Origin: Candidatus Eremiobacteraceae bacterium
Lineage (GTDB): Bacteria > Vulcanimicrobiota > Vulcanimicrobiia > Eremiobacterales > Eremiobacteraceae
Reading direction: 5' to 3'
Length of the DNA: 64,000 bases
NCBI GenBank assembly: GCA_036511855.1
Contig: DATCBN010000050.1
Location: forward strand, 1 to 64,000
The notes beneath the pieces were generated by a model. The model had not been told where the DNA came from, did no database searches, and saw only the letters and a program-made list of their open reading frames with translations. Of the stretch, positions 1-64,000 are shown piece after piece. The stretch's first letter is position 1. Every line of letters begins with the position of its first letter. The position numbers were made by a program, and so were the translations under genes.

Positions 1-370
1 CGAGGGCGTTGGCGAGCGTCGAGCCGCCTTCCACATCGCGACGGATCGCGATGAGGATGGGCTTGAGTTGCGCATCTTCAGTCTGTACGCTCAGGACGTC
101 GAGGCAGCGGACCATGGCGAGGCCGGCATTGATCATCGTCGCGAATTGGCGCGAGAAGACGACGAGCGACTGCTCGCCGACGCCCCGGAACTTCCCGATG
201 ACGGAATTCAGGTCGGCGTTAAGAACACCGCCGCCCTTTTGGGTGATGCCGGTGACGTAGTAGTTCATCTCGCGGAGCTTGGACCGCAGAACGCGTTCGT
301 TCTCCGCTTCGATGACGCCGTTGACGGTTTTTCCCGATGCGTCTTTCGCTTGATATGCGAAACTAGGCAT
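1..370 (-). CDS. pilC: Type IV pilus inner-membrane platform protein PilC, N-terminal part
   Basis: Only the first 123 codons are in the window; the gene runs off the left edge. The start of the protein (MPSFAYQAKDASGK, then an IEAENE stretch) is the usual N-terminus of GspF/PilC proteins, followed by the first cytoplasmic helical domain with the FSRQFATMINAG motif. PilC is the inner-membrane platform on which the extension and retraction ATPases act. A GGAG Shine-Dalgarno lies about 10 bases before the ATG. The pilT gene and a 23-codon ORF lie directly upstream on the same strand, so this looks like the end of a pilus operon. The family call is firm; the C-terminal membrane domains cannot be seen. 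Confidence 0.9.
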   Translation of the reverse strand, partial: MPSFAYQAKDASGKTVNGVIEAENERVLRSKLREMNYYVTGITQKGGGVLNADLNSVIGKFRGVGEQSLVVFSRQFATMINAGLAMVRCLDVLSVQTEDAQLKPILIAIRRDVEGGSTLANAL

Positions 371-388
371 TGATATTTTTCTCCAGGG

Positions 389-460
389 TTAGAGTTGCGT
401 GTGCTCGCCTACAAGCAAGATCACGAGCAGGACGAGTATCCAGAGCAATGACATCTGCAT
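389..460 (-). CDS. 23-residue single-span membrane microprotein between pilT and pilC
   Basis: A short ORF reads MQMSLLWILVLLVILLVGEH and then TQL before a TAA stop. It is one uninterrupted hydrophobic helix with a short polar tail, so insertion in the inner membrane is likely. A clear GGAG ribosome site sits 8 bases before the ATG, the 11-base gap to pilT is typical of coupled genes, and the pilC ribosome site begins right after the stop. These signals argue for real translation. Function is unknown; its position suggests an accessory subunit of the pilus motor/platform or a spacer peptide that couples pilT and pilC translation. It is too short for most gene finders. Confidence 0.6.
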   Translation of the reverse strand: MQMSLLWILVLLVILLVGEHTQL

Positions 461-471
461 GTGGTGTCTCC

Positions 472-1560
472 TTACACTCCCTCGATGAGCTTCCGCAGCT
501 CTTCGGGATGCATCGAGGCGTTCAATGCCTCTTCAGCGGTGATCATATGTTTGCGCACGAGATCGCGCAGCGACATGTCAAATGTCTGCATGTGCATGAT
601 GCGGCTCGTGACGATCGCGTTGTGGATCTGGTGGGTCTTGTTCTCGCGAATGAGGTTGCGGATGGCCGGGGTGGCGATCATGACCTCGGCTGCGGGCACC
701 CGGCCGACGCCGGATGCATGCGGGAGGAGCCGCAGACAGACGACGGCCTCGATGACCGAGGCCATCTGTACGCGGATCTGTTGTTGTTGGTGTGAGGGGA
801 ACACGTCGACGATGCGGTCGATGGTCTGAGCGGCGTCGGACGTGTGCAGGGTGGCGAAGACCAAGTGGCCGGTCTCGGCGATGGTCAACGTGGTGGCGAT
901 GGTGTCCATGTCGCGCATTTCGCCGACCATCACGACGTCGGGATCCTCACGGAGCGCGGCGCGCAGGGCATTGGCGAAGCTGTAGGAGTCGTGTCCGATC
1001 TCGCGCTGGTTCACCATGGACATCTTGTGGTAGTGCAGATACTCGATCGGATCTTCCATGGTCAGGATGTGACGCGCCATCGTTTGATTGATGACGTCGA
1101 CCATGGACGCGAGGGCGGTGGACTTACCCGAACCGGTGGGCCCGGTCACGAGTATGAGCCCGTGCGGTCTGGCCACGAGGTCGGCCATGACGGGCGGCAG
1201 ATTCAAACTGGAAAGAGGAGGGACGGTGGACGGGATCGCGCGCAACACGGAGCCGATGACGCCCCGCTGCTTGAACGCATTGATACGGAAACGTCCGAAG
1301 CCTTTCAACCCGTGCGAGAAGTCGAGCTCGAGATTCTTCTCGAAGCGCTCTTTCTGCGAATCGGTCAAAATGCTATAGACGAGCTTCTTCATCTCGTCGG
1401 GATTGAGTTTCGGGAACTCCGTGGGTGTGAGACGACCGTCGATGCGCAGCATCGGTGGCAACCCCACGCACATGTGCAGATCTGATGCGCCTCGTTCGAT
1501 AGTGACGCGCATCAATTCGTCCATGCGGACGCCGAGCAGGTCGGTTACATTTGTTGCCAT
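472..1560 (-). CDS. pilT: Type IV pilus retraction ATPase PilT
   Basis: Hexameric AAA-type secretion ATPase that powers pilus retraction at the inner membrane. Seen: the N-terminal GASDLHM segment, Walker A GPTGSGKST at about residues 140-148, a Walker B region in EDPDVVMVGEMRD, and the HLVFATLHTSDA His box typical of PilT. The length of about 362 residues is normal. The ATG at 1560 is chosen because it aligns with the family N-terminus; an in-frame GTG at 1614, four bases after the stop of the preceding glycosyltransferase, would add 18 residues. Neither start has a strong ribosome site. It is followed by a microprotein and pilC. PilB is not in the window. Confidence 0.95.
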   Translation of the reverse strand: MATNVTDLLGVRMDELMRVTIERGASDLHMCVGLPPMLRIDGRLTPTEFPKLNPDEMKKLVYSILTDSQKERFEKNLELDFSHGLKGFGRFRINAFKQRGVIGSVLRAIPSTVPPLSSLNLPPVMADLVARPHGLILVTGPTGSGKSTALASMVDVINQTMARHILTMEDPIEYLHYHKMSMVNQREIGHDSYSFANALRAALREDPDVVMVGEMRDMDTIATTLTIAETGHLVFATLHTSDAAQTIDRIVDVFPSHQQQQIRVQMASVIEAVVCLRLLPHASGVGRVPAAEVMIATPAIRNLIRENKTHQIHNAIVTSRIMHMQTFDMSLRDLVRKHMITAEEALNASMHPEELRKLIEGV

Positions 1561-1617
1561 GAAATCGTTTCGCTCACCGTGTCCCGCAAGGAATGGAGCA
1601 GTAGCATTCGCCACTTG

Positions 1618-3108
1618 CTATTCTATCGGCACATCAGGTCCCGGATGTAACCCCTCGGGCGACCATCGTGGCAGCACTCGAGCCGCAACGATCGGGAGCA
1701 CAAGTATGGCGATCGCCGCGATGACGAACAGCACATCATTAGCAGGCGATGGGACTACGCCCTCGTGCGCGTATCCAAGCAGTCCAAGCGCCGCGAACCA
1801 TCCGGCGTATACTCCCCACGCGCCGCGTCGGGCGGCAAACGGCGCGATCCATACGAGATACCAAGGATGCAAAGCGGGCATGATCCAGATCAGCGCAGCG
1901 ACCGGTCTACTCAGGTCAGACGCGGATTGTCTGCGGGCGTATCGCGCGACCGACACCGCGAAGACAGCAGCGAACGCGGCGAGCAATGCGAACTGTATCG
2001 CGCGCGGCCACGTGATGAGCCCGAGGTATGGCAGAACCGGCAGCCATGACGCGATCGGCGCGCCGGATTCACCGCCGCGTATGAACGGCAATGCTGCGAG
2101 CCAGTTGAGCGACATCATGAGCGAACTGCCGATCGCCGCCGCACTGTGCGCGGCAGCAGACCCGAATGTGAAGGGGCGCGAGCATAGCCACGGCAGCGCG
2201 ACGGCTAGACAGGTCAGCAAGATTCCGGCCATCCGGTTGGATTTCGCGGCGCGGATCACGAGAAACGGCAGTGCGACCAACGCTACGTACTTCACCGCGA
2301 TCGATGCGCCGATCAACAATCCGGCGACCAACGGATATTCGTCGACCAGTGCGAACGCCCACACCGCGGGAGCGACCATCAACAGATCGTTGTGCCCGCC
2401 GATGCCCGCCTCGAACAGAATGACGGGATGGAACGCATACGCGGCGAGCCGGCGCGTGCGTTGCGGCGCGTCAAGTTTGCGCAGCATGCGCGCGAGGCCG
2501 AACGCGGTGACTATCGCGGCGGCAAGTCCGATGGCCCGCCACGTCCACAACTGTGTGCGCACGTCGAGGGCCGACTCCAATTTGGCGATGGCGCCCGCGA
2601 ATATCGTGAATCCTGGCCCGTACGGATCGCCAAACGGCGGATTGTGCAGCAGCGCGTAGAGCCGCGACATCGTCTCGTCTGCCACCTGAATCGGCGCGGC
2701 GAGGTCGTACGGATTGATGCCGAAGACACCGTAGAGGCGCCCGTATGCGACGTAGTAGTACGGATCGATCGAAAGCTGCACGGAAAAAAATGTGAGCGCA
2801 AGTCCGGCGATCGCGAGTCCGGCGATGATCCACATCGGTCCGCCGCCATTTTCGCAGGCTGCGATGTTGGTCAGCCGCGCGCCGAGAACGCATATGAGCA
2901 GGATGACCGCCCAGATCGCGCCGAGCACCTGCCATCCGGCCGCGAGCTGCACGACGGGCATGGGCTGCGCCAAACCCAGCAGATAGTAGGCGTCGTGGCC
3001 GCTGCCTGCCGCCGGTACGGAATGTTGCGCGATCACCCACACGAGCGCGGAGCCTGCGAGAGCGACGACCGCCATGATGGCGATGAGACCCGACGCGCGC
3101 AGATTCAT
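1618..3108 (-). CDS. Polytopic mannosyltransferase of the MptB/GT87-like GT-C type
   Basis: A protein of 496 residues with about a dozen hydrophobic segments beginning right after MNLRASG. It resembles polyprenol-phosphate-mannose-dependent alpha-1,6-mannosyltransferases (MptB/DUF2029 class): there is an external loop with YYYVAYGRLYGVFGINPY, a FGDPYGPGFTIFAG motif and GGHNDLLM, all shared with the next gene. The ATG overlaps the upstream stop as ATGA, so the two genes are translationally coupled. The frame stays open upstream of the ATG, but that part overlaps the other gene in a different frame and looks like noise. The acceptor is unknown; a lipid-linked or envelope glycan is inferred. Confidence 0.8.
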   Translation of the reverse strand: MNLRASGLIAIMAVVALAGSALVWVIAQHSVPAAGSGHDAYYLLGLAQPMPVVQLAAGWQVLGAIWAVILLICVLGARLTNIAACENGGGPMWIIAGLAIAGLALTFFSVQLSIDPYYYVAYGRLYGVFGINPYDLAAPIQVADETMSRLYALLHNPPFGDPYGPGFTIFAGAIAKLESALDVRTQLWTWRAIGLAAAIVTAFGLARMLRKLDAPQRTRRLAAYAFHPVILFEAGIGGHNDLLMVAPAVWAFALVDEYPLVAGLLIGASIAVKYVALVALPFLVIRAAKSNRMAGILLTCLAVALPWLCSRPFTFGSAAAHSAAAIGSSLMMSLNWLAALPFIRGGESGAPIASWLPVLPYLGLITWPRAIQFALLAAFAAVFAVSVARYARRQSASDLSRPVAALIWIMPALHPWYLVWIAPFAARRGAWGVYAGWFAALGLLGYAHEGVVPSPANDVLFVIAAIAILVLPIVAARVLPRWSPEGLHPGPDVPIE

Positions 3109-4562
3109 GCGATTCTCCGCCGGCGTCGATCGGCGACGACGATCACCGGCACGGCCAAGAACACCACGCACGCCGCGATCGGCACCCAGAACAGCGACGC
3201 CGGCGCCGCGATGCCGTCGAGCACGTACACGCCGAGCAGCAGCGCGCCGTACCACCAAGCATAGACGCCCCACGCGCCGCCCGACGCCGTGGCGGGCAAA
3301 ACCCACAACCCGTACCAGGGATGCATCGATGAGATCGACCACAAGAACGCCGTGTACGTGCGCCAGATCTCGCCGATGCGCGGCCGCAATACGTAACGCA
3401 CGATCGAGATGGCGGCCACGACAAGGAATACCGCAAGGACCGCGACCTGGACGAGACGCGGCCACGACGCGGTGCCGAACATCGGCAACTGCGGCAGCCA
3501 CGCAAACGCCGGGCCCGACGCGACGCCGGCAGCGAAGAGCGGAATATTCACCAGCCAATCCGGCGACATGGAAAAGGCGTTGCCCAACAGCGCGGCGTTA
3601 CCACCCGCCCCGCCCGGCGTCGCGAACGCCCGGCCGCACAACCACGGCACGGCGAGCGAGACCGCGCCGGCAGCGATCCACGCGACGCCGTGCTTTCGCG
3701 CGATTCGTTTCAACAGGAACGGCAACGCGATGAGTGCGGGAACCTTGATCGCGATTGCGGCGCCGGCGAGCAAGCCGGCGATCAACGGCAATTCGTCCGC
3801 CACGGCGAACGCCCAAAGTCCGGCCGCGAGCATCATCACGTCGTTGTGCGCGCCGACGGCGGATTCATAAAGCGCCAGCGGATGCAGACCAAACGCGCCC
3901 GCGCGCCGGCTCGCGTTTTCGGGCCCGAGCGAGCGCAGCGAATAGGCGATGGCCGCTGTGGCCGCGACGAGCGAAGCGACCGCGACCGCACGGAACGACC
4001 ATGCCGCAACCAAGAGGCTTGCGCCGCTTTCAACTCGGCCGAGCAGCCCGGCGAGGATCGTCCAAAGCGGTCCGTACGGATCGCTGAACGGCATTGTGCT
4101 CAAAAACGGCAAGATCGGCCCGATGACCGGATCGGCGGACGTGAGCGGATGCGTGATGGCATATGGATTGACGCCGAAATGTCCGTAGAGCCGGCTGTAG
4201 ATGACGTATGCGTACATATCGCCCGATTGGACGATCGGGAAGAGCGAGAGCACTGCCGCAACACCCACCTGAACGCCGATGAGCCAGCGAAGCGCTCTGC
4301 GGCCCGCACCTGCCAGGGAACGCAAGAAGTACACGCTCGCGCAGGCGAGCGCGGCCAACATCGCCCACACCGTGAGAACCACGTTCCAGCCCGGCGCCGC
4401 TTGCTGCACGACGTGGATCGGCAAGCGGTAGCCCCCGAGGTAATTCCCGTGTTGGAATGCGTCGTAGAAATAGATGGTCTTTGACGCAGCGAACCCTGCT
4501 GCGACGGCGCCGGCCGCTGCTATCGCCGCAAACGCGACGGCGATGCCCATGCGTGACTTCAT
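3105..4562 (-). CDS. Polytopic mannosyltransferase, MptB/GT87-like paralogue
   Basis: A paralogue of the gene it overlaps downstream. It has 485 residues, an N-terminal signal-anchor and some 12 hydrophobic helices. The same landmarks appear: YSRLYGHFGVNPYAITHP, a FSDPYGPLWTILAG motif, GAHNDVMML and, near the C-terminus, SSMHPWYGLWVLP. This matches GT-C enzymes that use a polyprenyl-phosphate sugar on the outer face of the cytoplasmic membrane. It starts with ATGA overlap against the larger glycosyltransferase upstream. The tandem copies suggest two successive linkages of one glycan, possibly pilus- or envelope-related because pilT and pilC follow; that link is inference. Confidence 0.8.
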   Translation of the reverse strand: MKSRMGIAVAFAAIAAAGAVAAGFAASKTIYFYDAFQHGNYLGGYRLPIHVVQQAAPGWNVVLTVWAMLAALACASVYFLRSLAGAGRRALRWLIGVQVGVAAVLSLFPIVQSGDMYAYVIYSRLYGHFGVNPYAITHPLTSADPVIGPILPFLSTMPFSDPYGPLWTILAGLLGRVESGASLLVAAWSFRAVAVASLVAATAAIAYSLRSLGPENASRRAGAFGLHPLALYESAVGAHNDVMMLAAGLWAFAVADELPLIAGLLAGAAIAIKVPALIALPFLLKRIARKHGVAWIAAGAVSLAVPWLCGRAFATPGGAGGNAALLGNAFSMSPDWLVNIPLFAAGVASGPAFAWLPQLPMFGTASWPRLVQVAVLAVFLVVAAISIVRYVLRPRIGEIWRTYTAFLWSISSMHPWYGLWVLPATASGGAWGVYAWWYGALLLGVYVLDGIAAPASLFWVPIAACVVFLAVPVIVVADRRRRRIA

Positions 4563-6445
4563 CGCATCGCCCCTGACTGCGCGAACGCGTACACGATCAC
4601 ATCGTGCGCGGCGAAGACGCGCTTGATCGCGCCGGCGCGCTCATCGGCCGCGAGTACGGCCCAATCGATCTCCACCGGCGTGCGCGCGAGGTAGGCCGGG
4701 TTTGCGTCGACGATAATGAATTCGACCCGGTCCATCCTCAAGGCGCCGTAGCGGGTCGCGGGCGAAGTCGACCAATCGAGCCGCCATTGCGTTTGATAGT
4801 ACGGGTTGAGATCGACGGCCGCCGCTCCCAGATAATACGAACGCACGTCATCGAGCGATGCGATGCGCGCGCCGGGCGCGAGCCGATCGAGCGCCCACGC
4901 ACCGGCATCGTAGCTTTCGAGGCGGCCCGACAGATACTGTGCACCGGTCTGCGCGCCCGTGATGTACGCGAAACCCGGCGCGAGACTGTTGCTCGCATCG
5001 CGGCCCGGCTTCGGCAGCCAGTTGAGCGTGACACTTGCTGCCGCCAGAACGAGCAGCGCCCAACTGACCGCAGGTCTGTGACGCTCCGAGAGTGCGTCGA
5101 GTCCGGCGGCCGCCGCTATGGCGTATGTCGCAAGACCCGTCATCAGAAAGCGCCATTGGCGGCTCGTCCAAAACCAGACCGTGACCAAGACGAGCGTCAG
5201 CACGGCGAACGGGCGCGCGCGCGGCACGAAAAACGCGGCCGCGAACAACACCGCTGCAAGCCGCAGCGCGTATCCTTGATCGCCGCAGAAGACCTGCGGC
5301 TGCGTGAGCAATCGCCACGGCAACAATGCGAAATCGCCGGGCGTCGCGTGTCCACCGCACCAGTCGCGCGTCATCGAAACGTAGCGCGCAGCGAATTCGC
5401 GTGCCTCGGCCGTGTGCCCTAAGATGCCGCTCGCGAATGGATAGACCGGATCGCCGGTAAGCGCGAACGTCCGGACGTACCATCCGCCGGCGACGACCGC
5501 ACACGATGCGATGGCCGCCGCGGTCGCGCGGACGCGAACGGGCGGCGCGCTCCGCCATGCCACGATCGCGATGGCAATGGCCGCTATGCCGAGGCCGGGA
5601 AACTTGATCGCTGCTGCGGCGCCCGCAAAAAAACCGATCGCCACTGCGGTGCGCGCGTCGAGATCGCGCTCTGTCAACGCAACGCCGAGCGCGCCGAGCG
5701 CGACAAGCGCGAACGGCACGTCCACGTAGAACGCGGGTGAAATCCAAAGCCAAAGGCTCGAAGAGGCGACAAGCGCACAGGTCAGCGGCCCGCTGCCGGC
5801 GCGCGCGCGTTCGGCGAGCGTACCCGCCATCAGCGAAAGCGCGATGCCTGCACCGAGCGAGGCAAATGTCGCGCCGGCGGACCCGGCGAGAGCGAAGACG
5901 GGCAGCGCTGCCGCTTCAGCGAGAAGCGGAAATGCGGACTGCGCGAGGTTTGGATCGAAGGCGAGCGTGCTGCGCGCGAGCGCTGCCGCCGCGATCGGCA
6001 GGTGATAGGCAAGCGGGTCCCAGTCGACGACCGGCAGCGCGGCGGCGACCGCGGCGGTCAGCCAAGCCGCGCACGCGATGATCCACGCCGTCTTATCGAG
6101 CGCGCCCGCGTTCGAAAATGATTGCGCGACATCGCGAAGGCTGCTGCGCCACCCACGCGCGTGGGGAATCGCGAACGCGAGCGCGATGGCGAGCACGATC
6201 GTCAAGCTTACTGCGGAAAGCGCGTGGAAGAGCGCGAGCAGCGCCGCGGTTGAACCGATCAAAACGTACCCGGCGGGCGCGGCAAATACCCGGCGCTCTT
6301 GCGGCGGTAGGCGATTCAACATCGCGCCGGCAACCCAGCCGCCCACCGCGCCGGCAGCCGTCCAGAGCAGTGCGCTGGTCACGATTCCTGCCGCCAACCG
6401 GGCGGCGAACGAACCGGAATCGAGGATCGCCCCGAATACGCTCAC
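4559..6445 (-). CDS. Large polytopic GT-C glycosyltransferase (ArnT/PMT-like)
   Basis: An integral membrane protein of 628 residues and first gene of the minus-strand run into pilT. The region VVDWDPLAYHLPIAAAAL provides the first-loop acidic residue expected in GT-C enzymes, followed by many alternating hydrophobic helices and a C-terminal soluble region (roughly residues 480-628) of the kind found in dolichyl/undecaprenyl-phosphate sugar transferases. It likely transfers a lipid-linked sugar in the periplasm. Its stop overlaps the next start (ATGA). Its own promoter should lie in the divergent gap 6446-6631 shared with the plus-strand GT2, but I see no convincing -35/-10 pair there. Sugar and acceptor unknown. 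Confidence 0.75.
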   Translation of the reverse strand: MSVFGAILDSGSFAARLAAGIVTSALLWTAAGAVGGWVAGAMLNRLPPQERRVFAAPAGYVLIGSTAALLALFHALSAVSLTIVLAIALAFAIPHARGWRSSLRDVAQSFSNAGALDKTAWIIACAAWLTAAVAAALPVVDWDPLAYHLPIAAAALARSTLAFDPNLAQSAFPLLAEAAALPVFALAGSAGATFASLGAGIALSLMAGTLAERARAGSGPLTCALVASSSLWLWISPAFYVDVPFALVALGALGVALTERDLDARTAVAIGFFAGAAAAIKFPGLGIAAIAIAIVAWRSAPPVRVRATAAAIASCAVVAGGWYVRTFALTGDPVYPFASGILGHTAEAREFAARYVSMTRDWCGGHATPGDFALLPWRLLTQPQVFCGDQGYALRLAAVLFAAAFFVPRARPFAVLTLVLVTVWFWTSRQWRFLMTGLATYAIAAAAGLDALSERHRPAVSWALLVLAAASVTLNWLPKPGRDASNSLAPGFAYITGAQTGAQYLSGRLESYDAGAWALDRLAPGARIASLDDVRSYYLGAAAVDLNPYYQTQWRLDWSTSPATRYGALRMDRVEFIIVDANPAYLARTPVEIDWAVLAADERAGAIKRVFAAHDVIVYAFAQSGAMR

Positions 6446-6631
6446 AAGGATATCTTCGGACGCCCGGATGTATTTCCGCGCAATCGGCCGGTCGCGAGAG
6501 CCGTCCCGTAGCGCTCCGGCCCGGTCGGCCCGGCTCGGCGCGGAGCCCGTGCGGCCAAGGCTTTGCTCGTGCCGATAACCACTCTAGAGACAGCAATCGC
6601 CGCCTTCGGGCAAGGGACGCCGTTCGCAAAA

Positions 6632-7558
6632 ATGGACCGCCAGATCGCCATCGGCGTCATGGCCTTCAACGAAGAAGGCAACATCGCGCGCCTGCTCGAC
6701 AGCATCCTATGCCAGACAGCATACGATGATATCAATCGCGTGGTCGTGATCGCAAGCGGGTGCACCGACCGCACGTGTCCCATCGTCGAACGGTATGCGG
6801 CGGAGCATCCGAAGATCCACCTCGTCACCGAACCGGAGCGCGGGGGTAAAGTGCGGGCGATCAACACGTTCTTCGCACTCGCACCCGAACCAATCTTGCT
6901 CGTGTCGTCCGCGGACCTCATCTTCGAACCTCAGACGGTCGCCGCGTTGACCGCTCCCCTGGCAGACCCCGCTGTCGGTATGGTGGGCAGCCATCCGGTA
7001 CCGCTCAATTCCGCAGACGATTTCATCGGCTTCACCGTCCAATTGATGTGGCAGCTGCATCACGAAGTCTCGCTCCGCAATCCGAAGATGGGCGAATTGA
7101 TCGCCTTCCGCAACGTCTTCCGGGGACTCAACCCCGATACGGCCGCCGACGAAGTGCAGATCGAGCACGGCGTGAGGTCCGTCGGCTACGAGATCCGCTA
7201 TGCGCCGGACGCGATCGTCCACAATCGCGGTCCGGAAACGCTGAGCGATTTCATAGCGCAGCGCACGCGCTGGATCGCATTCAATATGCGGATACAGCGC
7301 GTACATCGCCTGCCCGTTTCCACTCTGACCGCGACACCGCTGCTCGAGGCGATGGTCGCATACGTCCGCAGAGAGCGGCCTCGTTGGGACTGGCTCGTCG
7401 GTGCGGCGCTGCTCGAAATGTATTGTCGCGTGCGCGCGACCATTGAATATTCGCGCTGGAACTCAGGAACGTCGGGCAGCTGGACTCCGGTGGCGTCCAC
7501 GAAACGGCTCGTCCATGACGCCGATCCAAACCACGCGCACGCCGGCATTCACTCTTAG
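6632..7558 (+). CDS. Glycosyltransferase family 2 with QxxRW motif
   Basis: Cytoplasmic GT-A fold glycosyltransferase. Seen: the N-terminal IAIGVMAFNEEGNIARLLDS, the nucleotide-binding IASGCTDRT turn, SSADLIFEP as the DxD-like region, EVQIEH as the catalytic acid segment and QRTRWI as the QxxRW motif of processive enzymes. No transmembrane helix is evident, unlike typical membrane synthases. The ATG at 6632 fits the family N-terminus; a TTG at 6563 is in frame but adds a low-quality segment. It faces away from the pilus/glycosyltransferase operon and converges on the next GT2, sharing the TTAG at 7555-7558 as overlapping stop codons. Probably another step in surface glycan assembly. Confidence 0.8.
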   Translation: MDRQIAIGVMAFNEEGNIARLLDSILCQTAYDDINRVVVIASGCTDRTCPIVERYAAEHPKIHLVTEPERGGKVRAINTFFALAPEPILLVSSADLIFEPQTVAALTAPLADPAVGMVGSHPVPLNSADDFIGFTVQLMWQLHHEVSLRNPKMGELIAFRNVFRGLNPDTAADEVQIEHGVRSVGYEIRYAPDAIVHNRGPETLSDFIAQRTRWIAFNMRIQRVHRLPVSTLTATPLLEAMVAYVRRERPRWDWLVGAALLEMYCRVRATIEYSRWNSGTSGSWTPVASTKRLVHDADPNHAHAGIHS

Positions 7559-8619
7559 ACTTGCGCCGTTTCCAAAGCCGATAAAGCCTGCAGCGCGCGC
7601 TCGAACGAATCGCCACGCAGGGTCCGCTTCGCACGATCCGCCCGGATCCGGAGGCGCAGCCGCTCGGCGGCACGCAAGCCCGACCGGATGAAGGTCGACG
7701 CACGGCATAACCGGATGAGACACCCAAGCCAGAATGCGAGAACCGGCGCATCACCCCGTTCGCGCAGCCGCTGCGCCGCCTCGGCGGCCGTATCGTCCTC
7801 GCCGCGCACAAGGGCCTTGACGCAGACTTCGAGGAGCTTCAACCGTATCTGACCGCCGAGTCGTTCTCGAAGCGCGGCGCGCACGCCGGACGGAATGCGT
7901 GGGTCGGCGCACAGGTTCTCCATCATCACGGTCATGCCGGCAGCCACACGGGCGTCCTCGCGCGCCGACCCGGAGCCTGCGTGGTGCGTGTATACCGCGC
8001 ACGGTTCGAACGAGACGGACACGGGAAATCGGGCAGCGATGCGCAGTTCGTAGTCGAGATCGCTCGGCGGACCAACCGCCGGATCGAGGAGCCCGACGTC
8101 GCGCAGCGCTTCGCGCCGGAATACGACCGCCGTCCACGTTGGATGGCGGTTGTCGAGCATCATGAACAAGCCGTCGGGCGGCGCGTATCGCCCTTCGCGC
8201 GGCCACCGCGCGATCGGGGCGTACCGGACCAAGCCCGCGTCATCCACCTCCACGGTCGAGCCGGCCGACAGATACGCGTCGGGATATGAGGCAAACCCGT
8301 TCATGCAGACTTCGTAGCAGTTCGGGAAAAGCGCGTCGTCGTCGGAGAGAAACGCGAAGTACGGCGTTTCGACGCGCTCCATCGCGTACAAGAAATTCTC
8401 AAAACCGCCGATATTGGTCTCGTGACGGTGGTACCGGACCCGCGCATCGCGCGCCGCGAACGTCCTTACGACTGCGGCGGTCTCGTCGTCGGATGCGTTG
8501 TCATAGACCCACAGCACGAGGTCGGCGTACGTTTGCGACAGTACGCTTGTGATAGCGCGCCGCAATAGGCGCGGGCGTGAGAACGTCGGGATGATCGCGG
8601 TTATGTTCGGCACGTTCAA
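7555..8619 (-). CDS. Glycosyltransferase family 2
   Basis: A GT-A enzyme of 354 residues at the downstream end of the CDP-sugar operon. The N-terminus ITAIIPTFSRPRLLRRAI and the FLSDDDALFP segment (acidic metal/nucleotide site) are typical GT2 features; the C-terminal third is Arg-rich and less conserved. Its ATG overlaps the DegT aminotransferase stop (ATGA), so it is cotranslated with sugar-modifying enzymes and very likely transfers the modified sugar made by them. Convergent with the plus-strand GT2 at its 3' end. Confidence 0.85.
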   Translation of the reverse strand: MNVPNITAIIPTFSRPRLLRRAITSVLSQTYADLVLWVYDNASDDETAAVVRTFAARDARVRYHRHETNIGGFENFLYAMERVETPYFAFLSDDDALFPNCYEVCMNGFASYPDAYLSAGSTVEVDDAGLVRYAPIARWPREGRYAPPDGLFMMLDNRHPTWTAVVFRREALRDVGLLDPAVGPPSDLDYELRIAARFPVSVSFEPCAVYTHHAGSGSAREDARVAAGMTVMMENLCADPRIPSGVRAALRERLGGQIRLKLLEVCVKALVRGEDDTAAEAAQRLRERGDAPVLAFWLGCLIRLCRASTFIRSGLRAAERLRLRIRADRAKRTLRGDSFERALQALSALETAQV

Positions 8620-9743
8620 GCGAACGTAGTGACCGCGTCGATCACGCGCTCGACGAACTCCTGACGCATATTCGAATGCAGAGGAAGGGTGACCACCTCG
8701 TCGACGACGCGTTCGGTCACGGTCATATCTCCGCGCCTCGCGTTTTTAAAATACGTGTGCCGGTGAACCGGCACGAAATGAATGCCCGCGTCTATTCCGC
8801 GCGCGCGCAAGTGCTCTATAAACGCGGGCCGCCGTCCGTCCGTCACTCGCAGGCTGTAGATGAACGGCGACACGCCGCTGAAATCCGTCCGCGGCGTACG
8901 TGCCCAAGGCAGGCCGTCAAACGCTGCGCTGTACGCGCGGCACACGGCTTGCCGCGAACGGATGAACTCGTCGACCCGTTTGATCTGCGAGATGCCGACG
9001 CTCGCCATGATGTTGGTGAGGTGATACCGGTAGCCTTCGCTGACCACGTCGTAGTCCCACGCGCGCCGGTTCTTGTAGCGCTCGGTTGTGTCTTTGTCCA
9101 CTCCCAGTAGACGCAGCCGGTGCAGCTTCGCGAGTTCGAGGGGATCGCCGCCGACCACGCATCCGCCGTCGATCGACGTGATGATCTTCACCGGATCGAA
9201 ACTGAACACCGCGACGTCGCCATCACTGCCGATCTTCGCCCCACCCATCTCGGTGCCGAACGCGTGACACGCGTCTTCGATGACGCGCAGGCCGCGCGCG
9301 CGAGCGAGCGCATAGACCCCCGCGCGATCGCACGGAATGCCGGCGAAATGCAGTGGAATCAGGGCTTTGGTGCGCGGCGTGACGAGCGCGCCGGCTTGCT
9401 CGCAATCCATACCGAGATCGTCGTCGCGGACATCGCACATCACGACCTCGGCGCCCGAGCTCGCGACGGCCTGATGGTCGGCCACGTAGTTGAACGATGG
9501 TGTGATGACCTCGTCTCCCACGCCGATGCCCGCGGCGCGCAACGCCACATGCAGCGCCGACGTGCCGGTGTTGACCGCGACAACGTGCCTTCCCGCGCCG
9601 CCGATATAGCCGGCGATGCGCTCCTCGAATTCCTGCGTGGACGCGCCCATCCCGAGCCAGCCGACATCGAGCGCGTCGGTAAGATGCTTGAGCGTGTCGA
9701 CGCCGATGTGCGGCGCGAACACCGGAATCCGCGGCACTTCCAT
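8616..9743 (-). CDS. DegT/DnrJ/EryC1/StrS-type sugar aminotransferase
   Basis: PLP-dependent aminotransferase acting on a nucleotide-linked keto-sugar. Seen: the NTGTSALHVALRA cofactor site, GDEVITPSFNYVADHQAV, IEDACHAFG and the Schiff-base region FSFDPVKIITSIDGG with an intact Lys. The Lys argues for an aminotransferase and against a 3-dehydrase of the DdhC type, where His replaces it. The start at 9743 is favoured by an AAGGAG ribosome site 5 bases upstream; an in-frame ATG at 9761 would overlap the previous gene. Together with RfbF/RfbG it suggests a CDP-linked deoxy-aminosugar. The position aminated cannot be read from sequence. Confidence 0.88.
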   Translation of the reverse strand: MEVPRIPVFAPHIGVDTLKHLTDALDVGWLGMGASTQEFEERIAGYIGGAGRHVVAVNTGTSALHVALRAAGIGVGDEVITPSFNYVADHQAVASSGAEVVMCDVRDDDLGMDCEQAGALVTPRTKALIPLHFAGIPCDRAGVYALARARGLRVIEDACHAFGTEMGGAKIGSDGDVAVFSFDPVKIITSIDGGCVVGGDPLELAKLHRLRLLGVDKDTTERYKNRRAWDYDVVSEGYRYHLTNIMASVGISQIKRVDEFIRSRQAVCRAYSAAFDGLPWARTPRTDFSGVSPFIYSLRVTDGRRPAFIEHLRARGIDAGIHFVPVHRHTYFKNARRGDMTVTERVVDEVVTLPLHSNMRQEFVERVIDAVTTFA

Positions 9744-9745
9744 CG

Positions 9746-10486
9746 TCACTCCTTCACGCATCGCAAGTACCCGCCCGGCGCGACAGTCACGAGAAGTTTG
9801 CGATCGTATTCCTCATCGACCACAAACCGATCGTCTGACGCGAGGAACTCTCGGACCGCCGTCATCGGGTTGTCGCCTTTTCCCCATGGCCGGTCCGGGA
9901 ATGCGTCGGGGCGCATGAACTCGACGACCGTGTCCATGACGACGAGGTAGCCGCCTTTGCGGACGAGCGGTGCATACAGCCGAAGCTCTTCGCGGACATG
10001 CGCATGCGTGTGATTGGAGTCGAGCATAACGAACACGTTCGTGCGCTCGCCGATGGCGGCGCGCACCTTGGCGACGACCTCTTCGTCCACGGAAGAGCCT
10101 TCGATCAAGTCGATGCGATGGGCGAGCGGGTGCGTTTCCAATGCTGCGCGGTTTTGCGACCGGATATCGATGTCCACGGCGATGACTCGACGATCGCCGC
10201 CGAGCAACTCCATCAAGCTCGCGAAGAACACCGCGCTGCCGCCGTGAGCTATGCCCGTCTCGACGATCGCGTCGGGGCGCTGACGCCAGACGATCTCCTG
10301 AAGCGCGATGAGATCCTGCGGATACTGTATGACCGGCCTGCCTAGCCACGTCCAGTTGTACGTGTACCGGTAGTCGCACGAACGCTGGAAGAAGTCATGC
10401 GCCGCGGCACGCAGATCCGGATCTGCGGCCATGCGCGCGATCACCTTCGGGTCCTTCGGGTCGGAGCTATCGCTTTTTTGCGTCAC
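9746..10486 (-). CDS. CmcI-like (cephalosporin hydroxylase family) methyltransferase
   Basis: 246 residues, GTG start overlapping the upstream stop as GTGA. The protein contains QEIVWRQRPDAIVETGIAHG (SAM-binding motif I), VIAVDIDIRS (motif II acid) and VFVMLDSNHTHAHV, the pattern of CmcI/rhamnosyl O-methyltransferase proteins. Members found in glycan clusters methylate hydroxyl groups of sugars. The position between the acyltransferase and the aminotransferase genes points to O-methylation of the same unusual sugar. The name cephalosporin hydroxylase is historical and should not be taken as an antibiotic function. Confidence 0.8.
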   Translation of the reverse strand: MTQKSDSSDPKDPKVIARMAADPDLRAAAHDFFQRSCDYRYTYNWTWLGRPVIQYPQDLIALQEIVWRQRPDAIVETGIAHGGSAVFFASLMELLGGDRRVIAVDIDIRSQNRAALETHPLAHRIDLIEGSSVDEEVVAKVRAAIGERTNVFVMLDSNHTHAHVREELRLYAPLVRKGGYLVVMDTVVEFMRPDAFPDRPWGKGDNPMTAVREFLASDDRFVVDEEYDRKLLVTVAPGGYLRCVKE

Positions 10487-11145
10487 GACGCAGGCTCCCG
10501 ATGAAGGCGTGCGGGCACCCCGGACACGATACTGTTCGGTGGAACGTCCGAGAGCACGACAGCACCGGCTCCGATGACCGCTCCCGCGCCGATCTCGACT
10601 CTCGGGACCACTACGGCGCCGGCGCCCACAAACACATCCGCGCCGGTGCGCACGCAACCAGCAAGCACCGCGCCTGGGCCGATATGCGTACCGTCGCCGA
10701 GCATGCATTCGTGGTCGACGCTCGCGGCGGTGTTCACGATGCACGCCACGCCCAAGTTCGCGCGCGCACCGATCACGGCGCCGGCGAGGATCTGCGTGCC
10801 GGCAGCGAGCGATGCATCGCGCGCGACGTATGCAGCGGGGTGGACGAGCACGGTGGCGCGCAATCCAGCCGCCTCAAGCATGGCGTGCAGCTTCAGACGC
10901 TCGGTTGCCCGGTCTCCGCCGATAGCGACCGCGAACGCCACGCCATCGCGGTTCTGCTCGTGAAGCCACCCGCGGAAGCCGTCCGGTCCGTGATGGATCG
11001 GCACGTCCGGCAGCGGACTGCGCGTGGCGATGTCGTTGTCAAAGAAAGCGATTGGCTCGAAGCCTGCATCGGCGAGGAACTCACAGAGGACCAGAGCCTG
11101 TCCTGCCGCTCCCCAGACCACCATCGGCGTCGCCGCGCGGCTCAT
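10483..11145 (-). CDS. NeuD/PglD-like sugar O- or N-acetyltransferase
   Basis: 220 residues in two parts. The N-terminal 70 or so form a small Rossmann domain (MVVWGAAGQALVLCEFLA, then FFDND), and the rest is a left-handed beta-helix built from hexapeptide repeats with isoleucine/valine at the turn positions (for example GAGAVIGAGAVVLSDVPPN). This is the PglD/NeuD arrangement, which acetylates amino or hydroxyl groups of nucleotide sugars with acetyl-CoA. Joined by ATGA to the C-methyltransferase upstream and by GTGA to the CmcI-like gene downstream. Paired with the DegT aminotransferase, N-acetylation of a 4-amino sugar is the simplest reading. Confidence 0.85.
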   Translation of the reverse strand: MSRAATPMVVWGAAGQALVLCEFLADAGFEPIAFFDNDIATRSPLPDVPIHHGPDGFRGWLHEQNRDGVAFAVAIGGDRATERLKLHAMLEAAGLRATVLVHPAAYVARDASLAAGTQILAGAVIGARANLGVACIVNTAASVDHECMLGDGTHIGPGAVLAGCVRTGADVFVGAGAVVVPRVEIGAGAVIGAGAVVLSDVPPNSIVSGVPARLHREPAS

Positions 11146-12371
11146 GGCAGCACCGTCAGCTTTGGCACGGCGACGACGAAGCGGCCGCCCCAGTCCTTGA
11201 TCGCTGCCATCTGCTGGGTCACCTCATCCTTGATATTCCAAGGAAGGATCAACACGTAGTCGGGCCGCGTGCGCGCGATGCGTTCGGGAGAATCGATCGG
11301 TATGCGAACGCCTGGAATCAGCTTGCCCTGCTTGTGTAGGCTGCGGTCGACCGTATACGGTAAGAAGTCGGTCCGAATGCCGCAATAGTTGAGCATGGTC
11401 GTCGCTTTGGCCGGCGCGCCGTATCCGACGACCGTCAACCCGTCTCGCTTGCAGCGGATGAGGAATTCCAATAACGCCATTTTGACTGCTTCCGCGCTCT
11501 TTTGCAGACCGGCGTAGCCTTGCACAGAGGTCAAGGCTGCGGCCCTCTCGGCGTTGAGCACCCGATCGACGGCAGCCGAAGGCGCCGATTGCGTGCGGCG
11601 CGCGAAGACGCGAAGCGAACCGCCGTGCGTGGGAAGTTCGTCGACATCGACGACGTAGAGACCGCATGCTTCGAGCACCGCCGTGGCCGACGCAAGCGAG
11701 AAATACGAAAAGTGCTCGTGGTAAATCGTATCGAATTCAGATCGTTCCACCATGCGCAGCACGTGCGGAAACTCCAGCGTGAGCACGCCCGCCGGCTTGA
11801 CCAAACCCGCGAGCCCGGCCACGAAGTCGTTCAGGTCGGGCACGTGAGCCAACACGTTATTGCCCACCACGAGATCGCCGGATTGCCCGCCCTCCGCCAA
11901 TGCGGCGCCGGTGGTGCGGGTCAAGAATTCCACGACGGTCGGAATCCCGGCGGCGATCGCCGCATCGGCCACATTGCGAGCGGGCTCGATGCCGAGCACC
12001 GGAACGCCGCGAGCTTGAAAGCCTTTCAGGAGGTAGCCGTCGTTGCTCGCGACTTCGACGACGAGGCTATCCCCTCCGAGTCCGAAGCGCGCGATCGCGT
12101 CGGCCGCGAATGCGTCGACGTGCGCGAGCCAGGTGGTCGAATACGACGAAAAGTACGCGTAGTCAGCGCTGAAGATCTCCGCCGGCGATTGAAACTGCTC
12201 GAGCTGGACGAGCCAACAGCGCTCGCATACGTAAAGGCGGAGTGGGTAGAACATCTCCGGCTGCGCGCCTCGCATCGGATCGATCAGCGCGTTCGACGGG
12301 GGCGACATGCCGAGATCTGCCACTACCGTCCGCAGTTCGGCGGCGCAGAAGCGGCACGTAGATGCGCTCAC
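11142..12371 (-). CDS. NDP-hexose C-methyltransferase (TylCIII/EvaC type)
   Basis: 409 residues with the three-part layout of sugar C-methyltransferases. First comes an N-terminal zinc site with paired cysteines (CRFC and CERC). A SAM-binding domain follows with VVEVASNDGYLLKGF and GIEPARNVA. The C-terminal domain carries VVGYGAPAKATTMLNYCGI and KLIPGVRIPI. These enzymes add a methyl branch to C3 (or C5) of an NDP-4-keto-6-deoxyhexose. Immediately downstream of the CDP-glucose dehydratase (ATGA overlap), so its substrate is probably the CDP-4-keto-6-deoxyglucose that enzyme makes. The product would be a branched deoxysugar. Confidence 0.88.
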   Translation of the reverse strand: MSASTCRFCAAELRTVVADLGMSPPSNALIDPMRGAQPEMFYPLRLYVCERCWLVQLEQFQSPAEIFSADYAYFSSYSTTWLAHVDAFAADAIARFGLGGDSLVVEVASNDGYLLKGFQARGVPVLGIEPARNVADAAIAAGIPTVVEFLTRTTGAALAEGGQSGDLVVGNNVLAHVPDLNDFVAGLAGLVKPAGVLTLEFPHVLRMVERSEFDTIYHEHFSYFSLASATAVLEACGLYVVDVDELPTHGGSLRVFARRTQSAPSAAVDRVLNAERAAALTSVQGYAGLQKSAEAVKMALLEFLIRCKRDGLTVVGYGAPAKATTMLNYCGIRTDFLPYTVDRSLHKQGKLIPGVRIPIDSPERIARTRPDYVLILPWNIKDEVTQQMAAIKDWGGRFVVAVPKLTVLP

Positions 12372-13456
12372 GCCGCTAAAGCTTTTTCGTAGCGCTCGAT
12401 CTCGTCAAGCATCAACGCTCGCACGGGCCGCCCGTCGCGATAGTGCCGGTACCAGCGGACAGTCAACCCGAGCGCATGCTCCAATTCCACGCCAGCACGC
12501 CAACCGAGCGATGCGGCGGCGGCGGCGCTATCGAGCCGAAGCGAGTGCCGTTCAGGCGGATGCAGACCGGGCTCCGTCTGCCAGGCTGCGCCGCTTCCCC
12601 ACGACGCAGCGAGCCGATCGGCGACCCACGATACGGTTCGTTCCGAATCTTCGGATGGGCCGAAGTTCCAAGCGCGGGCGAAATCGAGCCCGTCGTCGCC
12701 CGCGAGCCTGCGCGCGAGATCCAGATACGCGGAGATGGGGTCGAGCACGTATTGCCACGGCCGGATCGCCGCGGGGTTGCGGATCGAAAGCACCGTTCCG
12801 GATGCGAATGCCGCGAGCGCGTCGGGCACGAGCCGGTCGGTCGACCAATCGCCGCCGCCGATGACGTTGCCCGCTCGGGCCGTCGCGATCCGCATGCGCG
12901 CCGGAGCGTCGCCGCTGCACCACGTCGCACGCAACGCCGCCGCGACGTGTTCGGCACACGCCTTGCTCGCGGAATACGGATCGTCGCCGCCAAGAGGATC
13001 GTCTTCACGATGGCGGCGCTCGCCCGCATGCCCGTCGTAACATTTGTCGCTCGTCACCGCGACGACAGCGCGGACGCTCTCCTGCGCGCGCGCAGCCAAG
13101 AGCACGTTCGCCGTTCCGAGCGCGTTGATCTCGTACGTCGCCGCCGGATCGGCGTAGCCGGCTCGGACGAGCGCCTGCGCCGCGAGATGAAACACGATCT
13201 GCGGACGATGCCGCTCGAACGCGGCATTGAGCCGGTTCATGTCCAAAATATCGCCGAACTCCGCACCGCCGATCTCGTCGAGTCGCGCGAGTTCGAACGC
13301 GCTTGGCCCAGGAGGCGGAGCAAACGAGTAGCCGGCCACATCGGCGCCCAGCCGATGCAGCCACAACGTGAGCCAAGCGCCCTTGAAACCGGTATGCCCG
13401 GTGACGAGGACGCGCACGCCGGGCCAGAACGCCTCGTGTTCGGCGGTCAAGCCCAT
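12368..13456 (-). CDS. rfbG: CDP-glucose 4,6-dehydratase
   Basis: NAD-dependent short-chain dehydrogenase/reductase of the extended type. Seen: the LVTGHTGFKGAWLTLWL cofactor motif that is specific to RfbG, FHLAAQALVRAGY, VTSDKCYDG, and a YSASKACAE catalytic Tyr-x3-Lys. Converts CDP-glucose to CDP-4-keto-6-deoxyglucose. About 362 residues, normal for the family. The ATG overlaps the end of rfbF by 10 bases; a TTG at 13450 would give a TTGA overlap with a GGAAGG ribosome site at good spacing and is an equally good start. Follows rfbF, its usual partner. Confidence 0.93.
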   Translation of the reverse strand: MGLTAEHEAFWPGVRVLVTGHTGFKGAWLTLWLHRLGADVAGYSFAPPPGPSAFELARLDEIGGAEFGDILDMNRLNAAFERHRPQIVFHLAAQALVRAGYADPAATYEINALGTANVLLAARAQESVRAVVAVTSDKCYDGHAGERRHREDDPLGGDDPYSASKACAEHVAAALRATWCSGDAPARMRIATARAGNVIGGGDWSTDRLVPDALAAFASGTVLSIRNPAAIRPWQYVLDPISAYLDLARRLAGDDGLDFARAWNFGPSEDSERTVSWVADRLAASWGSGAAWQTEPGLHPPERHSLRLDSAAAAASLGWRAGVELEHALGLTVRWYRHYRDGRPVRALMLDEIERYEKALAA

Positions 13457-14220
13457 ACCTTCCACGGCGCTTTTCCGGCCGCCCACATCTCATTCAGCGC
13501 GGTCTTGTCGCGAAGCGTGTCCAACGGCTGCCAGAATCCGTCGTGGACGAACGCCGCGAGCTGCGACTGCGCCGCGAGCCGCTCCATCGGCTCGCGCTCC
13601 CAAACGGTCGTGTCGTCCGCGATGTATTCGAGCACCTTGGGCGACAGCACGAAGTAGCCGCCGTTGATGCGGCCGCCTTCGGTCGCGGGTTTCTCGCGGA
13701 ACTCCGTGATGCGATCGCGCGACATCGTGAGCACGCCGAATCGTCCGGGCGGCTGAGCAGCGGTGACGGTGGCGAGCGCGCCCGACCGCCGGTGAAAGGC
13801 GATCAACGCGCCGATATCGATGTCGCTGACGCCGTCGCCGTACGTGAAGCAGAAATCTTCTTCGTCTTTGATATAGCGGGCGATGCGCTTCAGACGGCCG
13901 CCGGTGGCCGTCTCGTCGCCCGTGTCGACGAGCGTGACCGACCACGGCTCAGTCGTGGTCTCGTTTGTCGTCATCGTGCCGCTTCGCAGATCGAAGGTGA
14001 CGTCGGAGCTGTGCAGCGCGTAGTTCGCGAAATACTCCTTGATCACGTAGCCTTTATATCCGCAGCAGATGACGAAGTCGTTCACGCCGTGCGCCGCATA
14101 CGTCTTCATGATATGCCACAACACCGGCTTGCCGCCGATCTCGATCATCGGCTTAGGACGAAGCTGCGTCTCTTCACTGATCCGCGTGCCGAGACCGCCG
14201 GCGAGAATGACGGCTTTCAT
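13447..14220 (-). CDS. rfbF: Glucose-1-phosphate cytidylyltransferase
   Basis: Nucleotidyltransferase that makes CDP-glucose from glucose 1-phosphate and CTP. The N-terminus MKAVILAGGLGTRISEE, then RPKPMIEIGG, the YKGYVIKEYF segment and FCFTYGDGVSDID are diagnostic of RfbF. 257 residues, the family length. The start makes an ATGA overlap with aroE; the open frame continues upstream but only as antiparallel noise over aroE. Opens the CDP-hexose branch of the operon, directly ahead of rfbG. Confidence 0.95.
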   Translation of the reverse strand: MKAVILAGGLGTRISEETQLRPKPMIEIGGKPVLWHIMKTYAAHGVNDFVICCGYKGYVIKEYFANYALHSSDVTFDLRSGTMTTNETTTEPWSVTLVDTGDETATGGRLKRIARYIKDEEDFCFTYGDGVSDIDIGALIAFHRRSGALATVTAAQPPGRFGVLTMSRDRITEFREKPATEGGRINGGYFVLSPKVLEYIADDTTVWEREPMERLAAQSQLAAFVHDGFWQPLDTLRDKTALNEMWAAGKAPWKVWA

Positions 14221-15014
14221 CGCGGTCTGTTTTCCGTGCGCGAGCGTTCCGCCCTGCCCTGCGCGATATCGAGCGCGGCACGCATCGCGCCGAGCGGCGC
14301 CGGCAAACCGGTCCACCATTCGAACGCGAGCGCGCCTTGGTGGAGCAGCATCGGAATGCCATCACTGCGTCGCGCACCGACGCCGGCGGGAATCGGCGAT
14401 AGGTTCGATGCGTAGTTCACATCAAACACATCGGCATTCTGATCGACGACGGCGAGCACGGACGGCGGAACCGTCGCACCGGCCGGCAATGCGGAGATCA
14501 CGAGCGTCGCGCGCCGATCCGGGGGCGGACCGACGCGTGAGGCTCGCTCCGCCCGGCGCGACCAGCATGCGATCCGCGCGCCCCTGGACGCAAGCGCGAC
14601 CGCTATCGCGCGCGCTGCCGGGCCCGCGCCGAGCAAGAGAACTTCGAGGCGGGCGAATTCCGTGCGCCACAGATCGTGCAGCGCAAGAACACATCCTTCG
14701 CCATCGGTGTTGTGACCGGTGAACTCGCCGCCGGAACGCTTCACCGTATTCACCGCGCCTGCAGCGACGGCGGTTTCGGTCAGCGCATCGAGATGCGAGC
14801 CGACTTCTTCTTTGAGCGGCGTCGTCACGTTGAAGCCGACGAATCCTTGCGCTCGCAGGCCCGCGATCGCGTCGCCGGCGCCGCCGGCCGGCACCCGCAT
14901 GGCGACGTATCGCGCGTCCAGGCCGGCAGCGGCAAACGCCGCGGATTGCATCGCGGGCGACAGCGAATGGGTGACTGGATCCCCGATGACGCAATAGCGA
15001 TCGTGAATTGGCAT
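14217..15014 (-). CDS. aroE: Shikimate 5-dehydrogenase
   Basis: NADP-dependent reduction of 3-dehydroshikimate to shikimate in aromatic amino acid synthesis. Seen: VIGDPVTHSLSPAM (substrate serines), catalytic Lys in FNVTTPLKEEV (about residue 68), HNTDGEG with the paired Asp (about 104), LLLGAGPAARAI nucleotide motif, and LLHQGALAFEWWTG near the end. About 265 residues. An in-frame GTG at 15023 would overlap the yqeG stop as GTGA and is a plausible alternative start. Neighbour yqeG is also close to aroE in Bacillus, while the downstream link to rfbF is unusual. Confidence 0.93.
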   Translation of the reverse strand: MPIHDRYCVIGDPVTHSLSPAMQSAAFAAAGLDARYVAMRVPAGGAGDAIAGLRAQGFVGFNVTTPLKEEVGSHLDALTETAVAAGAVNTVKRSGGEFTGHNTDGEGCVLALHDLWRTEFARLEVLLLGAGPAARAIAVALASRGARIACWSRRAERASRVGPPPDRRATLVISALPAGATVPPSVLAVVDQNADVFDVNYASNLSPIPAGVGARRSDGIPMLLHQGALAFEWWTGLPAPLGAMRAALDIAQGRAERSRTENRPR

Positions 15015-15019
15015 CGCGT

Positions 15020-15535
15020 TCACTGTTCCAACAGGCCTCGCTTGCGCAGCATGGCGAGCATCGGGCGCTCGAGCATGCGGACGAACTTTGTGGTTGGGAA
15101 CTCGGCGCGGCTGAGCGGCGCGACGAGCACGGCCCGCATCCCGGCGAGCTTTCCGCCCAGCACGTCGGTGAAGATCTGATCGCCGACGACGGCGGCGTTC
15201 GCGCCGGCTACGCCAAGCTTGCGCAACGCGGCATGGAACGACCAAGGCGACGGTTTGAGCGCGCCTTTGATGATGGGCACGTTGAACAGCGCCGACGTCG
15301 CGGCCGACCCGCCGGAATAGTTGTTCGTGATCAGACAGATGCCGATGCCGCGGGCGAGCACATCGCGTATCCACGCCGTCGCGCCGGGCGTGACGAACGC
15401 GGTGTGCCAGGGGACGATCGTGTTGTCCAGATCCAGCGCGATGCCGCGCACGCCCCATTGCTCGAAACGCCGCGCATCAAAATCCTCGATCTTCTCGACG
15501 GCTGCGTCCGGCGTCACGAAGCGGAGTAGGTTCAG
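15020..15535 (-). CDS. YqeG-family HAD IIIA phosphatase
   Basis: Small haloacid-dehalogenase phosphatase of about 171 residues. Motif I is ALDLDNTIVPW, motif II lies around CLITNNYSGG, the Lys of motif III in GALKPSPWSF and motif IV in VVGDQIFTDVLGG, as in Bacillus YqeG. The residues NLLRFVTPD match the N-terminus of the family, which places the start at a CTG that overlaps the glpX stop as CTGA; a GTG at 15517 is the alternative if CTG is not used. Substrate not certain; some YqeG relatives act on phosphatidylglycerol phosphate, which is known for the family and not shown here. Confidence 0.85.
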   Translation of the reverse strand: MNLLRFVTPDAAVEKIEDFDARRFEQWGVRGIALDLDNTIVPWHTAFVTPGATAWIRDVLARGIGICLITNNYSGGSAATSALFNVPIIKGALKPSPWSFHAALRKLGVAGANAAVVGDQIFTDVLGGKLAGMRAVLVAPLSRAEFPTTKFVRMLERPMLAMLRKRGLLEQ

Positions 15536-16488
15536 CGCGGACGGCCCCGCAGCGGCTCGGCTCGCAGATGATGAATGGTCTCGACGAATCGCGTGGTGCC
15601 GGAATGGCTGTTCATGATGATGGAGTGCGTGCGCGCGCCGTTGCCCGAGAAGCGCACGCCGCGGCACAAGTCGCCGTCGGTGATGCCCGTCGCCACGAAG
15701 GTCACCTCGCTGCTCTTCACGAGATCGTCCATCGTGAGAATCTTGTCGGTCTCACCGAACCCCATCTCCTTCGCGCGTTTGATCTCGTCATCGTTGCGGA
15801 ACTTGAGCCGGCCCATGAAGCCGCCGCCCAGACATTTGAGGGCCGCTGCGGCGAGCACGCCTTCGGGCGCGCCGCCCGTGCCCATCGAGACGTGGATGCC
15901 GGTGCTGTCGATGGCGGTGGCGATCGCTGCGTCGACGTCGCCGTCCGAAATCAGCTTGATGCGCGCGCCCGCCCTGCGCACTTCTTCGATGAGCTCCTTG
16001 TGGCGCGGCCGGTCGAGGATCACAACGGTGACGTCTTCGATGGGACGTTCGAGCGCGTTTGCGACCAATTGAAGATTCTCTTTCACCGACGCATCGATGT
16101 GCACGTACGGCGCGGCTTTCGGCCCGACCGCCAGTTTGTCCATATACGTGTCCGGCGCGTTGAGGAGCCCGCCCTTCGTGGTGACGGCAAGCACGGCGAT
16201 CGAATTCGGCAAGCCGTTGGCGACGAGATTCGTGCCCTCCACCGGATCGACCGCGATATCGACTTCGATTCCACCGCGTCCGAGCTGCTCGCCGATGTAC
16301 AGCATGGGAGCTTCGTCGCGTTCGCCTTCGCCGATCACGATTCTGCCCGTGATATCCATGTCGTTGAGAACGGCGCGCATCTTCTCGACCGCCGCGCCGT
16401 CCGCGAGATTTCGTTCGCCTTTGCCCATCCAACGCGAGGCTGCGAGCGCGGCGGCTTCCGTCACCTTGACGAAATCGAGCGTATCCAT
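15532..16488 (-). CDS. glpX: Class II fructose-1,6-bisphosphatase
   Basis: Gluconeogenic hydrolysis of fructose 1,6-bisphosphate. 318 residues with GEGERDEAPMLYIGE, the metal-binding AVDPVEGTNL, ILDRPRH, LISDGDVDAAI and SMGTGGAPEG motifs of GlpX. An AAGGAG ribosome site lies 8 bases before the ATG. The gene sits 29 bases after a secreted CBM20-like protein and is joined by a 4-base overlap to yqeG, so it heads a run that supplies hexose phosphate to the CDP-glucose genes further down. Placement in a sugar-nucleotide operon is the notable part; the enzyme assignment is secure. Confidence 0.95.
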   Translation of the reverse strand: MDTLDFVKVTEAAALAASRWMGKGERNLADGAAVEKMRAVLNDMDITGRIVIGEGERDEAPMLYIGEQLGRGGIEVDIAVDPVEGTNLVANGLPNSIAVLAVTTKGGLLNAPDTYMDKLAVGPKAAPYVHIDASVKENLQLVANALERPIEDVTVVILDRPRHKELIEEVRRAGARIKLISDGDVDAAIATAIDSTGIHVSMGTGGAPEGVLAAAALKCLGGGFMGRLKFRNDDEIKRAKEMGFGETDKILTMDDLVKSSEVTFVATGITDGDLCRGVRFSGNGARTHSIIMNSHSGTTRFVETIHHLRAEPLRGRPR

Positions 16489-16517
16489 CTATTCGACTCC
16501 TTGAAGAGAGCGGAGGA

Positions 16518-17396
16518 TCATGAAGCGAGGTCTGCCCAGCGCGCCACGACGTCGTCGATGGCTTGCGCACCAGGGGTCTTCGACACGGTCACCGTTCGAT
16601 TGGGCGTCGGCGTGCCGGCTGCGGTTCGTTCGTCGGTCGTCCATGAGCCGCGCGTGTAGCGGTATTCTATCTGCGTGCCCGCGGCGAGTTGCAGCGTCGC
16701 GGACCAACGGCCGCCCGAGAGCGGCGCGAGGCGGGTGCCGTTCGGCGTCCAACTTCCCGAATTCGTCGCCAAGTAGATGGCATCACCGGGCGGCGTGTTG
16801 GGCGGCACGAGCACGATGAACGTCACCGCGACGACCGTCCCTGGGGCTGTCGCGGAGTGGAATGGCACACTCGAAGCCGTGACGTCGAAGGCGCCGCCGG
16901 TGACCGGATCCGTCCGCATGAGCACGTACGTGCCGGTCTCAAGCGATGGTGCGGCGGCGAGTGCGGCGCCGATGAGTTTGTACGCGTTGCCGTCGGCCGT
17001 GACGACGTAACCGTTCTGCGTCGCGATCACCCGCGTCGCGACCAACGCGTACCGAGCGACCACTGAAGCGACGCCGCCGTCCGCGGCAAGCTGCAATTCG
17101 ACCGGTTCCCCAGGTTTGAGCGAGGCAAGGCTTCCCGGACGCGGCGCTGCACCCGTTTCGTCTTCGCTCACCGTCGCGGTCGCCGCGACCCGAAGCGAGG
17201 TCAGCGAACCTGCGCGGTCTATGGTGATGAGCGTGCCTGCCGTGTCGGTGCCCAAAGAGACGAAAACGCCGACGACGGCCGACGCCGGAGTGTTCGCATC
17301 GACGCCTTGGCCGGCTTCGCTCGACGCCGCCGTCGAGAACAACCCTGCGCCGCACGCGGCCACTGCGATGGCGATCGTCGCAAGACGGCGAAACAT
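16518..17396 (-). CDS. Secreted protein with C-terminal CBM20-like starch-binding domain
   Basis: 292 residues. The first 25 or so (MFRRLATIAIAVAACG onward, ending ASSEA) are a Sec signal peptide. Residues about 30-165 form a beta-rich region with no clear family. From about 170 the protein reads VVAVTFIVLVPPNTPPGDAI, then LATNSGSWTPNG, then LQLAAGTQIEYRYTRGSW, the pattern of CBM20/glycogen-binding immunoglobulin-like folds. A carbohydrate-binding exported protein is likely; no catalytic domain is seen. It is the first gene of the long minus-strand operon and is divergent from the PIG-V-like gene at 17479. The much longer open frame upstream is noise. Confidence 0.7.
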   Translation of the reverse strand: MFRRLATIAIAVAACGAGLFSTAASSEAGQGVDANTPASAVVGVFVSLGTDTAGTLITIDRAGSLTSLRVAATATVSEDETGAAPRPGSLASLKPGEPVELQLAADGGVASVVARYALVATRVIATQNGYVVTADGNAYKLIGAALAAAPSLETGTYVLMRTDPVTGGAFDVTASSVPFHSATAPGTVVAVTFIVLVPPNTPPGDAIYLATNSGSWTPNGTRLAPLSGGRWSATLQLAAGTQIEYRYTRGSWTTDERTAAGTPTPNRTVTVSKTPGAQAIDDVVARWADLAS

Positions 17397-17478
17397 GTCC
17401 CGCCTATTGCCTAACCCGCCGGAAAACCCTCGGTCGCACGCGCGGCGGCTGCCGCGACTGCTTCTGAAGGGCCGTATT

Positions 17479-19035
17479 ATGGAACGGCGAAGCCGCCCAG
17501 CCGTGGATGTCGCGCACCCTGGAGCGGCGCCGACGGCGCTCGACGCGCCGAAAGGCAGCCGTTCTTCATTTCTTCCCTCGGAGGCCCGGGTCGGCGCGGC
17601 GGTGGTCGCGGCGGCCGGCGCATCGATAGGCACGTTCGCGTGGTACGTCTTCGCCACGCACGGTCATCTCGGTTCCGACTTCCTCCTCACAGGCTTCGTC
17701 GTTTTCGGCGTTTTGCTGGCGATAGGTCTTTGGGTCGCCTATGCCCGGGTGGCTTCGGGGATGGTGGGCGCCGGATACGGCGCCATGCTGCAGGCCGATT
17801 CGTACAGCTACCTACCGCTCTTGTTCTTGTGGTTCTATCTCGCCGGCGGCGAGACGTCGCTTGCGTCGGCGACCGCGCTGTTGGGCGGCGTATTGCTGAT
17901 ATGGATCGCGATCAAGATAGGCGCCCTTGCGAAGTATTCGATCACCGTGCGTGCGGTGGCCGCGGTCTTCATCGCGACGCGTGTTCCGCTCATCATCGTC
18001 GCGGTCATGGGAGCGATCGTGATCGGTCAACGCGCCGGAACGCATTGGAGTCCCGAGCACGGACTGCTTGACGTGCTCGGCCGATGGGACGCCCAGCATT
18101 ATCTCGCGATCGCGACGGTTGGCTACCACGGCAAGGACATCGCGTTTTTCCCGCTCTATCCATTTCTCATCAGCCAGCTCGGCGGAATGATCGGCGACCA
18201 CTTCATCGCCGGCGTCGTGATCTCTAATCTCGCCTTTTTTGTGGCGCTCGCCTATCTTTACGCGCTGACGAAACTGGAGTTCGGCGAGCACGAGACCGCA
18301 TATCACGCCATATTCTACATCGCCATATTCCCGACCGCCATCTTCTTCTCGGCGGTCTACAGCGAATCGCTCTTCTTGGCGCTGACGGTCGCCTCGGTCT
18401 ACTATGCGCGGCGCGGCAATTTCATTACCGCGGGGATCATCGGCGCGCTCGCCTCGCTCACCCGCGTTGAAGGCGTCTTGCTCGTCTTGCCTATCGCCTA
18501 CGAAGTCTGGCGCGCCTGGCGCGAGCGCCGCGGAACGACCCTCGCGCGCGGCATCGTCGGGCTGGCGCTCGTTCCCGCCGGCATCGCACTGTTCATGGGC
18601 TATCTCTACGCGCTTGTCGGCGATCCGCTGTACTTCCAAAAAGTGCAGGCCAACTGGAACCGGCACCTCGCGCCGCCTTGGGTGAGCATCTCCAACACGA
18701 TTCACGAGCTCGCGATCGCACCGATCGCCTCGAGCAACTCGATCAACCACGTGCTCGAACTTGCGTTCACGCTTTCTTTTCTCGCACTGCTCGTCGCGTC
18801 GTTCCGGCAGTTGCGGCCGTCGTACGCGTGGTACTTCGCCGCGTCGCTCTTGGTGCCGATGTCCACGGCCAGCCTGATGAGCATGCCGCGCTTCGACCTC
18901 GTCGTCTTCCCGGCATTCATGCTCCTCGCAGTCTACGGCAGGCGCCCGGTGGTGAACTCGGCGATCGTCTCGCTGTCGTTGACGTTGCTCGGCGTCTTCA
19001 CGGTGTTCTTCGCCGACTGGTATTGGCTCGCGTGA
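17479..19035 (+). CDS. PIG-V-like polytopic mannosyltransferase
   Basis: 518 residues, about 12 hydrophobic helices after a short soluble N-terminus. Shows the PIG-V/GPI-mannosyltransferase-related pattern GRWDAQHYLAIATVGY followed by FFPLYPFLI and FPTAIFFSAVYSESLFLA, with SLTRVEGVLLVLP later. Bacterial members are GT-C enzymes thought to use polyprenyl-phosphate mannose. The ATG at 17479 is chosen for its GAAGGG ribosome site; the frame is open upstream but there it lies antisense to the CBM20-like gene. It overlaps GtrA by GTGA, which fits a flippase/transferase pair for lipid-linked sugar. Confidence 0.85.
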   Translation: MERRSRPAVDVAHPGAAPTALDAPKGSRSSFLPSEARVGAAVVAAAGASIGTFAWYVFATHGHLGSDFLLTGFVVFGVLLAIGLWVAYARVASGMVGAGYGAMLQADSYSYLPLLFLWFYLAGGETSLASATALLGGVLLIWIAIKIGALAKYSITVRAVAAVFIATRVPLIIVAVMGAIVIGQRAGTHWSPEHGLLDVLGRWDAQHYLAIATVGYHGKDIAFFPLYPFLISQLGGMIGDHFIAGVVISNLAFFVALAYLYALTKLEFGEHETAYHAIFYIAIFPTAIFFSAVYSESLFLALTVASVYYARRGNFITAGIIGALASLTRVEGVLLVLPIAYEVWRAWRERRGTTLARGIVGLALVPAGIALFMGYLYALVGDPLYFQKVQANWNRHLAPPWVSISNTIHELAIAPIASSNSINHVLELAFTLSFLALLVASFRQLRPSYAWYFAASLLVPMSTASLMSMPRFDLVVFPAFMLLAVYGRRPVVNSAIVSLSLTLLGVFTVFFADWYWLA

Positions 19036-19475
19036 GCGCTACCGCAGCATTCAGCTCGCGGCGCGGCGTTCGCCAATTCGTCAAGTTCGGCATCGTCGGC
19101 GCTTCCGGCACGCTCATCAACTTCGCGGCCTACCACGGGCTGTTGCATTTCAACGCTCAGCTGTGGTGGGCGTACGCCATCGGCTTTCTGCTCGGCGGCG
19201 TGAACAACTATTGGTGGAACAGGCGTTGGACTTTCCGCTCGCGAGGCCACGCGGGCAAAGAGATGGCCCAATTCGTCACCGTCTCGGCCCTCGCGCTCTG
19301 CGTCAGCGAGCCAGTGCTGTGGCTGATGGACCGCCAACTGCCGGCTGCCCTGCATTTCCGCAACTCCATCGCGTGGGTCGCCGCGACCGTCGCCGGGATG
19401 GCGATCAATTTCTTCGTGAACAAATATTGGACGTTTCGACATACGCATCAGATCGGGGATGAAGCCGGACAGTGA
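19032..19475 (+). CDS. GtrA-family membrane protein
   Basis: 147 residues with four hydrophobic helices. Family signature FVKFGIVGASGTLINFAAYHGL at the first helix (given here only in part: FGIVGASGTLIN), NNYWWNRRWTFR after the second, and FFVNKYWTFR near the end. GtrA proteins move undecaprenyl-phosphate-linked sugars across the membrane or assist doing so. Starts at a GTG that overlaps the preceding stop (GTGA) and is overlapped in turn by the GT39 gene, so the three are one transcription unit. Confidence 0.9.
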   Translation: MSATAAFSSRRGVRQFVKFGIVGASGTLINFAAYHGLLHFNAQLWWAYAIGFLLGGVNNYWWNRRWTFRSRGHAGKEMAQFVTVSALALCVSEPVLWLMDRQLPAALHFRNSIAWVAATVAGMAINFFVNKYWTFRHTHQIGDEAGQ

Positions 19476-20950
19476 GCGCCGACCTGCGCCGGCATGCGCT
19501 ATTCCTCGCCATCCTCGTTCTCGCGCTGCTGCTCCGGCTTTACGGCATCCACAATCCGATCCTCGACCATCCGGGTTGGCGTCAAGGCGACGAAGCGGCG
19601 ATCGCGCGCAACTTCGCGCAATTGCATGACAACATCTTGTATCCTCAGGTCGACTATGACGGGCCGGCGCCCAACTACGCCGAGCTTGAGCTGCAGATCG
19701 TGCCGTTCGTGGCAGCGCAGTTCTACCGCGTCTTTGGAATACACGAGACGATCGCGCGTCTGATCGTGGTCGCGTTCAGTCTCGCCGAAGTGTGGCTGCT
19801 CTATCTTTTCGGACGCGAGGTGTTCTCTCGCCGCGCCGGCCTGATCGCCGCCCTTGCGTATGCGATCGCGCCGGGAGCGGTCTACTACGGGCGCACGATA
19901 ACGCCGGACACCGACATGGTGTTCTTCATGACCGGCGCTATGTATTTCTGGTGGCGATTTTGCGGGCAGCGCCGGCCGGCCGACTTCGCGGCGGCAGCGG
20001 TGTTCGGCGCCATCGCGGTGCTCGCAAAACCCGTCGCGGTGCTCGCGATCGTGCCGGTCATCGCGCTCGTGGTGGCGCGACGCGGCGTCAAGGGCGCGCT
20101 CGAGGACTGGGCGCCATACGCGTTTGTCGTGCTTGCCGGCTTACCGGCGCTCTTCTACTTCGAGCGCCTCAACGCCATCGCAGAATGGCATTGGGCGAGC
20201 GGCATCACTACGCTACACGTCATGCCCGCGCTGCGGGCCGCATTCTCGAGCCCCGCACGGTTCGGCGACGCGGTATTCGGCGCGCTCGCGCTGATGCGGA
20301 TGCTTTCGACCACGATCCTCGGGCCGGCGTTGTTCGCGGCAACGCTTGGCGCGTGGTTCGCGCTGCCGCGTGACGCCGAATCGCATATCCGAGGGTGGTT
20401 TTTCGGCGCCTGGCTTCTCGCGCTTGCGGCTTATGCGTTCGCGGTCGTCAACGTCGAGCGCGTGGATTACTATCTCTTGCCGGCGCTGCCGCTCGCCGCG
20501 CTCTTGGCCGGCGGCGCGCTCGACAACTTGGCCACGCGCATCGGTCTCGCGCCTGCGTCGAGATGGTCGATCGGCGGCGGCATCGTGGCTTTGTTCGTCA
20601 TCGCCTATGCCAACATGCTGGAGGTGCACGCGTACTATACGTGGAGCAGACCCGTCTACGCCGCGGCCGGGGAACTCGACCGGACGCTGGACCAAAACGT
20701 ACTCGTCGTCATGGGCCACTACGATCCGTCGGTGCTCTACACGATCGGCAGAAAAGGTTGGGAAGAGGACCCGCTCATCTGGAACGTTCACGATATGCGC
20801 AGCGCGATGCGAAAAGGCGCCGCGTACTTCATCGGCGTCGAGATCCCGCGCCTCAAAGCCAACCGGCCGCTCTATGCGTATCTGCAACACTTCGCGCGCG
20901 TGCCGGTCTCGTCGGGCTGGCAGGTGTACGACTTGCGTAAGCCGCTGTAG
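19472..20950 (+). CDS. GT39/ArnT-like membrane glycosyltransferase
   Basis: 492 residues, GTG start in a GTGA overlap with gtrA. First loop after helix 1 has HPGWRQGDEAAIARNF with the acidic pair used for catalysis by ArnT/PMT enzymes, then YGRTITPDTDMVFFMTGAM, an acceptor-side motif common in the family, and about 11 hydrophobic helices. Should transfer a polyprenyl-phosphate sugar in the periplasm. With PIG-V-like and GtrA it forms a three-gene envelope glycosylation unit. Followed by a composite hairpin repeat and a convergent gene. Confidence 0.85.
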   Translation: MSADLRRHALFLAILVLALLLRLYGIHNPILDHPGWRQGDEAAIARNFAQLHDNILYPQVDYDGPAPNYAELELQIVPFVAAQFYRVFGIHETIARLIVVAFSLAEVWLLYLFGREVFSRRAGLIAALAYAIAPGAVYYGRTITPDTDMVFFMTGAMYFWWRFCGQRRPADFAAAAVFGAIAVLAKPVAVLAIVPVIALVVARRGVKGALEDWAPYAFVVLAGLPALFYFERLNAIAEWHWASGITTLHVMPALRAAFSSPARFGDAVFGALALMRMLSTTILGPALFAATLGAWFALPRDAESHIRGWFFGAWLLALAAYAFAVVNVERVDYYLLPALPLAALLAGGALDNLATRIGLAPASRWSIGGGIVALFVIAYANMLEVHAYYTWSRPVYAAAGELDRTLDQNVLVVMGHYDPSVLYTIGRKGWEEDPLIWNVHDMRSAMRKGAAYFIGVEIPRLKANRPLYAYLQHFARVPVSSGWQVYDLRKPL

Positions 20951-20971
20951 GGCGACCAATTGTTGTTTGTA

Positions 20972-21074
20972 GGGTGAGTAACCCGTACTAGGGTGAGCAA
21001 CGCTCACCCAATTGGGCAAGCGATGCTTGCCCTAGTACGTGCATAGGAACAAACGGGGCAAGCGATGCTTGCCC
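20972..21074. repeat. Composite double-hairpin intergenic repeat, copy 1
   Basis: Two perfect short palindromes sit side by side: arms GGGTGAGC/GCTCACCC with a 3-base loop (20991-21009) and arms GGGCAAGC/GCTTGCCC with a 3-base loop (21014-21032). The pair is enclosed by GTACTAGGG (20985-20993) and its complement CCCTAGTAC (21030-21038), so it can also fold as a cruciform. A further GGGCAAGC hairpin lies at 21056-21074 and a degenerate GGGT/ACCC one at 20972-20984. The same unit occurs at 57411 and 60258. Here it fills the gap between two convergent genes and may serve as a two-way terminator. It resembles REP-type elements; no transposase is nearby. Confidence 0.85.
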
Positions 21075-21115
21075 TAGTACAATGGCCCTCCTACAGACCA
21101 CTTAACACGTCGTTG

Positions 21116-22300
21116 TTACAGGATCGGCAGCAGGTTGGGCGCGTCCGCGGCGGTGAGAGGAACAGCCGCAACGAACGGGTCCTTCATGCCGATCGCGTCG
21201 CCGCCTTCGACCTGAACCGTCCGGTGGAGATGCATTTCTAACGGCGCACCAAAGAATGCTAGGAGATTGGAGATCGGCTTCGCCAAGACGCCGATGAGCG
21301 GCCTGCGGACCTTGCTTAAGAGCACCGTCCTCTCGAAGAGGCCCCAGAATGCGAAGCAGACGACCAACATCAATGCCACCGCGTACCACCATGCCATGCG
21401 CCCCATAAAGATTCCGAGAAGCGGCTGATGCATCAAATAAATGCTGTATGACGCGATCCCGATCACGCGCAGCGGGAGCCAGGCCATGATCGCCCGGAGC
21501 GGAGCCAACGCGCCGACGCTCAGCACGAACAAGAATGAAGCGATGTGCCAACCGAACTGATCCTGCCCAAGCCAGTAGATCCCCCGAGTGGGTTCGAGCA
21601 GAACGGCCACCGCAATGGCCACGGGCAGGAGGAACGGTGCCCATCTCGTTATCGGGTGTCCGTTCACCCGAACGGCCGCGGCGGCGATCCCGAGCATGAA
21701 ACATGGAAGCGTTCCCATGTCCACTCCTCCGGCGAGCGTGAACTGATAGGCGATGACGCAAGCCGCGATGACCGTCCAAAACGCGCGTCGTTGAGAGATC
21801 CATAACCAAAGCACGATCGGAAAAACCAAGTACCAGCGGAATTCCACCGCGAGGCTCCAAAACGACGAATTCGTCAAGTCGGTGTGGTCGAAGAAAACCA
21901 ATTGGCGGAGTGCTTGCCAAACGGACGGCATCGAGATCGACGTCTGTCCGATCGCGCCTCCCGAATTGATCACGAGTTGCCCGAGCAGGACGATGATGCC
22001 GAGCGCGATCCAATATGGCGGGATGATCCGCACGATGCGTTTGGCGAAGAATTCAGCGACGTTGAAGCGCGTGGCGCCGTTCGCTTTGAGCGCGATCAAC
22101 GTGGGGTACGAGAGACAGAAGCCGGATAGGATGAAGAACAGGTCGACGCCGTGTGCACCTTCATCCAAAACGTGAAGCCAGATCCCTGTCGCCAGTGTCG
22201 GGCCGAAAAGGACGACGTGTCTTATGACGACGAGCGAGACGGCCAGCGCTCGCAATCCGTCGAGATAATCGACGTGCAGGATGTTCGGCGAAGCCTTCAC
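21116..22300 (-). CDS. Acyltransferase 3 (OafA-like) membrane protein
   Basis: 394 residues with around ten hydrophobic helices. The N-terminus carries YLDGLRALAVSLVVIRHV, the R..A...V..(F)H motif of acyltransferase 3, then GVDLFFILSGFCLSYP and FAKRIVRIIPPYW. Such proteins O-acylate surface polysaccharides, using an acyl donor from the cytoplasm. The last 30 residues follow the final helix and end in ADAPNLLPIL, nearly identical to the end of the next upstream gene product; the DNA is a 33-base direct repeat. Convergent with the GT39 gene, from which it is separated by the hairpin repeat. Confidence 0.9.
   Translation of the reverse strand: MKASPNILHVDYLDGLRALAVSLVVIRHVVLFGPTLATGIWLHVLDEGAHGVDLFFILSGFCLSYPTLIALKANGATRFNVAEFFAKRIVRIIPPYWIALGIIVLLGQLVINSGGAIGQTSISMPSVWQALRQLVFFDHTDLTNSSFWSLAVEFRWYLVFPIVLWLWISQRRAFWTVIAACVIAYQFTLAGGVDMGTLPCFMLGIAAAAVRVNGHPITRWAPFLLPVAIAVAVLLEPTRGIYWLGQDQFGWHIASFLFVLSVGALAPLRAIMAWLPLRVIGIASYSIYLMHQPLLGIFMGRMAWWYAVALMLVVCFAFWGLFERTVLLSKVRRPLIGVLAKPISNLLAFFGAPLEMHLHRTVQVEGGDAIGMKDPFVAAVPLTAADAPNLLPIL
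21121..21153. repeat. 33-bp direct repeat, left copy
   Basis: Matches 22356-22388 at 30 of 33 positions, with the first 16 bases identical (starting GGATCGGCAGCAGGTT). It encodes the last ten or so residues of the acyltransferase; the right copy encodes the end of the TPR lipoprotein. The two copies bracket the acyltransferase gene. Confidence 0.8.
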
Positions 22301-22350
22301 CGTCTGGTTATCGGCAATCCGGTGCTCGAACTGCGCGAACCAACGGGCGC

Positions 22351-23040
22351 CTACGGGATCGGCAGCAGGTTCGGGGCATCCGCGGCGGCGGCCGCTTGGC
22401 GGTTCACAGCGCCCGACTGGACGAGCGCGCGGTACGTGGTGAGCCGCAACGTGACGCGATGCGCTTCGTCCTCCAAGTCGTACGACTCCACGATCGCCTT
22501 CGTCAGGTGGTTCGTGTCGTAGTCGGCGCGAAAGGCTTTGAGCTCTTTTTCGATCTGCGCGTTTGTGGACACGACCGTCTTCAGCGAATCGCCGATCGAC
22601 GTGGCCATCGATCCATAGAGGGGATAGTTCGCAACCACGACCTCACGACGGATCGTCGCTTGTTCGATCTGGCCTGCCAAAGCCTGGGTGACCGCGTCCG
22701 AGGGCGCGTAGAAGTGGGCCTTGGCGATGTCCGTGCCGGCTTCTTCGAGTTTGCTGTCTTGGAACTCCGCCTGCGCCCGCAAGGTGAGCGCCTTCGCGAG
22801 GCCGGCTCGAGCATGCGAGTTCTTCGGATCGAGCCGAAGCGCTAGATCGTATTCGCCGAGCGCTTCGGCGACGTTGCCGGACTTGAGCGCGGTGTCGCCC
22901 TGCGACGAGCGCAAATCGACCATCCAGCGCGCGACGCTGCCGCCGCTGCAACCGGCGACGCAGGCAGCCGCGATGGCCGCGGCCACGCAGGCCGAAACTC
23001 TAGTGATGCATGCCATGTTGGAAGAGGAACCTCGCGACAT
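22351..23040 (-). CDS. TPR-containing lipoprotein
   Basis: 229 residues. A signal peptide ends in the lipobox VAGC followed by SGGS, so the mature protein should be lipid-anchored. Residues about 45-110 hold two TPR-like helices pairs (GDTALKSGNVAEALGEYDLA and LDPKNSHARAGLAKAL). The remainder is helical and ends QAAAAADAPNLLPIP. The ATG at 23040 has a GGGAG ribosome site 8 bases upstream and overlaps the Amj gene by 41 bases; an internal ATG at 23016 lacks one. Substrate or partner unknown; coupling to a lipid II flippase suggests a cell-wall role. Confidence 0.75.
   Translation of the reverse strand: MSRGSSSNMACITRVSACVAAAIAAACVAGCSGGSVARWMVDLRSSQGDTALKSGNVAEALGEYDLALRLDPKNSHARAGLAKALTLRAQAEFQDSKLEEAGTDIAKAHFYAPSDAVTQALAGQIEQATIRREVVVANYPLYGSMATSIGDSLKTVVSTNAQIEKELKAFRADYDTNHLTKAIVESYDLEDEAHRVTLRLTTYRALVQSGAVNRQAAAAADAPNLLPIP
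22356..22388. repeat. 33-bp direct repeat, right copy
   Basis: Right partner of the repeat at 21121-21153. It codes for the final residues of the TPR lipoprotein just inside its stop. Same orientation as the left copy. Confidence 0.8.
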
Positions 23041-23839
23041 ACGCGATCACTCCCGCAGCCGGGCTGAGAAGCAACTGCGAGAGCAGCGTCCCCACGACGG
23101 CCGTCACGACGAGATACAACAACATCGCCTTCACGTCCGCTTCGGGCCGTTGCCCGATCGCCGCTTGGTCGGTGATGAGCGCCGCCGCCGGGTCCACGAT
23201 GAGCGTCAAGGTTATCGTCGCGACGCCGGTGATGAGTCCGGATAACGCGATGCAGGTGGCGGTGACATCGGGCGCGAGCACGCTTGCGTACAATGCGGCG
23301 AGCGGTCCGGCGACCCAGAACGCGGTCACCACGATGTTCCACACGAGAAACGATTTCGGAAGCGACTTCGCGCTGTAGCGGAGCGTGTCCGCGGTGGGCA
23401 GCCGGAATTCCGAAAAGACCCACGTGAAAACGCTCGGCGTGGCGAGACGTCCGAGCGCCGTGACGAGCGAGCCCGTGCGTTCGAATGTTCCGATTCCTCG
23501 TTCGAGGATTCTCACCGACCACGGGATGAGCGCGCCGCCGAGGGCCGCGCCGATCGTCGCGGCGATCATGACCAGCCGCATCTTGCCGTCGAAACCGGCG
23601 ATGTCGTGCGTGTTGCGCGCATGGTCGGTCAGCGAAGAAAGCAGCGGCGCATAGAACAGATTGAGAAGGCGCCCGGTCGTCGCGAATAGGTTGAAGAGCG
23701 TGAGACCGGTCGCGACGCGTTTGGTGCGCACACCGGCGAGCCGCGCGGCGCCGGTGCCCATCTGAAGGGCTTGCGCGAACATGTACAGGACCGCCGCGAT
23801 GATGAGATAGACGTCGGGGAAATGGCGGAAAATTTCCAC
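23000..23839 (-). CDS. amj: Lipid II flippase of the Amj family
   Basis: 279 residues, six to eight hydrophobic helices. The stretch ARLAGVRTKRVATGLTLFN followed by GRLLNLFYAPLLSSLTD is the family hallmark of Amj (DUF2837), the alternative to MurJ for moving lipid II across the membrane in peptidoglycan synthesis. The C-terminal half (SAKSLPKSFLVWNIVVTAFW, then a helix pair) also fits. Lies 9 bases after the M16 protease gene and overlaps the TPR lipoprotein. Whether MurJ is also present elsewhere cannot be seen. Confidence 0.82.
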   Translation of the reverse strand: MEIFRHFPDVYLIIAAVLYMFAQALQMGTGAARLAGVRTKRVATGLTLFNLFATTGRLLNLFYAPLLSSLTDHARNTHDIAGFDGKMRLVMIAATIGAALGGALIPWSVRILERGIGTFERTGSLVTALGRLATPSVFTWVFSEFRLPTADTLRYSAKSLPKSFLVWNIVVTAFWVAGPLAALYASVLAPDVTATCIALSGLITGVATITLTLIVDPAAALITDQAAIGQRPEADVKAMLLYLVVTAVVGTLLSQLLLSPAAGVIAYVARFLFQHGMHH

Positions 23840-23848
23840 GCGTCGGCT

Positions 23849-25126
23849 CTATGCCGACTCCGCGAGCGCGCCTGCGTCGAAATCTTCATCCACAGGGCCG
23901 ACGACGGTGAGCGCCGTCCGCGCTGCGCCGAACATCGCCGATGCGATCGCGTCGATCTCCGGCTTGGTGACGGCCTCGATGCGGGCGGCCACTTCCGACG
24001 CGGGGACATGACGGCGGACGTTGAGCTCGCTTCGACCAAGGCGCATCATGCGCGTGTTCGTGCTCTCGAGCGCGAGCAAGAGACCGCCCTTGAGATGTTC
24101 CTTCGCGCGCGCGATCTCTTCGGTGGTGACGCCGGTCGCCGCGAGTGCGGCGAGCTCCGCGCGCACGAGCGAGATCACTTCCGCCGCGTTTTGCGGTCGC
24201 GTCGCCGCCGATACCGCGAATGTGCCGCCCGGCCGGTACGTGTTGTGCATCGAGTAGACGCTGTAGACGAGACCTCGCTTTTCGCGGATCTCCTGGAAGA
24301 GACGAGACGCCATCCCGCCGCCGAGGATGGCATCGAGGACGGAAATCGGATAGCGCCGGTCATCCGAAGACGACATGCCCTCCACGCCGAGCATCAGGTA
24401 GGCCTGTTCGCTGTCCTTGCGGCGGACGACGCGGACCTGATGGAAATGCGGCATATCCACGTCGGCGGCGGCCGCGCCGCCCTTCATCCCGCCGAGCAGC
24501 CGCTCGACGTCGGCCACGAATGACGCGTGATCCACGTTGCCCGCCGCGGTCACGATGACGCTCGCGGGTGTGTAACGGTCCTTGATGTACGACCGGATAA
24601 GATCGGGCGTGATGCCGGAGACGGTCTCGGCGTAGCCGATGATCGGCTCGCCAAGCGGGCTGCCCGACCACACCGATCTCAAGAAAAGATCCTGATTGAT
24701 GTCGTCGGGCGAGTCGTCGTACATCCGGATCTCTTCGAGGATGACCTGTTGCTCTTTGGCGAGTTCCGCCGGGTCGAACAGCGAGTGCAAGAACATGTCC
24801 GAAAGAACTTCGAGCGCGAGCGGCGCATGGATGTCGACGACGCGCGCGTGATAACACGTCGCTTCCTTGTCGGTGAACGCGTTGAGATTGCCGCCGATGG
24901 AATCCATGAGCTCTGCGATGGCGCGCGCGCTTCGCGTGGGAGTGCCTTTGAACAGCATGTGCTCGATGACGTGAGAGATACCCCGCTGCGCGCTGTCTTC
25001 GTGCGCAGACCCGATGCCCACCCACAGCCCGAGGCTCGCACTGCGGACGTGCGCGATCCGCTCGGTGACCACGCGAATGCCGTTGGGGAGCGTGGATTTC
25101 TTATAGCTATCGTCTTGGTCGGTCAT
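23849..25126 (-). CDS. M16-family zinc metallopeptidase (processing-peptidase-like)
   Basis: 425 residues, the one-chain bacterial M16B length. The inverted zinc site HVIEHMLFKG (HxxEH) is intact, with the distal glutamate in the NAFTDKEATCYHARVV region, and the Arg-Tyr type C-terminal segment KRGLVYSVYSMHNTYRPGG that helps bind substrate. Starts at the ATG at 25126, overlapping the deacetylase stop by 20 bases; the frame is open upstream only as shadow. Cytoplasmic or periplasmic peptide processing; no signal peptide is evident, so cytoplasmic is favoured. Confidence 0.92.
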   Translation of the reverse strand: MTDQDDSYKKSTLPNGIRVVTERIAHVRSASLGLWVGIGSAHEDSAQRGISHVIEHMLFKGTPTRSARAIAELMDSIGGNLNAFTDKEATCYHARVVDIHAPLALEVLSDMFLHSLFDPAELAKEQQVILEEIRMYDDSPDDINQDLFLRSVWSGSPLGEPIIGYAETVSGITPDLIRSYIKDRYTPASVIVTAAGNVDHASFVADVERLLGGMKGGAAAADVDMPHFHQVRVVRRKDSEQAYLMLGVEGMSSSDDRRYPISVLDAILGGGMASRLFQEIREKRGLVYSVYSMHNTYRPGGTFAVSAATRPQNAAEVISLVRAELAALAATGVTTEEIARAKEHLKGGLLLALESTNTRMMRLGRSELNVRRHVPASEVAARIEAVTKPEIDAIASAMFGAARTALTVVGPVDEDFDAGALAESA

Positions 25127-26348
25127 GCTCTTCTTCAACGTCTCTAAAGTGGACCGCGGGTGTCGCCGGTGCCGAAAGCTGCGCCGCCCAGTGCTCGTCG
25201 ATGAACGTGCGGGTGGGGGCGGCTCCCCGGCGCAACGACAACGAGAGAACCGTTCGATCGGTCGGCGCGGCCAAGTCGCCGGCCACCACCGTACCGAGGG
25301 CGACCGGCTCCGGGATCGTCGCCCACACGTCGACTTCCGATAGCGACGGCGCGGTCGAGAGCGCCAATTCGGCCATCGCGCGCGCGTCTGCCGCGAACTG
25401 CGCCGCGGTGACGGGTTCGCGCAATCCCGAACCTGACAGCATGATGCCGGCAACGCTCGCCGCCGGCACGGTCAACACATGAATCTTTTCGATGGGCTCC
25501 CGGAATTCTTCGCGCAAGAGACTGATGCCGATGCGTTCGGCGACCGGCAGGTCGTTCCCCTCGATTCGCTTTCGGGCGACCGATGCAAGCGCCGCGGCCG
25601 TCCGCGGCGGTATGAACTCCGACTGGATTTGCTCCGCTGCTGCGGCAATCGTGGAGACGCCCGCGCCGAGGACGTTTCGAAATAACCCGATGCCCGATCC
25701 GCGAATGATGCGGTAGCGCGGCAACGCGAACATGTCCCGAATCGTCGAGCCGTTGATGCCGCCTTGATCGGTCGTGAAGGCCCGCTTGAGCCCCGCGGCC
25801 GCGACAGATCTCTCGACTTCGGCATCGTAGCGGCCCGATGGGTAGGCGAAGTCGGTCACGCGCTTGCCGGTCCACGTCTGCAGCATCGCCGCCGAATCGT
25901 CGACCTCCGCATCGCGCATGCTCTTGCTCACCCGCACGAGGTCGACGTGATGCACGGTGTGCGCGCCGAGCTCCATGCCAAGTGAGTCGAACGCCTTGAG
26001 ATCGGCGACCGTCAGGTGGCCGCGCGTGCCGATCTCACCCGTGCTGATGAAAAATGTGCCCGTCGCGCCGGCCTGCGTGAGCAACGGTGCGGCGTACGCG
26101 GCGGCATCGTCGTAACCGTCGTCAAACGTGAGCGCGACTTCACAGGGAGCGAGCGTACCGGCACGCGCGTCGTCGACGATCGTCGACGCATGCACGATCG
26201 CGCAGCCGCGCGCGCGAAGCCATGCGAGCTGCTCGCCGAATTCGTGCGGGGTGACCGTCAGCGCGCGCGCGTATTTTCCGGGCTGTACGGTGGGCGAGAC
26301 ATGGTGATACATGAACACCGCGGCGACGAGGGCGACGATCATCGGCAT
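25107..26348 (-). CDS. Polysaccharide deacetylase (CE4) with N-terminal membrane/signal segment
   Basis: 413 residues. A short hydrophobic N-terminus (MPMIVALVAAVFM) leads into MYHHVSP, then the NodB domain: ALTFDDGYDD (catalytic Asp and metal Asp), GAHTVHHVDL with the HxxxH metal ligands, and FAYPSGRYD. That covers about residues 15-215. The remaining 200 residues have no family I recognise. Substrate is probably peptidoglycan or an exopolysaccharide. Located 12 bases after proS and coupled to the M16 protease. Confidence 0.87.
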   Translation of the reverse strand: MPMIVALVAAVFMYHHVSPTVQPGKYARALTVTPHEFGEQLAWLRARGCAIVHASTIVDDARAGTLAPCEVALTFDDGYDDAAAYAAPLLTQAGATGTFFISTGEIGTRGHLTVADLKAFDSLGMELGAHTVHHVDLVRVSKSMRDAEVDDSAAMLQTWTGKRVTDFAYPSGRYDAEVERSVAAAGLKRAFTTDQGGINGSTIRDMFALPRYRIIRGSGIGLFRNVLGAGVSTIAAAAEQIQSEFIPPRTAAALASVARKRIEGNDLPVAERIGISLLREEFREPIEKIHVLTVPAASVAGIMLSGSGLREPVTAAQFAADARAMAELALSTAPSLSEVDVWATIPEPVALGTVVAGDLAAPTDRTVLSLSLRRGAAPTRTFIDEHWAAQLSAPATPAVHFRDVEEEHDRPRR

Positions 26349-26360
26349 GCCGTGCGGCGA

Positions 26361-27806
26361 TCAGTACGAGCGCGCGAAATACGCGGTCACCTTGGCCGGG
26401 CGCCCGCAGAACGCGCACGTCGCGCCGTCGGCGGCGCTGCCGGATATCACGCGCGAAACCGCGCTGGTCTCGGCTTTGATGTCCAGTTCGCAGTCCGTGC
26501 GTTCGCACCACGCCGCTTGGACGAATCCGCGCTGACTCTTCAACGCCTCGACGAATGCTTCGCGCGTATCCGCGTTGACCGTATGAGTATCGCGGTACTC
26601 GACCGCACGCTCGTAGATCGTACGCTGCACCGCATCGAGCAGTTCCGGAATGCGCGAGGTCAGCTCCGCGAGCGGCACTGCTATCTTCTCCTGCGTGTCG
26701 CGCCGCGCGATCGTCACCTGGCCGGCGGCGACATCGCGCGGGCCGATCTCAAGGCGCAGCGGCACTCCTCGCATCTCCCATTCGTTGAATTTCCAAGGCG
26801 CGGTCTGTTCGACGCGGTCGTCCAGATGGACGCGCACGACGCCGGACAGCGACTTGTGCAGATCGCGGGCCGCAGCCATCACGGTCTCGTCACCTTTGCG
26901 AAGGATCGGCACGATGACCACTTGATAGGGTGCGACCGCCGGCGGCAAGACAAGTCCGCGATCGTCGCCATGGGCCATGATCAAGCCGCCGAGGATTCGC
27001 CACGACACACCCCATGAGGTGGTCCAAGCGAACTTGATCTGCTCGTCGACATCCGTGAACTTGATGTCGTACGCTTTGGCGAAGTGCTGCCCCAGTTCGT
27101 GCGATGTGCCGGCTTGCAGTGCCTTGCCGTCGGGCATGAGCGCTTCAATAGCGTACGTCGCGCTCGCGCCGGCGAATTTTTCGTGCTCGCTCTTGCGGCC
27201 TTTGATGACCGGCAGCCGGAGCACGTCCTCGGCGACTTCGCGATACACCTCGAGCATGCGCTGCACTTCTTCGGCAGCCTCGATCTCGGTGGAATGCGCG
27301 GTGTGCCCTTCCTGCCATAGGAATTCAAGCGTTCGCAAGAACGGACGCGTCGATTTTTCCCACCGCATCACATTCACCCACTGATTGATGAGGATGGGCA
27401 GGTCGCGATGCGATTGCACCCAACGCGCGTACATCACGCCGATGATCGCTTCAGACGTAGGCCGGATGGCCAGCCGCTCCGTGAGCTTTTCGCCGCCGCC
27501 TTCGGTCACCCACGCCACTTCGGGGGCGAAACCCTCGACGTGCTCCGCCTCGCGCACGAGCAAGCTTTCCGGGATGAGCAGCGGGAAGTAGGCGTTCTGA
27601 TGCCCGGTCGCTTTGAAACGCTTGTCGAATTCGTCGCGGATGAGTTCCCAGATGGCATGGCCGTATGGACGCAGCACGATGCAGCCGCGCACCGGCGCGT
27701 AATCGACGAGCTGCGCGCGCAGACATACTTGGGTGTACCACTCCGAAAGGTCCGCATCTTTTGCGGGAATGCTTTTGACTTCTTTTTTCTCGACGTCTTT
27801 GGACAT
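26361..27806 (-). CDS. proS: Prolyl-tRNA synthetase, archaeal/eukaryotic-type
   Basis: Class II aminoacyl-tRNA synthetase of 481 residues, lacking the long editing insertion of E. coli-type ProRS. Motif 2 lies in VMRWEKSTRPFLRTLEFLWQ, the proline pocket in AIRPTSEAII, and motif 3 in MAHGDDRGLVLPP. A C-terminal zinc-binding-like domain (CERTDCELDI and CAFC) ends in a Tyr, as in the archaeal/eukaryotic class. Terminal gene of the rpsB-to-proS cluster after an inserted glycosyltransferase. Confidence 0.95.
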   Translation of the reverse strand: MSKDVEKKEVKSIPAKDADLSEWYTQVCLRAQLVDYAPVRGCIVLRPYGHAIWELIRDEFDKRFKATGHQNAYFPLLIPESLLVREAEHVEGFAPEVAWVTEGGGEKLTERLAIRPTSEAIIGVMYARWVQSHRDLPILINQWVNVMRWEKSTRPFLRTLEFLWQEGHTAHSTEIEAAEEVQRMLEVYREVAEDVLRLPVIKGRKSEHEKFAGASATYAIEALMPDGKALQAGTSHELGQHFAKAYDIKFTDVDEQIKFAWTTSWGVSWRILGGLIMAHGDDRGLVLPPAVAPYQVVIVPILRKGDETVMAAARDLHKSLSGVVRVHLDDRVEQTAPWKFNEWEMRGVPLRLEIGPRDVAAGQVTIARRDTQEKIAVPLAELTSRIPELLDAVQRTIYERAVEYRDTHTVNADTREAFVEALKSQRGFVQAAWCERTDCELDIKAETSAVSRVISGSAADGATCAFCGRPAKVTAYFARSY

Positions 27807-27860
27807 GCGGCGTCAATTCCGGCGGTCCGGCTAAATCCCTTGACCGCGCCATCCGCCGCT

Positions 27861-29285
27861 TCAGCGGTAGAAGTAGCCGACCGTGACCGTTTCGCCGGGG
27901 ACGTCGCGCGGATACACCCACTGGCCGCCCGCGTGGAAGTTCGCGACCAGGTAATGGATGACGCGTGCATCGGGATCGACTTCGTAGCGCTGATACTCCA
28001 CGTACCAGACGCGCGAGTACCGGCGAAGCGAGCTGACGGTCGCGTCGGCGTCATCCGGCGAAAGGATGCCCGCGTAGGATCGTCCGGTCAAGAGCCCACT
28101 GCGCTCGATCACGCGCACGGGCGTGCCGCGGTCGAAGACATACGCCGCGGGTTGCCCTTGAAATATGCGGCGTTCGACGGCCGGCCAGTCGGCGGTGTAA
28201 TTCGCCGGTTCGACCGCGTAGACGACGGCCTGCGCGAACAACGCTGCGCCGACAAGAGCGCCTGCCGCTTTCGCGCCGCGGGGCCACAGCCGCAGAGCGC
28301 TTGCCAGCGCGACACCCGCCCACGCGCACACCGCGTACGCCGCGATAAGATAATAGCGATCGAGATACAGCGCCTTGTGCGCGGCGATGCTGTAGGCGAG
28401 CGTCAAAACGGCGGGTGATGCAAGCCAAGGCAACAGCGTCGTCGGTGCGAAGCGCACCGCCGCGAGGAAGAAGATCACGATGACGATCCACATCAGCGCG
28501 GCGAGCCAGTTGAGCTGCAGGCCCTGCGCGAACGGCGCGATCGTGAACTGAGCGCTCAATCGTCCGATGGCTGCCGGCACGTCGGCGAGCAGTTGCGCGA
28601 AGGCAAGACCGCCGTTCGGCATCTGGTGGAGGAACGATGGCCACTGCGGCATCCACAATGCGACGGCGGCTGCCACCCCGACGAGCCCGCGCACGAGACC
28701 GTCGCGGCGCGTGATCGCGAGATACGCGATTTGCGCGGCGATCATGAAAAATCCGAGATATAGCAGCCAAATGCTCGCCGCCAGGCAGACGGTCCACGCA
28801 ACCCACAGCATGCGGCGGCGTATCGGCGCGATGCGGTCGTTCGCCGATAGCACGCTCAAGAGCAGGAACGAGCACAGCACAAGGGCATCGAACGGCGCGT
28901 ACATCCGCACCATCCCATCGTAGTAGATCAACGACGGCATGAGCGCTGCGCAAAAGCCCGCCGCGAGCACTTCCGTGGAGTCGCGCCGCCACGCGCGCAT
29001 GACCTGCATCAACAGCGCGACCGATAGCGTGCCGAAGGCCGCCATTGTCACGCGTATCGCCAGGTCAGAGAAATGAAGCGCCATCAACGCCGCCAAGAAG
29101 ACCGTGAATCCCGGCGGGTGCACGTCGAGCGAATAAAGGTAGTCGAGTGCTTGTGCGTATGGCAAGCCAGCGAGATGCAACGAAAGGCCTTCGTCGACGT
29201 ACAGCGGCCGGGCGATCGCTTCGAAGAGCCGGAGCGCCGCTGACACGATCAGTATCAGCCAAGGCAGCGCGCGCGCGCCGCGCAC
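27861..29285 (-). CDS. GT39-like membrane glycosyltransferase
   Basis: 474 residues, GTG start one base after the ispG stop. Helix 1 is followed by ARPLYVDEGLSLHLAG with the catalytic acidic residue, then LDVHPPGFTVFL, the HPP motif of GT39/PMT relatives, and about ten further hydrophobic helices; residues about 385-474 are soluble. The gene is inserted between ispG and proS in an otherwise conserved housekeeping run, so it is probably expressed constitutively. The acceptor is unknown. Confidence 0.8.
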   Translation of the reverse strand: MRGARALPWLILIVSAALRLFEAIARPLYVDEGLSLHLAGLPYAQALDYLYSLDVHPPGFTVFLAALMALHFSDLAIRVTMAAFGTLSVALLMQVMRAWRRDSTEVLAAGFCAALMPSLIYYDGMVRMYAPFDALVLCSFLLLSVLSANDRIAPIRRRMLWVAWTVCLAASIWLLYLGFFMIAAQIAYLAITRRDGLVRGLVGVAAAVALWMPQWPSFLHQMPNGGLAFAQLLADVPAAIGRLSAQFTIAPFAQGLQLNWLAALMWIVIVIFFLAAVRFAPTTLLPWLASPAVLTLAYSIAAHKALYLDRYYLIAAYAVCAWAGVALASALRLWPRGAKAAGALVGAALFAQAVVYAVEPANYTADWPAVERRIFQGQPAAYVFDRGTPVRVIERSGLLTGRSYAGILSPDDADATVSSLRRYSRVWYVEYQRYEVDPDARVIHYLVANFHAGGQWVYPRDVPGETVTVGYFYR

Positions 29286-29286
29286 G

Positions 29287-30426
29287 TTATCGATACTCTG
29301 GATAGCGGTCGGCGATGACCTTTTCGATTTCCTCGCGAAGACCGTCCAGCAACTGCGCTTCGGGCAACGAGCGGACTTTGACGCCGTCGCGATAGATGAG
29401 CCCCATGCCCTTGCCGCCGGCGATCCCGACGTCGGCCATCGAGGCTTCGCCCGGACCGTTGACCGCGCACCCCATCACCGCCACTTTGACCGGTGCGCGA
29501 TATTCCGCGGTCACGCGTTCGACGGCCTCGGCAAGTTTGAGGATATCGACCTGCACGCGGCCGCACGACGGACATGCGGTGATCTCGGCGCCGCGTTCGC
29601 GGATGCCGAGCGATTTGAGGATCTCCCAACAGACCGGCACCTCTTCGACGGGATCGGCGGCAAGCGAGACGCGGATCGTGTCGCCGATGCCATCGGCCAA
29701 CAGCATGCCGAGGCCGACGCTGCTCTTCACGGTTCCCGTGCGCAGGGTGCCCGCTTCGGTGATGCCCAGATGGAATGGATAATCGCATTCGCGTGCGAGC
29801 ATGCGATACGCGGCGACCGTCGAGCGCACGTCGTGCGCCTTCAGCGATACCACGATATCGCCGAACTCCAGCTCTTCGAGGATTCGTATGTGGCGGCGCG
29901 CCGATTCGACCATGCCCGCGGGCGTGCGGCCCAGGGTTTGGACGATGTCCGGCGCCAGCGAGCCCATGTTCACGCCGATGCGGATGGGCATGGACTGCCC
30001 CTGCGCGGCGCGCACCACTTCGCGCACCTTCACGGCGTCGCGGATGTTGCCCGGATTCAGGCGGAGCTTATCCCAACCCGCCTCGATCGCCGCGAGCGCG
30101 AAACGGTGATCGAAATGAATATCTGCGACAAGCGGAACCTTCGCACCGGCTTTGATCTTGCGGCACGCTGCGGCCGCCTTTGCGTCCGGAACGGAGATGC
30201 GGACGATCTCGCATCCAACCGCGGCAAGCTGATCGACTTGTTCGAGCGTCGCCGCCCAATCGTCGGTTTTCGTCGTGGTCATGGATTGGACGGAGACCGG
30301 AGCGTCGCCGCCGATGGCGAGGTAGCCGACTTTGACTTTGCGCGTGATCCTGCGCGGAGGCAATGGCGGCGGATCGGGGCTGCGAGATTGTACGCCGCTC
30401 CACTGCGGCACCTCGTCCAGGCTCAA
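29287..30426 (-). CDS. ispG: 4-Hydroxy-3-methylbut-2-enyl diphosphate synthase
   Basis: Iron-sulfur enzyme of the MEP isoprenoid pathway. The N-terminal TIM-barrel part reads VGYLAIGGDAPVSVQSMTTT; the C-terminal 4Fe-4S domain shows ITACPSCGRVQ and VMGCAVNGPGEA with the three cysteines. A TTG at 30426 overlaps the rseP stop (TTGA) and has an AGGG ribosome site at 6 bases, so I chose it; an ATG at 30450 is also in frame. Length about 379. Sits with dxr, cdsA and uppS, which share isoprenoid and lipid roles. Confidence 0.95.
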   Translation of the reverse strand: MSLDEVPQWSGVQSRSPDPPPLPPRRITRKVKVGYLAIGGDAPVSVQSMTTTKTDDWAATLEQVDQLAAVGCEIVRISVPDAKAAAACRKIKAGAKVPLVADIHFDHRFALAAIEAGWDKLRLNPGNIRDAVKVREVVRAAQGQSMPIRIGVNMGSLAPDIVQTLGRTPAGMVESARRHIRILEELEFGDIVVSLKAHDVRSTVAAYRMLARECDYPFHLGITEAGTLRTGTVKSSVGLGMLLADGIGDTIRVSLAADPVEEVPVCWEILKSLGIRERGAEITACPSCGRVQVDILKLAEAVERVTAEYRAPVKVAVMGCAVNGPGEASMADVGIAGGKGMGLIYRDGVKVRSLPEAQLLDGLREEIEKVIADRYPEYR

Positions 30427-31529
30427 ATGCCGCCCTTTCCGTTGATCCATTGTACGATGTCGTGATACGTGACGAATACGAACAGCACCATGATGAGCGC
30501 GAATCCGGTCAGGTGAACGAGTCCCTCTTTTTCCGGATCGACCGGTCTGCCGCGCACGCCTTCGACCGCGAGGAACGCGAGACGTCCACCGTCGAGGGCC
30601 GGAATTGGCAACAGATTGAAAAGTCCGAGCACGACCGAAAGCTCGCCGGCTAGGTAGAGCACGTAGAACAGGCCCATCTTCTCGGCCTGGATCACCACCC
30701 GCGCGACGCCGACCGTGCCGCTGATCGCCGAAGCGTCATGACTGGACACGGCGCCGACGATGCCGACGACTTGCGCGACGACCGCCGCGGCAACCGCGGT
30801 GAATCCCCACGCGACGCCGTCGATCACGCTCGTGCGGCTGATCTCCGGCGCCGGATTGAAACCGAGGACGCCGACGGTCGTGCCGTTCTGTTCCTTGCTC
30901 GCGGTGACCATCGCGAAATGTTTGATGACGCCGTTGCGCCGGACGTCGACCGTCACAGGCTTGCGAATCTGTCGATGGATCGCGTCGATCAATTCATCGC
31001 CGCTCTTGACCGGTGTGCCGTTGAAGGCGACGATTGCGTCACCAGCCTGGAGTCCGGCTTTGGCTGCCGGATAGCCGGGCAAGATCTGCCCGATGATGTT
31101 CGTGCTTCCCTTAGGAACGCCGATGACGGCGCCAATGAATGCGAACACGATCGCCGCGAGGATGAAATTGAAAAGCGGGCCCGCGAGGATGATGACGATG
31201 CGCTGCCACAGCGGCTTATGCTGGAAGTTGCCGGGATTGGCGGTGCCGTCGTCGGCCGTGTCTTCGCCGAGCATCTTGCAGTAGCCGCCGAGCGGAAGGG
31301 CGTTGATCGTGTATGCCGTGCCGCCGCGCGTCACCGACGCGAGGCGCGGTCCGAATCCGACCGCGAACTCCTCCACAGTCACGCCGAAACGTTTGGCGAA
31401 GATGAAGTGGCCGAATTCGTGGAAGATGACGAGCGCCGCAAGGATGACGAGAAAGATCGCGACTTGCCCGATGACGGCCGGATCGAACGCGAGAAGCAAG
31501 GCGGGCGCGGGGACGGTTAATGCGATCAA
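30423..31529 (-). CDS. rseP: Site-2 intramembrane zinc protease RseP
   Basis: 368 residues, M50 family. The active site is VIFHEFGHFIFAKRFGV (HExxH type) in the first helix and LDGGRLAFLAVE in the last; a single PDZ domain lies about residues 125-210 (GSTNIIGQILPGYPAAKAGL onward). Cleaves membrane-bound anti-sigma factors and signal-peptide remnants. Starts at TTG at 31529 with no nearby better start; 15-base gap from dxr. Confidence 0.94.
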   Translation of the reverse strand: MIALTVPAPALLLAFDPAVIGQVAIFLVILAALVIFHEFGHFIFAKRFGVTVEEFAVGFGPRLASVTRGGTAYTINALPLGGYCKMLGEDTADDGTANPGNFQHKPLWQRIVIILAGPLFNFILAAIVFAFIGAVIGVPKGSTNIIGQILPGYPAAKAGLQAGDAIVAFNGTPVKSGDELIDAIHRQIRKPVTVDVRRNGVIKHFAMVTASKEQNGTTVGVLGFNPAPEISRTSVIDGVAWGFTAVAAAVVAQVVGIVGAVSSHDASAISGTVGVARVVIQAEKMGLFYVLYLAGELSVVLGLFNLLPIPALDGGRLAFLAVEGVRGRPVDPEKEGLVHLTGFALIMVLFVFVTYHDIVQWINGKGGI

Positions 31530-31544
31530 GTGTGCATCCGTGCG

Positions 31545-32720
31545 CTAGTGCGCGGTGGCGAGGATGGCAGCGCGAACGTGGCCGCGAGCCCAGACATCCG
31601 ATTCAGCCACAGCGTCAGGGGTCGCCGCGCGTCCCTCGTGGGCGTCGAGCGAGTTTGCCACCAGCGTCGCGATGTCGGTGAAGCAGATTTTCTCTTGCAG
31701 GAAAGCCCGTCCTGCCTCTTCGTTCGCGCCGGAGAGCACCGCGGGATACGTCCCGCCTGCTTCCAGCGCGCGAAAGGCGAGCCGAAGGCAAGGGAAGCGG
31801 CCTTCGTCCACGGGTTCGAACGTCAACGTCACCTTTTCACCAGCAAGACCGATAGCGCGCCGCGGGGCCATGTCATCTGGTGCGGTGGACAATCGGTCCG
31901 GATATGCGAGCGCATAGCCGATGGGCAATTTCATGTCCGGCGCCGCGAGTTGTGCTTTGATGCAGCCGTCGCCGAACACGACGAACGCGTGCGCGATGCT
32001 CGACCGGTGGACGACGACTTCGATTTGGTCTGCGCGCAAGCCGAAGAACCGGCTTGCTTCGATGACTTCAAGACCCTTGTTCATCAGCGTCGCCGAATCA
32101 ATCGTGTTCTTCGCACCCATCGACCACGTCGGATGGCGCAAGGCCTCCGCGGGAGTCGCTCGCCGCATCTCGTCTAGCCCGAGATCCCAAAATGGCCCGC
32201 CGCTCGCGGTGAGCACGATGGTGCGAACGTCCGCGCGCCGCTCGCCTTCGAGGCATTGAAAGACCGCGCTGTGTTCGGAATCGACCGGCAGAATTCGCGC
32301 TCCCGATGCAGCGGCGGCGGCGAACAGCGGCTCGCCCGCCGCCACGGCGATCTCTTTGTTCGCAAGCGCGATGTCCAATCCGGATTTCGCCGCCGCGTAG
32401 ACCGCGGGCCACGCCGTCATGCCGTCCGTCGCGGCGAGCACGCGCTGCGCGCCGCTCTCCATCGCTGCGGCGAGCAATCCGCCGGCGCCGCATACGATCC
32501 GGGGCTGATACGCAAGCCTCGCCTGCAATAGCTCGATGCTCTCCGCTGCGCCGACCGACAGCAGCGGCGGACGAAACTCGTTTGCTTGCTGTGCCAGAAG
32601 ATCGATGTTGAGGTTGCCCGCAAGCGCGCTGACCGCGAACAGTTCCGGATGCACGCGGACGACATCGAGTGCTTGCCGGCCAACCGAGCCGGTGGACCCG
32701 AGAATTGCGAGCGCACGCAT
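31545..32720 (-). CDS. dxr: 1-Deoxy-D-xylulose 5-phosphate reductoisomerase
   Basis: Second enzyme of the MEP pathway, making MEP from DXP with NADPH. N-terminal MRALAILGSTGSVGRQAL is the Rossmann motif; ALANKEIAVAAG, PVDSEHSAVFQCLEG and the NSATLMNKGLEVIEA-type segment (here DSATLMNKGLEVIEA) mark the catalytic domain. 391 residues. The ATG at 32720 lies 7 bases after cdsA; the open frame upstream is a shadow. Confidence 0.96.
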   Translation of the reverse strand: MRALAILGSTGSVGRQALDVVRVHPELFAVSALAGNLNIDLLAQQANEFRPPLLSVGAAESIELLQARLAYQPRIVCGAGGLLAAAMESGAQRVLAATDGMTAWPAVYAAAKSGLDIALANKEIAVAAGEPLFAAAAASGARILPVDSEHSAVFQCLEGERRADVRTIVLTASGGPFWDLGLDEMRRATPAEALRHPTWSMGAKNTIDSATLMNKGLEVIEASRFFGLRADQIEVVVHRSSIAHAFVVFGDGCIKAQLAAPDMKLPIGYALAYPDRLSTAPDDMAPRRAIGLAGEKVTLTFEPVDEGRFPCLRLAFRALEAGGTYPAVLSGANEEAGRAFLQEKICFTDIATLVANSLDAHEGRAATPDAVAESDVWARGHVRAAILATAH

Positions 32721-32727
32721 GGACCGG

Positions 32728-33582
32728 CTAGAGCCCGCCTGCCGCGCCGAGCACCGTGTACGCGATGAAGCCGGCGACCAAGTAGGAATCGAAACGATCG
32801 AGCACGCCACCATGGCCGGCGATGATCTCGCCCGAATCCTTCACCTGCGCATTTCGCTTGATCGCCGATTCCACGAGATCGCCGACCACCGCGGCGCACG
32901 AGACCGCCGCGCCGAATGCGACGCCGAGCCACCACGGTGCGCCGATCTGCGGCGACAATCCCATAGCGACCCCGGCGCCCGTCGCCACGACGAAAGCGGC
33001 GATCGCTCCTTCCCAGGTCTTGCGTGGCGAGAGCAGCGGTGCAAGCGACGTCTTGCCGAGTCTGATCCCGACAACCATGCCGACGATGTCCGTGAGCGCG
33101 ACGACGACGATCGTCCATATCGTGATCGCGATGCCGTGTTCCGCCGAGCCGCTCATCCGCAGCAAGAGGAAGTACGAAAGCGGCTTGCCGAGATAGAGCG
33201 CTGCGAACGCCGTGCGGCTGGAGCGTTCGAAGAACGTCGCCGTGCCATGCCGGAATGCCGAGACCATGGCTGCGAGGACGATGAACGCGACCAGCGCGGA
33301 TTCGAAGCGCTGCAGCAAGCCGAGCAGCGGCAGAACGACGTACGCGAGGCTGCCGCACAACGCGACCGGCAATGAAAAATCGCCGCCCGTCCGCCGAGAA
33401 AGATTGCGCAGCTCGACGACGCCGAAGACGGCGATCATCGCGAGGATCACGGCGAGCGCGGGCGGATAGAACACCGATCCCAACCCGGCGGCAGCGACGA
33501 GCGACCCGTTGAGCACACGGCGGAAACTCAATCCTGCGCGCAACGCGTCTTCGCGCCGCACGACCGTCGCGTCGCGAATCAC
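32728..33582 (-). CDS. cdsA: Phosphatidate cytidylyltransferase
   Basis: Integral membrane enzyme that makes CDP-diacylglycerol. About seven hydrophobic helices; PRKTWEGAIAAF and the C-terminal signature KRNAQVKDSGEIIAGHGGVL followed by DRFDS with the conserved Lys, Asp and His. 284 residues from a GTG that overlaps the uppS stop as GTGA; the open frame extends into uppS but is noise there. Confidence 0.94.
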   Translation of the reverse strand: MIRDATVVRREDALRAGLSFRRVLNGSLVAAAGLGSVFYPPALAVILAMIAVFGVVELRNLSRRTGGDFSLPVALCGSLAYVVLPLLGLLQRFESALVAFIVLAAMVSAFRHGTATFFERSSRTAFAALYLGKPLSYFLLLRMSGSAEHGIAITIWTIVVVALTDIVGMVVGIRLGKTSLAPLLSPRKTWEGAIAAFVVATGAGVAMGLSPQIGAPWWLGVAFGAAVSCAAVVGDLVESAIKRNAQVKDSGEIIAGHGGVLDRFDSYLVAGFIAYTVLGAAGGL

Positions 33583-34322
33583 GAGCCGCCGAAGCGCCGG
33601 GCGCGCTTCTGGTAATCGGATATCGCCTGCAGCAAGTGGGCGCGCCGGAAGTCGGGCCAATACACGTCGGTCACGTGCAGCTCGGTGTAGGCCACCTGCC
33701 AGAGCATGAAGTTCGACAAGCGCATCTCACCGCCGGTGCGGATGAGGATGTCGGGATCCGGCAGGCCCCGAGTGTACAGGTAGTCGCGCAGAGTCTCATC
33801 GCCGATGTCGGCGGGCGCGAGCCTGCCTGCAGCCACATCGGCCGCGAGCTCGCGCGCAGCGTCGGCAAGCTCTGCGCGGGCGCTGTAGTTGATCGCAAGA
33901 TTCAACAGCACGCGGTGGTTCGACGAAGTGCGCTCGGCGAGCACGCGCAGCGCGTCGCGCTGATTGGCGGGAAGCTCGTCAATGCGCCCGATCGGCCGGA
34001 CCGCAACACCCTGCTCGTTCAACTCCGCTTCTTCCGCAGCGGCGAAATGGACGAGCAGATCGAGCAGCAGCGAGATCTCAAACGCATCGCGCTTCCAGTT
34101 GTCCGTGGAAAATGCGTACACCGTGAGGGTCGGCACGCCGAGCTCGCTGCAGGCGCGCACAAGTTCGCGCAGCGCGGTGACGCCGCGGCGGTGTCCCTCG
34201 ACCGCAGGCAGCCGCCGTTCGCGTGCCCAACGCCGGTTGCCGTCCATGATGACGGCGAGGTGACGCGGCATATTGGCGGGGTCGAGGCCGGCCGTGGCGG
34301 CGGCCGAGGCGTCGAGCGTCAT
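33579..34322 (-). CDS. uppS: Undecaprenyl diphosphate synthase (isoprenyl transferase)
   Basis: Cis-prenyltransferase making the carrier lipid for envelope glycans, which this region consumes heavily. Seen: HLAVIMDGNRRWARER with the catalytic Asp, the STDNWKR segment, and the C-terminal GGEMRLSNFMLWQVAYTEL. 247 residues. An Ala-rich N-terminal stretch of about 18 residues precedes the catalytic core. GTGA overlap with cdsA downstream. Confidence 0.96.
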   Translation of the reverse strand: MTLDASAAATAGLDPANMPRHLAVIMDGNRRWARERRLPAVEGHRRGVTALRELVRACSELGVPTLTVYAFSTDNWKRDAFEISLLLDLLVHFAAAEEAELNEQGVAVRPIGRIDELPANQRDALRVLAERTSSNHRVLLNLAINYSARAELADAARELAADVAAGRLAPADIGDETLRDYLYTRGLPDPDILIRTGGEMRLSNFMLWQVAYTELHVTDVYWPDFRRAHLLQAISDYQKRARRFGGS

Positions 34323-34374
34323 AGATCACGACCGTTTGAGGGCAACGTACTTTCAGGTGCGGCGGCGGCGGCGC

Positions 34375-36243
<1,869 letters not shown>

Positions 36244-36256
36244 ATCCTCTTCGTGT

Positions 36257-36287
36257 CTTTAAGAAAATGGCCGGCTTCAGCCGGCCG
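36257..36287 (-). terminator. Hairpin between rpsB and tsf, attenuator-like
   Basis: On the minus strand GGCCGGCT/AGCCGGCC can pair with a very short loop (36269-36286). It includes the rpsB stop codon and is followed by ATTTTCTT. This resembles a weak intrinsic terminator that would lower transcription into tsf and the genes after it. Confidence 0.55.
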
Positions 36288-37113
36288 TAGCGGGTGAAAT
36301 TTCAGGTTCCATCTCGGTCGCCGCCGGCGTTGCCGCTTCCGGGGAAGCCGCTGCCGGCGCCGCGGGAGCCGTCTGACTCGCCGGAGCAACCGGCTCGCCG
36401 GGTTCGCCGCCCGATTCTGCCTCGGTGCGGCCTTCGATGACGGCGTCGGCTATTTTCCCAGCCATGAGCTTCACCGCACGGATGGCGTCGTCATTTCCCG
36501 GAATCGGAAAATCGATCTCATCGGGGTCGCAGTTCGTGTCGACCACGGCGATGATCGGGATCTTCAACTTTCGCGCTTCCAAGACGGCGATGCGTTCTTT
36601 GCGCGGGTCGATGATGAAGACCGCGTCGGGCAGCCGCGGCATATCCTTGATGCCGCCAAGAAAGCGTTCGAGCCGCTGCAGCTCGTCGTCGAGCAGGCTG
36701 ACTTCTTTTTTCGGCAGCACTTCGAACGCGCCGGTGTCGCGCATGCGTTCGAGCTCGCGAAGCCTCGTGATGCGTTTCTGCATGGTCTGGAAATTGGTGA
36801 GCGTGCCGCCGAGCCAGCGCTGCGTGACGAAATACATGCCGCAGCGGTCGGCTTCTTCTTTGATGGCGTCTTGCGCTTGCTTTTTCGTGCCGACGAACAG
36901 AAAGATCTTGCCGCGCCGCGACATCTCTTTGACCGCCGAGTAGACTTGACGCAGCTTGACGACGGTTTTCTGCAGGTCGATGATATAGATGCCGTTGCGC
37001 TCTTGGAAGATGAACTTCGCCATCTTCGGGTTCCAACGGCGGGTCTGGTGCCCGAAATGCACACCGGCTTCGAGCAGTTGCTTCATGGAAATGACGGATG
37101 CAGCTGTGGACAA
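36277..37113 (-). CDS. rpsB: Small ribosomal subunit protein uS2
   Basis: Core uS2 is complete: [76 protein letters not shown]. It is followed by about 45 residues rich in Ala, Pro and Glu that end in PEISPATAG. The start is TTG at 37113: it has GAAGG at 7 bases, whereas the first ATG at 37086 has no ribosome site. First gene of the translation/isoprenoid cluster, with its own promoter upstream. Confidence 0.96.
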
Positions 37114-37212
37114 GGATGAGCCTTCTTTCCAGCCGGCCCAAGCGGGCAGGCCACGTCTTTACGTTAACTAGGGCCGGATTACGGTCCTAAAATCAGGCGA
37201 CCAGCGGCACAT

Positions 37213-37241
37213 TTGTCCCGTCCGATAGCCCACGGTAGTAT
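37213..37241 (+). promoter_or_regulatory. Candidate plus-strand promoter for the ExeA-like gene
   Basis: TTGTCC (37213-37218), a 17-base spacer and TAGTAT (37236-37241). It points to the ExeA-like gene. Its -10 lies on the same bases as the -10 of the opposing rpsB promoter. Confidence 0.5.
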
Positions 37242-37265
37242 AGCATATCGATGCTGACCGCGCAA
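37237..37265 (-). promoter_or_regulatory. Promoter of the rpsB-tsf-pyrH cluster
   Basis: On the minus strand TTGCGC (37260-37265), a 17-base spacer and TATACT (37237-37242) make a good sigma70-type promoter. It leaves a leader of about 115 bases before the rpsB start, room for the autogenous control common in rpsB leaders. Confidence 0.65.
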
Positions 37266-37316
37266 ATCGGCGCGCGGCGGGGGGCGCACCGCCGTTCGCG
37301 CTTGAACCTCCACGCG

Positions 37317-38228
37317 ATGTTCGTCGAGACGTTCGGTCTGCGTCGCGATCCGTTCTTGGATACGGCCGACCCCTCGTTCTATTACGAGACCATCTCCTGC
37401 GCGCACGCCAAGCGGCGGCTGACCGAATGCTTGGCGCAGGGACGTGGCCTGGCCGTGGTGGTCGGCCCGATCGGCGCCGGCAAGACGACCTTGCTCAACG
37501 CAGCACAAGAACCGCTGCTCGAAGACGAACGCTTCCTCGTCGCCGCCGTGCTCGATCCCTCGTTCGGCGATGAGGCCGAATTGTTGGACGGCATTCTCGG
37601 TGCGTTCGGCTTCGACGCGCCGGCCGCATCGGGCGTGCGCGCGCGCAAAGATGCGCTCAAACGCGCGCTCTTCTCGTCGGCGATCGACGAAGGACGCCAA
37701 GCGGTGCTCTTCATCGATGAGGCGCAAACCTTGAGTCCCGCGCTGCTCGAAAGCCTTCGCTCTCTGCTCAACTACCAACTGGACGACCGTAAACTCTTGT
37801 CGATCGTGCTCGCCGGCCAGCCGGAGCTGGCCGACGCGCTTCGAGCGCAGCCCAACTTCAGCGATCGCATCGCTCTTCTTCTGCAATTGCGACCGCTGAC
37901 GGAAAGCGAAGCGGCGGCGATGCTCGACCATCGCCTGCGGCGCGCCGGTTATGCGAGGCCCGATTCTCCCTTCGGTCCCGGCGCCGCCACGTTGCTTTGG
38001 CGCCGCGCGGCCGGTCTGCCCCGCCGGCTCACGGTGCTCGCGCGCGAGAGCATGGAAGAAGCGGCGCAAAACGGTCGGACGTCGGTGGGCGAGGGCGACG
38101 TCGATGCGGCCGCCGCGAACTTCATCGGCGAACCCGCGGCACGCGAAGAACCACCGTCGACGATCTCCGATCGCCAAGGACCGCCTCCGCCGATGCCATG
38201 GTGGATGTTCTGGCGGCGCGCATCGTGA
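37317..38228 (+). CDS. ExeA/GspA-like AAA ATPase
   Basis: 303 residues. The start MFVETFGLRRDPFLDTADPS aligns with the ExeA family and fixes the ATG at 37317, although the frame is open back to 37251. Walker A is GPIGAGKTT (about residues 50-58), Walker B is VLFIDEAQ, with the sensor region LLSIVLAGQPEL. No transmembrane helix is seen; the last 25 residues are Pro/Trp-rich (MPWWMFWRRAS). Related proteins help assemble secretion or pilus machinery. The gene is coupled by GTGA to an unknown gene. Confidence 0.87.
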   Translation: MFVETFGLRRDPFLDTADPSFYYETISCAHAKRRLTECLAQGRGLAVVVGPIGAGKTTLLNAAQEPLLEDERFLVAAVLDPSFGDEAELLDGILGAFGFDAPAASGVRARKDALKRALFSSAIDEGRQAVLFIDEAQTLSPALLESLRSLLNYQLDDRKLLSIVLAGQPELADALRAQPNFSDRIALLLQLRPLTESEAAAMLDHRLRRAGYARPDSPFGPGAATLLWRRAAGLPRRLTVLARESMEEAAQNGRTSVGEGDVDAAAANFIGEPAAREEPPSTISDRQGPPPPMPWWMFWRRAS

Positions 38229-38962
38229 GCGGCTCCGACAAGGGTCCCAGCGCGGACATGCTGCTCGTCGAAGCGCGCAGGCGCAGGCTTCTCGCCGGCC
38301 GCGCGAATTCGGGCGCCGGTGTTCGACCGGCGAACGAAGCGGCCGTCGCCGCTCCGCGCTCCGATCCGTCGAAGGTCATCGTCGGCGAAGAAGACGCGTT
38401 CGTCGAAGACGAACCGGTGTCGCATGCCTTTTCGCGTTCGACCGATGTCGGACACCCGCAGTCGCAACTTGGCGGATTGCATTGCTACCGTCCGCTTGCG
38501 ACGGTCACCCTCGCGCGTTTGGCCTGGTCGGGCGTCATCGATCATGCCGTGCTGCAAGAGGCGATAGCCTGCGCCCCGTTTGCCGCGGAGGGTCGCGCCG
38601 AGCATCTCATCCGGCGTGCCGCTGCGCCGACGTTGCGAAGCGCGCCGCTCCGCGAACCGTCGCTTTTCGTGAGACTCGGAGATGATGACGTCGAAGCGCT
38701 CGAGCTAGCGTTGGAAAGCGCGACCGCCGACATCGGCGGCCGGCTCGCGAGCGCTGCGCTCCTACCCGAAGCGCTTATCGGCGCTCCCCCGGGTGCCTCG
38801 TACGCAGCGTCGCAAGCGCTCGCGAGCTATCGCGGCGCATCGCTCGTGGCGGCTTGGCGTGAGATCATCGGCGCGACCGGGCTCGCAGAAGTCGCGCGCG
38901 ATCGCGACTCGGCAGCCGTCAGACTATTGTCGACGCTGCGCGCGCTATTGGGAGAGGCGTGA
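38225..38962 (+). CDS. Uncharacterised protein coupled to the ExeA-like ATPase
   Basis: 245 residues from a GTG that overlaps the previous stop as GTGA; an ATG at 38198 is also in frame. No signal peptide or membrane helix. The N-terminal 70 residues are polar and probably disordered. The rest alternates Ala/Leu-rich helices (LATVTLARLAWSGVIDHAVL, SATADIGGRLASAALLPEA) and faintly recalls the GspE/PilB N-terminal domain, where a helical pair follows a LLxxGxI-like turn; this comparison is weak. Its tight coupling to the AAA ATPase suggests a partner. Confidence 0.65.
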   Translation: MSGSDKGPSADMLLVEARRRRLLAGRANSGAGVRPANEAAVAAPRSDPSKVIVGEEDAFVEDEPVSHAFSRSTDVGHPQSQLGGLHCYRPLATVTLARLAWSGVIDHAVLQEAIACAPFAAEGRAEHLIRRAAAPTLRSAPLREPSLFVRLGDDDVEALELALESATADIGGRLASAALLPEALIGAPPGASYAASQALASYRGASLVAAWREIIGATGLAEVARDRDSAAVRLLSTLRALLGEA

Positions 38963-38973
38963 TCGAGCGGCGG

Positions 38974-39180
38974 TCAGCCGATTCCGGCCGGTTCGCGCAA
39001 CGAGTCCAGCTTGACTATGTTCGCAGTGCGCTCGCGAAGAACTTCTGACCGGTGAACGGGAATCGAGCGCGGCGCGGTGATGCCGACTTTCACCTGATCG
39101 CCGCCGACCGCGACGATGGTGATCCTGATATCGTCGCCGATGACGATCTCTTGGTTGAGCTTGCGAGTCAATACAAGCAT
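38974..39180 (-). CDS. csrA: Carbon storage regulator CsrA
   Basis: 68 residues beginning [20 protein letters not shown], with [18 protein letters not shown] as the RNA-binding strand/helix junction. Post-transcriptional regulator that binds GGA motifs in leaders. The ATG at 39180 is the family start; the frame is open for 16 codons upstream. Neighbour of a FlgM-like gene, convergent with the ExeA-linked gene. Confidence 0.95.
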
Positions 39181-39255
39181 GTCGTTCACCGAGAAGCGTG
39201 AGCGCCGAATGGGATTCAGGCGTTCCACCGCTGAGCGGCGGCATCCTTTGAAAAG

Positions 39256-39272
39256 TTTCCGATTGCCGGAAA
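39256..39272 (-). terminator. Hairpin between the FlgM-like gene and csrA
   Basis: TTTCCG and CGGAAA arms with a 5-base loop, followed on the minus strand by CTTTTC. A weak terminator or processing site just after the FlgM-like stop. Confidence 0.4.
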
Positions 39273-39275
39273 TTG

Positions 39276-39548
39276 TCAGTCGGCTATGAGATTTGCGGCG
39301 AGCCGGCCCAACAATGCGTCGACGATTTCGGTGCTGGAGATATAATAACTGCCCGAGCGGATCTTGTGCCGGAGGTCGTGGACGACGATATCGCGCTGTT
39401 CGGGCAATAGTTCGAACTGTCGCCGGAAGACGTCTGGAGCCGCGAAGGTCATGCCTTTTGTAGCTATGGACATGCGGCTATCGAGGTGCGCATCGTAGCG
39501 AACGTAGGCATCCAGGACGGCTCGGACCTGGCGCGCGGATATCTTCAT
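39276..39548 (-). CDS. FlgM-like anti-sigma-28 factor
   Basis: 90 residues with N-terminal [20 protein letters not shown] and C-terminal [20 protein letters not shown] leading to [16 protein letters not shown]. The C-terminal pattern (helix, GxYxIxSxxIAxxLL) is that of FlgM, which holds FliA inactive. Together with the adjacent csrA, a motility control pair is likely. No flagellar structural gene is in the window and the protein could regulate a different alternative sigma factor. Confidence 0.6.
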
Positions 39549-39583
39549 GTTCGTGATACCATCGGCTGCGCGTGAACGTTAGT

Positions 39584-39633
39584 AAAGGGAGGACCCATCA
39601 CATGCGGCTAAGACCGTCCCGTATTTGATGGGT
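39584..39633 (+). promoter_or_regulatory. 8-codon leader ORF framed by an inverted repeat, upstream of the TlpA-like gene
   Basis: A strong ribosome site (AAAGGGAGG, 39584-39592) is followed by ATG at 39602 and seven codons to TGA (MRLRPSRI). The 8-base arms ACCCATCA (39593-39600) and TGATGGGT (39626-39633) pair perfectly across it; the right arm contains the stop. The next gene begins about 95 bases later. It may be a leader peptide or a CsrA-type GGA hairpin target. Function is inferred. Confidence 0.35.
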
Positions 39634-39727
39634 GGATTCTCGAAGATGAGCGCGCGGCGCGCGTTCTTGTGAATCGGGTCACCAAATCCCCGCCGCTGAA
39701 CCGTTCTTGAGGGACTGATTGGATCGC

Positions 39728-40228
39728 ATGAAACTCAACCGCTTGATCGCCGCGCTCCTGTTCTCGCTGGCCGCGCTCGCCCCGATGGCTGCGGCGGCGG
39801 ACGTACCGCTCGCCGTCGGCAAAGCTGCCCCGGCCATCGATCTCGAAACGCTCGCCGGAAAGAAGTTCTCGCTCGCACAATTCAAGGGCAAACCCGTCTA
39901 CGTCAACTTTTTCGCGAGCTGGTGCCAACCGTGCAAACTTGAATTGCCGTTCATCGTCAAGCAATATCCGGCGCTCAAGGCTAAGGCGGTTTTCTTGGGC
40001 ATCGACGAACTCGAATCGCCGACGCAAGTCGCGCCGTTCGCAAAACAGATGCGCATCACGTATCCGATCCTCATCGACCCCGGTGCCGTCGGCTCGGAAT
40101 ATCAGATAGACACGCTGCCCAAGAGCGTCTTCATCGATCGAGACGGCGTCGTGCAGGCGATTTGGCGTGGCTTCATCACCCCCGCGATGTTCAAGAAGAA
40201 TATGGATCTCATCACGGCACCTAAGTGA
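39728..40228 (+). CDS. TlpA/ResA-like thioredoxin, exported
   Basis: 166 residues from the ATG at 39728 (a TTG at 39719 has a better-placed GAGGG and is an alternative). The first 26 residues, ending APMAAAA, are a signal peptide. Then the AhpC/TSA-like core: VYVNFFASWCQPCKLELPF with the redox WCQPC, and the cis-proline loop at IDTLPKSVFIDRDG. Acts in the periplasm in thiol-disulfide exchange, for example in cytochrome c or envelope protein maturation. GTGA-coupled to the acyl-CoA ligase. Confidence 0.9.
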   Translation: MKLNRLIAALLFSLAALAPMAAAADVPLAVGKAAPAIDLETLAGKKFSLAQFKGKPVYVNFFASWCQPCKLELPFIVKQYPALKAKAVFLGIDELESPTQVAPFAKQMRITYPILIDPGAVGSEYQIDTLPKSVFIDRDGVVQAIWRGFITPAMFKKNMDLITAPK

Positions 40229-41814
40229 AGGTGCCCCTGGTCGTCACCGACTTCATCGACCGGGCGCGGAACCTCTACGGCGATGCGGACGCGGTATCGT
40301 GCGGTGGCGAACGGTTGACCTACGGCCGGCTCGCCGAGCGCATCGACCGCGCATCGGCGGCCTTCACGAAGTTGGGCGTCGTCCGCGGCGACGTCGTCGC
40401 GTTCGTCTCGTTCAATTGTCACCGGCTGCTCGAAGGCTACTTCGCAGTTCCTCAGATGGGCGCCATCCTTCTGCCCATCAATATCCGCCTTACGCCCGGC
40501 GACATCGCCTACATCCTGGCGGATGCCGGCGCGACGACTGCAGTGGTGGACCGCGCGCTCTTGGGATTGATCGCGCCGGTCGCGGAGCGCCTGCCAAAGC
40601 TTCGGACGATCGTCTTGATGGGCGGCGATCCCCGAATTCCGACGGCGCTCGGCGGCGAAGACTACGAATCGATGCTCGCAAGCGCGCCTGCGACGTTTGA
40701 GCGGCCGGAGTTGGACGAGGACGACGTCGCCGAGCTTTTCTACACGAGTGGCACCACCGCGAGGCCGAAGGGCGTGATGCTGACGAACCGGTCGCTGTAT
40801 TTGCACGCAATGGGCGCCGTCGTAGGGCTCGGCTGCGATGACCGCATCGTCCAACTGCACAGCATCCCTCTCTTCCACGTCAACGGCTGGGGCACGCCTC
40901 ATTCCGTGACGATGGTGGGCGGCCGCCACGTCATGTTGCCGCGGTTCGACTCATGCCAAGTCCTCGAGACCATCGAGCGCGAGCGTGTCACCGATATGTT
41001 CGTGGTGCCGACGATGGCGCTCGCGTTGCTCGCGGATCCAAGTTGCGCGACGCGCGATCTCAGTTCACTGCGCCGCGTGATGGTGGGCGGCGCGGCCAGC
41101 CCGTCGAGCCTCGTGCGCGCGCTCGACGAGCGGCTGCCCGGTTGCGAGGTGACCTGCGGCTACGGTCTATCGGAGACCTCACCGGTGCTGACCATCGCCA
41201 CGCTGCGGCGCGGCGTCGACGCGTCCGACGACGGCCGCCGCGACAAACGCATGACTGCAGGGCTGCCGATTCCGGGCGTGCGCGTGGAGATAATGGGCGA
41301 GAGCGCGACGCTCCTGCCGCATAACGGAGCATCCAGGGGCGAAATAGTTGCTCGCGGCAATTCCGTGATGGCCGGCTATTGGGGTCAAGCCGAAGCGACT
41401 CGCGAAGTGATGATCGACGGCTGGTTTCACACCGGCGACATCGGTACGATCGACGCAGAGGGCTATCTGCGTATCGTCGACCGGAAGAAAGACATCATCA
41501 TCACGGGTGGCGAGAATGTGTCGTCGATCGAGATCGAAAAAGCGGTCTTCGAACATCCCGCCGTCGCCGAATGTGCGGTCATCGCGGCTCCCGACGATCA
41601 ATGGGGCGAGGTCCCTATGGCCATCGTCGTGCTCAAGCCGGGCATGGAACTCGACGAAGCGGCGCTGATCGCGCACTGCAGGTCGTTGCTCGCGGGATTC
41701 AAGGTGCCCCATCGCGTCGCCATTGCGGATGGACCCTTGCCAAAGGGCGGCACCGGCAAGCTACTCAAGCGCGAGCTTCGGGAGCAGTATCTCAAGCCGT
41801 CTACCGGCGGCTAG
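40225..41814 (+). CDS. Acyl-CoA ligase (AMP-forming)
   Basis: 529 residues with the ANL-superfamily motifs. LFYTSGTTARPKGVMLTNRS is the P-loop; later come LHSIPLFHVNGW, YGLSETSPVLT and GWFHTGDIGTIDAEGYLRIV, and the C-terminal Lys lies in PKGGTGKLLKRELR. Activates a carboxylic acid, probably a medium or long-chain fatty acid, to its CoA ester. GTG start overlapping the thioredoxin stop. Likely feeds the 3-hydroxyacyl-CoA genes at 49-53 kb. Convergent 4-base overlap with the ABC permease. Confidence 0.92.
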   Translation: MKVPLVVTDFIDRARNLYGDADAVSCGGERLTYGRLAERIDRASAAFTKLGVVRGDVVAFVSFNCHRLLEGYFAVPQMGAILLPINIRLTPGDIAYILADAGATTAVVDRALLGLIAPVAERLPKLRTIVLMGGDPRIPTALGGEDYESMLASAPATFERPELDEDDVAELFYTSGTTARPKGVMLTNRSLYLHAMGAVVGLGCDDRIVQLHSIPLFHVNGWGTPHSVTMVGGRHVMLPRFDSCQVLETIERERVTDMFVVPTMALALLADPSCATRDLSSLRRVMVGGAASPSSLVRALDERLPGCEVTCGYGLSETSPVLTIATLRRGVDASDDGRRDKRMTAGLPIPGVRVEIMGESATLLPHNGASRGEIVARGNSVMAGYWGQAEATREVMIDGWFHTGDIGTIDAEGYLRIVDRKKDIIITGGENVSSIEIEKAVFEHPAVAECAVIAAPDDQWGEVPMAIVVLKPGMELDEAALIAHCRSLLAGFKVPHRVAIADGPLPKGGTGKLLKRELREQYLKPSTGG

Positions 41815-42587
41815 TTTCCTAATCGGCGCCGCAACGCGGCGTGCGGCAGCCAGACGAGCACCGCGATCGCCGCGACGAGCCAGCCTACCTCGGCAAGCGT
41901 CGTCCACGTGGCGCTGCCGGTCACAAGCGCTCTGCAGGCGTTGACGGCGTGGTAGAGCGGCGTACACCACGCGATGTCAAACGCCCAGCGCGGCAATTTG
42001 TCGAGCGGGAAGAACACGCCGCCGAACATCACCATCGGCGTGGCGATCAGCGCGAAATAATAGAAGAGATGTTCCGGCGTCTTGACGATGAACGCCATGT
42101 AGAGCGCCGGTATCGCGAAGAGCACGCCCGTCAAGGCGAGCACCGGCAGACACAAGAGCGCGAGCCACGAATGCACGAGGCCGAGCGACGCGATCACGCC
42201 GAGGAAGATCGCGCCGTACAGCGTGGCGCGAAATGCCTGCCAGATGTATTCGCCGGCCGCGATCTCTTCCGGTGCGACCGGTGCCGTGACCATCGATTCA
42301 TAGACGCCGTTGTTGGTGAGACGTTCGTAGCCGCCCCACGCGGCGTCGAACGTCGCGGAATTGACCGCCGTCAGACCCAGCATGCCGGGCCCGATATACT
42401 GCAGCAGCGAACCGTGGACGCCGTACGTGAAGTACGCGCCGAGTCCGTAGCCAAACGCCAGGAAATAGACCAGCGGTTCAATGATGTTGATGGTGACGCT
42501 GGACCACGCGTACTTCTGCCACGCCAGCAAGTTGCGGCGGCAGACGCGCCAAGAGTTCTTGCGGAAGAACGCTTCGGCCGGATTCAT
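41811..42587 (-). CDS. ABC-2 type exporter permease, NodJ-like
   Basis: 258 residues with six hydrophobic helices. The signature AFFRKNSWRVCRRNLLAW at the N-terminus, FGYGLGAYF, the NGVYESMVTAPVAPEEI cytoplasmic loop and GGVFFPLDKLP match NodJ/DrrB permeases that export oligosaccharides or small hydrophobic molecules. ATGA overlap with its ATPase. Convergent with the acyl-CoA ligase. Confidence 0.9.
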   Translation of the reverse strand: MNPAEAFFRKNSWRVCRRNLLAWQKYAWSSVTINIIEPLVYFLAFGYGLGAYFTYGVHGSLLQYIGPGMLGLTAVNSATFDAAWGGYERLTNNGVYESMVTAPVAPEEIAAGEYIWQAFRATLYGAIFLGVIASLGLVHSWLALLCLPVLALTGVLFAIPALYMAFIVKTPEHLFYYFALIATPMVMFGGVFFPLDKLPRWAFDIAWCTPLYHAVNACRALVTGSATWTTLAEVGWLVAAIAVLVWLPHAALRRRLGN

Positions 42588-43507
42588 TCCGCGAGATCCC
42601 GTCCGGTGATGTTGAGAAAGACGTCTTCGAGCGTCGCCGGCCGCGCGACATGGCGGGCCGGATCGATCCCTCGCGCAGCGAGCGCCCGGAGCAGCGTGCG
42701 GTTGTCGTCGTTGTACAGGTACGCGGTCGAACCGTGCCGTTCGCGGCGCACGATGAGCGCCCCGATATCGCCGTCGCCGGGCACTTCGTCGCCGCCGGCC
42801 AGCTCGAGCACGTCGCGCGCTGCATAGATCGAGATGAGTTCGCGCGGCGATCCTTCCGCGAATATGCGTCCCTCGTCCATGATCGCGAGGCGGTCGCACA
42901 GGCGGGCGGCTTCGTCCATGTCGTGCGTGGTCAGCACGAGCGTGAGTCCTTGCGCGCGCAGCGCCGACAACATCTCCCACACCATCAAACGCGCCTGCGG
43001 GTCCAAGCCGGTGGTCGGTTCGTCGAGGACGAGCATTTCGGGATCGTTCAACAACGCCTTGGCGATCACCAATCTGCGCTGCATCCCACCGGACAGGTCT
43101 TTGATGCGCGCATCTTGTTTGCCCTCGAGACTCAAGCGCCGCAGCAGCGAATCGGATCGTGTGCGCGCTGCAACGCGTGCGATGTCGAAAAACGCCGCGT
43201 AGGTGAGAAGATTTTCCATCACGGTGAGTTCGGGGTCGAGCGCGTTCTGCTGCGCGACAACGCCGATGCGGCGCTTGATCTCGCCCGCGTGCGCGGACGC
43301 GTCGAGTCCGAGTACGTGCAGCCGGCCCGATGTCTTGCCGATCCGGCAATAGACCATCTTCATCGTGGTGGTCTTGCCGGCGCCGTTCACGCCGAGGAAA
43401 CCAAAGCATTCTTGACGCCTGATTGAGAAATCGATGCCGCGCACCGCCTCAATGGACCCGTATCGTTTTGTCAACTCCGATGCGGTGACGGCGAACGCAA
43501 GAGACAT
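42584..43507 (-). CDS. ABC exporter ATPase, NodI-like
   Basis: 307 residues. Walker A GVNGAGKTT (about residues 39-47), Q-loop VVAQQNALDPELTV, signature LSGGMQRRL, Walker B LVLDEPTTGLD and the switch His in THDMDEA. The C-terminal extension after residue 220 ends in the DLFLNITGRD-type segment (here EDVFLNITGRDLAE) common to NodI/DrrA ATPases. Partner of the permease downstream. The cargo is unknown; neighbours include a permuted ATP-grasp-like protein. Confidence 0.93.
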   Translation of the reverse strand: MSLAFAVTASELTKRYGSIEAVRGIDFSIRRQECFGFLGVNGAGKTTTMKMVYCRIGKTSGRLHVLGLDASAHAGEIKRRIGVVAQQNALDPELTVMENLLTYAAFFDIARVAARTRSDSLLRRLSLEGKQDARIKDLSGGMQRRLVIAKALLNDPEMLVLDEPTTGLDPQARLMVWEMLSALRAQGLTLVLTTHDMDEAARLCDRLAIMDEGRIFAEGSPRELISIYAARDVLELAGGDEVPGDGDIGALIVRRERHGSTAYLYNDDNRTLLRALAARGIDPARHVARPATLEDVFLNITGRDLAE

Positions 43508-43726
43508 GGCCGGCCTGCATTCGTCGCGGGCGCATTTCGTGCCTTGAGCGGTCCATGACCGGGAGGAGAGGCCGCGAGCGCCGGACAATGCGGCGAACGT
43601 CGAACGAATGTGACGACAAGAAAGCCGCGATGATCCGCCACCTCTTCCGCTTCAACAAGCAACCGAAACTTCCGCCGCCTTGTCCATGTCGCCCGTTGCA
43701 ATTGCGCGCGGAGGGCGCACACCTCT

Positions 43727-45178
43727 ATGCCATGTAGCGCGAAAGTCCAGACGCCTCTATCGCCCGCCGACCGAGCGCGTTTCGTCGCCAACAATCTCTC
43801 GCCAAACCTCTTCCGAAGCGTCGCAAGTCCGGAAGTTCCGGATCCCGTCAAAACGGCATGGCGCATTTCGCCGGAGCCGTTCCCGCTCAAACCGCAGACC
43901 ATCGCCGCGTTCGAGACGCTTGGCGCCGACCTGCTCAAATTTTACCGCGCCGTCAACAAGCTCTATTTCCAAAGCGTCCGCGGCACCGCTCCCCGCTTCA
44001 TATCCGAGTACCTGGAGATCGGAAAACCCGAACACATCGTCAGGCTGCAGCGGCAGAATCGATTCAAGAACGACACCCCGAGCGTCATACGGCCTGACGT
44101 CATCCTCACCGACGACGGTTTCATCTCGAGCGAACTCGATTCGGTTCCCGGCGGCCTGGGCTTCGTCGGAGCGATGGGCGAGACGTACTGCGAGCTCGGC
44201 TACGATCAGGTCGGAGAATTCGACGGCATCCAGCGCGGCTTTGCCCGCATGGCGATCTCCCTATGCAACGGCAAAGAAAAACCGGTCGTGGCGATCGTCG
44301 TGTCTCGCGAATCGAACGACTATCGCGGTGAGATGGACTGGCTCGCGACGGCGGTCACGGCCACGGGTCAGGCTGAGGTCATCACAGTCGCGCCTGAAGA
44401 TATCGTCTTTACCGAAGAGGCGCTCGTCGTCGATGCGCCCATCGGACGCCGGACCGTCGACGTGCTCTACCGCTTCTTCGAACTTTTTGATTTGCTCAAT
44501 GTCCCCAAGCAAGAATTGATGCTCTACGCGGCACGCCACAAGCGCGTCACGATCACCGCACCGCCGAAGTCGTTCCTCGAAGAAAAACTGATCTTCGCGC
44601 TGTTCCACAATCCCGCGCTCGGCCCGACGTGGCTGCAAGAGCTCGGCGCTGAAACATTCGCTCGCTTGAGCAAGATCTTTCCGCAGACGTGGATCCTGGA
44701 TCCGAGGCCGTTGCCGCCGCAGGCTGCGATCGCCGGTCTCAATGTCGACGGGCGCCCGCTGCAAGCGTGGAACCAGTTGTACGGTTTGTCGAAGTCCGAA
44801 CGCCAATTCGTGGTGAAGCCTTCGGGTTTCTCCGAACTGGCGTGGGGAAGCCGCGGCGTGCACGTCGCGAACAATCTCACCCGCGACGAATGGATGGCGG
44901 TCATCGACGGCGGCCTGTCCATGTTCGAGAAAACACCGCACATCCTGCAGCGGTTCCATAAAGGACGCCGCGTGCAAGTCAGTTACCTCGACACCGATTC
45001 CGGCGAAGTGCGGCCAATGGACGGCCGGGTCCGGCTGTGCCCGTACTATCTCGTCGCCGGCGATGACGCGCACCTGTCGGGCGTGCTCGCAACCATCGCG
45101 CCGGCAGACAAGCGTCTGATCCACGGCATGAGCGATGCGGTGATGACCACCGCACGGGTCGCTGAAGAAGGTTATTGA
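43727..45178 (+). CDS. Circularly permuted ATP-grasp-like protein
   Basis: 483 residues, no signal peptide or membrane helix. The order of segments resembles type 2 (circularly permuted) ATP-grasp proteins related to glutathionylspermidine synthase. First comes DGFISSELDSVPGGLGF, then VDVLYRFFELFDLLNVPKQE, FLEEKLIFALFHNPALGP as the helical module, and FVVKPSGFSELAWGSRGVHV, whose Lys would bind ATP. Family assignment rests on pattern, not on any search. Start: ATG at 43727 with GGAGGG about 11 bases upstream. Divergent from nodI-like, tail-to-tail with an aminotransferase. A peptide-bond or amide-forming ligase is the best guess. Confidence 0.75.
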   Translation: MPCSAKVQTPLSPADRARFVANNLSPNLFRSVASPEVPDPVKTAWRISPEPFPLKPQTIAAFETLGADLLKFYRAVNKLYFQSVRGTAPRFISEYLEIGKPEHIVRLQRQNRFKNDTPSVIRPDVILTDDGFISSELDSVPGGLGFVGAMGETYCELGYDQVGEFDGIQRGFARMAISLCNGKEKPVVAIVVSRESNDYRGEMDWLATAVTATGQAEVITVAPEDIVFTEEALVVDAPIGRRTVDVLYRFFELFDLLNVPKQELMLYAARHKRVTITAPPKSFLEEKLIFALFHNPALGPTWLQELGAETFARLSKIFPQTWILDPRPLPPQAAIAGLNVDGRPLQAWNQLYGLSKSERQFVVKPSGFSELAWGSRGVHVANNLTRDEWMAVIDGGLSMFEKTPHILQRFHKGRRVQVSYLDTDSGEVRPMDGRVRLCPYYLVAGDDAHLSGVLATIAPADKRLIHGMSDAVMTTARVAEEGY

Positions 45179-45179
45179 A

Positions 45180-46328
45180 CTAGATCAACACCTCGAGCAC
45201 GCGGTCCATCTCATCGAGCGTGTTGTAACCGTGCGGTGAGACGCGCACTCCGGTATCGCGAACCGTGACCTGGACCTTTGCGCTGTCCACGCGCGCTTGC
45301 TGCTCCTCCACGGTCCGCCCAGGCGGTTTGAGCAGCACGATCCCGGAACGCGTGCCCGCTGCGGTCGAACTCGCGACCTCGATGCCGGCTTCCATCGCTC
45401 CGTCGATGAGCCGGCCGGTCAAGCGCAAGACGTGTGCCTCCACCGCATCGAGGCCCGCCGTGGTCAGGATGCGCAGGCTTTCGCGAAACGCGAGCAGCGC
45501 GGGATAATTTATCGTGCCGCCCTCGAACCGCGCCGCGTCATCGCTCAGCTCTTGACCGTAGTCCAAAAAACGCATCGGGTCGCGGACCGACCGCCACGAA
45601 CAAAATGACGGCCGCAGCTTCTCGATGAGTGCACGGCTGACGTAGACGATGCTGAGCGCCTGCGGCGAGAGCAGCCACTTCGCGACGCCGAAGTAGCACA
45701 GGTCCACCTTCCACGCGTGGACGTCAAGCGGTAGATGGCCGAATCCTTGAATCGCGTCAAGCGCGAAGAGGATGCCGCGTTCCCGGCACCACGCGCCGAT
45801 GGCGGCGACGTCGTGGCGATATCCGTCCGAGAAACCCACATAGGATACGGTAACGAGCCGCGTGTGCGACGTCGCAACGCGGTCAAGCGTGTCGACGGTG
45901 AGACGCTCGCCGGGCGCACGCAGCAGCTTGACGCGAACACCGCGGTCGCGCAGGTTGAGCCACGGATAGGCATTGGCGCCGAACTCGTTGTCCGTCAGAA
46001 TGATCTCGTCGCCGGCGCGCCAGTCTATGCCGTTCGCGCCGAGCAGCGCACCGTCCGTTGTGGCGCGCATGAACGCGATCTCGTCCGCATCGGCTCCGAT
46101 CGCGGCTGCTGTTTCCGCCCGCACTTCGTTTTTGCGCGCTTCGATATTAAGTATTCCGTTGCAGCCCATCGTCATCTGCGCATCCATCGCGGCGACCATG
46201 GCATCGCGCGCGGGCGTCGTGAGCGGGCCCACAGCAGCATGATTGCAATACACCCAGTTTTTGCATACCGGAAACAGGGATCGGGCAAGCGGGGGCGAGG
46301 TCGCGGTCACCATCGCGGCGTTTAGCAT
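45180..46328 (-). CDS. Class V PLP-dependent aminotransferase
   Basis: 382 residues related to isopenicillin-N epimerase/cysteine-desulfurase-type enzymes. Seen: YCNHAAVGPLTTPARDAM near the N-terminus, RATTDGALLGANG, FALDAIQGFGHLPLD with the PLP-ring Asp, YFGVAKWLLSPQ with the Schiff-base Lys, and FEGGTINYPALLAF. No catalytic Cys loop is obvious, so a desulfurase role is less likely than epimerase, lyase or transaminase. Tail-to-tail with the ATP-grasp-like gene, one base between stops. Confidence 0.85.
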   Translation of the reverse strand: MLNAAMVTATSPPLARSLFPVCKNWVYCNHAAVGPLTTPARDAMVAAMDAQMTMGCNGILNIEARKNEVRAETAAAIGADADEIAFMRATTDGALLGANGIDWRAGDEIILTDNEFGANAYPWLNLRDRGVRVKLLRAPGERLTVDTLDRVATSHTRLVTVSYVGFSDGYRHDVAAIGAWCRERGILFALDAIQGFGHLPLDVHAWKVDLCYFGVAKWLLSPQALSIVYVSRALIEKLRPSFCSWRSVRDPMRFLDYGQELSDDAARFEGGTINYPALLAFRESLRILTTAGLDAVEAHVLRLTGRLIDGAMEAGIEVASSTAAGTRSGIVLLKPPGRTVEEQQARVDSAKVQVTVRDTGVRVSPHGYNTLDEMDRVLEVLI

Positions 46329-46416
46329 CGAACTGTGATCTCCGTCACCCAGTCATCGTGGTTCTTCGGGCGAATTCGGTTCGATGCGTTGAACAGGGGA
46401 GATCGCAGAACCTTTG

Positions 46417-47205
46417 ATGTTAAGACGCACCGTAGTCGCTTTTTGCGCCGCAGTCCTCGCGGCGGGCTTGCTTCTATTTCCCCAGGCCGCTCGCGCCTCC
46501 TCAATCCCAACGATTTCGGAAGGCGCACAGGTCCTCGTCGCCGTCGAGCCGCTTCTCGAGACCATGCAGATCCGATATCATTTGGCAGCCGGCCGGCTCT
46601 CGATCGGCGATCAAGCATACATCGGGCCGATGGTGATCGACAATGGACTTTATTTCGCCGACCCCCAGGCGATCGCCGCATTTCTCAATCTTCAGATAAG
46701 TTATCCCAACGGTGTGATGACTTTTGCGCCGCCCGCCCCGCGAGCCGGCGTCGTCGCCGAAGTTCCCGGCACTGGAGCGCTCGACGCACTTCGCATCCGT
46801 CTCCTCGCCCTTTTGAACGCGCACCGCACAGCCACCGGTTTGCCGTCGCTTGCGATCGACACGGTCGCACAGAGCGCGGCGCAGTATCAGGCAAAAGATA
46901 TGGAGAGCGCGGGGATCATGCGCCATACGGATTCATCCGGACGCAGCCCGATTCAGCGCTTCCAGAGCATCGGCGGCCTCGCTTCGCGATATGGCGAGAA
47001 CGTCGCCTACTTCGGGCTCGACATAAACGATCTTGAAAACGAGTGGCAAGCCGTCGGCAAGCTCGACGCGATGATGATGGCCGAACAGGCGCCGGACGAC
47101 GGCCACCGCGAGGCGATACTCAGCCCCGAATACCGCAAGATCGGCATCGGCGTGGCGATCGGCACGAACGGGCTGTATCTCGCAGAAGATTTCGTCGCGC
47201 GCTAG
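46417..47205 (+). CDS. Secreted CAP-domain protein with copper-amine-oxidase-like N-domain
   Basis: 262 residues. A signal peptide (MLRRTVVAFCAAVLAAGLLL, ending ARA) is followed by an N-terminal domain at about 30-95 with a stalk-like pattern (ILVAVEPLLE-like, then YFADPQAIAAFLNLQISYPN). The CAP/SCP domain lies about 115-262: LRIRLLALLNAHRTATGLPS, MRHTDSSGRSPIQRF, RYGENVAYFG, and GHREAILSPEYRKIGIGVA. The His and Glu of the CAP pocket are present. Extracellular role unknown; close homologues are often linked to spores or the cell wall in other bacteria. Confidence 0.85.
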   Translation: MLRRTVVAFCAAVLAAGLLLFPQAARASSIPTISEGAQVLVAVEPLLETMQIRYHLAAGRLSIGDQAYIGPMVIDNGLYFADPQAIAAFLNLQISYPNGVMTFAPPAPRAGVVAEVPGTGALDALRIRLLALLNAHRTATGLPSLAIDTVAQSAAQYQAKDMESAGIMRHTDSSGRSPIQRFQSIGGLASRYGENVAYFGLDINDLENEWQAVGKLDAMMMAEQAPDDGHREAILSPEYRKIGIGVAIGTNGLYLAEDFVAR

Positions 47206-47211
47206 CGCCGG

Positions 47212-48840
47212 CTACTTCACCGTCCACTGCCAAGCGTTCCACTCAGGAATGATGCCGCGCGACGGCGTGTAGCCTCGCAGGTCGTTCGTGACCATTCCGA
47301 CTCTATCTCGAAAGAACAACGGAAGCCCCGCGACCGCTTCCATCCGTATGCGTTGCACCTCCGCATAGATCTTCTTCCGCTCGGCGCGATCGTTCGTGAA
47401 CAGGCCTTCTTCTTCCAATCGGTCGAGGTGCTGGTCGCAATAACGCGCGTCGTTCGCGCCTCGCGGCGAGAAATAATCGCAGCCATCGTCGTTGAGGGCG
47501 CCGGGGTCGTAGTTGACGCTGAAGCTGTAGCCTGCGAGATCGAAATTTGCGTTCCGGATCGGCCCCGTGAGATTGAAGATCTGATCGTACGGATAGTATT
47601 TCATCACGAGGTCGGCGCCGACCACGCGCAGGTCGGACTGCACGAGCGCCGCGACCTGCTGGGTCGCGCCGTCGCCCGCGGTGCCGACGTACACCACGGT
47701 GAGACGCTGCGCCCCTTTATACCGAAAACCATCCGCGCTGCGCCGCCAGCCGGCTTGGTCCAACAACGCGTTCGAGCGCGCTGGGTCGTGCGGGTAGCGC
47801 GGCACGTCCGGCGTGTACGCCCAACTCCAGTTGGGGATCCACTCGTCGGCAAGTACGCCTGCGCCGTGAAAGACGTCGCGAAGCAGCCGGCCGCGGTCGA
47901 CCGCGAAGGCGACGGCCCGGCGGACGCGCACGTCGTTGAGCGGCGCGCGCGAGGTGTTCATATCCAATACGCTCAGACGAAGGCTTTGCGAGCGGATCGG
48001 GTGCAAGCCGGCGACGGTGCGGAATTGGAGCAGCCGCTGCGGTCCCGCGTCAAAATCGGCGTCTATCTCGCGGGCCAGAAAACCGACCAGCTCGTTTTCC
48101 GACGACGGCCGTGATTGGAAGACGATCGTGCGCAGGCCGACGGGTCCACGCCAGTAGTGTGGGTTGGCCACGAACGTGACCGCTCCGCCACGAACCCAGG
48201 ACTGTACGATGAACGGCCCGGTGCCGATGGGTCGCGAACTGAACGGAGCGTCGTTCAGCTCGCGCAGATTAGCGATGACGTGCGCGGGCATGACTGCGAT
48301 CGGCCCCTCTTGGATCGCGGCGAAGAAACGCGTGACGAACGGCGCATACGGATGGAGGAGGTGAACGACCGCGGTGTGCGGATCGGACGTATCGATGCTC
48401 GCGACCACGGTGTAGCCTTCACGTTCCTGCACGTTGTTCGCCAGGTTGGTCACTTGCCGCCAGGACGCTTCGATATCTTTGGACGTGAAGGGGGCGCCGT
48501 CGGACCATGTCACGCCTTTGCGTAAGTGGTACTTCACGATCAGGCCGTCGGCGCTGATGTCGCCGTTGGTCAGCGAGGGCACGCGTTCGCACAACACCGG
48601 AATGACGTTGCCCTTATCGTCGAGCTGCACGAGAAATTCCAGCGTGTACCCGGCAAGCTGGTAGACGAAGTCCGCGCCCGAGAGCATGGGATTCAAGGTC
48701 GACGGATCGGAGATATCCGAAATGCGCAGCACGCCGGCGGCAGTATCGGACGGTGTGCCGGTTTGCGTCGAAACTTTCGCGCAGCCGGTCGCGAGAATCA
48801 TGAAGGCAGCGAGCGCGAGCGCGCGCGGCATCGGTGACAT
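47212..48840 (-). CDS. Oligopeptide-type ABC substrate-binding lipoprotein
   Basis: 542 residues, solute-binding family 5. The lipobox is ATGC followed by AKVS, so it is anchored in a membrane. Seen: ISDPSTLNPMLSGADFVYQL, VKYHLRKGVTWSDGAPFTSK and the C-terminal domain. Binds peptides, nickel or other small ligands for import. No permease or ATPase genes are next to it, which is unusual; it is convergent with the CAP gene. The ATG at 48840 is chosen over a TTG two codons upstream. Confidence 0.92.
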   Translation of the reverse strand: MSPMPRALALAAFMILATGCAKVSTQTGTPSDTAAGVLRISDISDPSTLNPMLSGADFVYQLAGYTLEFLVQLDDKGNVIPVLCERVPSLTNGDISADGLIVKYHLRKGVTWSDGAPFTSKDIEASWRQVTNLANNVQEREGYTVVASIDTSDPHTAVVHLLHPYAPFVTRFFAAIQEGPIAVMPAHVIANLRELNDAPFSSRPIGTGPFIVQSWVRGGAVTFVANPHYWRGPVGLRTIVFQSRPSSENELVGFLAREIDADFDAGPQRLLQFRTVAGLHPIRSQSLRLSVLDMNTSRAPLNDVRVRRAVAFAVDRGRLLRDVFHGAGVLADEWIPNWSWAYTPDVPRYPHDPARSNALLDQAGWRRSADGFRYKGAQRLTVVYVGTAGDGATQQVAALVQSDLRVVGADLVMKYYPYDQIFNLTGPIRNANFDLAGYSFSVNYDPGALNDDGCDYFSPRGANDARYCDQHLDRLEEEGLFTNDRAERKKIYAEVQRIRMEAVAGLPLFFRDRVGMVTNDLRGYTPSRGIIPEWNAWQWTVK

Positions 48841-48949
48841 GGACAATCTCGTTCCCCACGCCCGGCGACATTTCTTGCGCAGCAGGGCCGGGGCGAGAAT
48901 AGACGCAAGTTCTCGATGTCACCTCAACATCTGAAAGGGTCAACGGTTC

Positions 48950-49837
48950 ATGGCAGAGATCAAGCGAGTGGGCGTCTGCGGTTGCGGCCTCATGGGATCC
49001 GGCATCGCACAAGTCGCGGCCACGGCGGGCTACGACGTCGTCATCTTCGAAACTGTCGAAGCCGCCCTGAACCGCGGCATGTCCGGGATCAAGAAATCGC
49101 TCGACAAGTTCGTCGAACGCGGCAAGGCGGGCGACGGGCGCGCGTTTCTTGCCGCGGACCGCGACGCCACGCTCGCACGCCTCAGGACCACCGTCGCCAT
49201 CGACGACCTCAAAGATTGCGATCTCGTCATCGAAGCGGTGATCGAGAACATGGCCGTCAAGACCGAACTCTTCGCAAAGCTCGACGCGCTGCTCGCCCCT
49301 CACGCCATCATCTGCTCGAACACGTCGAGCCTGTGCGTCATCGAGATGGCGGCGGCCACCAAGCGCCCGGCCCTCGTCGCCGGTCTTCATTTCTTCAATC
49401 CGGTGCCGCTCATGAAACTCGTCGAAATCGTGAAGACGATCGTGACCAGTCAGGAGACGATCGATACATTATACGCGTTCGCAGCGAAAGTGGGCAAAAC
49501 GGCGGTGTTGGCGCAAGACACGCCGGGGTTCATCGTCAACCGGCTGCTCGTGCCGTATCTCGTCTATGCGATCCGCATGTTCGAGTCCGGGCTCGCGTCG
49601 CGCGAAGATATCGACGAAGGCATGAAGCTCGGATGCGGTCATCCCATGGGTCCGTTGACGCTGCTCGACTTCGTCGGCCTCGACACGACCTATTTCATCG
49701 CGCAGATCATGTTCGATGAGTTCAAAGACCCGATGATGGCTCCGCCGCCGCTGCTCAAACGCATGGTGCTCGCCGGCCATCTCGGACGTAAATCGGGTCG
49801 CGGGTTCTATGACTATTCGAGTGAGACGCCGAAATAG
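48950..49837 (+). CDS. 3-Hydroxyacyl-CoA (3-hydroxybutyryl-CoA) dehydrogenase
   Basis: 295 residues, one-domain type. N-terminus VGVCGCGLMGSGIAQVAATA for NAD, SNTSSLCVIEMA, the catalytic His in GLHFFNPVPLMKLVEIV and PGFIVNRLLVPYLV. Oxidises 3-hydroxyacyl-CoA to 3-ketoacyl-CoA in beta-oxidation, or runs in reverse in butanoate/PHB synthesis. First of three plus-strand genes with SCP2-like and crotonase. Confidence 0.95.
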   Translation: MAEIKRVGVCGCGLMGSGIAQVAATAGYDVVIFETVEAALNRGMSGIKKSLDKFVERGKAGDGRAFLAADRDATLARLRTTVAIDDLKDCDLVIEAVIENMAVKTELFAKLDALLAPHAIICSNTSSLCVIEMAAATKRPALVAGLHFFNPVPLMKLVEIVKTIVTSQETIDTLYAFAAKVGKTAVLAQDTPGFIVNRLLVPYLVYAIRMFESGLASREDIDEGMKLGCGHPMGPLTLLDFVGLDTTYFIAQIMFDEFKDPMMAPPPLLKRMVLAGHLGRKSGRGFYDYSSETPK

Positions 49838-49890
49838 AGCCGCATGCGGGAGCCATTCAACCGGAACCGGTCCGCCGAGAAGGCACGCCA

Positions 49891-50355
49891 GTGACAACTC
49901 CGAACGACGCCGGCCAAAACGCTGCGCCGATGGAGCTGTTCAGCGCGCCGTGGCTTCATGCATGGCAACGCGAGCTCAACGACAACGCCGCGTATCGCGA
50001 TGCTGCGGCGCAGTGGGAATGGCCGCTCATCCTCTCGATAACAAGTGAAGGCCAGCAGGGCGGCGCAGCGGGATCGGAGCGCTCGGCGTATCTGGATCTG
50101 TGGCACGGTCAATGCCGCGCGGCGCGGCCGGCCGAGCGGGCCGACGAAGAAAGCGCCCGCTTCATAATAAGCGGGTCTATCGCGGTGTGGCGGCAGGTTC
50201 TTGACGGCAGGCTTGAAGTCGTCTCAGCCATCATGCTGCGCCGGCTCAGTCTGGATAAAGGCAGCGTGGCAAGTCTCTTGGGATACATCGGCGCGGCAAA
50301 AGCGCTTGTGGTCACGGCTGCGGCCCTGGACACCGATTACCCCGAAGGGGTTTGA
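49891..50355 (+). CDS. SCP2 sterol-carrier-like protein
   Basis: 154 residues, GTG start with AAGG at 7 bases. The pattern LFSAPWLHAWQRELNDNAAY then SARFIISGSIAVWRQVLDGR and KGSVASLLGYIGAAKALVVT is that of the small SCP2-like fold with a lipid pocket. Members next to acyl-CoA enzymes are thought to bind fatty acyl chains. Moderately sure of the fold; function inferred from neighbours. Confidence 0.7.
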   Translation: MTTPNDAGQNAAPMELFSAPWLHAWQRELNDNAAYRDAAAQWEWPLILSITSEGQQGGAAGSERSAYLDLWHGQCRAARPAERADEESARFIISGSIAVWRQVLDGRLEVVSAIMLRRLSLDKGSVASLLGYIGAAKALVVTAAALDTDYPEGV

Positions 50356-50411
50356 GCCGCACTTCGTCGGCGGTGACTTTCGCACAATCGGCATTTTGAA
50401 GAGGAGAGCCT

Positions 50412-51197
50412 GTGGCTTACGAGACCATTCTCATCGAGCGCGACGGAGCGGTCGCGACCATCGTGCTCAACAGGCCGAAAGCGCTCAACGCGCTCAATGC
50501 CGTCGTTCTCGCCGAATTGGTCAAAGCGTTCGACGAGTTGGAAGCGGACCGAACCGTCCGCGCCGTTGTCATCACCGGATCGGGAGATAAAGCGTTTGCC
50601 GCGGGCGCCGATATAGGCGAACTCAACAAGCTCGGCGATCGTGCGGCCGCAACGGCGAAAGCCAATGACGGTCACAAGATCACCGCCAGGATCGAGCACT
50701 CGCGCTTGCCCGTCATCATGGCGATCAACGGCTTCGCGCTCGGAGGCGGCCTGGAACTCGCCATGGCCGGAGATATCAGAATCGCGGCGGCCACGGCAAA
50801 GCTCGGCCAACCCGAGGTGAACCTTGGCATAATCGCCGGGTTCGGAGGTTCGCAGCGGCTGCCGCGGCTCGTCGGGCCGGGTATGGCATCGTACCTCTTG
50901 CTCTCGGGCGAGATGATCACGGCCGACGAAGCAAAACAGGCAAATCTCGTCGATAAAGTCGTGCCTGCGGACCAACTGTCGGCCGAAGCGAAACGGTTAG
51001 CCGGCGTCATCGCCTCAAAAGCGCCGCTCGCGATCGCCGCCACCAAGCGGGCGATCCACAAAGGCATGCAGATGGACCTGCACGCCGCGCTCGAACTCGA
51101 GGCCGACGCCTTCGGAGCCGTCGCCATCTCAAACGATGCAAAAGAAGGCACGGCTGCATTTCTCGAAAAGCGGCCGCCGAATTTCACCGGCACCTAA
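50412..51197 (+). CDS. Enoyl-CoA hydratase/isomerase (crotonase)
   Basis: 261 residues, GTG start with GAGGAG 5 bases upstream. Crotonase-fold motifs: VLNRPKALNALNAVVL, AFAAGADIGEL (oxyanion hole), INGFALGGGLELAMAGDIRI and GQPEVNLGIIAGFGGSQRL with catalytic glutamates. Adds water to trans-2-enoyl-CoA. Convergent with the RDD gene; metabolically linked to the dehydrogenase and thiolase. Confidence 0.94.
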   Translation: MAYETILIERDGAVATIVLNRPKALNALNAVVLAELVKAFDELEADRTVRAVVITGSGDKAFAAGADIGELNKLGDRAAATAKANDGHKITARIEHSRLPVIMAINGFALGGGLELAMAGDIRIAAATAKLGQPEVNLGIIAGFGGSQRLPRLVGPGMASYLLLSGEMITADEAKQANLVDKVVPADQLSAEAKRLAGVIASKAPLAIAATKRAIHKGMQMDLHAALELEADAFGAVAISNDAKEGTAAFLEKRPPNFTGT

Positions 51198-51206
51198 CGT
51201 GGTCGC

Positions 51207-52112
51207 TTAGACTGTATGCGGCCGGCCCGGGTCTGCCGATGGCGTCGGCGTTGGCGTTTGTGCGGGCTCATCGGACGGCGAAGGCCGAAGGTGCGCTATC
51301 GTGGGGCTCGGCGATGGCCGCGTCTGCTCGACAAGCGGAGGCGATTGGACTGCCGGCAACTGCAAACCGGCGACCGCGAGCAGTTGGTCTGACAATCGCG
51401 CGCCGTCGGCGTTTGCAAACAAGAGCCACGCCGCGCCCACCGCGATGACCCCCGCGGTGAACGTCGCCAACCTGCCGATGCGCGCGTTGGTGACGACCGA
51501 GCCTGCCACGAGATCGCCGATGCGCCTGCGAGACGGCGTCACCGTGGCGACGAGAAAGCCGACGGCGGCAAGATCGAGAGGCAGAAAAATGTTTCGGACG
51601 AGCGCCCTCGCAAAACCCAAGCGGCTGCCGTCCACGCGTCCGACCCCCAAACCGAACAATCCCTTACCCAACGTCGATCCGAACAGCGCCTCAGCGATCG
51701 TCAGATAGGCGAAGATGGACGCGCCGAACGCGATCGCGAAATCGCGCGCGTGAACGGCGAGAAATTGGTCCGGGGCAGGATGCGTGGCATCCACGATCGC
51801 GATGAGGCCGAGCCCGATAAGCATCCCGATGCCGGCGAGATCGACGACGAGCGCGAGAAAGCGGCGGACGATGTAGATCCCAACATCGCCAAAGTCGTGA
51901 CTGACCGGTTGCGCCGACCGGCTTTTGAGGACTGCCGGCTGCGGCGGCGGCGTTTCGACTCGATCCGCGGGCCGCGCGGCCGCCGGCGGTGGCTGCGGCG
52001 GACCTGGGTTCGCCGGAGCTTCGGTGTTCGGCCGGTCGATAAGCGCCCCGCACACGCCGCAGAACGCCGTGCGTTCGGCCTGCTGCGCGCCGCAACGGGG
52101 GCAAGACGCCAT
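51207..52112 (-). CDS. Zinc-ribbon and RDD-domain membrane protein
   Basis: 301 residues in four parts. A zinc ribbon at about 4-22 has two CxxC pairs (CPRCGAQQ and CGVCG). A Pro-rich linker follows at about 28-70. The RDD domain at about 75-215 has three to four helices and its first Arg/Asp in IVRRFLALVVDLAGIGM. A further helix (about 225-245) leads into a Pro/Ser/Thr-rich tail. Start: ATG at 52112, sharing one base with the thiolase stop (TGATG). RDD proteins are poorly understood; some affect transport or osmotic tolerance. Confidence 0.8.
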   Translation of the reverse strand: MASCPRCGAQQAERTAFCGVCGALIDRPNTEAPANPGPPQPPPAAARPADRVETPPPQPAVLKSRSAQPVSHDFGDVGIYIVRRFLALVVDLAGIGMLIGLGLIAIVDATHPAPDQFLAVHARDFAIAFGASIFAYLTIAEALFGSTLGKGLFGLGVGRVDGSRLGFARALVRNIFLPLDLAAVGFLVATVTPSRRRIGDLVAGSVVTNARIGRLATFTAGVIAVGAAWLLFANADGARLSDQLLAVAGLQLPAVQSPPLVEQTRPSPSPTIAHLRPSPSDEPAQTPTPTPSADPGRPHTV

Positions 52113-53308
52113 CAGAACGCTTCGACGACGCCGGCGATACCCTGGCCGCCACCGATGCATGCGCTCGCGACGCCGTATTTCTTCTTCCGCCGGCGCAGCT
52201 CGTGAAGCAGCGAATACGTGATGCGCGCTCCGCTGGCGCCGAGCGGATGGCCAAGCGCGATGGCTCCGCCGTTCGGGTTGAGAAGGTTCATGTCGAGGTC
52301 GAGCTCCCGGACGCACGCCAGCACTTGCGGCGCAAATGCTTCGTTGATCTCTACCACGTCCATCTGAGCGAGTTTCATGCCTGCGCGGTCGACCGCTTGC
52401 GGGATAGCGAACGCGGGCCCGATCCCCATGATGTCGGGGTCGACGCCGACGATGCCCCACGACACGAGCCGTCCAAGCGGCTCGAGGCCATCGCGCTCCG
52501 CTTGCTCCGCAGTGGTCAGCACGACGGCAGCCGCGCCGTCGGTGATCCCGCTCGCGTTGCCCGGCGTCACCACCCCGTCTTTGACGAACCGCGCCGGCAG
52601 CTTCGCGAGTTGCTCCATCGTGACCGTTGGGCGCGGCCCTTCATCCGCGGCGACAATCGTCGGTCCCTTTCGGCCCGGCGCTTCGACGGGCACGATCTCC
52701 TCGGCGAAAAATCCGCTCTCGATAGACGCCGCCGCGCCGCGCTGCGATTTGAGGCTGAACTCATCGCTCTCTTGACGGGTGATCTTATACTGACGGGCCA
52801 GATTCTCCGCGGTGATCGACATCGGCATGCCGTTGTAGGAGTCGGTCAAACCTTCCCACAGCGCATCCTCGAACTTCGTCTGCTGGCCGAGCGCGAGTCC
52901 CCATCGCGCGCCGCGAACCACGTGCGGCGACTGGCTCATGTTCTCCATGCCGCCGGCGAGCACGTAGGTGGCTTCGCCGAGAATGAGCTGTTGGGCGCCG
53001 GTCACGATGGCTTGCAGGCCCGAGCCGCACAACCGGTTGACCGTCAGTGCCGAAGCATCGCGGCGCCCGCCAGCTTTAAGACCGACATGACGCGCGCCGT
53101 AGATGGCGTCGGCGCTGCTTTGGATCACGTTGCCGAAGATGAACTGGTCGATCTTTTCGGCCGCCACCTTCGAGCGTTCGAGTGCGCCCTTCGCGGCGGC
53201 CACGCCGAGATCGATGGCGCTGACGTCTCGCAAGACGCCGCCAAAGTTGCCGAACGCCGTGCGGGCGCCGTTGACGATGACGATTTCGGGTCTGCCGTTG
53301 CGTGCCAT
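52112..53308 (-). CDS. Acetyl-CoA C-acyltransferase (thiolase)
   Basis: 398 residues. Active-site Cys in NRLCGSGLQAIVTGAQ (about residue 94), VVEINEAFAPQVLACV, NPNGGAIALGHPLGASGARI with the His, and the second Cys in SACIGGGQGIAGV. Either cleaves 3-ketoacyl-CoA or condenses two acetyl-CoA. The AAGGAG before it lies 13 bases from the ATG, rather far. Downstream of RidA with a 64-base gap. Confidence 0.95.
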   Translation of the reverse strand: MARNGRPEIVIVNGARTAFGNFGGVLRDVSAIDLGVAAAKGALERSKVAAEKIDQFIFGNVIQSSADAIYGARHVGLKAGGRRDASALTVNRLCGSGLQAIVTGAQQLILGEATYVLAGGMENMSQSPHVVRGARWGLALGQQTKFEDALWEGLTDSYNGMPMSITAENLARQYKITRQESDEFSLKSQRGAAASIESGFFAEEIVPVEAPGRKGPTIVAADEGPRPTVTMEQLAKLPARFVKDGVVTPGNASGITDGAAAVVLTTAEQAERDGLEPLGRLVSWGIVGVDPDIMGIGPAFAIPQAVDRAGMKLAQMDVVEINEAFAPQVLACVRELDLDMNLLNPNGGAIALGHPLGASGARITYSLLHELRRRKKKYGVASACIGGGQGIAGVVEAF

Positions 53309-53372
53309 GAAGTCCGTGATGCTCCTTTTCGATTGACAGGCGTCACGTTCGGCGCGGCGCCCCTGCGTTCCG

Positions 53373-53765
53373 TCAGTCGCCGGCGCGTGTCACCGCATCC
53401 GCTTCGATCTCGACCAGCAATCGAGGATCGATGAGCTTCACCACCTGCACCATCGTGGCCGCCGGACGGATGTCGCGAAAGAACTCGCCGTGGGCCCGGC
53501 CGATCGCGTCCGCGTGGGCCATGTCCGTGACGAATATGCGCGTGCGCACGACATCGCGCATCGAAGCGCCCGCTTCCGTCAGGGCAGCTTCGATTTTGTC
53601 GAGCACCGCTTTGGCTTGCGCGTACGGATCGTCTGGGCCGATCACGGCGCCGGTCTCATCGACGGCGGTCGTGCCGGCCACGTAGACGTTGTCGCCGGCG
53701 CGGACGGCACGCGAATAGCCAAAGGCGCGCTCCCACGACGTGCCCGTTGAGACGATCTTCCTCAA
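53373..53765 (-). CDS. RidA-family deaminase
   Basis: 130 residues with GYSRAVRAGDNVYVAGTTAV, ASMRDVVRTRIFVTDM and a C-terminal VEIEADAV segment. The catalytic Arg of RidA, usually in R-x-x-V-E, corresponds to R in DPRLLVEIEA. RidA proteins hydrolyse reactive enamine/imine intermediates made by PLP enzymes. Start is TTG at 53765, with GAGGGG 10 bases ahead. Fifteen bases after the second ATP-grasp gene, so likely cotranscribed with it. Confidence 0.9.
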   Translation of the reverse strand: MRKIVSTGTSWERAFGYSRAVRAGDNVYVAGTTAVDETGAVIGPDDPYAQAKAVLDKIEAALTEAGASMRDVVRTRIFVTDMAHADAIGRAHGEFFRDIRPAATMVQVVKLIDPRLLVEIEADAVTRAGD

Positions 53766-53780
53766 TAACGTAGGACCCCT

Positions 53781-55034
53781 CTAGAGACGAACGCTGGCGC
53801 CTCGCATCCGCGCCGTCACGGTCGCGACCTTGCGGCGTCCAAAGCGTCGCGCCATCGATTCCCAGAGATCGCGGATCACGCCTGCCGACGCGGCCGCACC
53901 ATCCCAGATCGCCGGCACCGGATCGCGCCACGACCACAGCGCGGAGCGCGCCGGCGGCATGAACTCCAAAGCGGTGACGAATACTTCTTGCAGCCGGCTC
54001 GTGCCGACGAGTCGCCGGTGCGCCTCGCCGCCCACAGCGCCGAGACGACGAATCACACCGCCAGTCCAGCGCGAGCGAACGCCGACGCGATAGCTGCCGG
54101 GGATATTTGGATCTTGTCCGTGCGCGAGGCGCCACTCGTATGCAGGGTAGTCAAATCCGGATTGCATCGCGAGCGCAAGACAGCCCCAATACCGGCCGTT
54201 CAATTCGAGGAACGTGCAGCGCCGCGTCGATCGATCGCGCATGAACTCGACCATCGCGATGCCTTCCCAGCGCAGCGCCCGCAACATCGAGACGGTTCTT
54301 GCGAAGAGCTCATCATCGAGCTTTTCGGACTCCACGACGCAGCTGACGCCGCCGGTGGTCGGAAGCTCTCGACGACTTCGATACTGGAATGGGGCAAGCA
54401 CTTGGCCACCCCGGACGATGACCACAAGCCCGACGCCTTCGCCCCCGTCGTAGTCTTGAAGAATGGTCTCCGCGCCCATCGACGGATAAGCCAGATAGTC
54501 CGCTCGGAGGGCTTCAAACGAGAAGTAGTGGCGGATCTTGAAATCGCCGGCGACCGCTGCGCTGCGCCGTTTGGCGATGACCGGAAAAAGTATTTCGCCA
54601 CGAAGTTCGTCAAGCTCGGCGACCGTGCCAGCGATATACGAACGCGGCAGTTCGATGCCGCACGCGCTCGCAGCTTCGAAGGTGCGGCGCTTTTCGAACG
54701 CGCCGCGCATGACGTCGGGCGGCGGACAACCGGGATAGACGAGTTTGGCCAAACGTTCGTAGTGATCGCCGATGCCGCCCATGGCGAGATCGGATCCGGG
54801 GAAGATCGCGTCGATGCTCTCCGACTCGATGAGCGATGTCAGCGCGGTGATGAAAGCGGCGCCGTCCGCCGGATGGGGCAAGCGCACGGTGCGCAGGACT
54901 GCATTCGATCCAAGCGCGCTGTTTTTCGGCGAGAACGTACCCACGATGCACGGCACGCCGAGCCCATGCAGCGACCTCGCGATGGGTACCGCGACGCGCG
55001 GCGCGGCGCCGAGGACGAGCGTCGTCTTTGTCAT
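53781..55034 (-). CDS. ATP-grasp ligase, second of a tandem pair
   Basis: 417 residues. N-terminal Rossmann-like domain (TLVLGAAPRVAVPIARSLHG). ATP-grasp core: FPVIAKRRSAAVAGD with the ATP Lys, GVGLVVIVRGGQVLAPFQYR, GIAMVEFMRD and the metal-binding CTFLELNGRYWG. Then QSGFDYPAYEWRLAHGQDP and a basic C-terminal region (last 130 residues). Resembles carboxylate-amine ligases of the COG3919 type. Overlaps the first copy by ATGA. No substrate known. The frame is open upstream of 55034 but lies inside the neighbour. Confidence 0.82.
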   Translation of the reverse strand: MTKTTLVLGAAPRVAVPIARSLHGLGVPCIVGTFSPKNSALGSNAVLRTVRLPHPADGAAFITALTSLIESESIDAIFPGSDLAMGGIGDHYERLAKLVYPGCPPPDVMRGAFEKRRTFEAASACGIELPRSYIAGTVAELDELRGEILFPVIAKRRSAAVAGDFKIRHYFSFEALRADYLAYPSMGAETILQDYDGGEGVGLVVIVRGGQVLAPFQYRSRRELPTTGGVSCVVESEKLDDELFARTVSMLRALRWEGIAMVEFMRDRSTRRCTFLELNGRYWGCLALAMQSGFDYPAYEWRLAHGQDPNIPGSYRVGVRSRWTGGVIRRLGAVGGEAHRRLVGTSRLQEVFVTALEFMPPARSALWSWRDPVPAIWDGAAASAGVIRDLWESMARRFGRRKVATVTARMRGASVRL

Positions 55035-56233
55035 GCGAGTGTACGCCAGCGCGGCCCGCGCACCGCATACCAAAGCTCGTAGATGGCCGGCAACGGGTCC
55101 GAGGCCGACCACGGCGCGATGTGTATCCGCGCATCGAAGTCGGCGACGAAGCGGAGGGTTTCGCGCCACTTCGAGAACTTGGTCAAGCCCTTGGTACCCG
55201 ATCCGTTGAATATCCCGCGCAGGCGGGCCACGTCGCCGGCAAGCCACCTGACGCGAACGCCGCTCGGGTATGTCGCAGGAATCGCAGGCTCGATGCCGCG
55301 CGTCAACTGCCAGTGATAAAAGGGCAGGTCCAGACCACACGCGAGCGCTGACGTCAGCGCTCCCCAGTTTCGGCCGTTCACCTCAAGGAGCCAGAGGTCG
55401 CCCGTCACACGATCGTGGCGGAATTCGACGCAGCACATGCCGTTCCACTCGACGGCGCGCAGGATCGCGAGCGCCTGCGCGGTGATCGCGGGATCGGGCG
55501 GCTCGGAGATATACGACACGCCGACGCCGCCGCTCGCCGGCAGTTCCGTCAAACGCCGGTGCTGGAATACGGAGAGCGCCGAACCACGATCCATCAGGAC
55601 CGCGAATAAGAGACCGTCGCCGCCGACGTATTCCTGCAGCAAGACGTTCGGCAAGAATGCGGGATCGGCAGCCGATCGTCCGCGGAGGTCGTCAAACGTT
55701 CGGAAATAGGCGACCTTGAATCCCACGAGATGATGGCGGCTCTTGCCTTTCGCGATGAGCGGAAACTTCAAGCTCGACCGCATCGCGTCGAGCTCAGCGA
55801 GGTCCCTCACGACATACGACTCGGGAACCCGAACACCACATCCGCGCGCGAGTGCGACCGTCTGCGACTTGTCCAGCACGCGGTCGACGATGTGCGGCGG
55901 CGGACACATGAGCGTGGTCCGTTCCCGCAGTGCCGCATCGATGGGCCCGACGGCGACCAACGCTCGATCGCTGAGCGGAAGGACCGCGCTGTAGCGATGC
56001 TTCTCGACGAGCTTCAGCAGAGCCGAGGCGAACTCAGGCTGACTCGTCGCGCAATTGGGAAGACCGTATGTGGCGCGGACCGCGCGCGACCGCACGCGTT
56101 TCTCGGCAGCGCCGATCGTGGCGAAATCCACGGCGATGCCGCGCCTGTGCAAAGACCGCGCAGCCGGCACGGCGATGCGAACCGACTCGATTCCAACCGC
56201 CAAGACGGCGTCCGATTGCGTCATATTCTCCAT
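55031..56233 (-). CDS. ATP-grasp ligase, first of a tandem pair
   Basis: 400 residues with the same layout as its partner. It has VLAVGIESVRIAVPAARSLH, FPLIAKGKSRHHLVGF, VLLQEYVGGDGLLFAVLMDRG and MCCVEFRHDRVTGDLWLLEVN, then GRNWG and a C-terminal tail containing LPAIYELWYAVRGPRW. The two proteins are clearly paralogous but far from identical. A GGAG three bases before an ATG at 56224 makes MTQSDAVLA an alternative start. 78 bases downstream of leuB with a palindrome between. Confidence 0.82.
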   Translation of the reverse strand: MENMTQSDAVLAVGIESVRIAVPAARSLHRRGIAVDFATIGAAEKRVRSRAVRATYGLPNCATSQPEFASALLKLVEKHRYSAVLPLSDRALVAVGPIDAALRERTTLMCPPPHIVDRVLDKSQTVALARGCGVRVPESYVVRDLAELDAMRSSLKFPLIAKGKSRHHLVGFKVAYFRTFDDLRGRSAADPAFLPNVLLQEYVGGDGLLFAVLMDRGSALSVFQHRRLTELPASGGVGVSYISEPPDPAITAQALAILRAVEWNGMCCVEFRHDRVTGDLWLLEVNGRNWGALTSALACGLDLPFYHWQLTRGIEPAIPATYPSGVRVRWLAGDVARLRGIFNGSGTKGLTKFSKWRETLRFVADFDARIHIAPWSASDPLPAIYELWYAVRGPRWRTLA

Positions 56234-56312
56234 GGTAGCAGCGGCGGCTGCAGCCGCGCTTTCCCCGTAGCGTATGACCCGATTCGCGCCGGGCTGTTAC
56301 GGGACCGTGGGC

Positions 56313-57374
56313 CTAGGATGCGAGTGTCGAAGCTACCAAGTCGCCGATTTCGTTCGTCTTGAGACCGCTCGAAGCGTCGAGGGAGGGAATGCGCTTGGTG
56401 GCCAGGAGCGACGCGATAGTCGCCTCGATGGCGTCGGCCGCTTGCTTCTCACCGAGGTAGTCGAGCATCATGCCCACTGCGGCGATCGCGGCGACGGGGC
56501 TCACGACGTTCTTGCCCTTGTATTTAGGCGCTGAGCCGTGGATGGGCTCGAACAGTGAGACCTTGCCGGGGTGGATATTCCCCGACGCGGCCACGCCCAT
56601 GCCGCCTTGGATCATGGCGCCCAGATCGGTGATGATATCGCCGAAAAGATTCGGCGCCACCATCACGTCGAACGACTCAGGATTCTTCACCATCCACATG
56701 CACGCCGCGTCGATGTAGGCGAAATCGTACTCGATGTCTTTATATTCTTGGCCGACTTCCTCCACAGTGCGGCGCCACAACTGCTGTATCTCGATGGCGT
56801 TGGCCTTGTCCACGAGCGTCAGCTTCTTCTTCTTGGCCCGCGCGCGCGAGAGATCGAACGCGTAGCGCACCGCCCGCTCGACGCCCTTTCGGGTGAATAT
56901 CTGATTGCCGATCACGACCTCGTCTGGCGTGCCCTTCTTGAAGTGGCCGCCGATCCCGGTGTAGAGATCCTCGGTGTTCTCCCGGACCACGACCATGTCG
57001 ATGTCTTCCGGTTTTTTGTCCTTGAGCGGGCAGAGATGCTCGGCGTACAACTTGATAGGTCGCAGATTGATGTACAGATCGAGGCCAAAGCGCGTGGCGG
57101 CGATCACGCCGCGCTCGACGAGGCCGGCCGGCAGACGCGGATCGCCGATGGCGCCGAGCAGAATCGCGTCCATCGTTCGAAATTCGTCGAGCTGGCCGTC
57201 GGGCATGAACTCTTTGGTGGCCAAATAGTGGTCGGCGCCGAACGGGTAGACCTTGGTCGAGTACGAGAAATTGAAAAGTTCCGCCGCTTTGGCGAGAACT
57301 TTAAGTCCTTCGTCGACTACTTCAGGACCGACGCCGTCGCCGGGGATGACGGCAATGGTGTAGGTTTTTGCCAC
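56313..57374 (-). CDS. leuB: 3-Isopropylmalate dehydrogenase-type beta-decarboxylating dehydrogenase
   Basis: 353 residues, NAD-dependent. IAVIPGDGVGPEVVDEGLKV at the N-terminus, GLDLYINLRPIKLY, MVVVRENTEDLYTGIGG and FGDIITDLGAMIQGGMGVA. The RENTEDLYTGIG loop is closer to that of isocitrate/homoisocitrate-type and actinobacterial LeuB enzymes than to E. coli LeuB, so a substrate other than 3-isopropylmalate is possible. GTG start with GAGGG at 9 bases. Separated from leuD by the composite hairpin repeat. Confidence 0.87.
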   Translation of the reverse strand: MAKTYTIAVIPGDGVGPEVVDEGLKVLAKAAELFNFSYSTKVYPFGADHYLATKEFMPDGQLDEFRTMDAILLGAIGDPRLPAGLVERGVIAATRFGLDLYINLRPIKLYAEHLCPLKDKKPEDIDMVVVRENTEDLYTGIGGHFKKGTPDEVVIGNQIFTRKGVERAVRYAFDLSRARAKKKKLTLVDKANAIEIQQLWRRTVEEVGQEYKDIEYDFAYIDAACMWMVKNPESFDVMVAPNLFGDIITDLGAMIQGGMGVAASGNIHPGKVSLFEPIHGSAPKYKGKNVVSPVAAIAAVGMMLDYLGEKQAADAIEATIASLLATKRIPSLDASSGLKTNEIGDLVASTLAS

Positions 57375-57410
57375 GCGTCTGTACCCTCAGTTCTTTTGTA
57401 GGGGCCGACC

Positions 57411-57463
57411 GTATTAGGGCAAGCATCGCTTGCCCATTGGGTGAGCGTTGCTCACCCTACTAT
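57411..57463. repeat. Composite double-hairpin intergenic repeat, copy 2 (inverted)
   Basis: Reverse orientation relative to copy 1. GGGCAAGC/GCTTGCCC hairpin at 57417-57435 and GGGTGAGC/GCTCACCC at 57439-57457, with an ATT spacer and a TA-rich flank. It lies between leuD and leuB and its right flank runs into the leuD stop codon at 57460. Confidence 0.85.
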
Positions 57464-57965
57464 TTAACGGAAGATTTCTCGACGAGCCGTTTTTCCACGT
57501 AGCGCAAGAGACCGCCCATCGCGATGAGCTCGCGCATGAACGGCGGCATCTGCGTGGCTTTATAATTCTTTCCGGTGGTCTCGTTCGTGATCATACCGTT
57601 CACCGCGTCAACTGTGATCGTGTCACCGTCGGAGATCCCGTCCACGCCTTCGACGCACTCGAAGATCGGCAAACCGGTGTTGATCGCGTTGCGATAGAAT
57701 ATCCGGGCGAACGATTTCGCCACGACGCCGGACACGCCGGCGCCTTTGAGCGCCACCGCGGCCACTTCACGCGACGAACCGCATCCGAAATTCGTGTCGG
57801 CCACGATGAGGTCGCCGGGCTTCACCTTCTTCACGAAATTTGTGTCGAGGTCTTCGAGCGCGTGTTTGCCCAATTCGACGGGATCGATGAGATTGCAATA
57901 GCGGCCCGGGATGATGACGTCCGTATCGACGTTCTTGCCGTACTTGTGCGCCGTGCCTTTGAGGA

Positions 57966-57969
<4 letters not shown>
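57460..57969 (-). CDS. leuD: 3-Isopropylmalate dehydratase small subunit
   Basis: 169 residues, type 2 (archaeal-like short form). MILKGTAHKYGKNVDTDVI, GRYCNLIDPVELGKHALE, NFGCGSSREVAAVALKGAG and FARIFYRNAINTGLP are typical LeuD/HacB. Forms the aconitase-like swivel domain with LeuC. ATGA overlap with leuC; the frame is open upstream but as shadow. Confidence 0.95.
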
Positions 57970-59252
<1,283 letters not shown>

Positions 59253-59355
59253 CGCAAAACCTCCGCACGGAAGCCGCTGCTTGCGCCGAGTTGCGTTCGG
59301 CGTAAATTTCAGGGGGCTAGGTAGCTGATTCTGCGAGGATGAGGTGGGCGCCTGT

Positions 59356-60222
59356 TCACTTGCCGGCGTAGGACGTCACATCGAAGTAGAGCTTTTCCGT
59401 GGATTTGTCCGTCGAACAGGTCACATCGAACGTGTCGATCCACTTCGCGCCGAGCGCCATGGTCGTCTGCGTGATCACGTTCCAGGTTCCGCCCAACGCG
59501 CACCTGAGGCCGTTGATGTACCCATACTCCAGGTCTGTTCCAGCTCCGCTCGTCGCTGCGTTGACGACGATCGCGAGTTCGGGAGTGGATCCGTCGTGGC
59601 CGAGGCTGACATCGATCGAAGACGGCGCCGCTATTGACGGCGTGCCCACTTGCTGCGAGACGTTGATGTCGGTTATCAGCCCGCTGTCGAATCCGTAAAC
59701 CCATCGCACGCCGGCGAGATCGCCATACGCTCGATTGCCGTTGTCCGCAACCGTCACCGGCTGGCCTCGCAACGAAGTCAGTTGATCGACGGTCATGCCG
59801 AGCACGACGCCGTATGGATCTGCGAAAGTGGATTTCTTTCCGGTGCGCGTGCTCAAGGTGATGCTCAACGCCCCGCTGTTGCCGAAGATGACCGAGAGCC
59901 GCGCGTTGCCGCCGTCCGCATTGTAGCGCCACATCTCGCCGATGTTCACCGGATCGATCTCGAACGGCTTGCCGAGATTTTTCTTCACGGCGGCCGGAGC
60001 GTCGCCGAGCGTCACGCTATCGAATGCGTTGAGAACGGGCGTCGGTACGGGCGCCGGGGCCGGCAAGGGCATCGGTGTGGCCGATGTAAGTTCGCCGGGC
60101 AATGGCGCTGGTGTCACGGTCGTGTATGGCGTCGTTTGCGGCGCCGGCGACGCGGATGAAGCGTCCGACGGAGCCGGACCATACGCAGCGATCATCGCGG
60201 TCAATGCCAGCACCGAGAGCAT
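59356..60222 (-). CDS. Secreted protein with two similar small domains
   Basis: 288 residues. Signal-like N-terminus (MLSVLALTAMIAAY) then a Pro/Thr/Ala-rich linker to about residue 65. Two related segments follow: VTLGDAPAAVKKNLGKPFEI with a Trp-containing strand (MWRYNADGG), and VVLGMTVDQLTSLRGQPVTV with VRWVYGFDSG. Both read like a short helix-turn followed by beta strands, as in SmpA/BamE-type repeats. The C-terminal half (about 185-288) is unassigned. An AGGAG site is 8 bases before the ATG. Function unknown; probably in the envelope. Confidence 0.7.
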   Translation of the reverse strand: MLSVLALTAMIAAYGPAPSDASSASPAPQTTPYTTVTPAPLPGELTSATPMPLPAPAPVPTPVLNAFDSVTLGDAPAAVKKNLGKPFEIDPVNIGEMWRYNADGGNARLSVIFGNSGALSITLSTRTGKKSTFADPYGVVLGMTVDQLTSLRGQPVTVADNGNRAYGDLAGVRWVYGFDSGLITDINVSQQVGTPSIAAPSSIDVSLGHDGSTPELAIVVNAATSGAGTDLEYGYINGLRCALGGTWNVITQTTMALGAKWIDTFDVTCSTDKSTEKLYFDVTSYAGK

Positions 60223-60257
60223 CCCAGAATCTCCTTCGCTTTGCCGACCCTGTAGGA

Positions 60258-60320
60258 GGGTGAGCAGCGCTCACCCATTTTTGGGCAAGCGATGCTTGCC
60301 CTAGTACGGGTCGCTCACCC
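60258..60320. repeat. Composite double-hairpin intergenic repeat, copy 3
   Basis: Same orientation as copy 1: GGGTGAGC/GCTCACCC at 60258-60276 with an AGC loop... the loop differs by one base from copy 1, then a five-T spacer and GGGCAAGC/GCTTGCCC at 60283-60301, followed by TAGTAC and a partial third arm (60308-60320). Lies between the APC permease end and the secreted-protein gene, both minus. Confidence 0.85.
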
Positions 60321-60366
60321 ATAACCCTATAGTCGTATTATCGGAATGTCAGCGCGTGAAAAACAG

Positions 60367-61755
60367 TCAGGCCGCGGGTCGCTGCTCGACGGGAACGAGC
60401 CGGCGGCGCATGGCCGCCGCGTAGAACAGGCCGGCAACGACGGCCCCCACTGCTAGCCATTGCACGTTGGGAGCCAAGCTCGCGAAGTTGATCGCGAGCA
60501 AAGCCACGATGGCCGCGACGCCGAGCAGCGGCAGCACGACTCGGGTGAGATCGGTTGGCCGCGCGCCTTCGCGAAGGAAGTAGGTGGCGCACGCGAGTCC
60601 GGTGATGATAAACGTGAGCCCCAGCACAAACGTCTCCGTGTCCAAGACGTAAATCCACTGTGCGTAGACATTGGGCGCGAAGCCCGTCAAGAGCGTGACG
60701 ACGAGCACACCGACGTTGATGGCGGCGATGCTGATGTGCGGCGTGCCGAATTGCGGATGCACGTCGGTGAGGACGCGCGGGAACAGCCGGTCGCGAGCCA
60801 TCGAAAACGCGATGCGCGATAGACCGAGTTGTGTGGTCCACAGCGTGGCGCCGGTGGACAGCAGCACGATCACCACCATCACATCGGTGAAGTAGCCGCC
60901 GCCTAATTGCGCGGCGACGTAGGCCAGCGTGTCGTCGGCATGGCTGGCAAATGCTTGAAGCGGACCGATGCGCATGAACGCCACCATGCACAACAGCGTC
61001 AACGATGTGGTGAAGACCAGCCCGATGAGGCCGCCTTTGCCGGGATCTTTCGAAGTGCCCTTACCTTCCTCAGACGTGCAGCTCGAGACTTCCCAACCGT
61101 CGATCACCCAGATGGCCGAGACCATGGCGCCGGCGAATCCCGCCATGCCGAGCGGGCCCAGCGTGAACAGCGATGTGCGAATCGCTGCGTGCTGCGCGAC
61201 CGGATGCGCGAACGCCAGTCCGACGAACAAGAGCAAGGCGGCGATCTCGAGCCAAAGGAACAGACCCGATGCGTTGGCGGTGGGCTTGACGCCGCCGATC
61301 AGCAAGATGCTTGCGCCGACCACCCAGAGGCCGCCGGCCACCGCGACCGCGGCAGGCTGCACCACGAGGCTCGCCGGCACCAGATGGATGTGCGGATCGG
61401 AAAGGAGTTCCAGCGTATAGGTTCCCGCCGGAACGACTGCCGCCACAGCGCCGAAGAAGTACGAAAGAACGACGATCCACGCCGAAAACGCGCCGGCAGT
61501 GCGGCCGAATACGATGCGCGACCACGCGTAGGTGGAGCCCGCGTCGGGGCGCGCTGCGCACAGGCGATGAAACGAGAGCGCGATGAATGCGACGGGGATG
61601 GCGAGCACGAGCAGCGCGAGCGGAGCGCCGGCGCCCGCTGCCGCGATCATGACGCCGAACGTGGTGGCGATGGAATACGCGGGCGCCATGCTGGCCGACG
61701 CCAATATCGAAAGATCGCCCAGGCCGAGGACCCGGGCCAAACTGCGCTGGGACAT
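60367..61755 (-). CDS. APC-superfamily amino acid/polyamine permease
   Basis: 462 residues with about 12 hydrophobic helices. Early LGLGDLSILASASMAPAYSI, then VIDGWEVSSCTSEEGKGTSKDP and LGLSRIAFSMARDRLFPRVL with the conserved loop. Cytoplasmic membrane transporter, probably for amino acids, energised by ion exchange. Its promoter and a leader hairpin are visible just upstream. No ribosome site is evident before the ATG. Confidence 0.9.
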   Translation of the reverse strand: MSQRSLARVLGLGDLSILASASMAPAYSIATTFGVMIAAAGAGAPLALLVLAIPVAFIALSFHRLCAARPDAGSTYAWSRIVFGRTAGAFSAWIVVLSYFFGAVAAVVPAGTYTLELLSDPHIHLVPASLVVQPAAVAVAGGLWVVGASILLIGGVKPTANASGLFLWLEIAALLLFVGLAFAHPVAQHAAIRTSLFTLGPLGMAGFAGAMVSAIWVIDGWEVSSCTSEEGKGTSKDPGKGGLIGLVFTTSLTLLCMVAFMRIGPLQAFASHADDTLAYVAAQLGGGYFTDVMVVIVLLSTGATLWTTQLGLSRIAFSMARDRLFPRVLTDVHPQFGTPHISIAAINVGVLVVTLLTGFAPNVYAQWIYVLDTETFVLGLTFIITGLACATYFLREGARPTDLTRVVLPLLGVAAIVALLAINFASLAPNVQWLAVGAVVAGLFYAAAMRRRLVPVEQRPAA

Positions 61756-61765
61756 TACTTAGAGG

Positions 61766-61785
61766 CGCCCGCCGTAAGGCGGGCG
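61766..61785 (-). promoter_or_regulatory. Leader hairpin before the APC permease
   Basis: Perfect 8-bp stem (CGCCCGCC/GGCGGGCG) with a 4-base GTAA loop, ending 11 bases before the permease ATG. No Shine-Dalgarno is visible, so the hairpin could control translation or act as a transcription stop. Confidence 0.5.
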
Positions 61786-61805
61786 TTGTCTTTGTTCACG
61801 ACGTA

Positions 61806-61834
61806 ACTATACACAAGCACCGCCCCCAGCGCAA
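61806..61834 (-). promoter_or_regulatory. Candidate promoter for the APC permease
   Basis: On the minus strand TTGCGC (61829-61834), 17-base spacer, TATAGT (61806-61811). A start point near 61799 would give a leader of about 44 bases containing the hairpin. Confidence 0.55.
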
Positions 61835-61894
61835 GGGACTTTTTTAGTCAGCGCTGGGCGGCGGCCTTAATGTTTGCGACCGGACTCGGACTCC

Positions 61895-63358
61895 TCAGGG
61901 CGACGCGTTCAGAGTCGCCTGAGCGTTTATCCGGCCGCTTCCCTGATGCGGGTCGCTGATCAAATCCGCATGCAGCTTGATCAGGCTGCGCGCATTTTGC
62001 GGAGTCAGCGTTAAACCGTCGGCTTCCGCTTTGCTCACCATCAGCGCCGCCAGTCCGGACACGTGCGGTGTGGCCTGAGACGTGCCGGCGAACAGCGCCA
62101 AGTCGGGCTGCGGTCCGGTCGCACCGGCGGCGTCTCCGGAGTATAGACCGAGAATCCACTGCAGGTAGTCGGGGCAGCCTGCAGTGCCCGGCGTGCAATT
62201 CTGTTGATTCTGGTCGGGGTCGCCGCCTGGCGCCACGACGTCGAGATGCGAGCTGAAGTTGGAGTAGGCCGCGACGTATTCGGTGGCGCCGGCCGGTTGA
62301 TTGGGGTTACCATGATCGTTCAACGACGTCGCGCCGACCGAGATCACACCCGTCAGAGCCGCCGGAAAATCGATCGCTGTGTAATTGCTGTCGTTGCCCG
62401 CAGCGGCCACCACGATGACGCCCGCCGTGAGGGCGTTTGCGACGGCGACGTCTTCGGGTCCGCCCGGATCGTCGGACGGCGAACCGAGACTCAAGTTGAT
62501 GACGTCCGCGCCATGCGCGACAGCCCAATTGATGCCGTTCGCGATGTCGTTCTCGCCTGCGGATGGATTGTTGCCGTACGGAAAGACGCGCGCTTCGAGA
62601 AGATGAACGTTATCGCCCACGCCTGCGACGCCTATGCCGTTATTTGTGACGGCCGCGGCGATGCCGCTCACGTTGGTCCCGTGCCCGTCGCAATCTTCCG
62701 GCGACGAGTTGGGGGATCCGGTGACGAAGACCGCCGAAAGGTCGACCTTCGACGCGACGTCGGTGTTGGCTTGATCGTAGCCGGTGTCGATGATGGCGAT
62801 ATGCACGTTCGCCGAGCCTTTGGTGATGTCCCAAGCGCTCGGCATGTTGATCTGGAAAAGCGCCCACTGCTCGATGTTGTCGAAGCGTTGGTCGTTGGGC
62901 AAGAATTGCGGATAGCGTACGGCTAATTTGCCGGCTCGGATCACGCCGGTCTGTCCCCGCATCGCGGCAACGGCGTCATCGACATCTTGTCCGACGGGGA
63001 TGTCGAACACTTGGAATCCGGCGCGATCCATCTGCCCGTCCGGCAACGCACGCAGCGACTGCAGCGCGTTCGAGGTTGCCTGGTGAAAAGTGGAGGACGC
63101 GAACCGCACGTAGATCTTGCCGGGAACCCACTTCTGCAGACCGCTCTTCGACATGCTCGCCATGACGTACGTCCGGCCGTCCACGTTGATCGTGCGGCGT
63201 GTGGCGGATTGACCGGTGGTGCAGATTCCGGGGCTCACGCTCGGCCTCGGGGTGGGGCCTGGGGTCGTGCTGCCTCCACCGCTGCACGCGGCAAGCGAGA
63301 CGGCGGCGGCGACTATGAACGAAGCAGAAATGAATTTTGGATTGCGGACGGCGGACAT
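61895..63358 (-). CDS. Subtilisin-like (S8) serine protease lipoprotein
   Basis: 487 residues. Lipobox LAAC followed by SGGG, so probably lipid-anchored outside the cytoplasm. A Pro/Thr-rich linker leads to a prodomain-like region (KIYVRFASSTFHQATSNALQ). Catalytic triad: Asp in IAIIDTGYD, His in DGHGTNVSGIAAA, Ser in GTSQATPHVSGLAAL; the oxyanion Asn in VVAAAGNDSN. The ATG at 63358 has a strong AGGGGG seven bases upstream, so the longer upstream frame is rejected. Confidence 0.94.
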   Translation of the reverse strand: MSAVRNPKFISASFIVAAAVSLAACSGGGSTTPGPTPRPSVSPGICTTGQSATRRTINVDGRTYVMASMSKSGLQKWVPGKIYVRFASSTFHQATSNALQSLRALPDGQMDRAGFQVFDIPVGQDVDDAVAAMRGQTGVIRAGKLAVRYPQFLPNDQRFDNIEQWALFQINMPSAWDITKGSANVHIAIIDTGYDQANTDVASKVDLSAVFVTGSPNSSPEDCDGHGTNVSGIAAAVTNNGIGVAGVGDNVHLLEARVFPYGNNPSAGENDIANGINWAVAHGADVINLSLGSPSDDPGGPEDVAVANALTAGVIVVAAAGNDSNYTAIDFPAALTGVISVGATSLNDHGNPNQPAGATEYVAAYSNFSSHLDVVAPGGDPDQNQQNCTPGTAGCPDYLQWILGLYSGDAAGATGPQPDLALFAGTSQATPHVSGLAALMVSKAEADGLTLTPQNARSLIKLHADLISDPHQGSGRINAQATLNASP

Positions 63359-63425
63359 GCAGTTCCCCCTCGTAGCGATTGCATCTTCAATGAATATCAT
63401 CGGGCCTTCGCCATGAATACGTTAC

Positions 63426-63491
63426 TAGACCCGCTTATGTTCGGGGCCCGGCGGCTTCGCAGCCAAGCGAGAGCCATGTCCCGTTGGTCTA
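63426..63491 (-). other. Possible structured leader upstream of the S8 protease
   Basis: Within the gap of 179 bases before the protease, TAGACC (63426-63431) can pair with GGTCTA (63486-63491) and encloses a GGCT/AGCC hairpin (63453-63464) with a four-base loop. GC-rich and compact, but I cannot name a riboswitch class. The rest of the gap contains no ORF I support. Confidence 0.25.
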
Positions 63492-63537
63492 TGAATTCGC
63501 GCTAGACCGTGCGCATTTCCGCTCCGACTATCAGCGA

Positions 63538-64000
63538 CTAGCGCAAGGCGCGCCAAAGCATGGTGAGCGCTGTGACGACAGCGCGGCGTTGAATCCCGTC
63601 GCGCGAGGCGGGCCAGTCCAAGCGCTTGATCGTCATCGAGCCGTCGGGCAGCGCCAGACCGATAAAGACGAGACCCACCGGCTTTTCCGGTGTGCCGCCG
63701 TCTGGACCCGCAACGCCGGTGATGGAAATGCCGACGTCCGCGCGCAGCGCTGCTCTCGCGCCAAGCGCCATCGCGCCTGCGACTTCTTCGCTGACGGCTC
63801 CATGCCGCTCGATCAAGTCCGGCTCGACGTCGAGCAGGCGGCGCTTCGCCTCGTTGTCATACGCCACCACGCCACCGCGGAAATATGACGATGCTCCGGG
63901 TATCGACGTGATCGCCGCCGCAAGCGATCCACCAGTGCACGACTCACCGACCGCGAGCGTCCAGCCGTGCAGGAGAAGCATCTCGCCGGCAACGCTTTCC
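63538..64000 (-). CDS. CinA C-terminal (nicotinamide-nucleotide amidohydrolase) domain protein, 5'-truncated
   Basis: The last 154 codons are visible; the reading frame continues past the right edge (ESVAGEMLLLHGWTLAVGES at the edge), so this may be full CinA or the single-domain PncC. Seen: AVGESCTGGSLAAAITS (catalytic Ser/Thr region), GGVVAYDNEAKRRLL, and DVGISITGVAGPDGGTPEKP. Deamidates NMN in pyridine-nucleotide salvage; CinA is also linked to competence. In-frame ATG at 63981 is internal. Confidence 0.92.
   Translation of the reverse strand, partial: ESVAGEMLLLHGWTLAVGESCTGGSLAAAITSIPGASSYFRGGVVAYDNEAKRRLLDVEPDLIERHGAVSEEVAGAMALGARAALRADVGISITGVAGPDGGTPEKPVGLVFIGLALPDGSMTIKRLDWPASRDGIQRRAVVTALTMLWRALR

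Follow-up and report, generated by a model that had tools for sequence, protein, structure and literature searches.

RESULTS

Paired Hairpins at Three Intergenic Loci

The window, by which we mean the whole 64,000-nucleotide stretch of DNA that was analyzed, contains seven hairpins in three clusters; six of them are paired in three inverted doublets, and the seventh (21056-21074) is an additional single unit. The hairpins are of two types: the TGAGC type, GGGTGAGC-N3-GCTCACCC, is found at 20991, 57439, and 60258, and the CAAGC type, GGGCAAGC-N3-GCTTGCCC, is found at 21014, 21056, 57417, and 60283. A preliminary description of this DNA had quoted these sequences and placed them at three sites. 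All of them lie where it had placed them, but the hairpins were undercounted, and the unit at 21056-21074 was left unnamed.

Copy 1 is situated between converging genes for a PMT_2-type glycosyltransferase and an acyltransferase, which have their stop codons at 20950 and 21116. Its left half is a REP unit on the plus strand (20985-21009), in which the foot GTACTA (20985-20990) is followed by a TGAGC-type hairpin (20991-21009). After a spacer of sequence AATT (21010-21013; no strand applies), the right half is a REP unit on the minus strand (21014-21038) that consists of a CAAGC-type hairpin (21014-21032) and the foot TAGTAC (21033-21038). Both hairpins are enclosed by a further pair, GTACTAGGG (20985) with CCCTAGTAC (21030), just as had been described. 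A third, CAAGC-type REP unit with the foot TAGTAC lies at 21056-21080 on the minus strand, in tandem with the preceding unit at a 42 bp step. The cluster also contains two 3'-truncated REP stubs, of which one (GTAGGGTGAGTAACCC, 20969-20984, plus strand) abuts the GTACTA foot of copy 1 and the other (21081-21094, with the minus-strand reading GTAGGAGGGCCATT) precedes the foot of the third unit. When the copy 1 doublet was folded as DNA, the enclosed two-hairpin form was obtained (-21.9 kcal/mol), and none of 200 shuffled sequences folded as well. When it was folded as RNA, a single long hairpin was preferred (-40.1), via G-U pairs.

Copy 2 begins approximately 2 bp past the stop codon of a leuD-like gene, in the interval between this gene and a leuB-like gene of a leu gene cluster. 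The left half (57411-57435, plus strand) has the foot GTATTA and a CAAGC-type hairpin, and the right half (57439-57463, minus strand) has a TGAGC-type hairpin and a degenerate foot that reads ATAGTA on the minus strand. The copy is abutted by GTAGGGGCCGACC (57398-57410, plus strand), the 5' part of a REP from another, rarer family. Copy 3 lies between an amino-acid permease gene, which has its stop codon at 60367, and the next gene, which starts at 60222. It combines a plus-strand unit with the foot GTAGGA and a TGAGC-type hairpin (left half, 60252-60276) and a minus-strand unit with a CAAGC-type hairpin and the foot TAGTAC (right half, 60283-60307), outside which there is a REP remnant on the minus strand, GGGTGAGCGACCC (60308-60320). 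Our gene calls, which were made with a home-made hexamer model and not with a standard annotator, bear out at all three loci the earlier statement that every copy in the window is intergenic.

A Large Family of Foot-Plus-Hairpin Units

The genome from which the window comes (G000) is a fragmented assembly of 3,069,576 bases in 112 contigs, and its copy numbers and cluster structure are therefore approximate. Whole-genome figures were obtained by pattern searches only, with the reversed pattern as the control. CAAGC hairpins numbered 450 with up to one mismatch (1 for the control) and 499 with up to two (9 for the control), and TGAGC hairpins numbered 141 with up to one mismatch (0 for the control). 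These counts are far beyond chance, and the large REP/BIME-like genomic family that had been suspected from the window is present, with its members spread through the whole genome. Approximately 1.16 Mb of stretches, containing 256 units in 121 clusters, served as the detailed sample; as the larger sample was partly picked from REP-bearing contigs, densities should be taken from the whole-genome counts.

The unit is polar: a 5' foot (GTAC or GTAG plus two nucleotides) is followed by an 8 bp stem with a 3 nt loop, usually ATC in CAAGC stems and AAC in TGAGC stems. Feet seen directly 5' of the stem were GTACTA, GTAGGA, GTAGTA, GTACGA, and GTATTA. When sites were chosen by the foot and GGG alone, 88 of 121 had a perfect 8 bp stem and 12 more had a single mismatch (100/121). 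The stems fall into four classes (CAAGC, TGAGC, CGAGC, and TTAGC), which differ by compensatory changes, indicating that the hairpin itself is conserved and not merely its letters. The units thus resemble REPs of the GTAG class in being palindromes of 20-40 bp with many, mostly extragenic copies and in keeping their stem through compensatory changes. The rarer REP-like family to which the truncated copy next to copy 2 belongs, GTAGGGGCCGACnTTTATGGTCGGC, had about 15 matches in the 1.16 Mb and is abundant in the congener G004.

A GTAC Foot and Truncated Stubs

An unpaired GTAG-like motif at the end of the unit, as in the GTAG class, is also present, and a fourth-position variant, GTAC, is its majority form: the genome contains 334 units with an exact GTACnA foot and 166 with GTAGnA (controls, 0). 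The two kinds of unit differ in what lies upstream of them. Among distinct units with a GTAC foot, 48 of 123 have a 3'-truncated REP stub directly before it, compared with 2 of 76 GTAG units; we rely on this contrast because the control region at -60 to -31 (50/223) is inflated by whole neighboring REPs in arrays. The stub most often starts 14 nt before the foot in CAAGC units and 19 nt before it in TGAGC units. GTAC feet are preceded mostly by C and GTAG feet mostly by T, and the dinucleotide before the GTAC foot is CC, CT, or TC, not GT or GA as in vitro (PMC8266576), a comparison that depends on where the cut would lie. GTAC may represent a true change of foot, or the GTAC units may be compound units with a working GTAG farther upstream.

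Inverted Doublets Are Nearly Always Heterodimers

Among pairs of units separated by no more than 15 nt in the 1.16 Mb sample, 61 were arranged with their feet outward, 3 with their feet inward, and 8 in tandem, so that inverted doublets exceed the other pair types as they do in REPINs; simple foot-out doublets made up 34 of the 121 clusters in this sample. This excess identifies the double hairpin as an inverted REP doublet, that is, a REPIN. The composite structure proposed in the preliminary description is therefore real, but it is not the elementary unit, which is the foot-plus-hairpin REP and which also occurs singly and in tandem.

Heterodimers accounted for 57 of the 61 short-gap inverted doublets. 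Reshuffling of the members gave an expectation of 35, and the observed number was never reached in 20,000 shuffles; class frequencies gave an expectation of 48%; among tandem pairs only 17 of 57 were heterodimers. The order of the two members relative to gene direction (11 versus 6) involves too few cases to count. A heterodimer preference has been described as having no obvious explanation (PMC3733652). Here, the simplest reading is that the doublets descend from a single founder, a TGAGC-CAAGC REPIN. A second reading is selection against perfect palindromes, an idea put forward by Di Nocera et al. for other REP families (PMC3733652), and a third is that homodimers were lost in short-read assembly.

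Two RAYT Genes Flanked by the Same Hairpins

The absence of a transposase, which had been pointed out earlier, holds for the window and not for the genome, which encodes two Y1 transposases (Y1_Tnp) elsewhere, on contigs C109 and C4. The C109 gene has an open frame with PDHVH and YITQNP motifs. Its product combines a Y1_Tnp domain (PF01797, 40.4 bits) with an HUH motif and a catalytic Tyr, and it scores 96.1 bits against the NCBIfam equivalog REP_Tyr_transpos (NF047646; cut-off 80). The C4 gene (L017:1426-1900) is frameshifted before the YIxxNP Tyr motif, and five REP units remain on its flanks. Both are RAYT genes flanked by cognate REPs, of the CAAGC/TGAGC family and with their feet outward; those 5' of the C109 gene are degenerate. 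No relative turned up when genome contigs were scanned with the RAYT protein, and a phmmer search with this protein against PDB sequences gave no match at E ≤ 0.001.

We found 15 RAYT loci in 14 genomes of the bacterial family. At 13 of these, one hairpin type was present at both ends of the gene; of the other two, one had a hairpin on one side and one had none. The type of the flanking hairpin differs between lineages and mostly has a GTAG-like foot. The RAYT loci of the congeners contain tandem arrays of RAYT-cognate hairpins with other sequences, eight in G005 (L026:1124-1381) and four in G004 (L019:1-173).

Location at Gene 3' Ends and the Case for Termination

REP units were found at 48 of 158 convergent gene junctions (30%), 46 of 670 codirectional junctions (7%), and 5 of 146 divergent junctions (3%), an enrichment at convergent junctions with P = 6e-14 relative to codirectional and P = 9e-11 relative to divergent ones. 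In the 220 units that neighbor a stop codon, the nearest one lay a median of 38 bp away, and the foot faced it in 150. The test set in the preliminary description for a REP-like family was the combination of many intergenic copies at 3' ends with a RAYT gene, and the genome has both. Intragenic REPs, which are known from other species (PMC3733652), also occur: nine VLGQASLAQRRDRT-like units in the same orientation lie in frame, with a period of 42 bp (14 codons), inside a permease open reading frame (L037:3957-5129; G000:C4:123957-125129). This frame matches the ArsP_1 permease at 34.2 bits (cut-off 32.3), and the other two frames contain stop codons.

The position 3' of genes, including 30% of convergent junctions, would also suit hairpins that are primarily intrinsic terminators, often bidirectional, kept by selection and not mobile. 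When the spacer of CAAGC/TGAGC doublets is read on the TGAGC-first strand, 18 of 46 contain a run of at least four T and 4 of 46 contain an A-run. A T-tract is thus frequent after the TGAGC hairpin, and 27 of 99 units have a run of at least four T within 12 nt after the hairpin. However, 24 of the 46 doublets contain neither four consecutive T nor four consecutive A, and such runs are also lacking in 56 of the 99 units of the first sample, and the T-tails at codirectional positions have no sense-strand bias (6 versus 5). Termination also leaves unexplained the conserved foot, the lineage-specific sequence, the flanking of RAYT genes, the tandem arrays, the intragenic copies, and the empty sites in congeners described below, and we consider it an unlikely account of the family. 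The T-tail and strand-bias tests do not support terminator activity as the main function; such a role is possible for the subset of REPs that have a T-run.

The Family Differs between Congeners

We compared G000 with two congeners, G004 and G005, to which its median protein identity is about 67-70% (about 89% between the two). All three REP sites of the window are empty in both. The congeners have the genes that flank sites 2 and 3 but lack the REPIN there. Site 1 is not a clean REP-only difference, since both congeners also lack the acyltransferase gene (21116-22300) at this place; a gene may have been gained or lost beside the REP cluster. Where a REP accompanies a conserved gene pair in either of two compared genomes, it is mostly present on one side only, and G004 and G005 share a REP at 4 of 9 conserved gene pairs. 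No clean insertion junction fit for reading a target site was found among the G004 and G005 pairs.

In their whole genomes, the congeners have 78 and 65 CAAGC hairpins, compared with 450 in G000, and their exact feet are GTAG in 48 and 30 cases and GTAC in 0 and 2. The TGAGC hairpin was confined to G000 among the sampled parts of the three genomes. In each congener, the hairpin that is abundant locally belongs to its own RAYT, with 57 and 42 copies in the samples of G004 and G005 and none in that of G000. As no CAAGC-flanked RAYT was found in G004 or G005 (assemblies 95-96% complete), the congeners may carry an orphan, decaying CAAGC set.

These comparisons bear on the idea that the hairpins are sites for a nucleoid protein, for gyrase, or for replication, with a fixed role that is independent of RAYT. 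High copy number would fit such a site, as would the placing of palindromes between converging genes, where supercoils presumably collect. A fixed role is difficult to reconcile with a copy number that is 6-7 times lower within the genus and near zero elsewhere in the bacterial family, with hairpins that differ between genera and match each genus's own RAYT, and with REP positions that are mostly not conserved across the genus, and we regard it as very improbable. Least credible is a MITE family moved by a DDE-type transposase, or a set of decayed insertion-sequence ends, which a short inverted repeat present hundreds of times might bring to mind, because the terminal inverted repeats are hairpins with asymmetric feet, units are also found alone or in tandem, there was no sign of target-site duplication, and Y1/RAYT genes were the only ones found to have units at both ends.

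DISCUSSION

We consider it highly probable that the hairpins are a GTAG-class REP family, mostly in the form of REPINs, and that they are non-autonomous single-stranded DNA elements mobilized in trans by the cognate RAYT, a process that has been studied for TnpA-REP (PMC8266576). The existence of the family, its copy number and anatomy, the REP-flanked cognate RAYT, the location at 3' ends, and the presence/absence differences from the congeners are observations. Two others count against this account: the frameshift in one RAYT gene, and a commonest foot that is GTAC and not GTAG. RAYT binding, cutting, and chemistry, current activity, and any host function are what we infer. When single-stranded DNA is exposed, the REP would fold to a stem-loop; the RAYT, an HUH/Y1 enzyme, would recognize the hairpin and foot, cut nearby, and join the strand elsewhere, and new REPIN copies would thus arise without a large element or a target duplication. 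Copies that insert downstream of genes, especially where two genes converge, would be tolerated, and some REPs that have a T-run after the hairpin may act secondarily as terminators or stabilizers of mRNA ends.

The testable features that define GTAG-class REPs, REPINs, and RAYTs are all present, the foot in a variant form, and the CAAGC/TGAGC family is a new REP/REPIN-RAYT family of a well-known kind. It shares with the GTAG-class REPs (Di Nocera et al., 2013; PMC3733652) the palindrome of 20-40 bp, the unpaired GTAG-like foot, the 8 bp stem, and the 3 nt loop, as well as compensatory subfamilies, head-head dimers, heterodimers, cognate RAYT genes (REPtrons), a location between convergent or unidirectional open reading frames, and occasional intragenic copies. 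It differs from them in its dominant GTAC foot, in the many GTAC units preceded by stubs, and in its host, Ca. Eremiobacterota. As in REPINs (Bertels and Rainey, 2011; PMC3116915), spaced inverted REP doublets linked to a RAYT are the apparent replicative unit, whereas here the spacer is very short, at 1-15 nt, and nearly all pairs are heterodimers of two stem classes. Paired REP-type palindromes 3' of genes and a RAYT gene are likewise features of E. coli REP/BIME with TnpA-REP, but here the stem is unbulged and the sequence is unrelated.

The REPtron of Stenotrophomonas maltophilia (TnpA-REP group 3; PMC8266576) also has a perfect 8 bp palindrome, a 3 nt loop, a GTAG foot, and an HUH/Y1 transposase. 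In that system, a change of the foot to GTAC abolished cleavage by the RAYT in vitro (PMC8266576), whereas GTAC is the commonest natural foot here. The GTAC foot is of note in view of the role in guiding the cut site that is ascribed to GTAG (PMC8266576). We tentatively suggest, as a possibility about which we are more doubtful than confident, that the RAYT/REP foot shifted from GTAG to GTAC in this lineage, giving compound units of a truncated GTAG-REP stub plus GTAC. If this were so, the foot shift and the CAAGC × TGAGC rule would together amount to a natural change of guide foot with doublets that avoid a perfect DNA palindrome; on the TGAGC-first strand, the two halves of such a doublet can still pair in RNA through G-U.

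A limited literature search found no published report on REP or RAYT in Eremiobacterota. The strength of the heterodimer rule in this family bears on the preference for which the literature sees no obvious explanation (PMC3733652). The family extends the range of REPIN-RAYT systems to the uncultured phylum Ca. Eremiobacterota, and it does so as a clear case: the cognate transposase gene is present, the copies run into the hundreds, and in the sister genomes the hairpin is scarcer and the RAYTs are associated with other hairpins.
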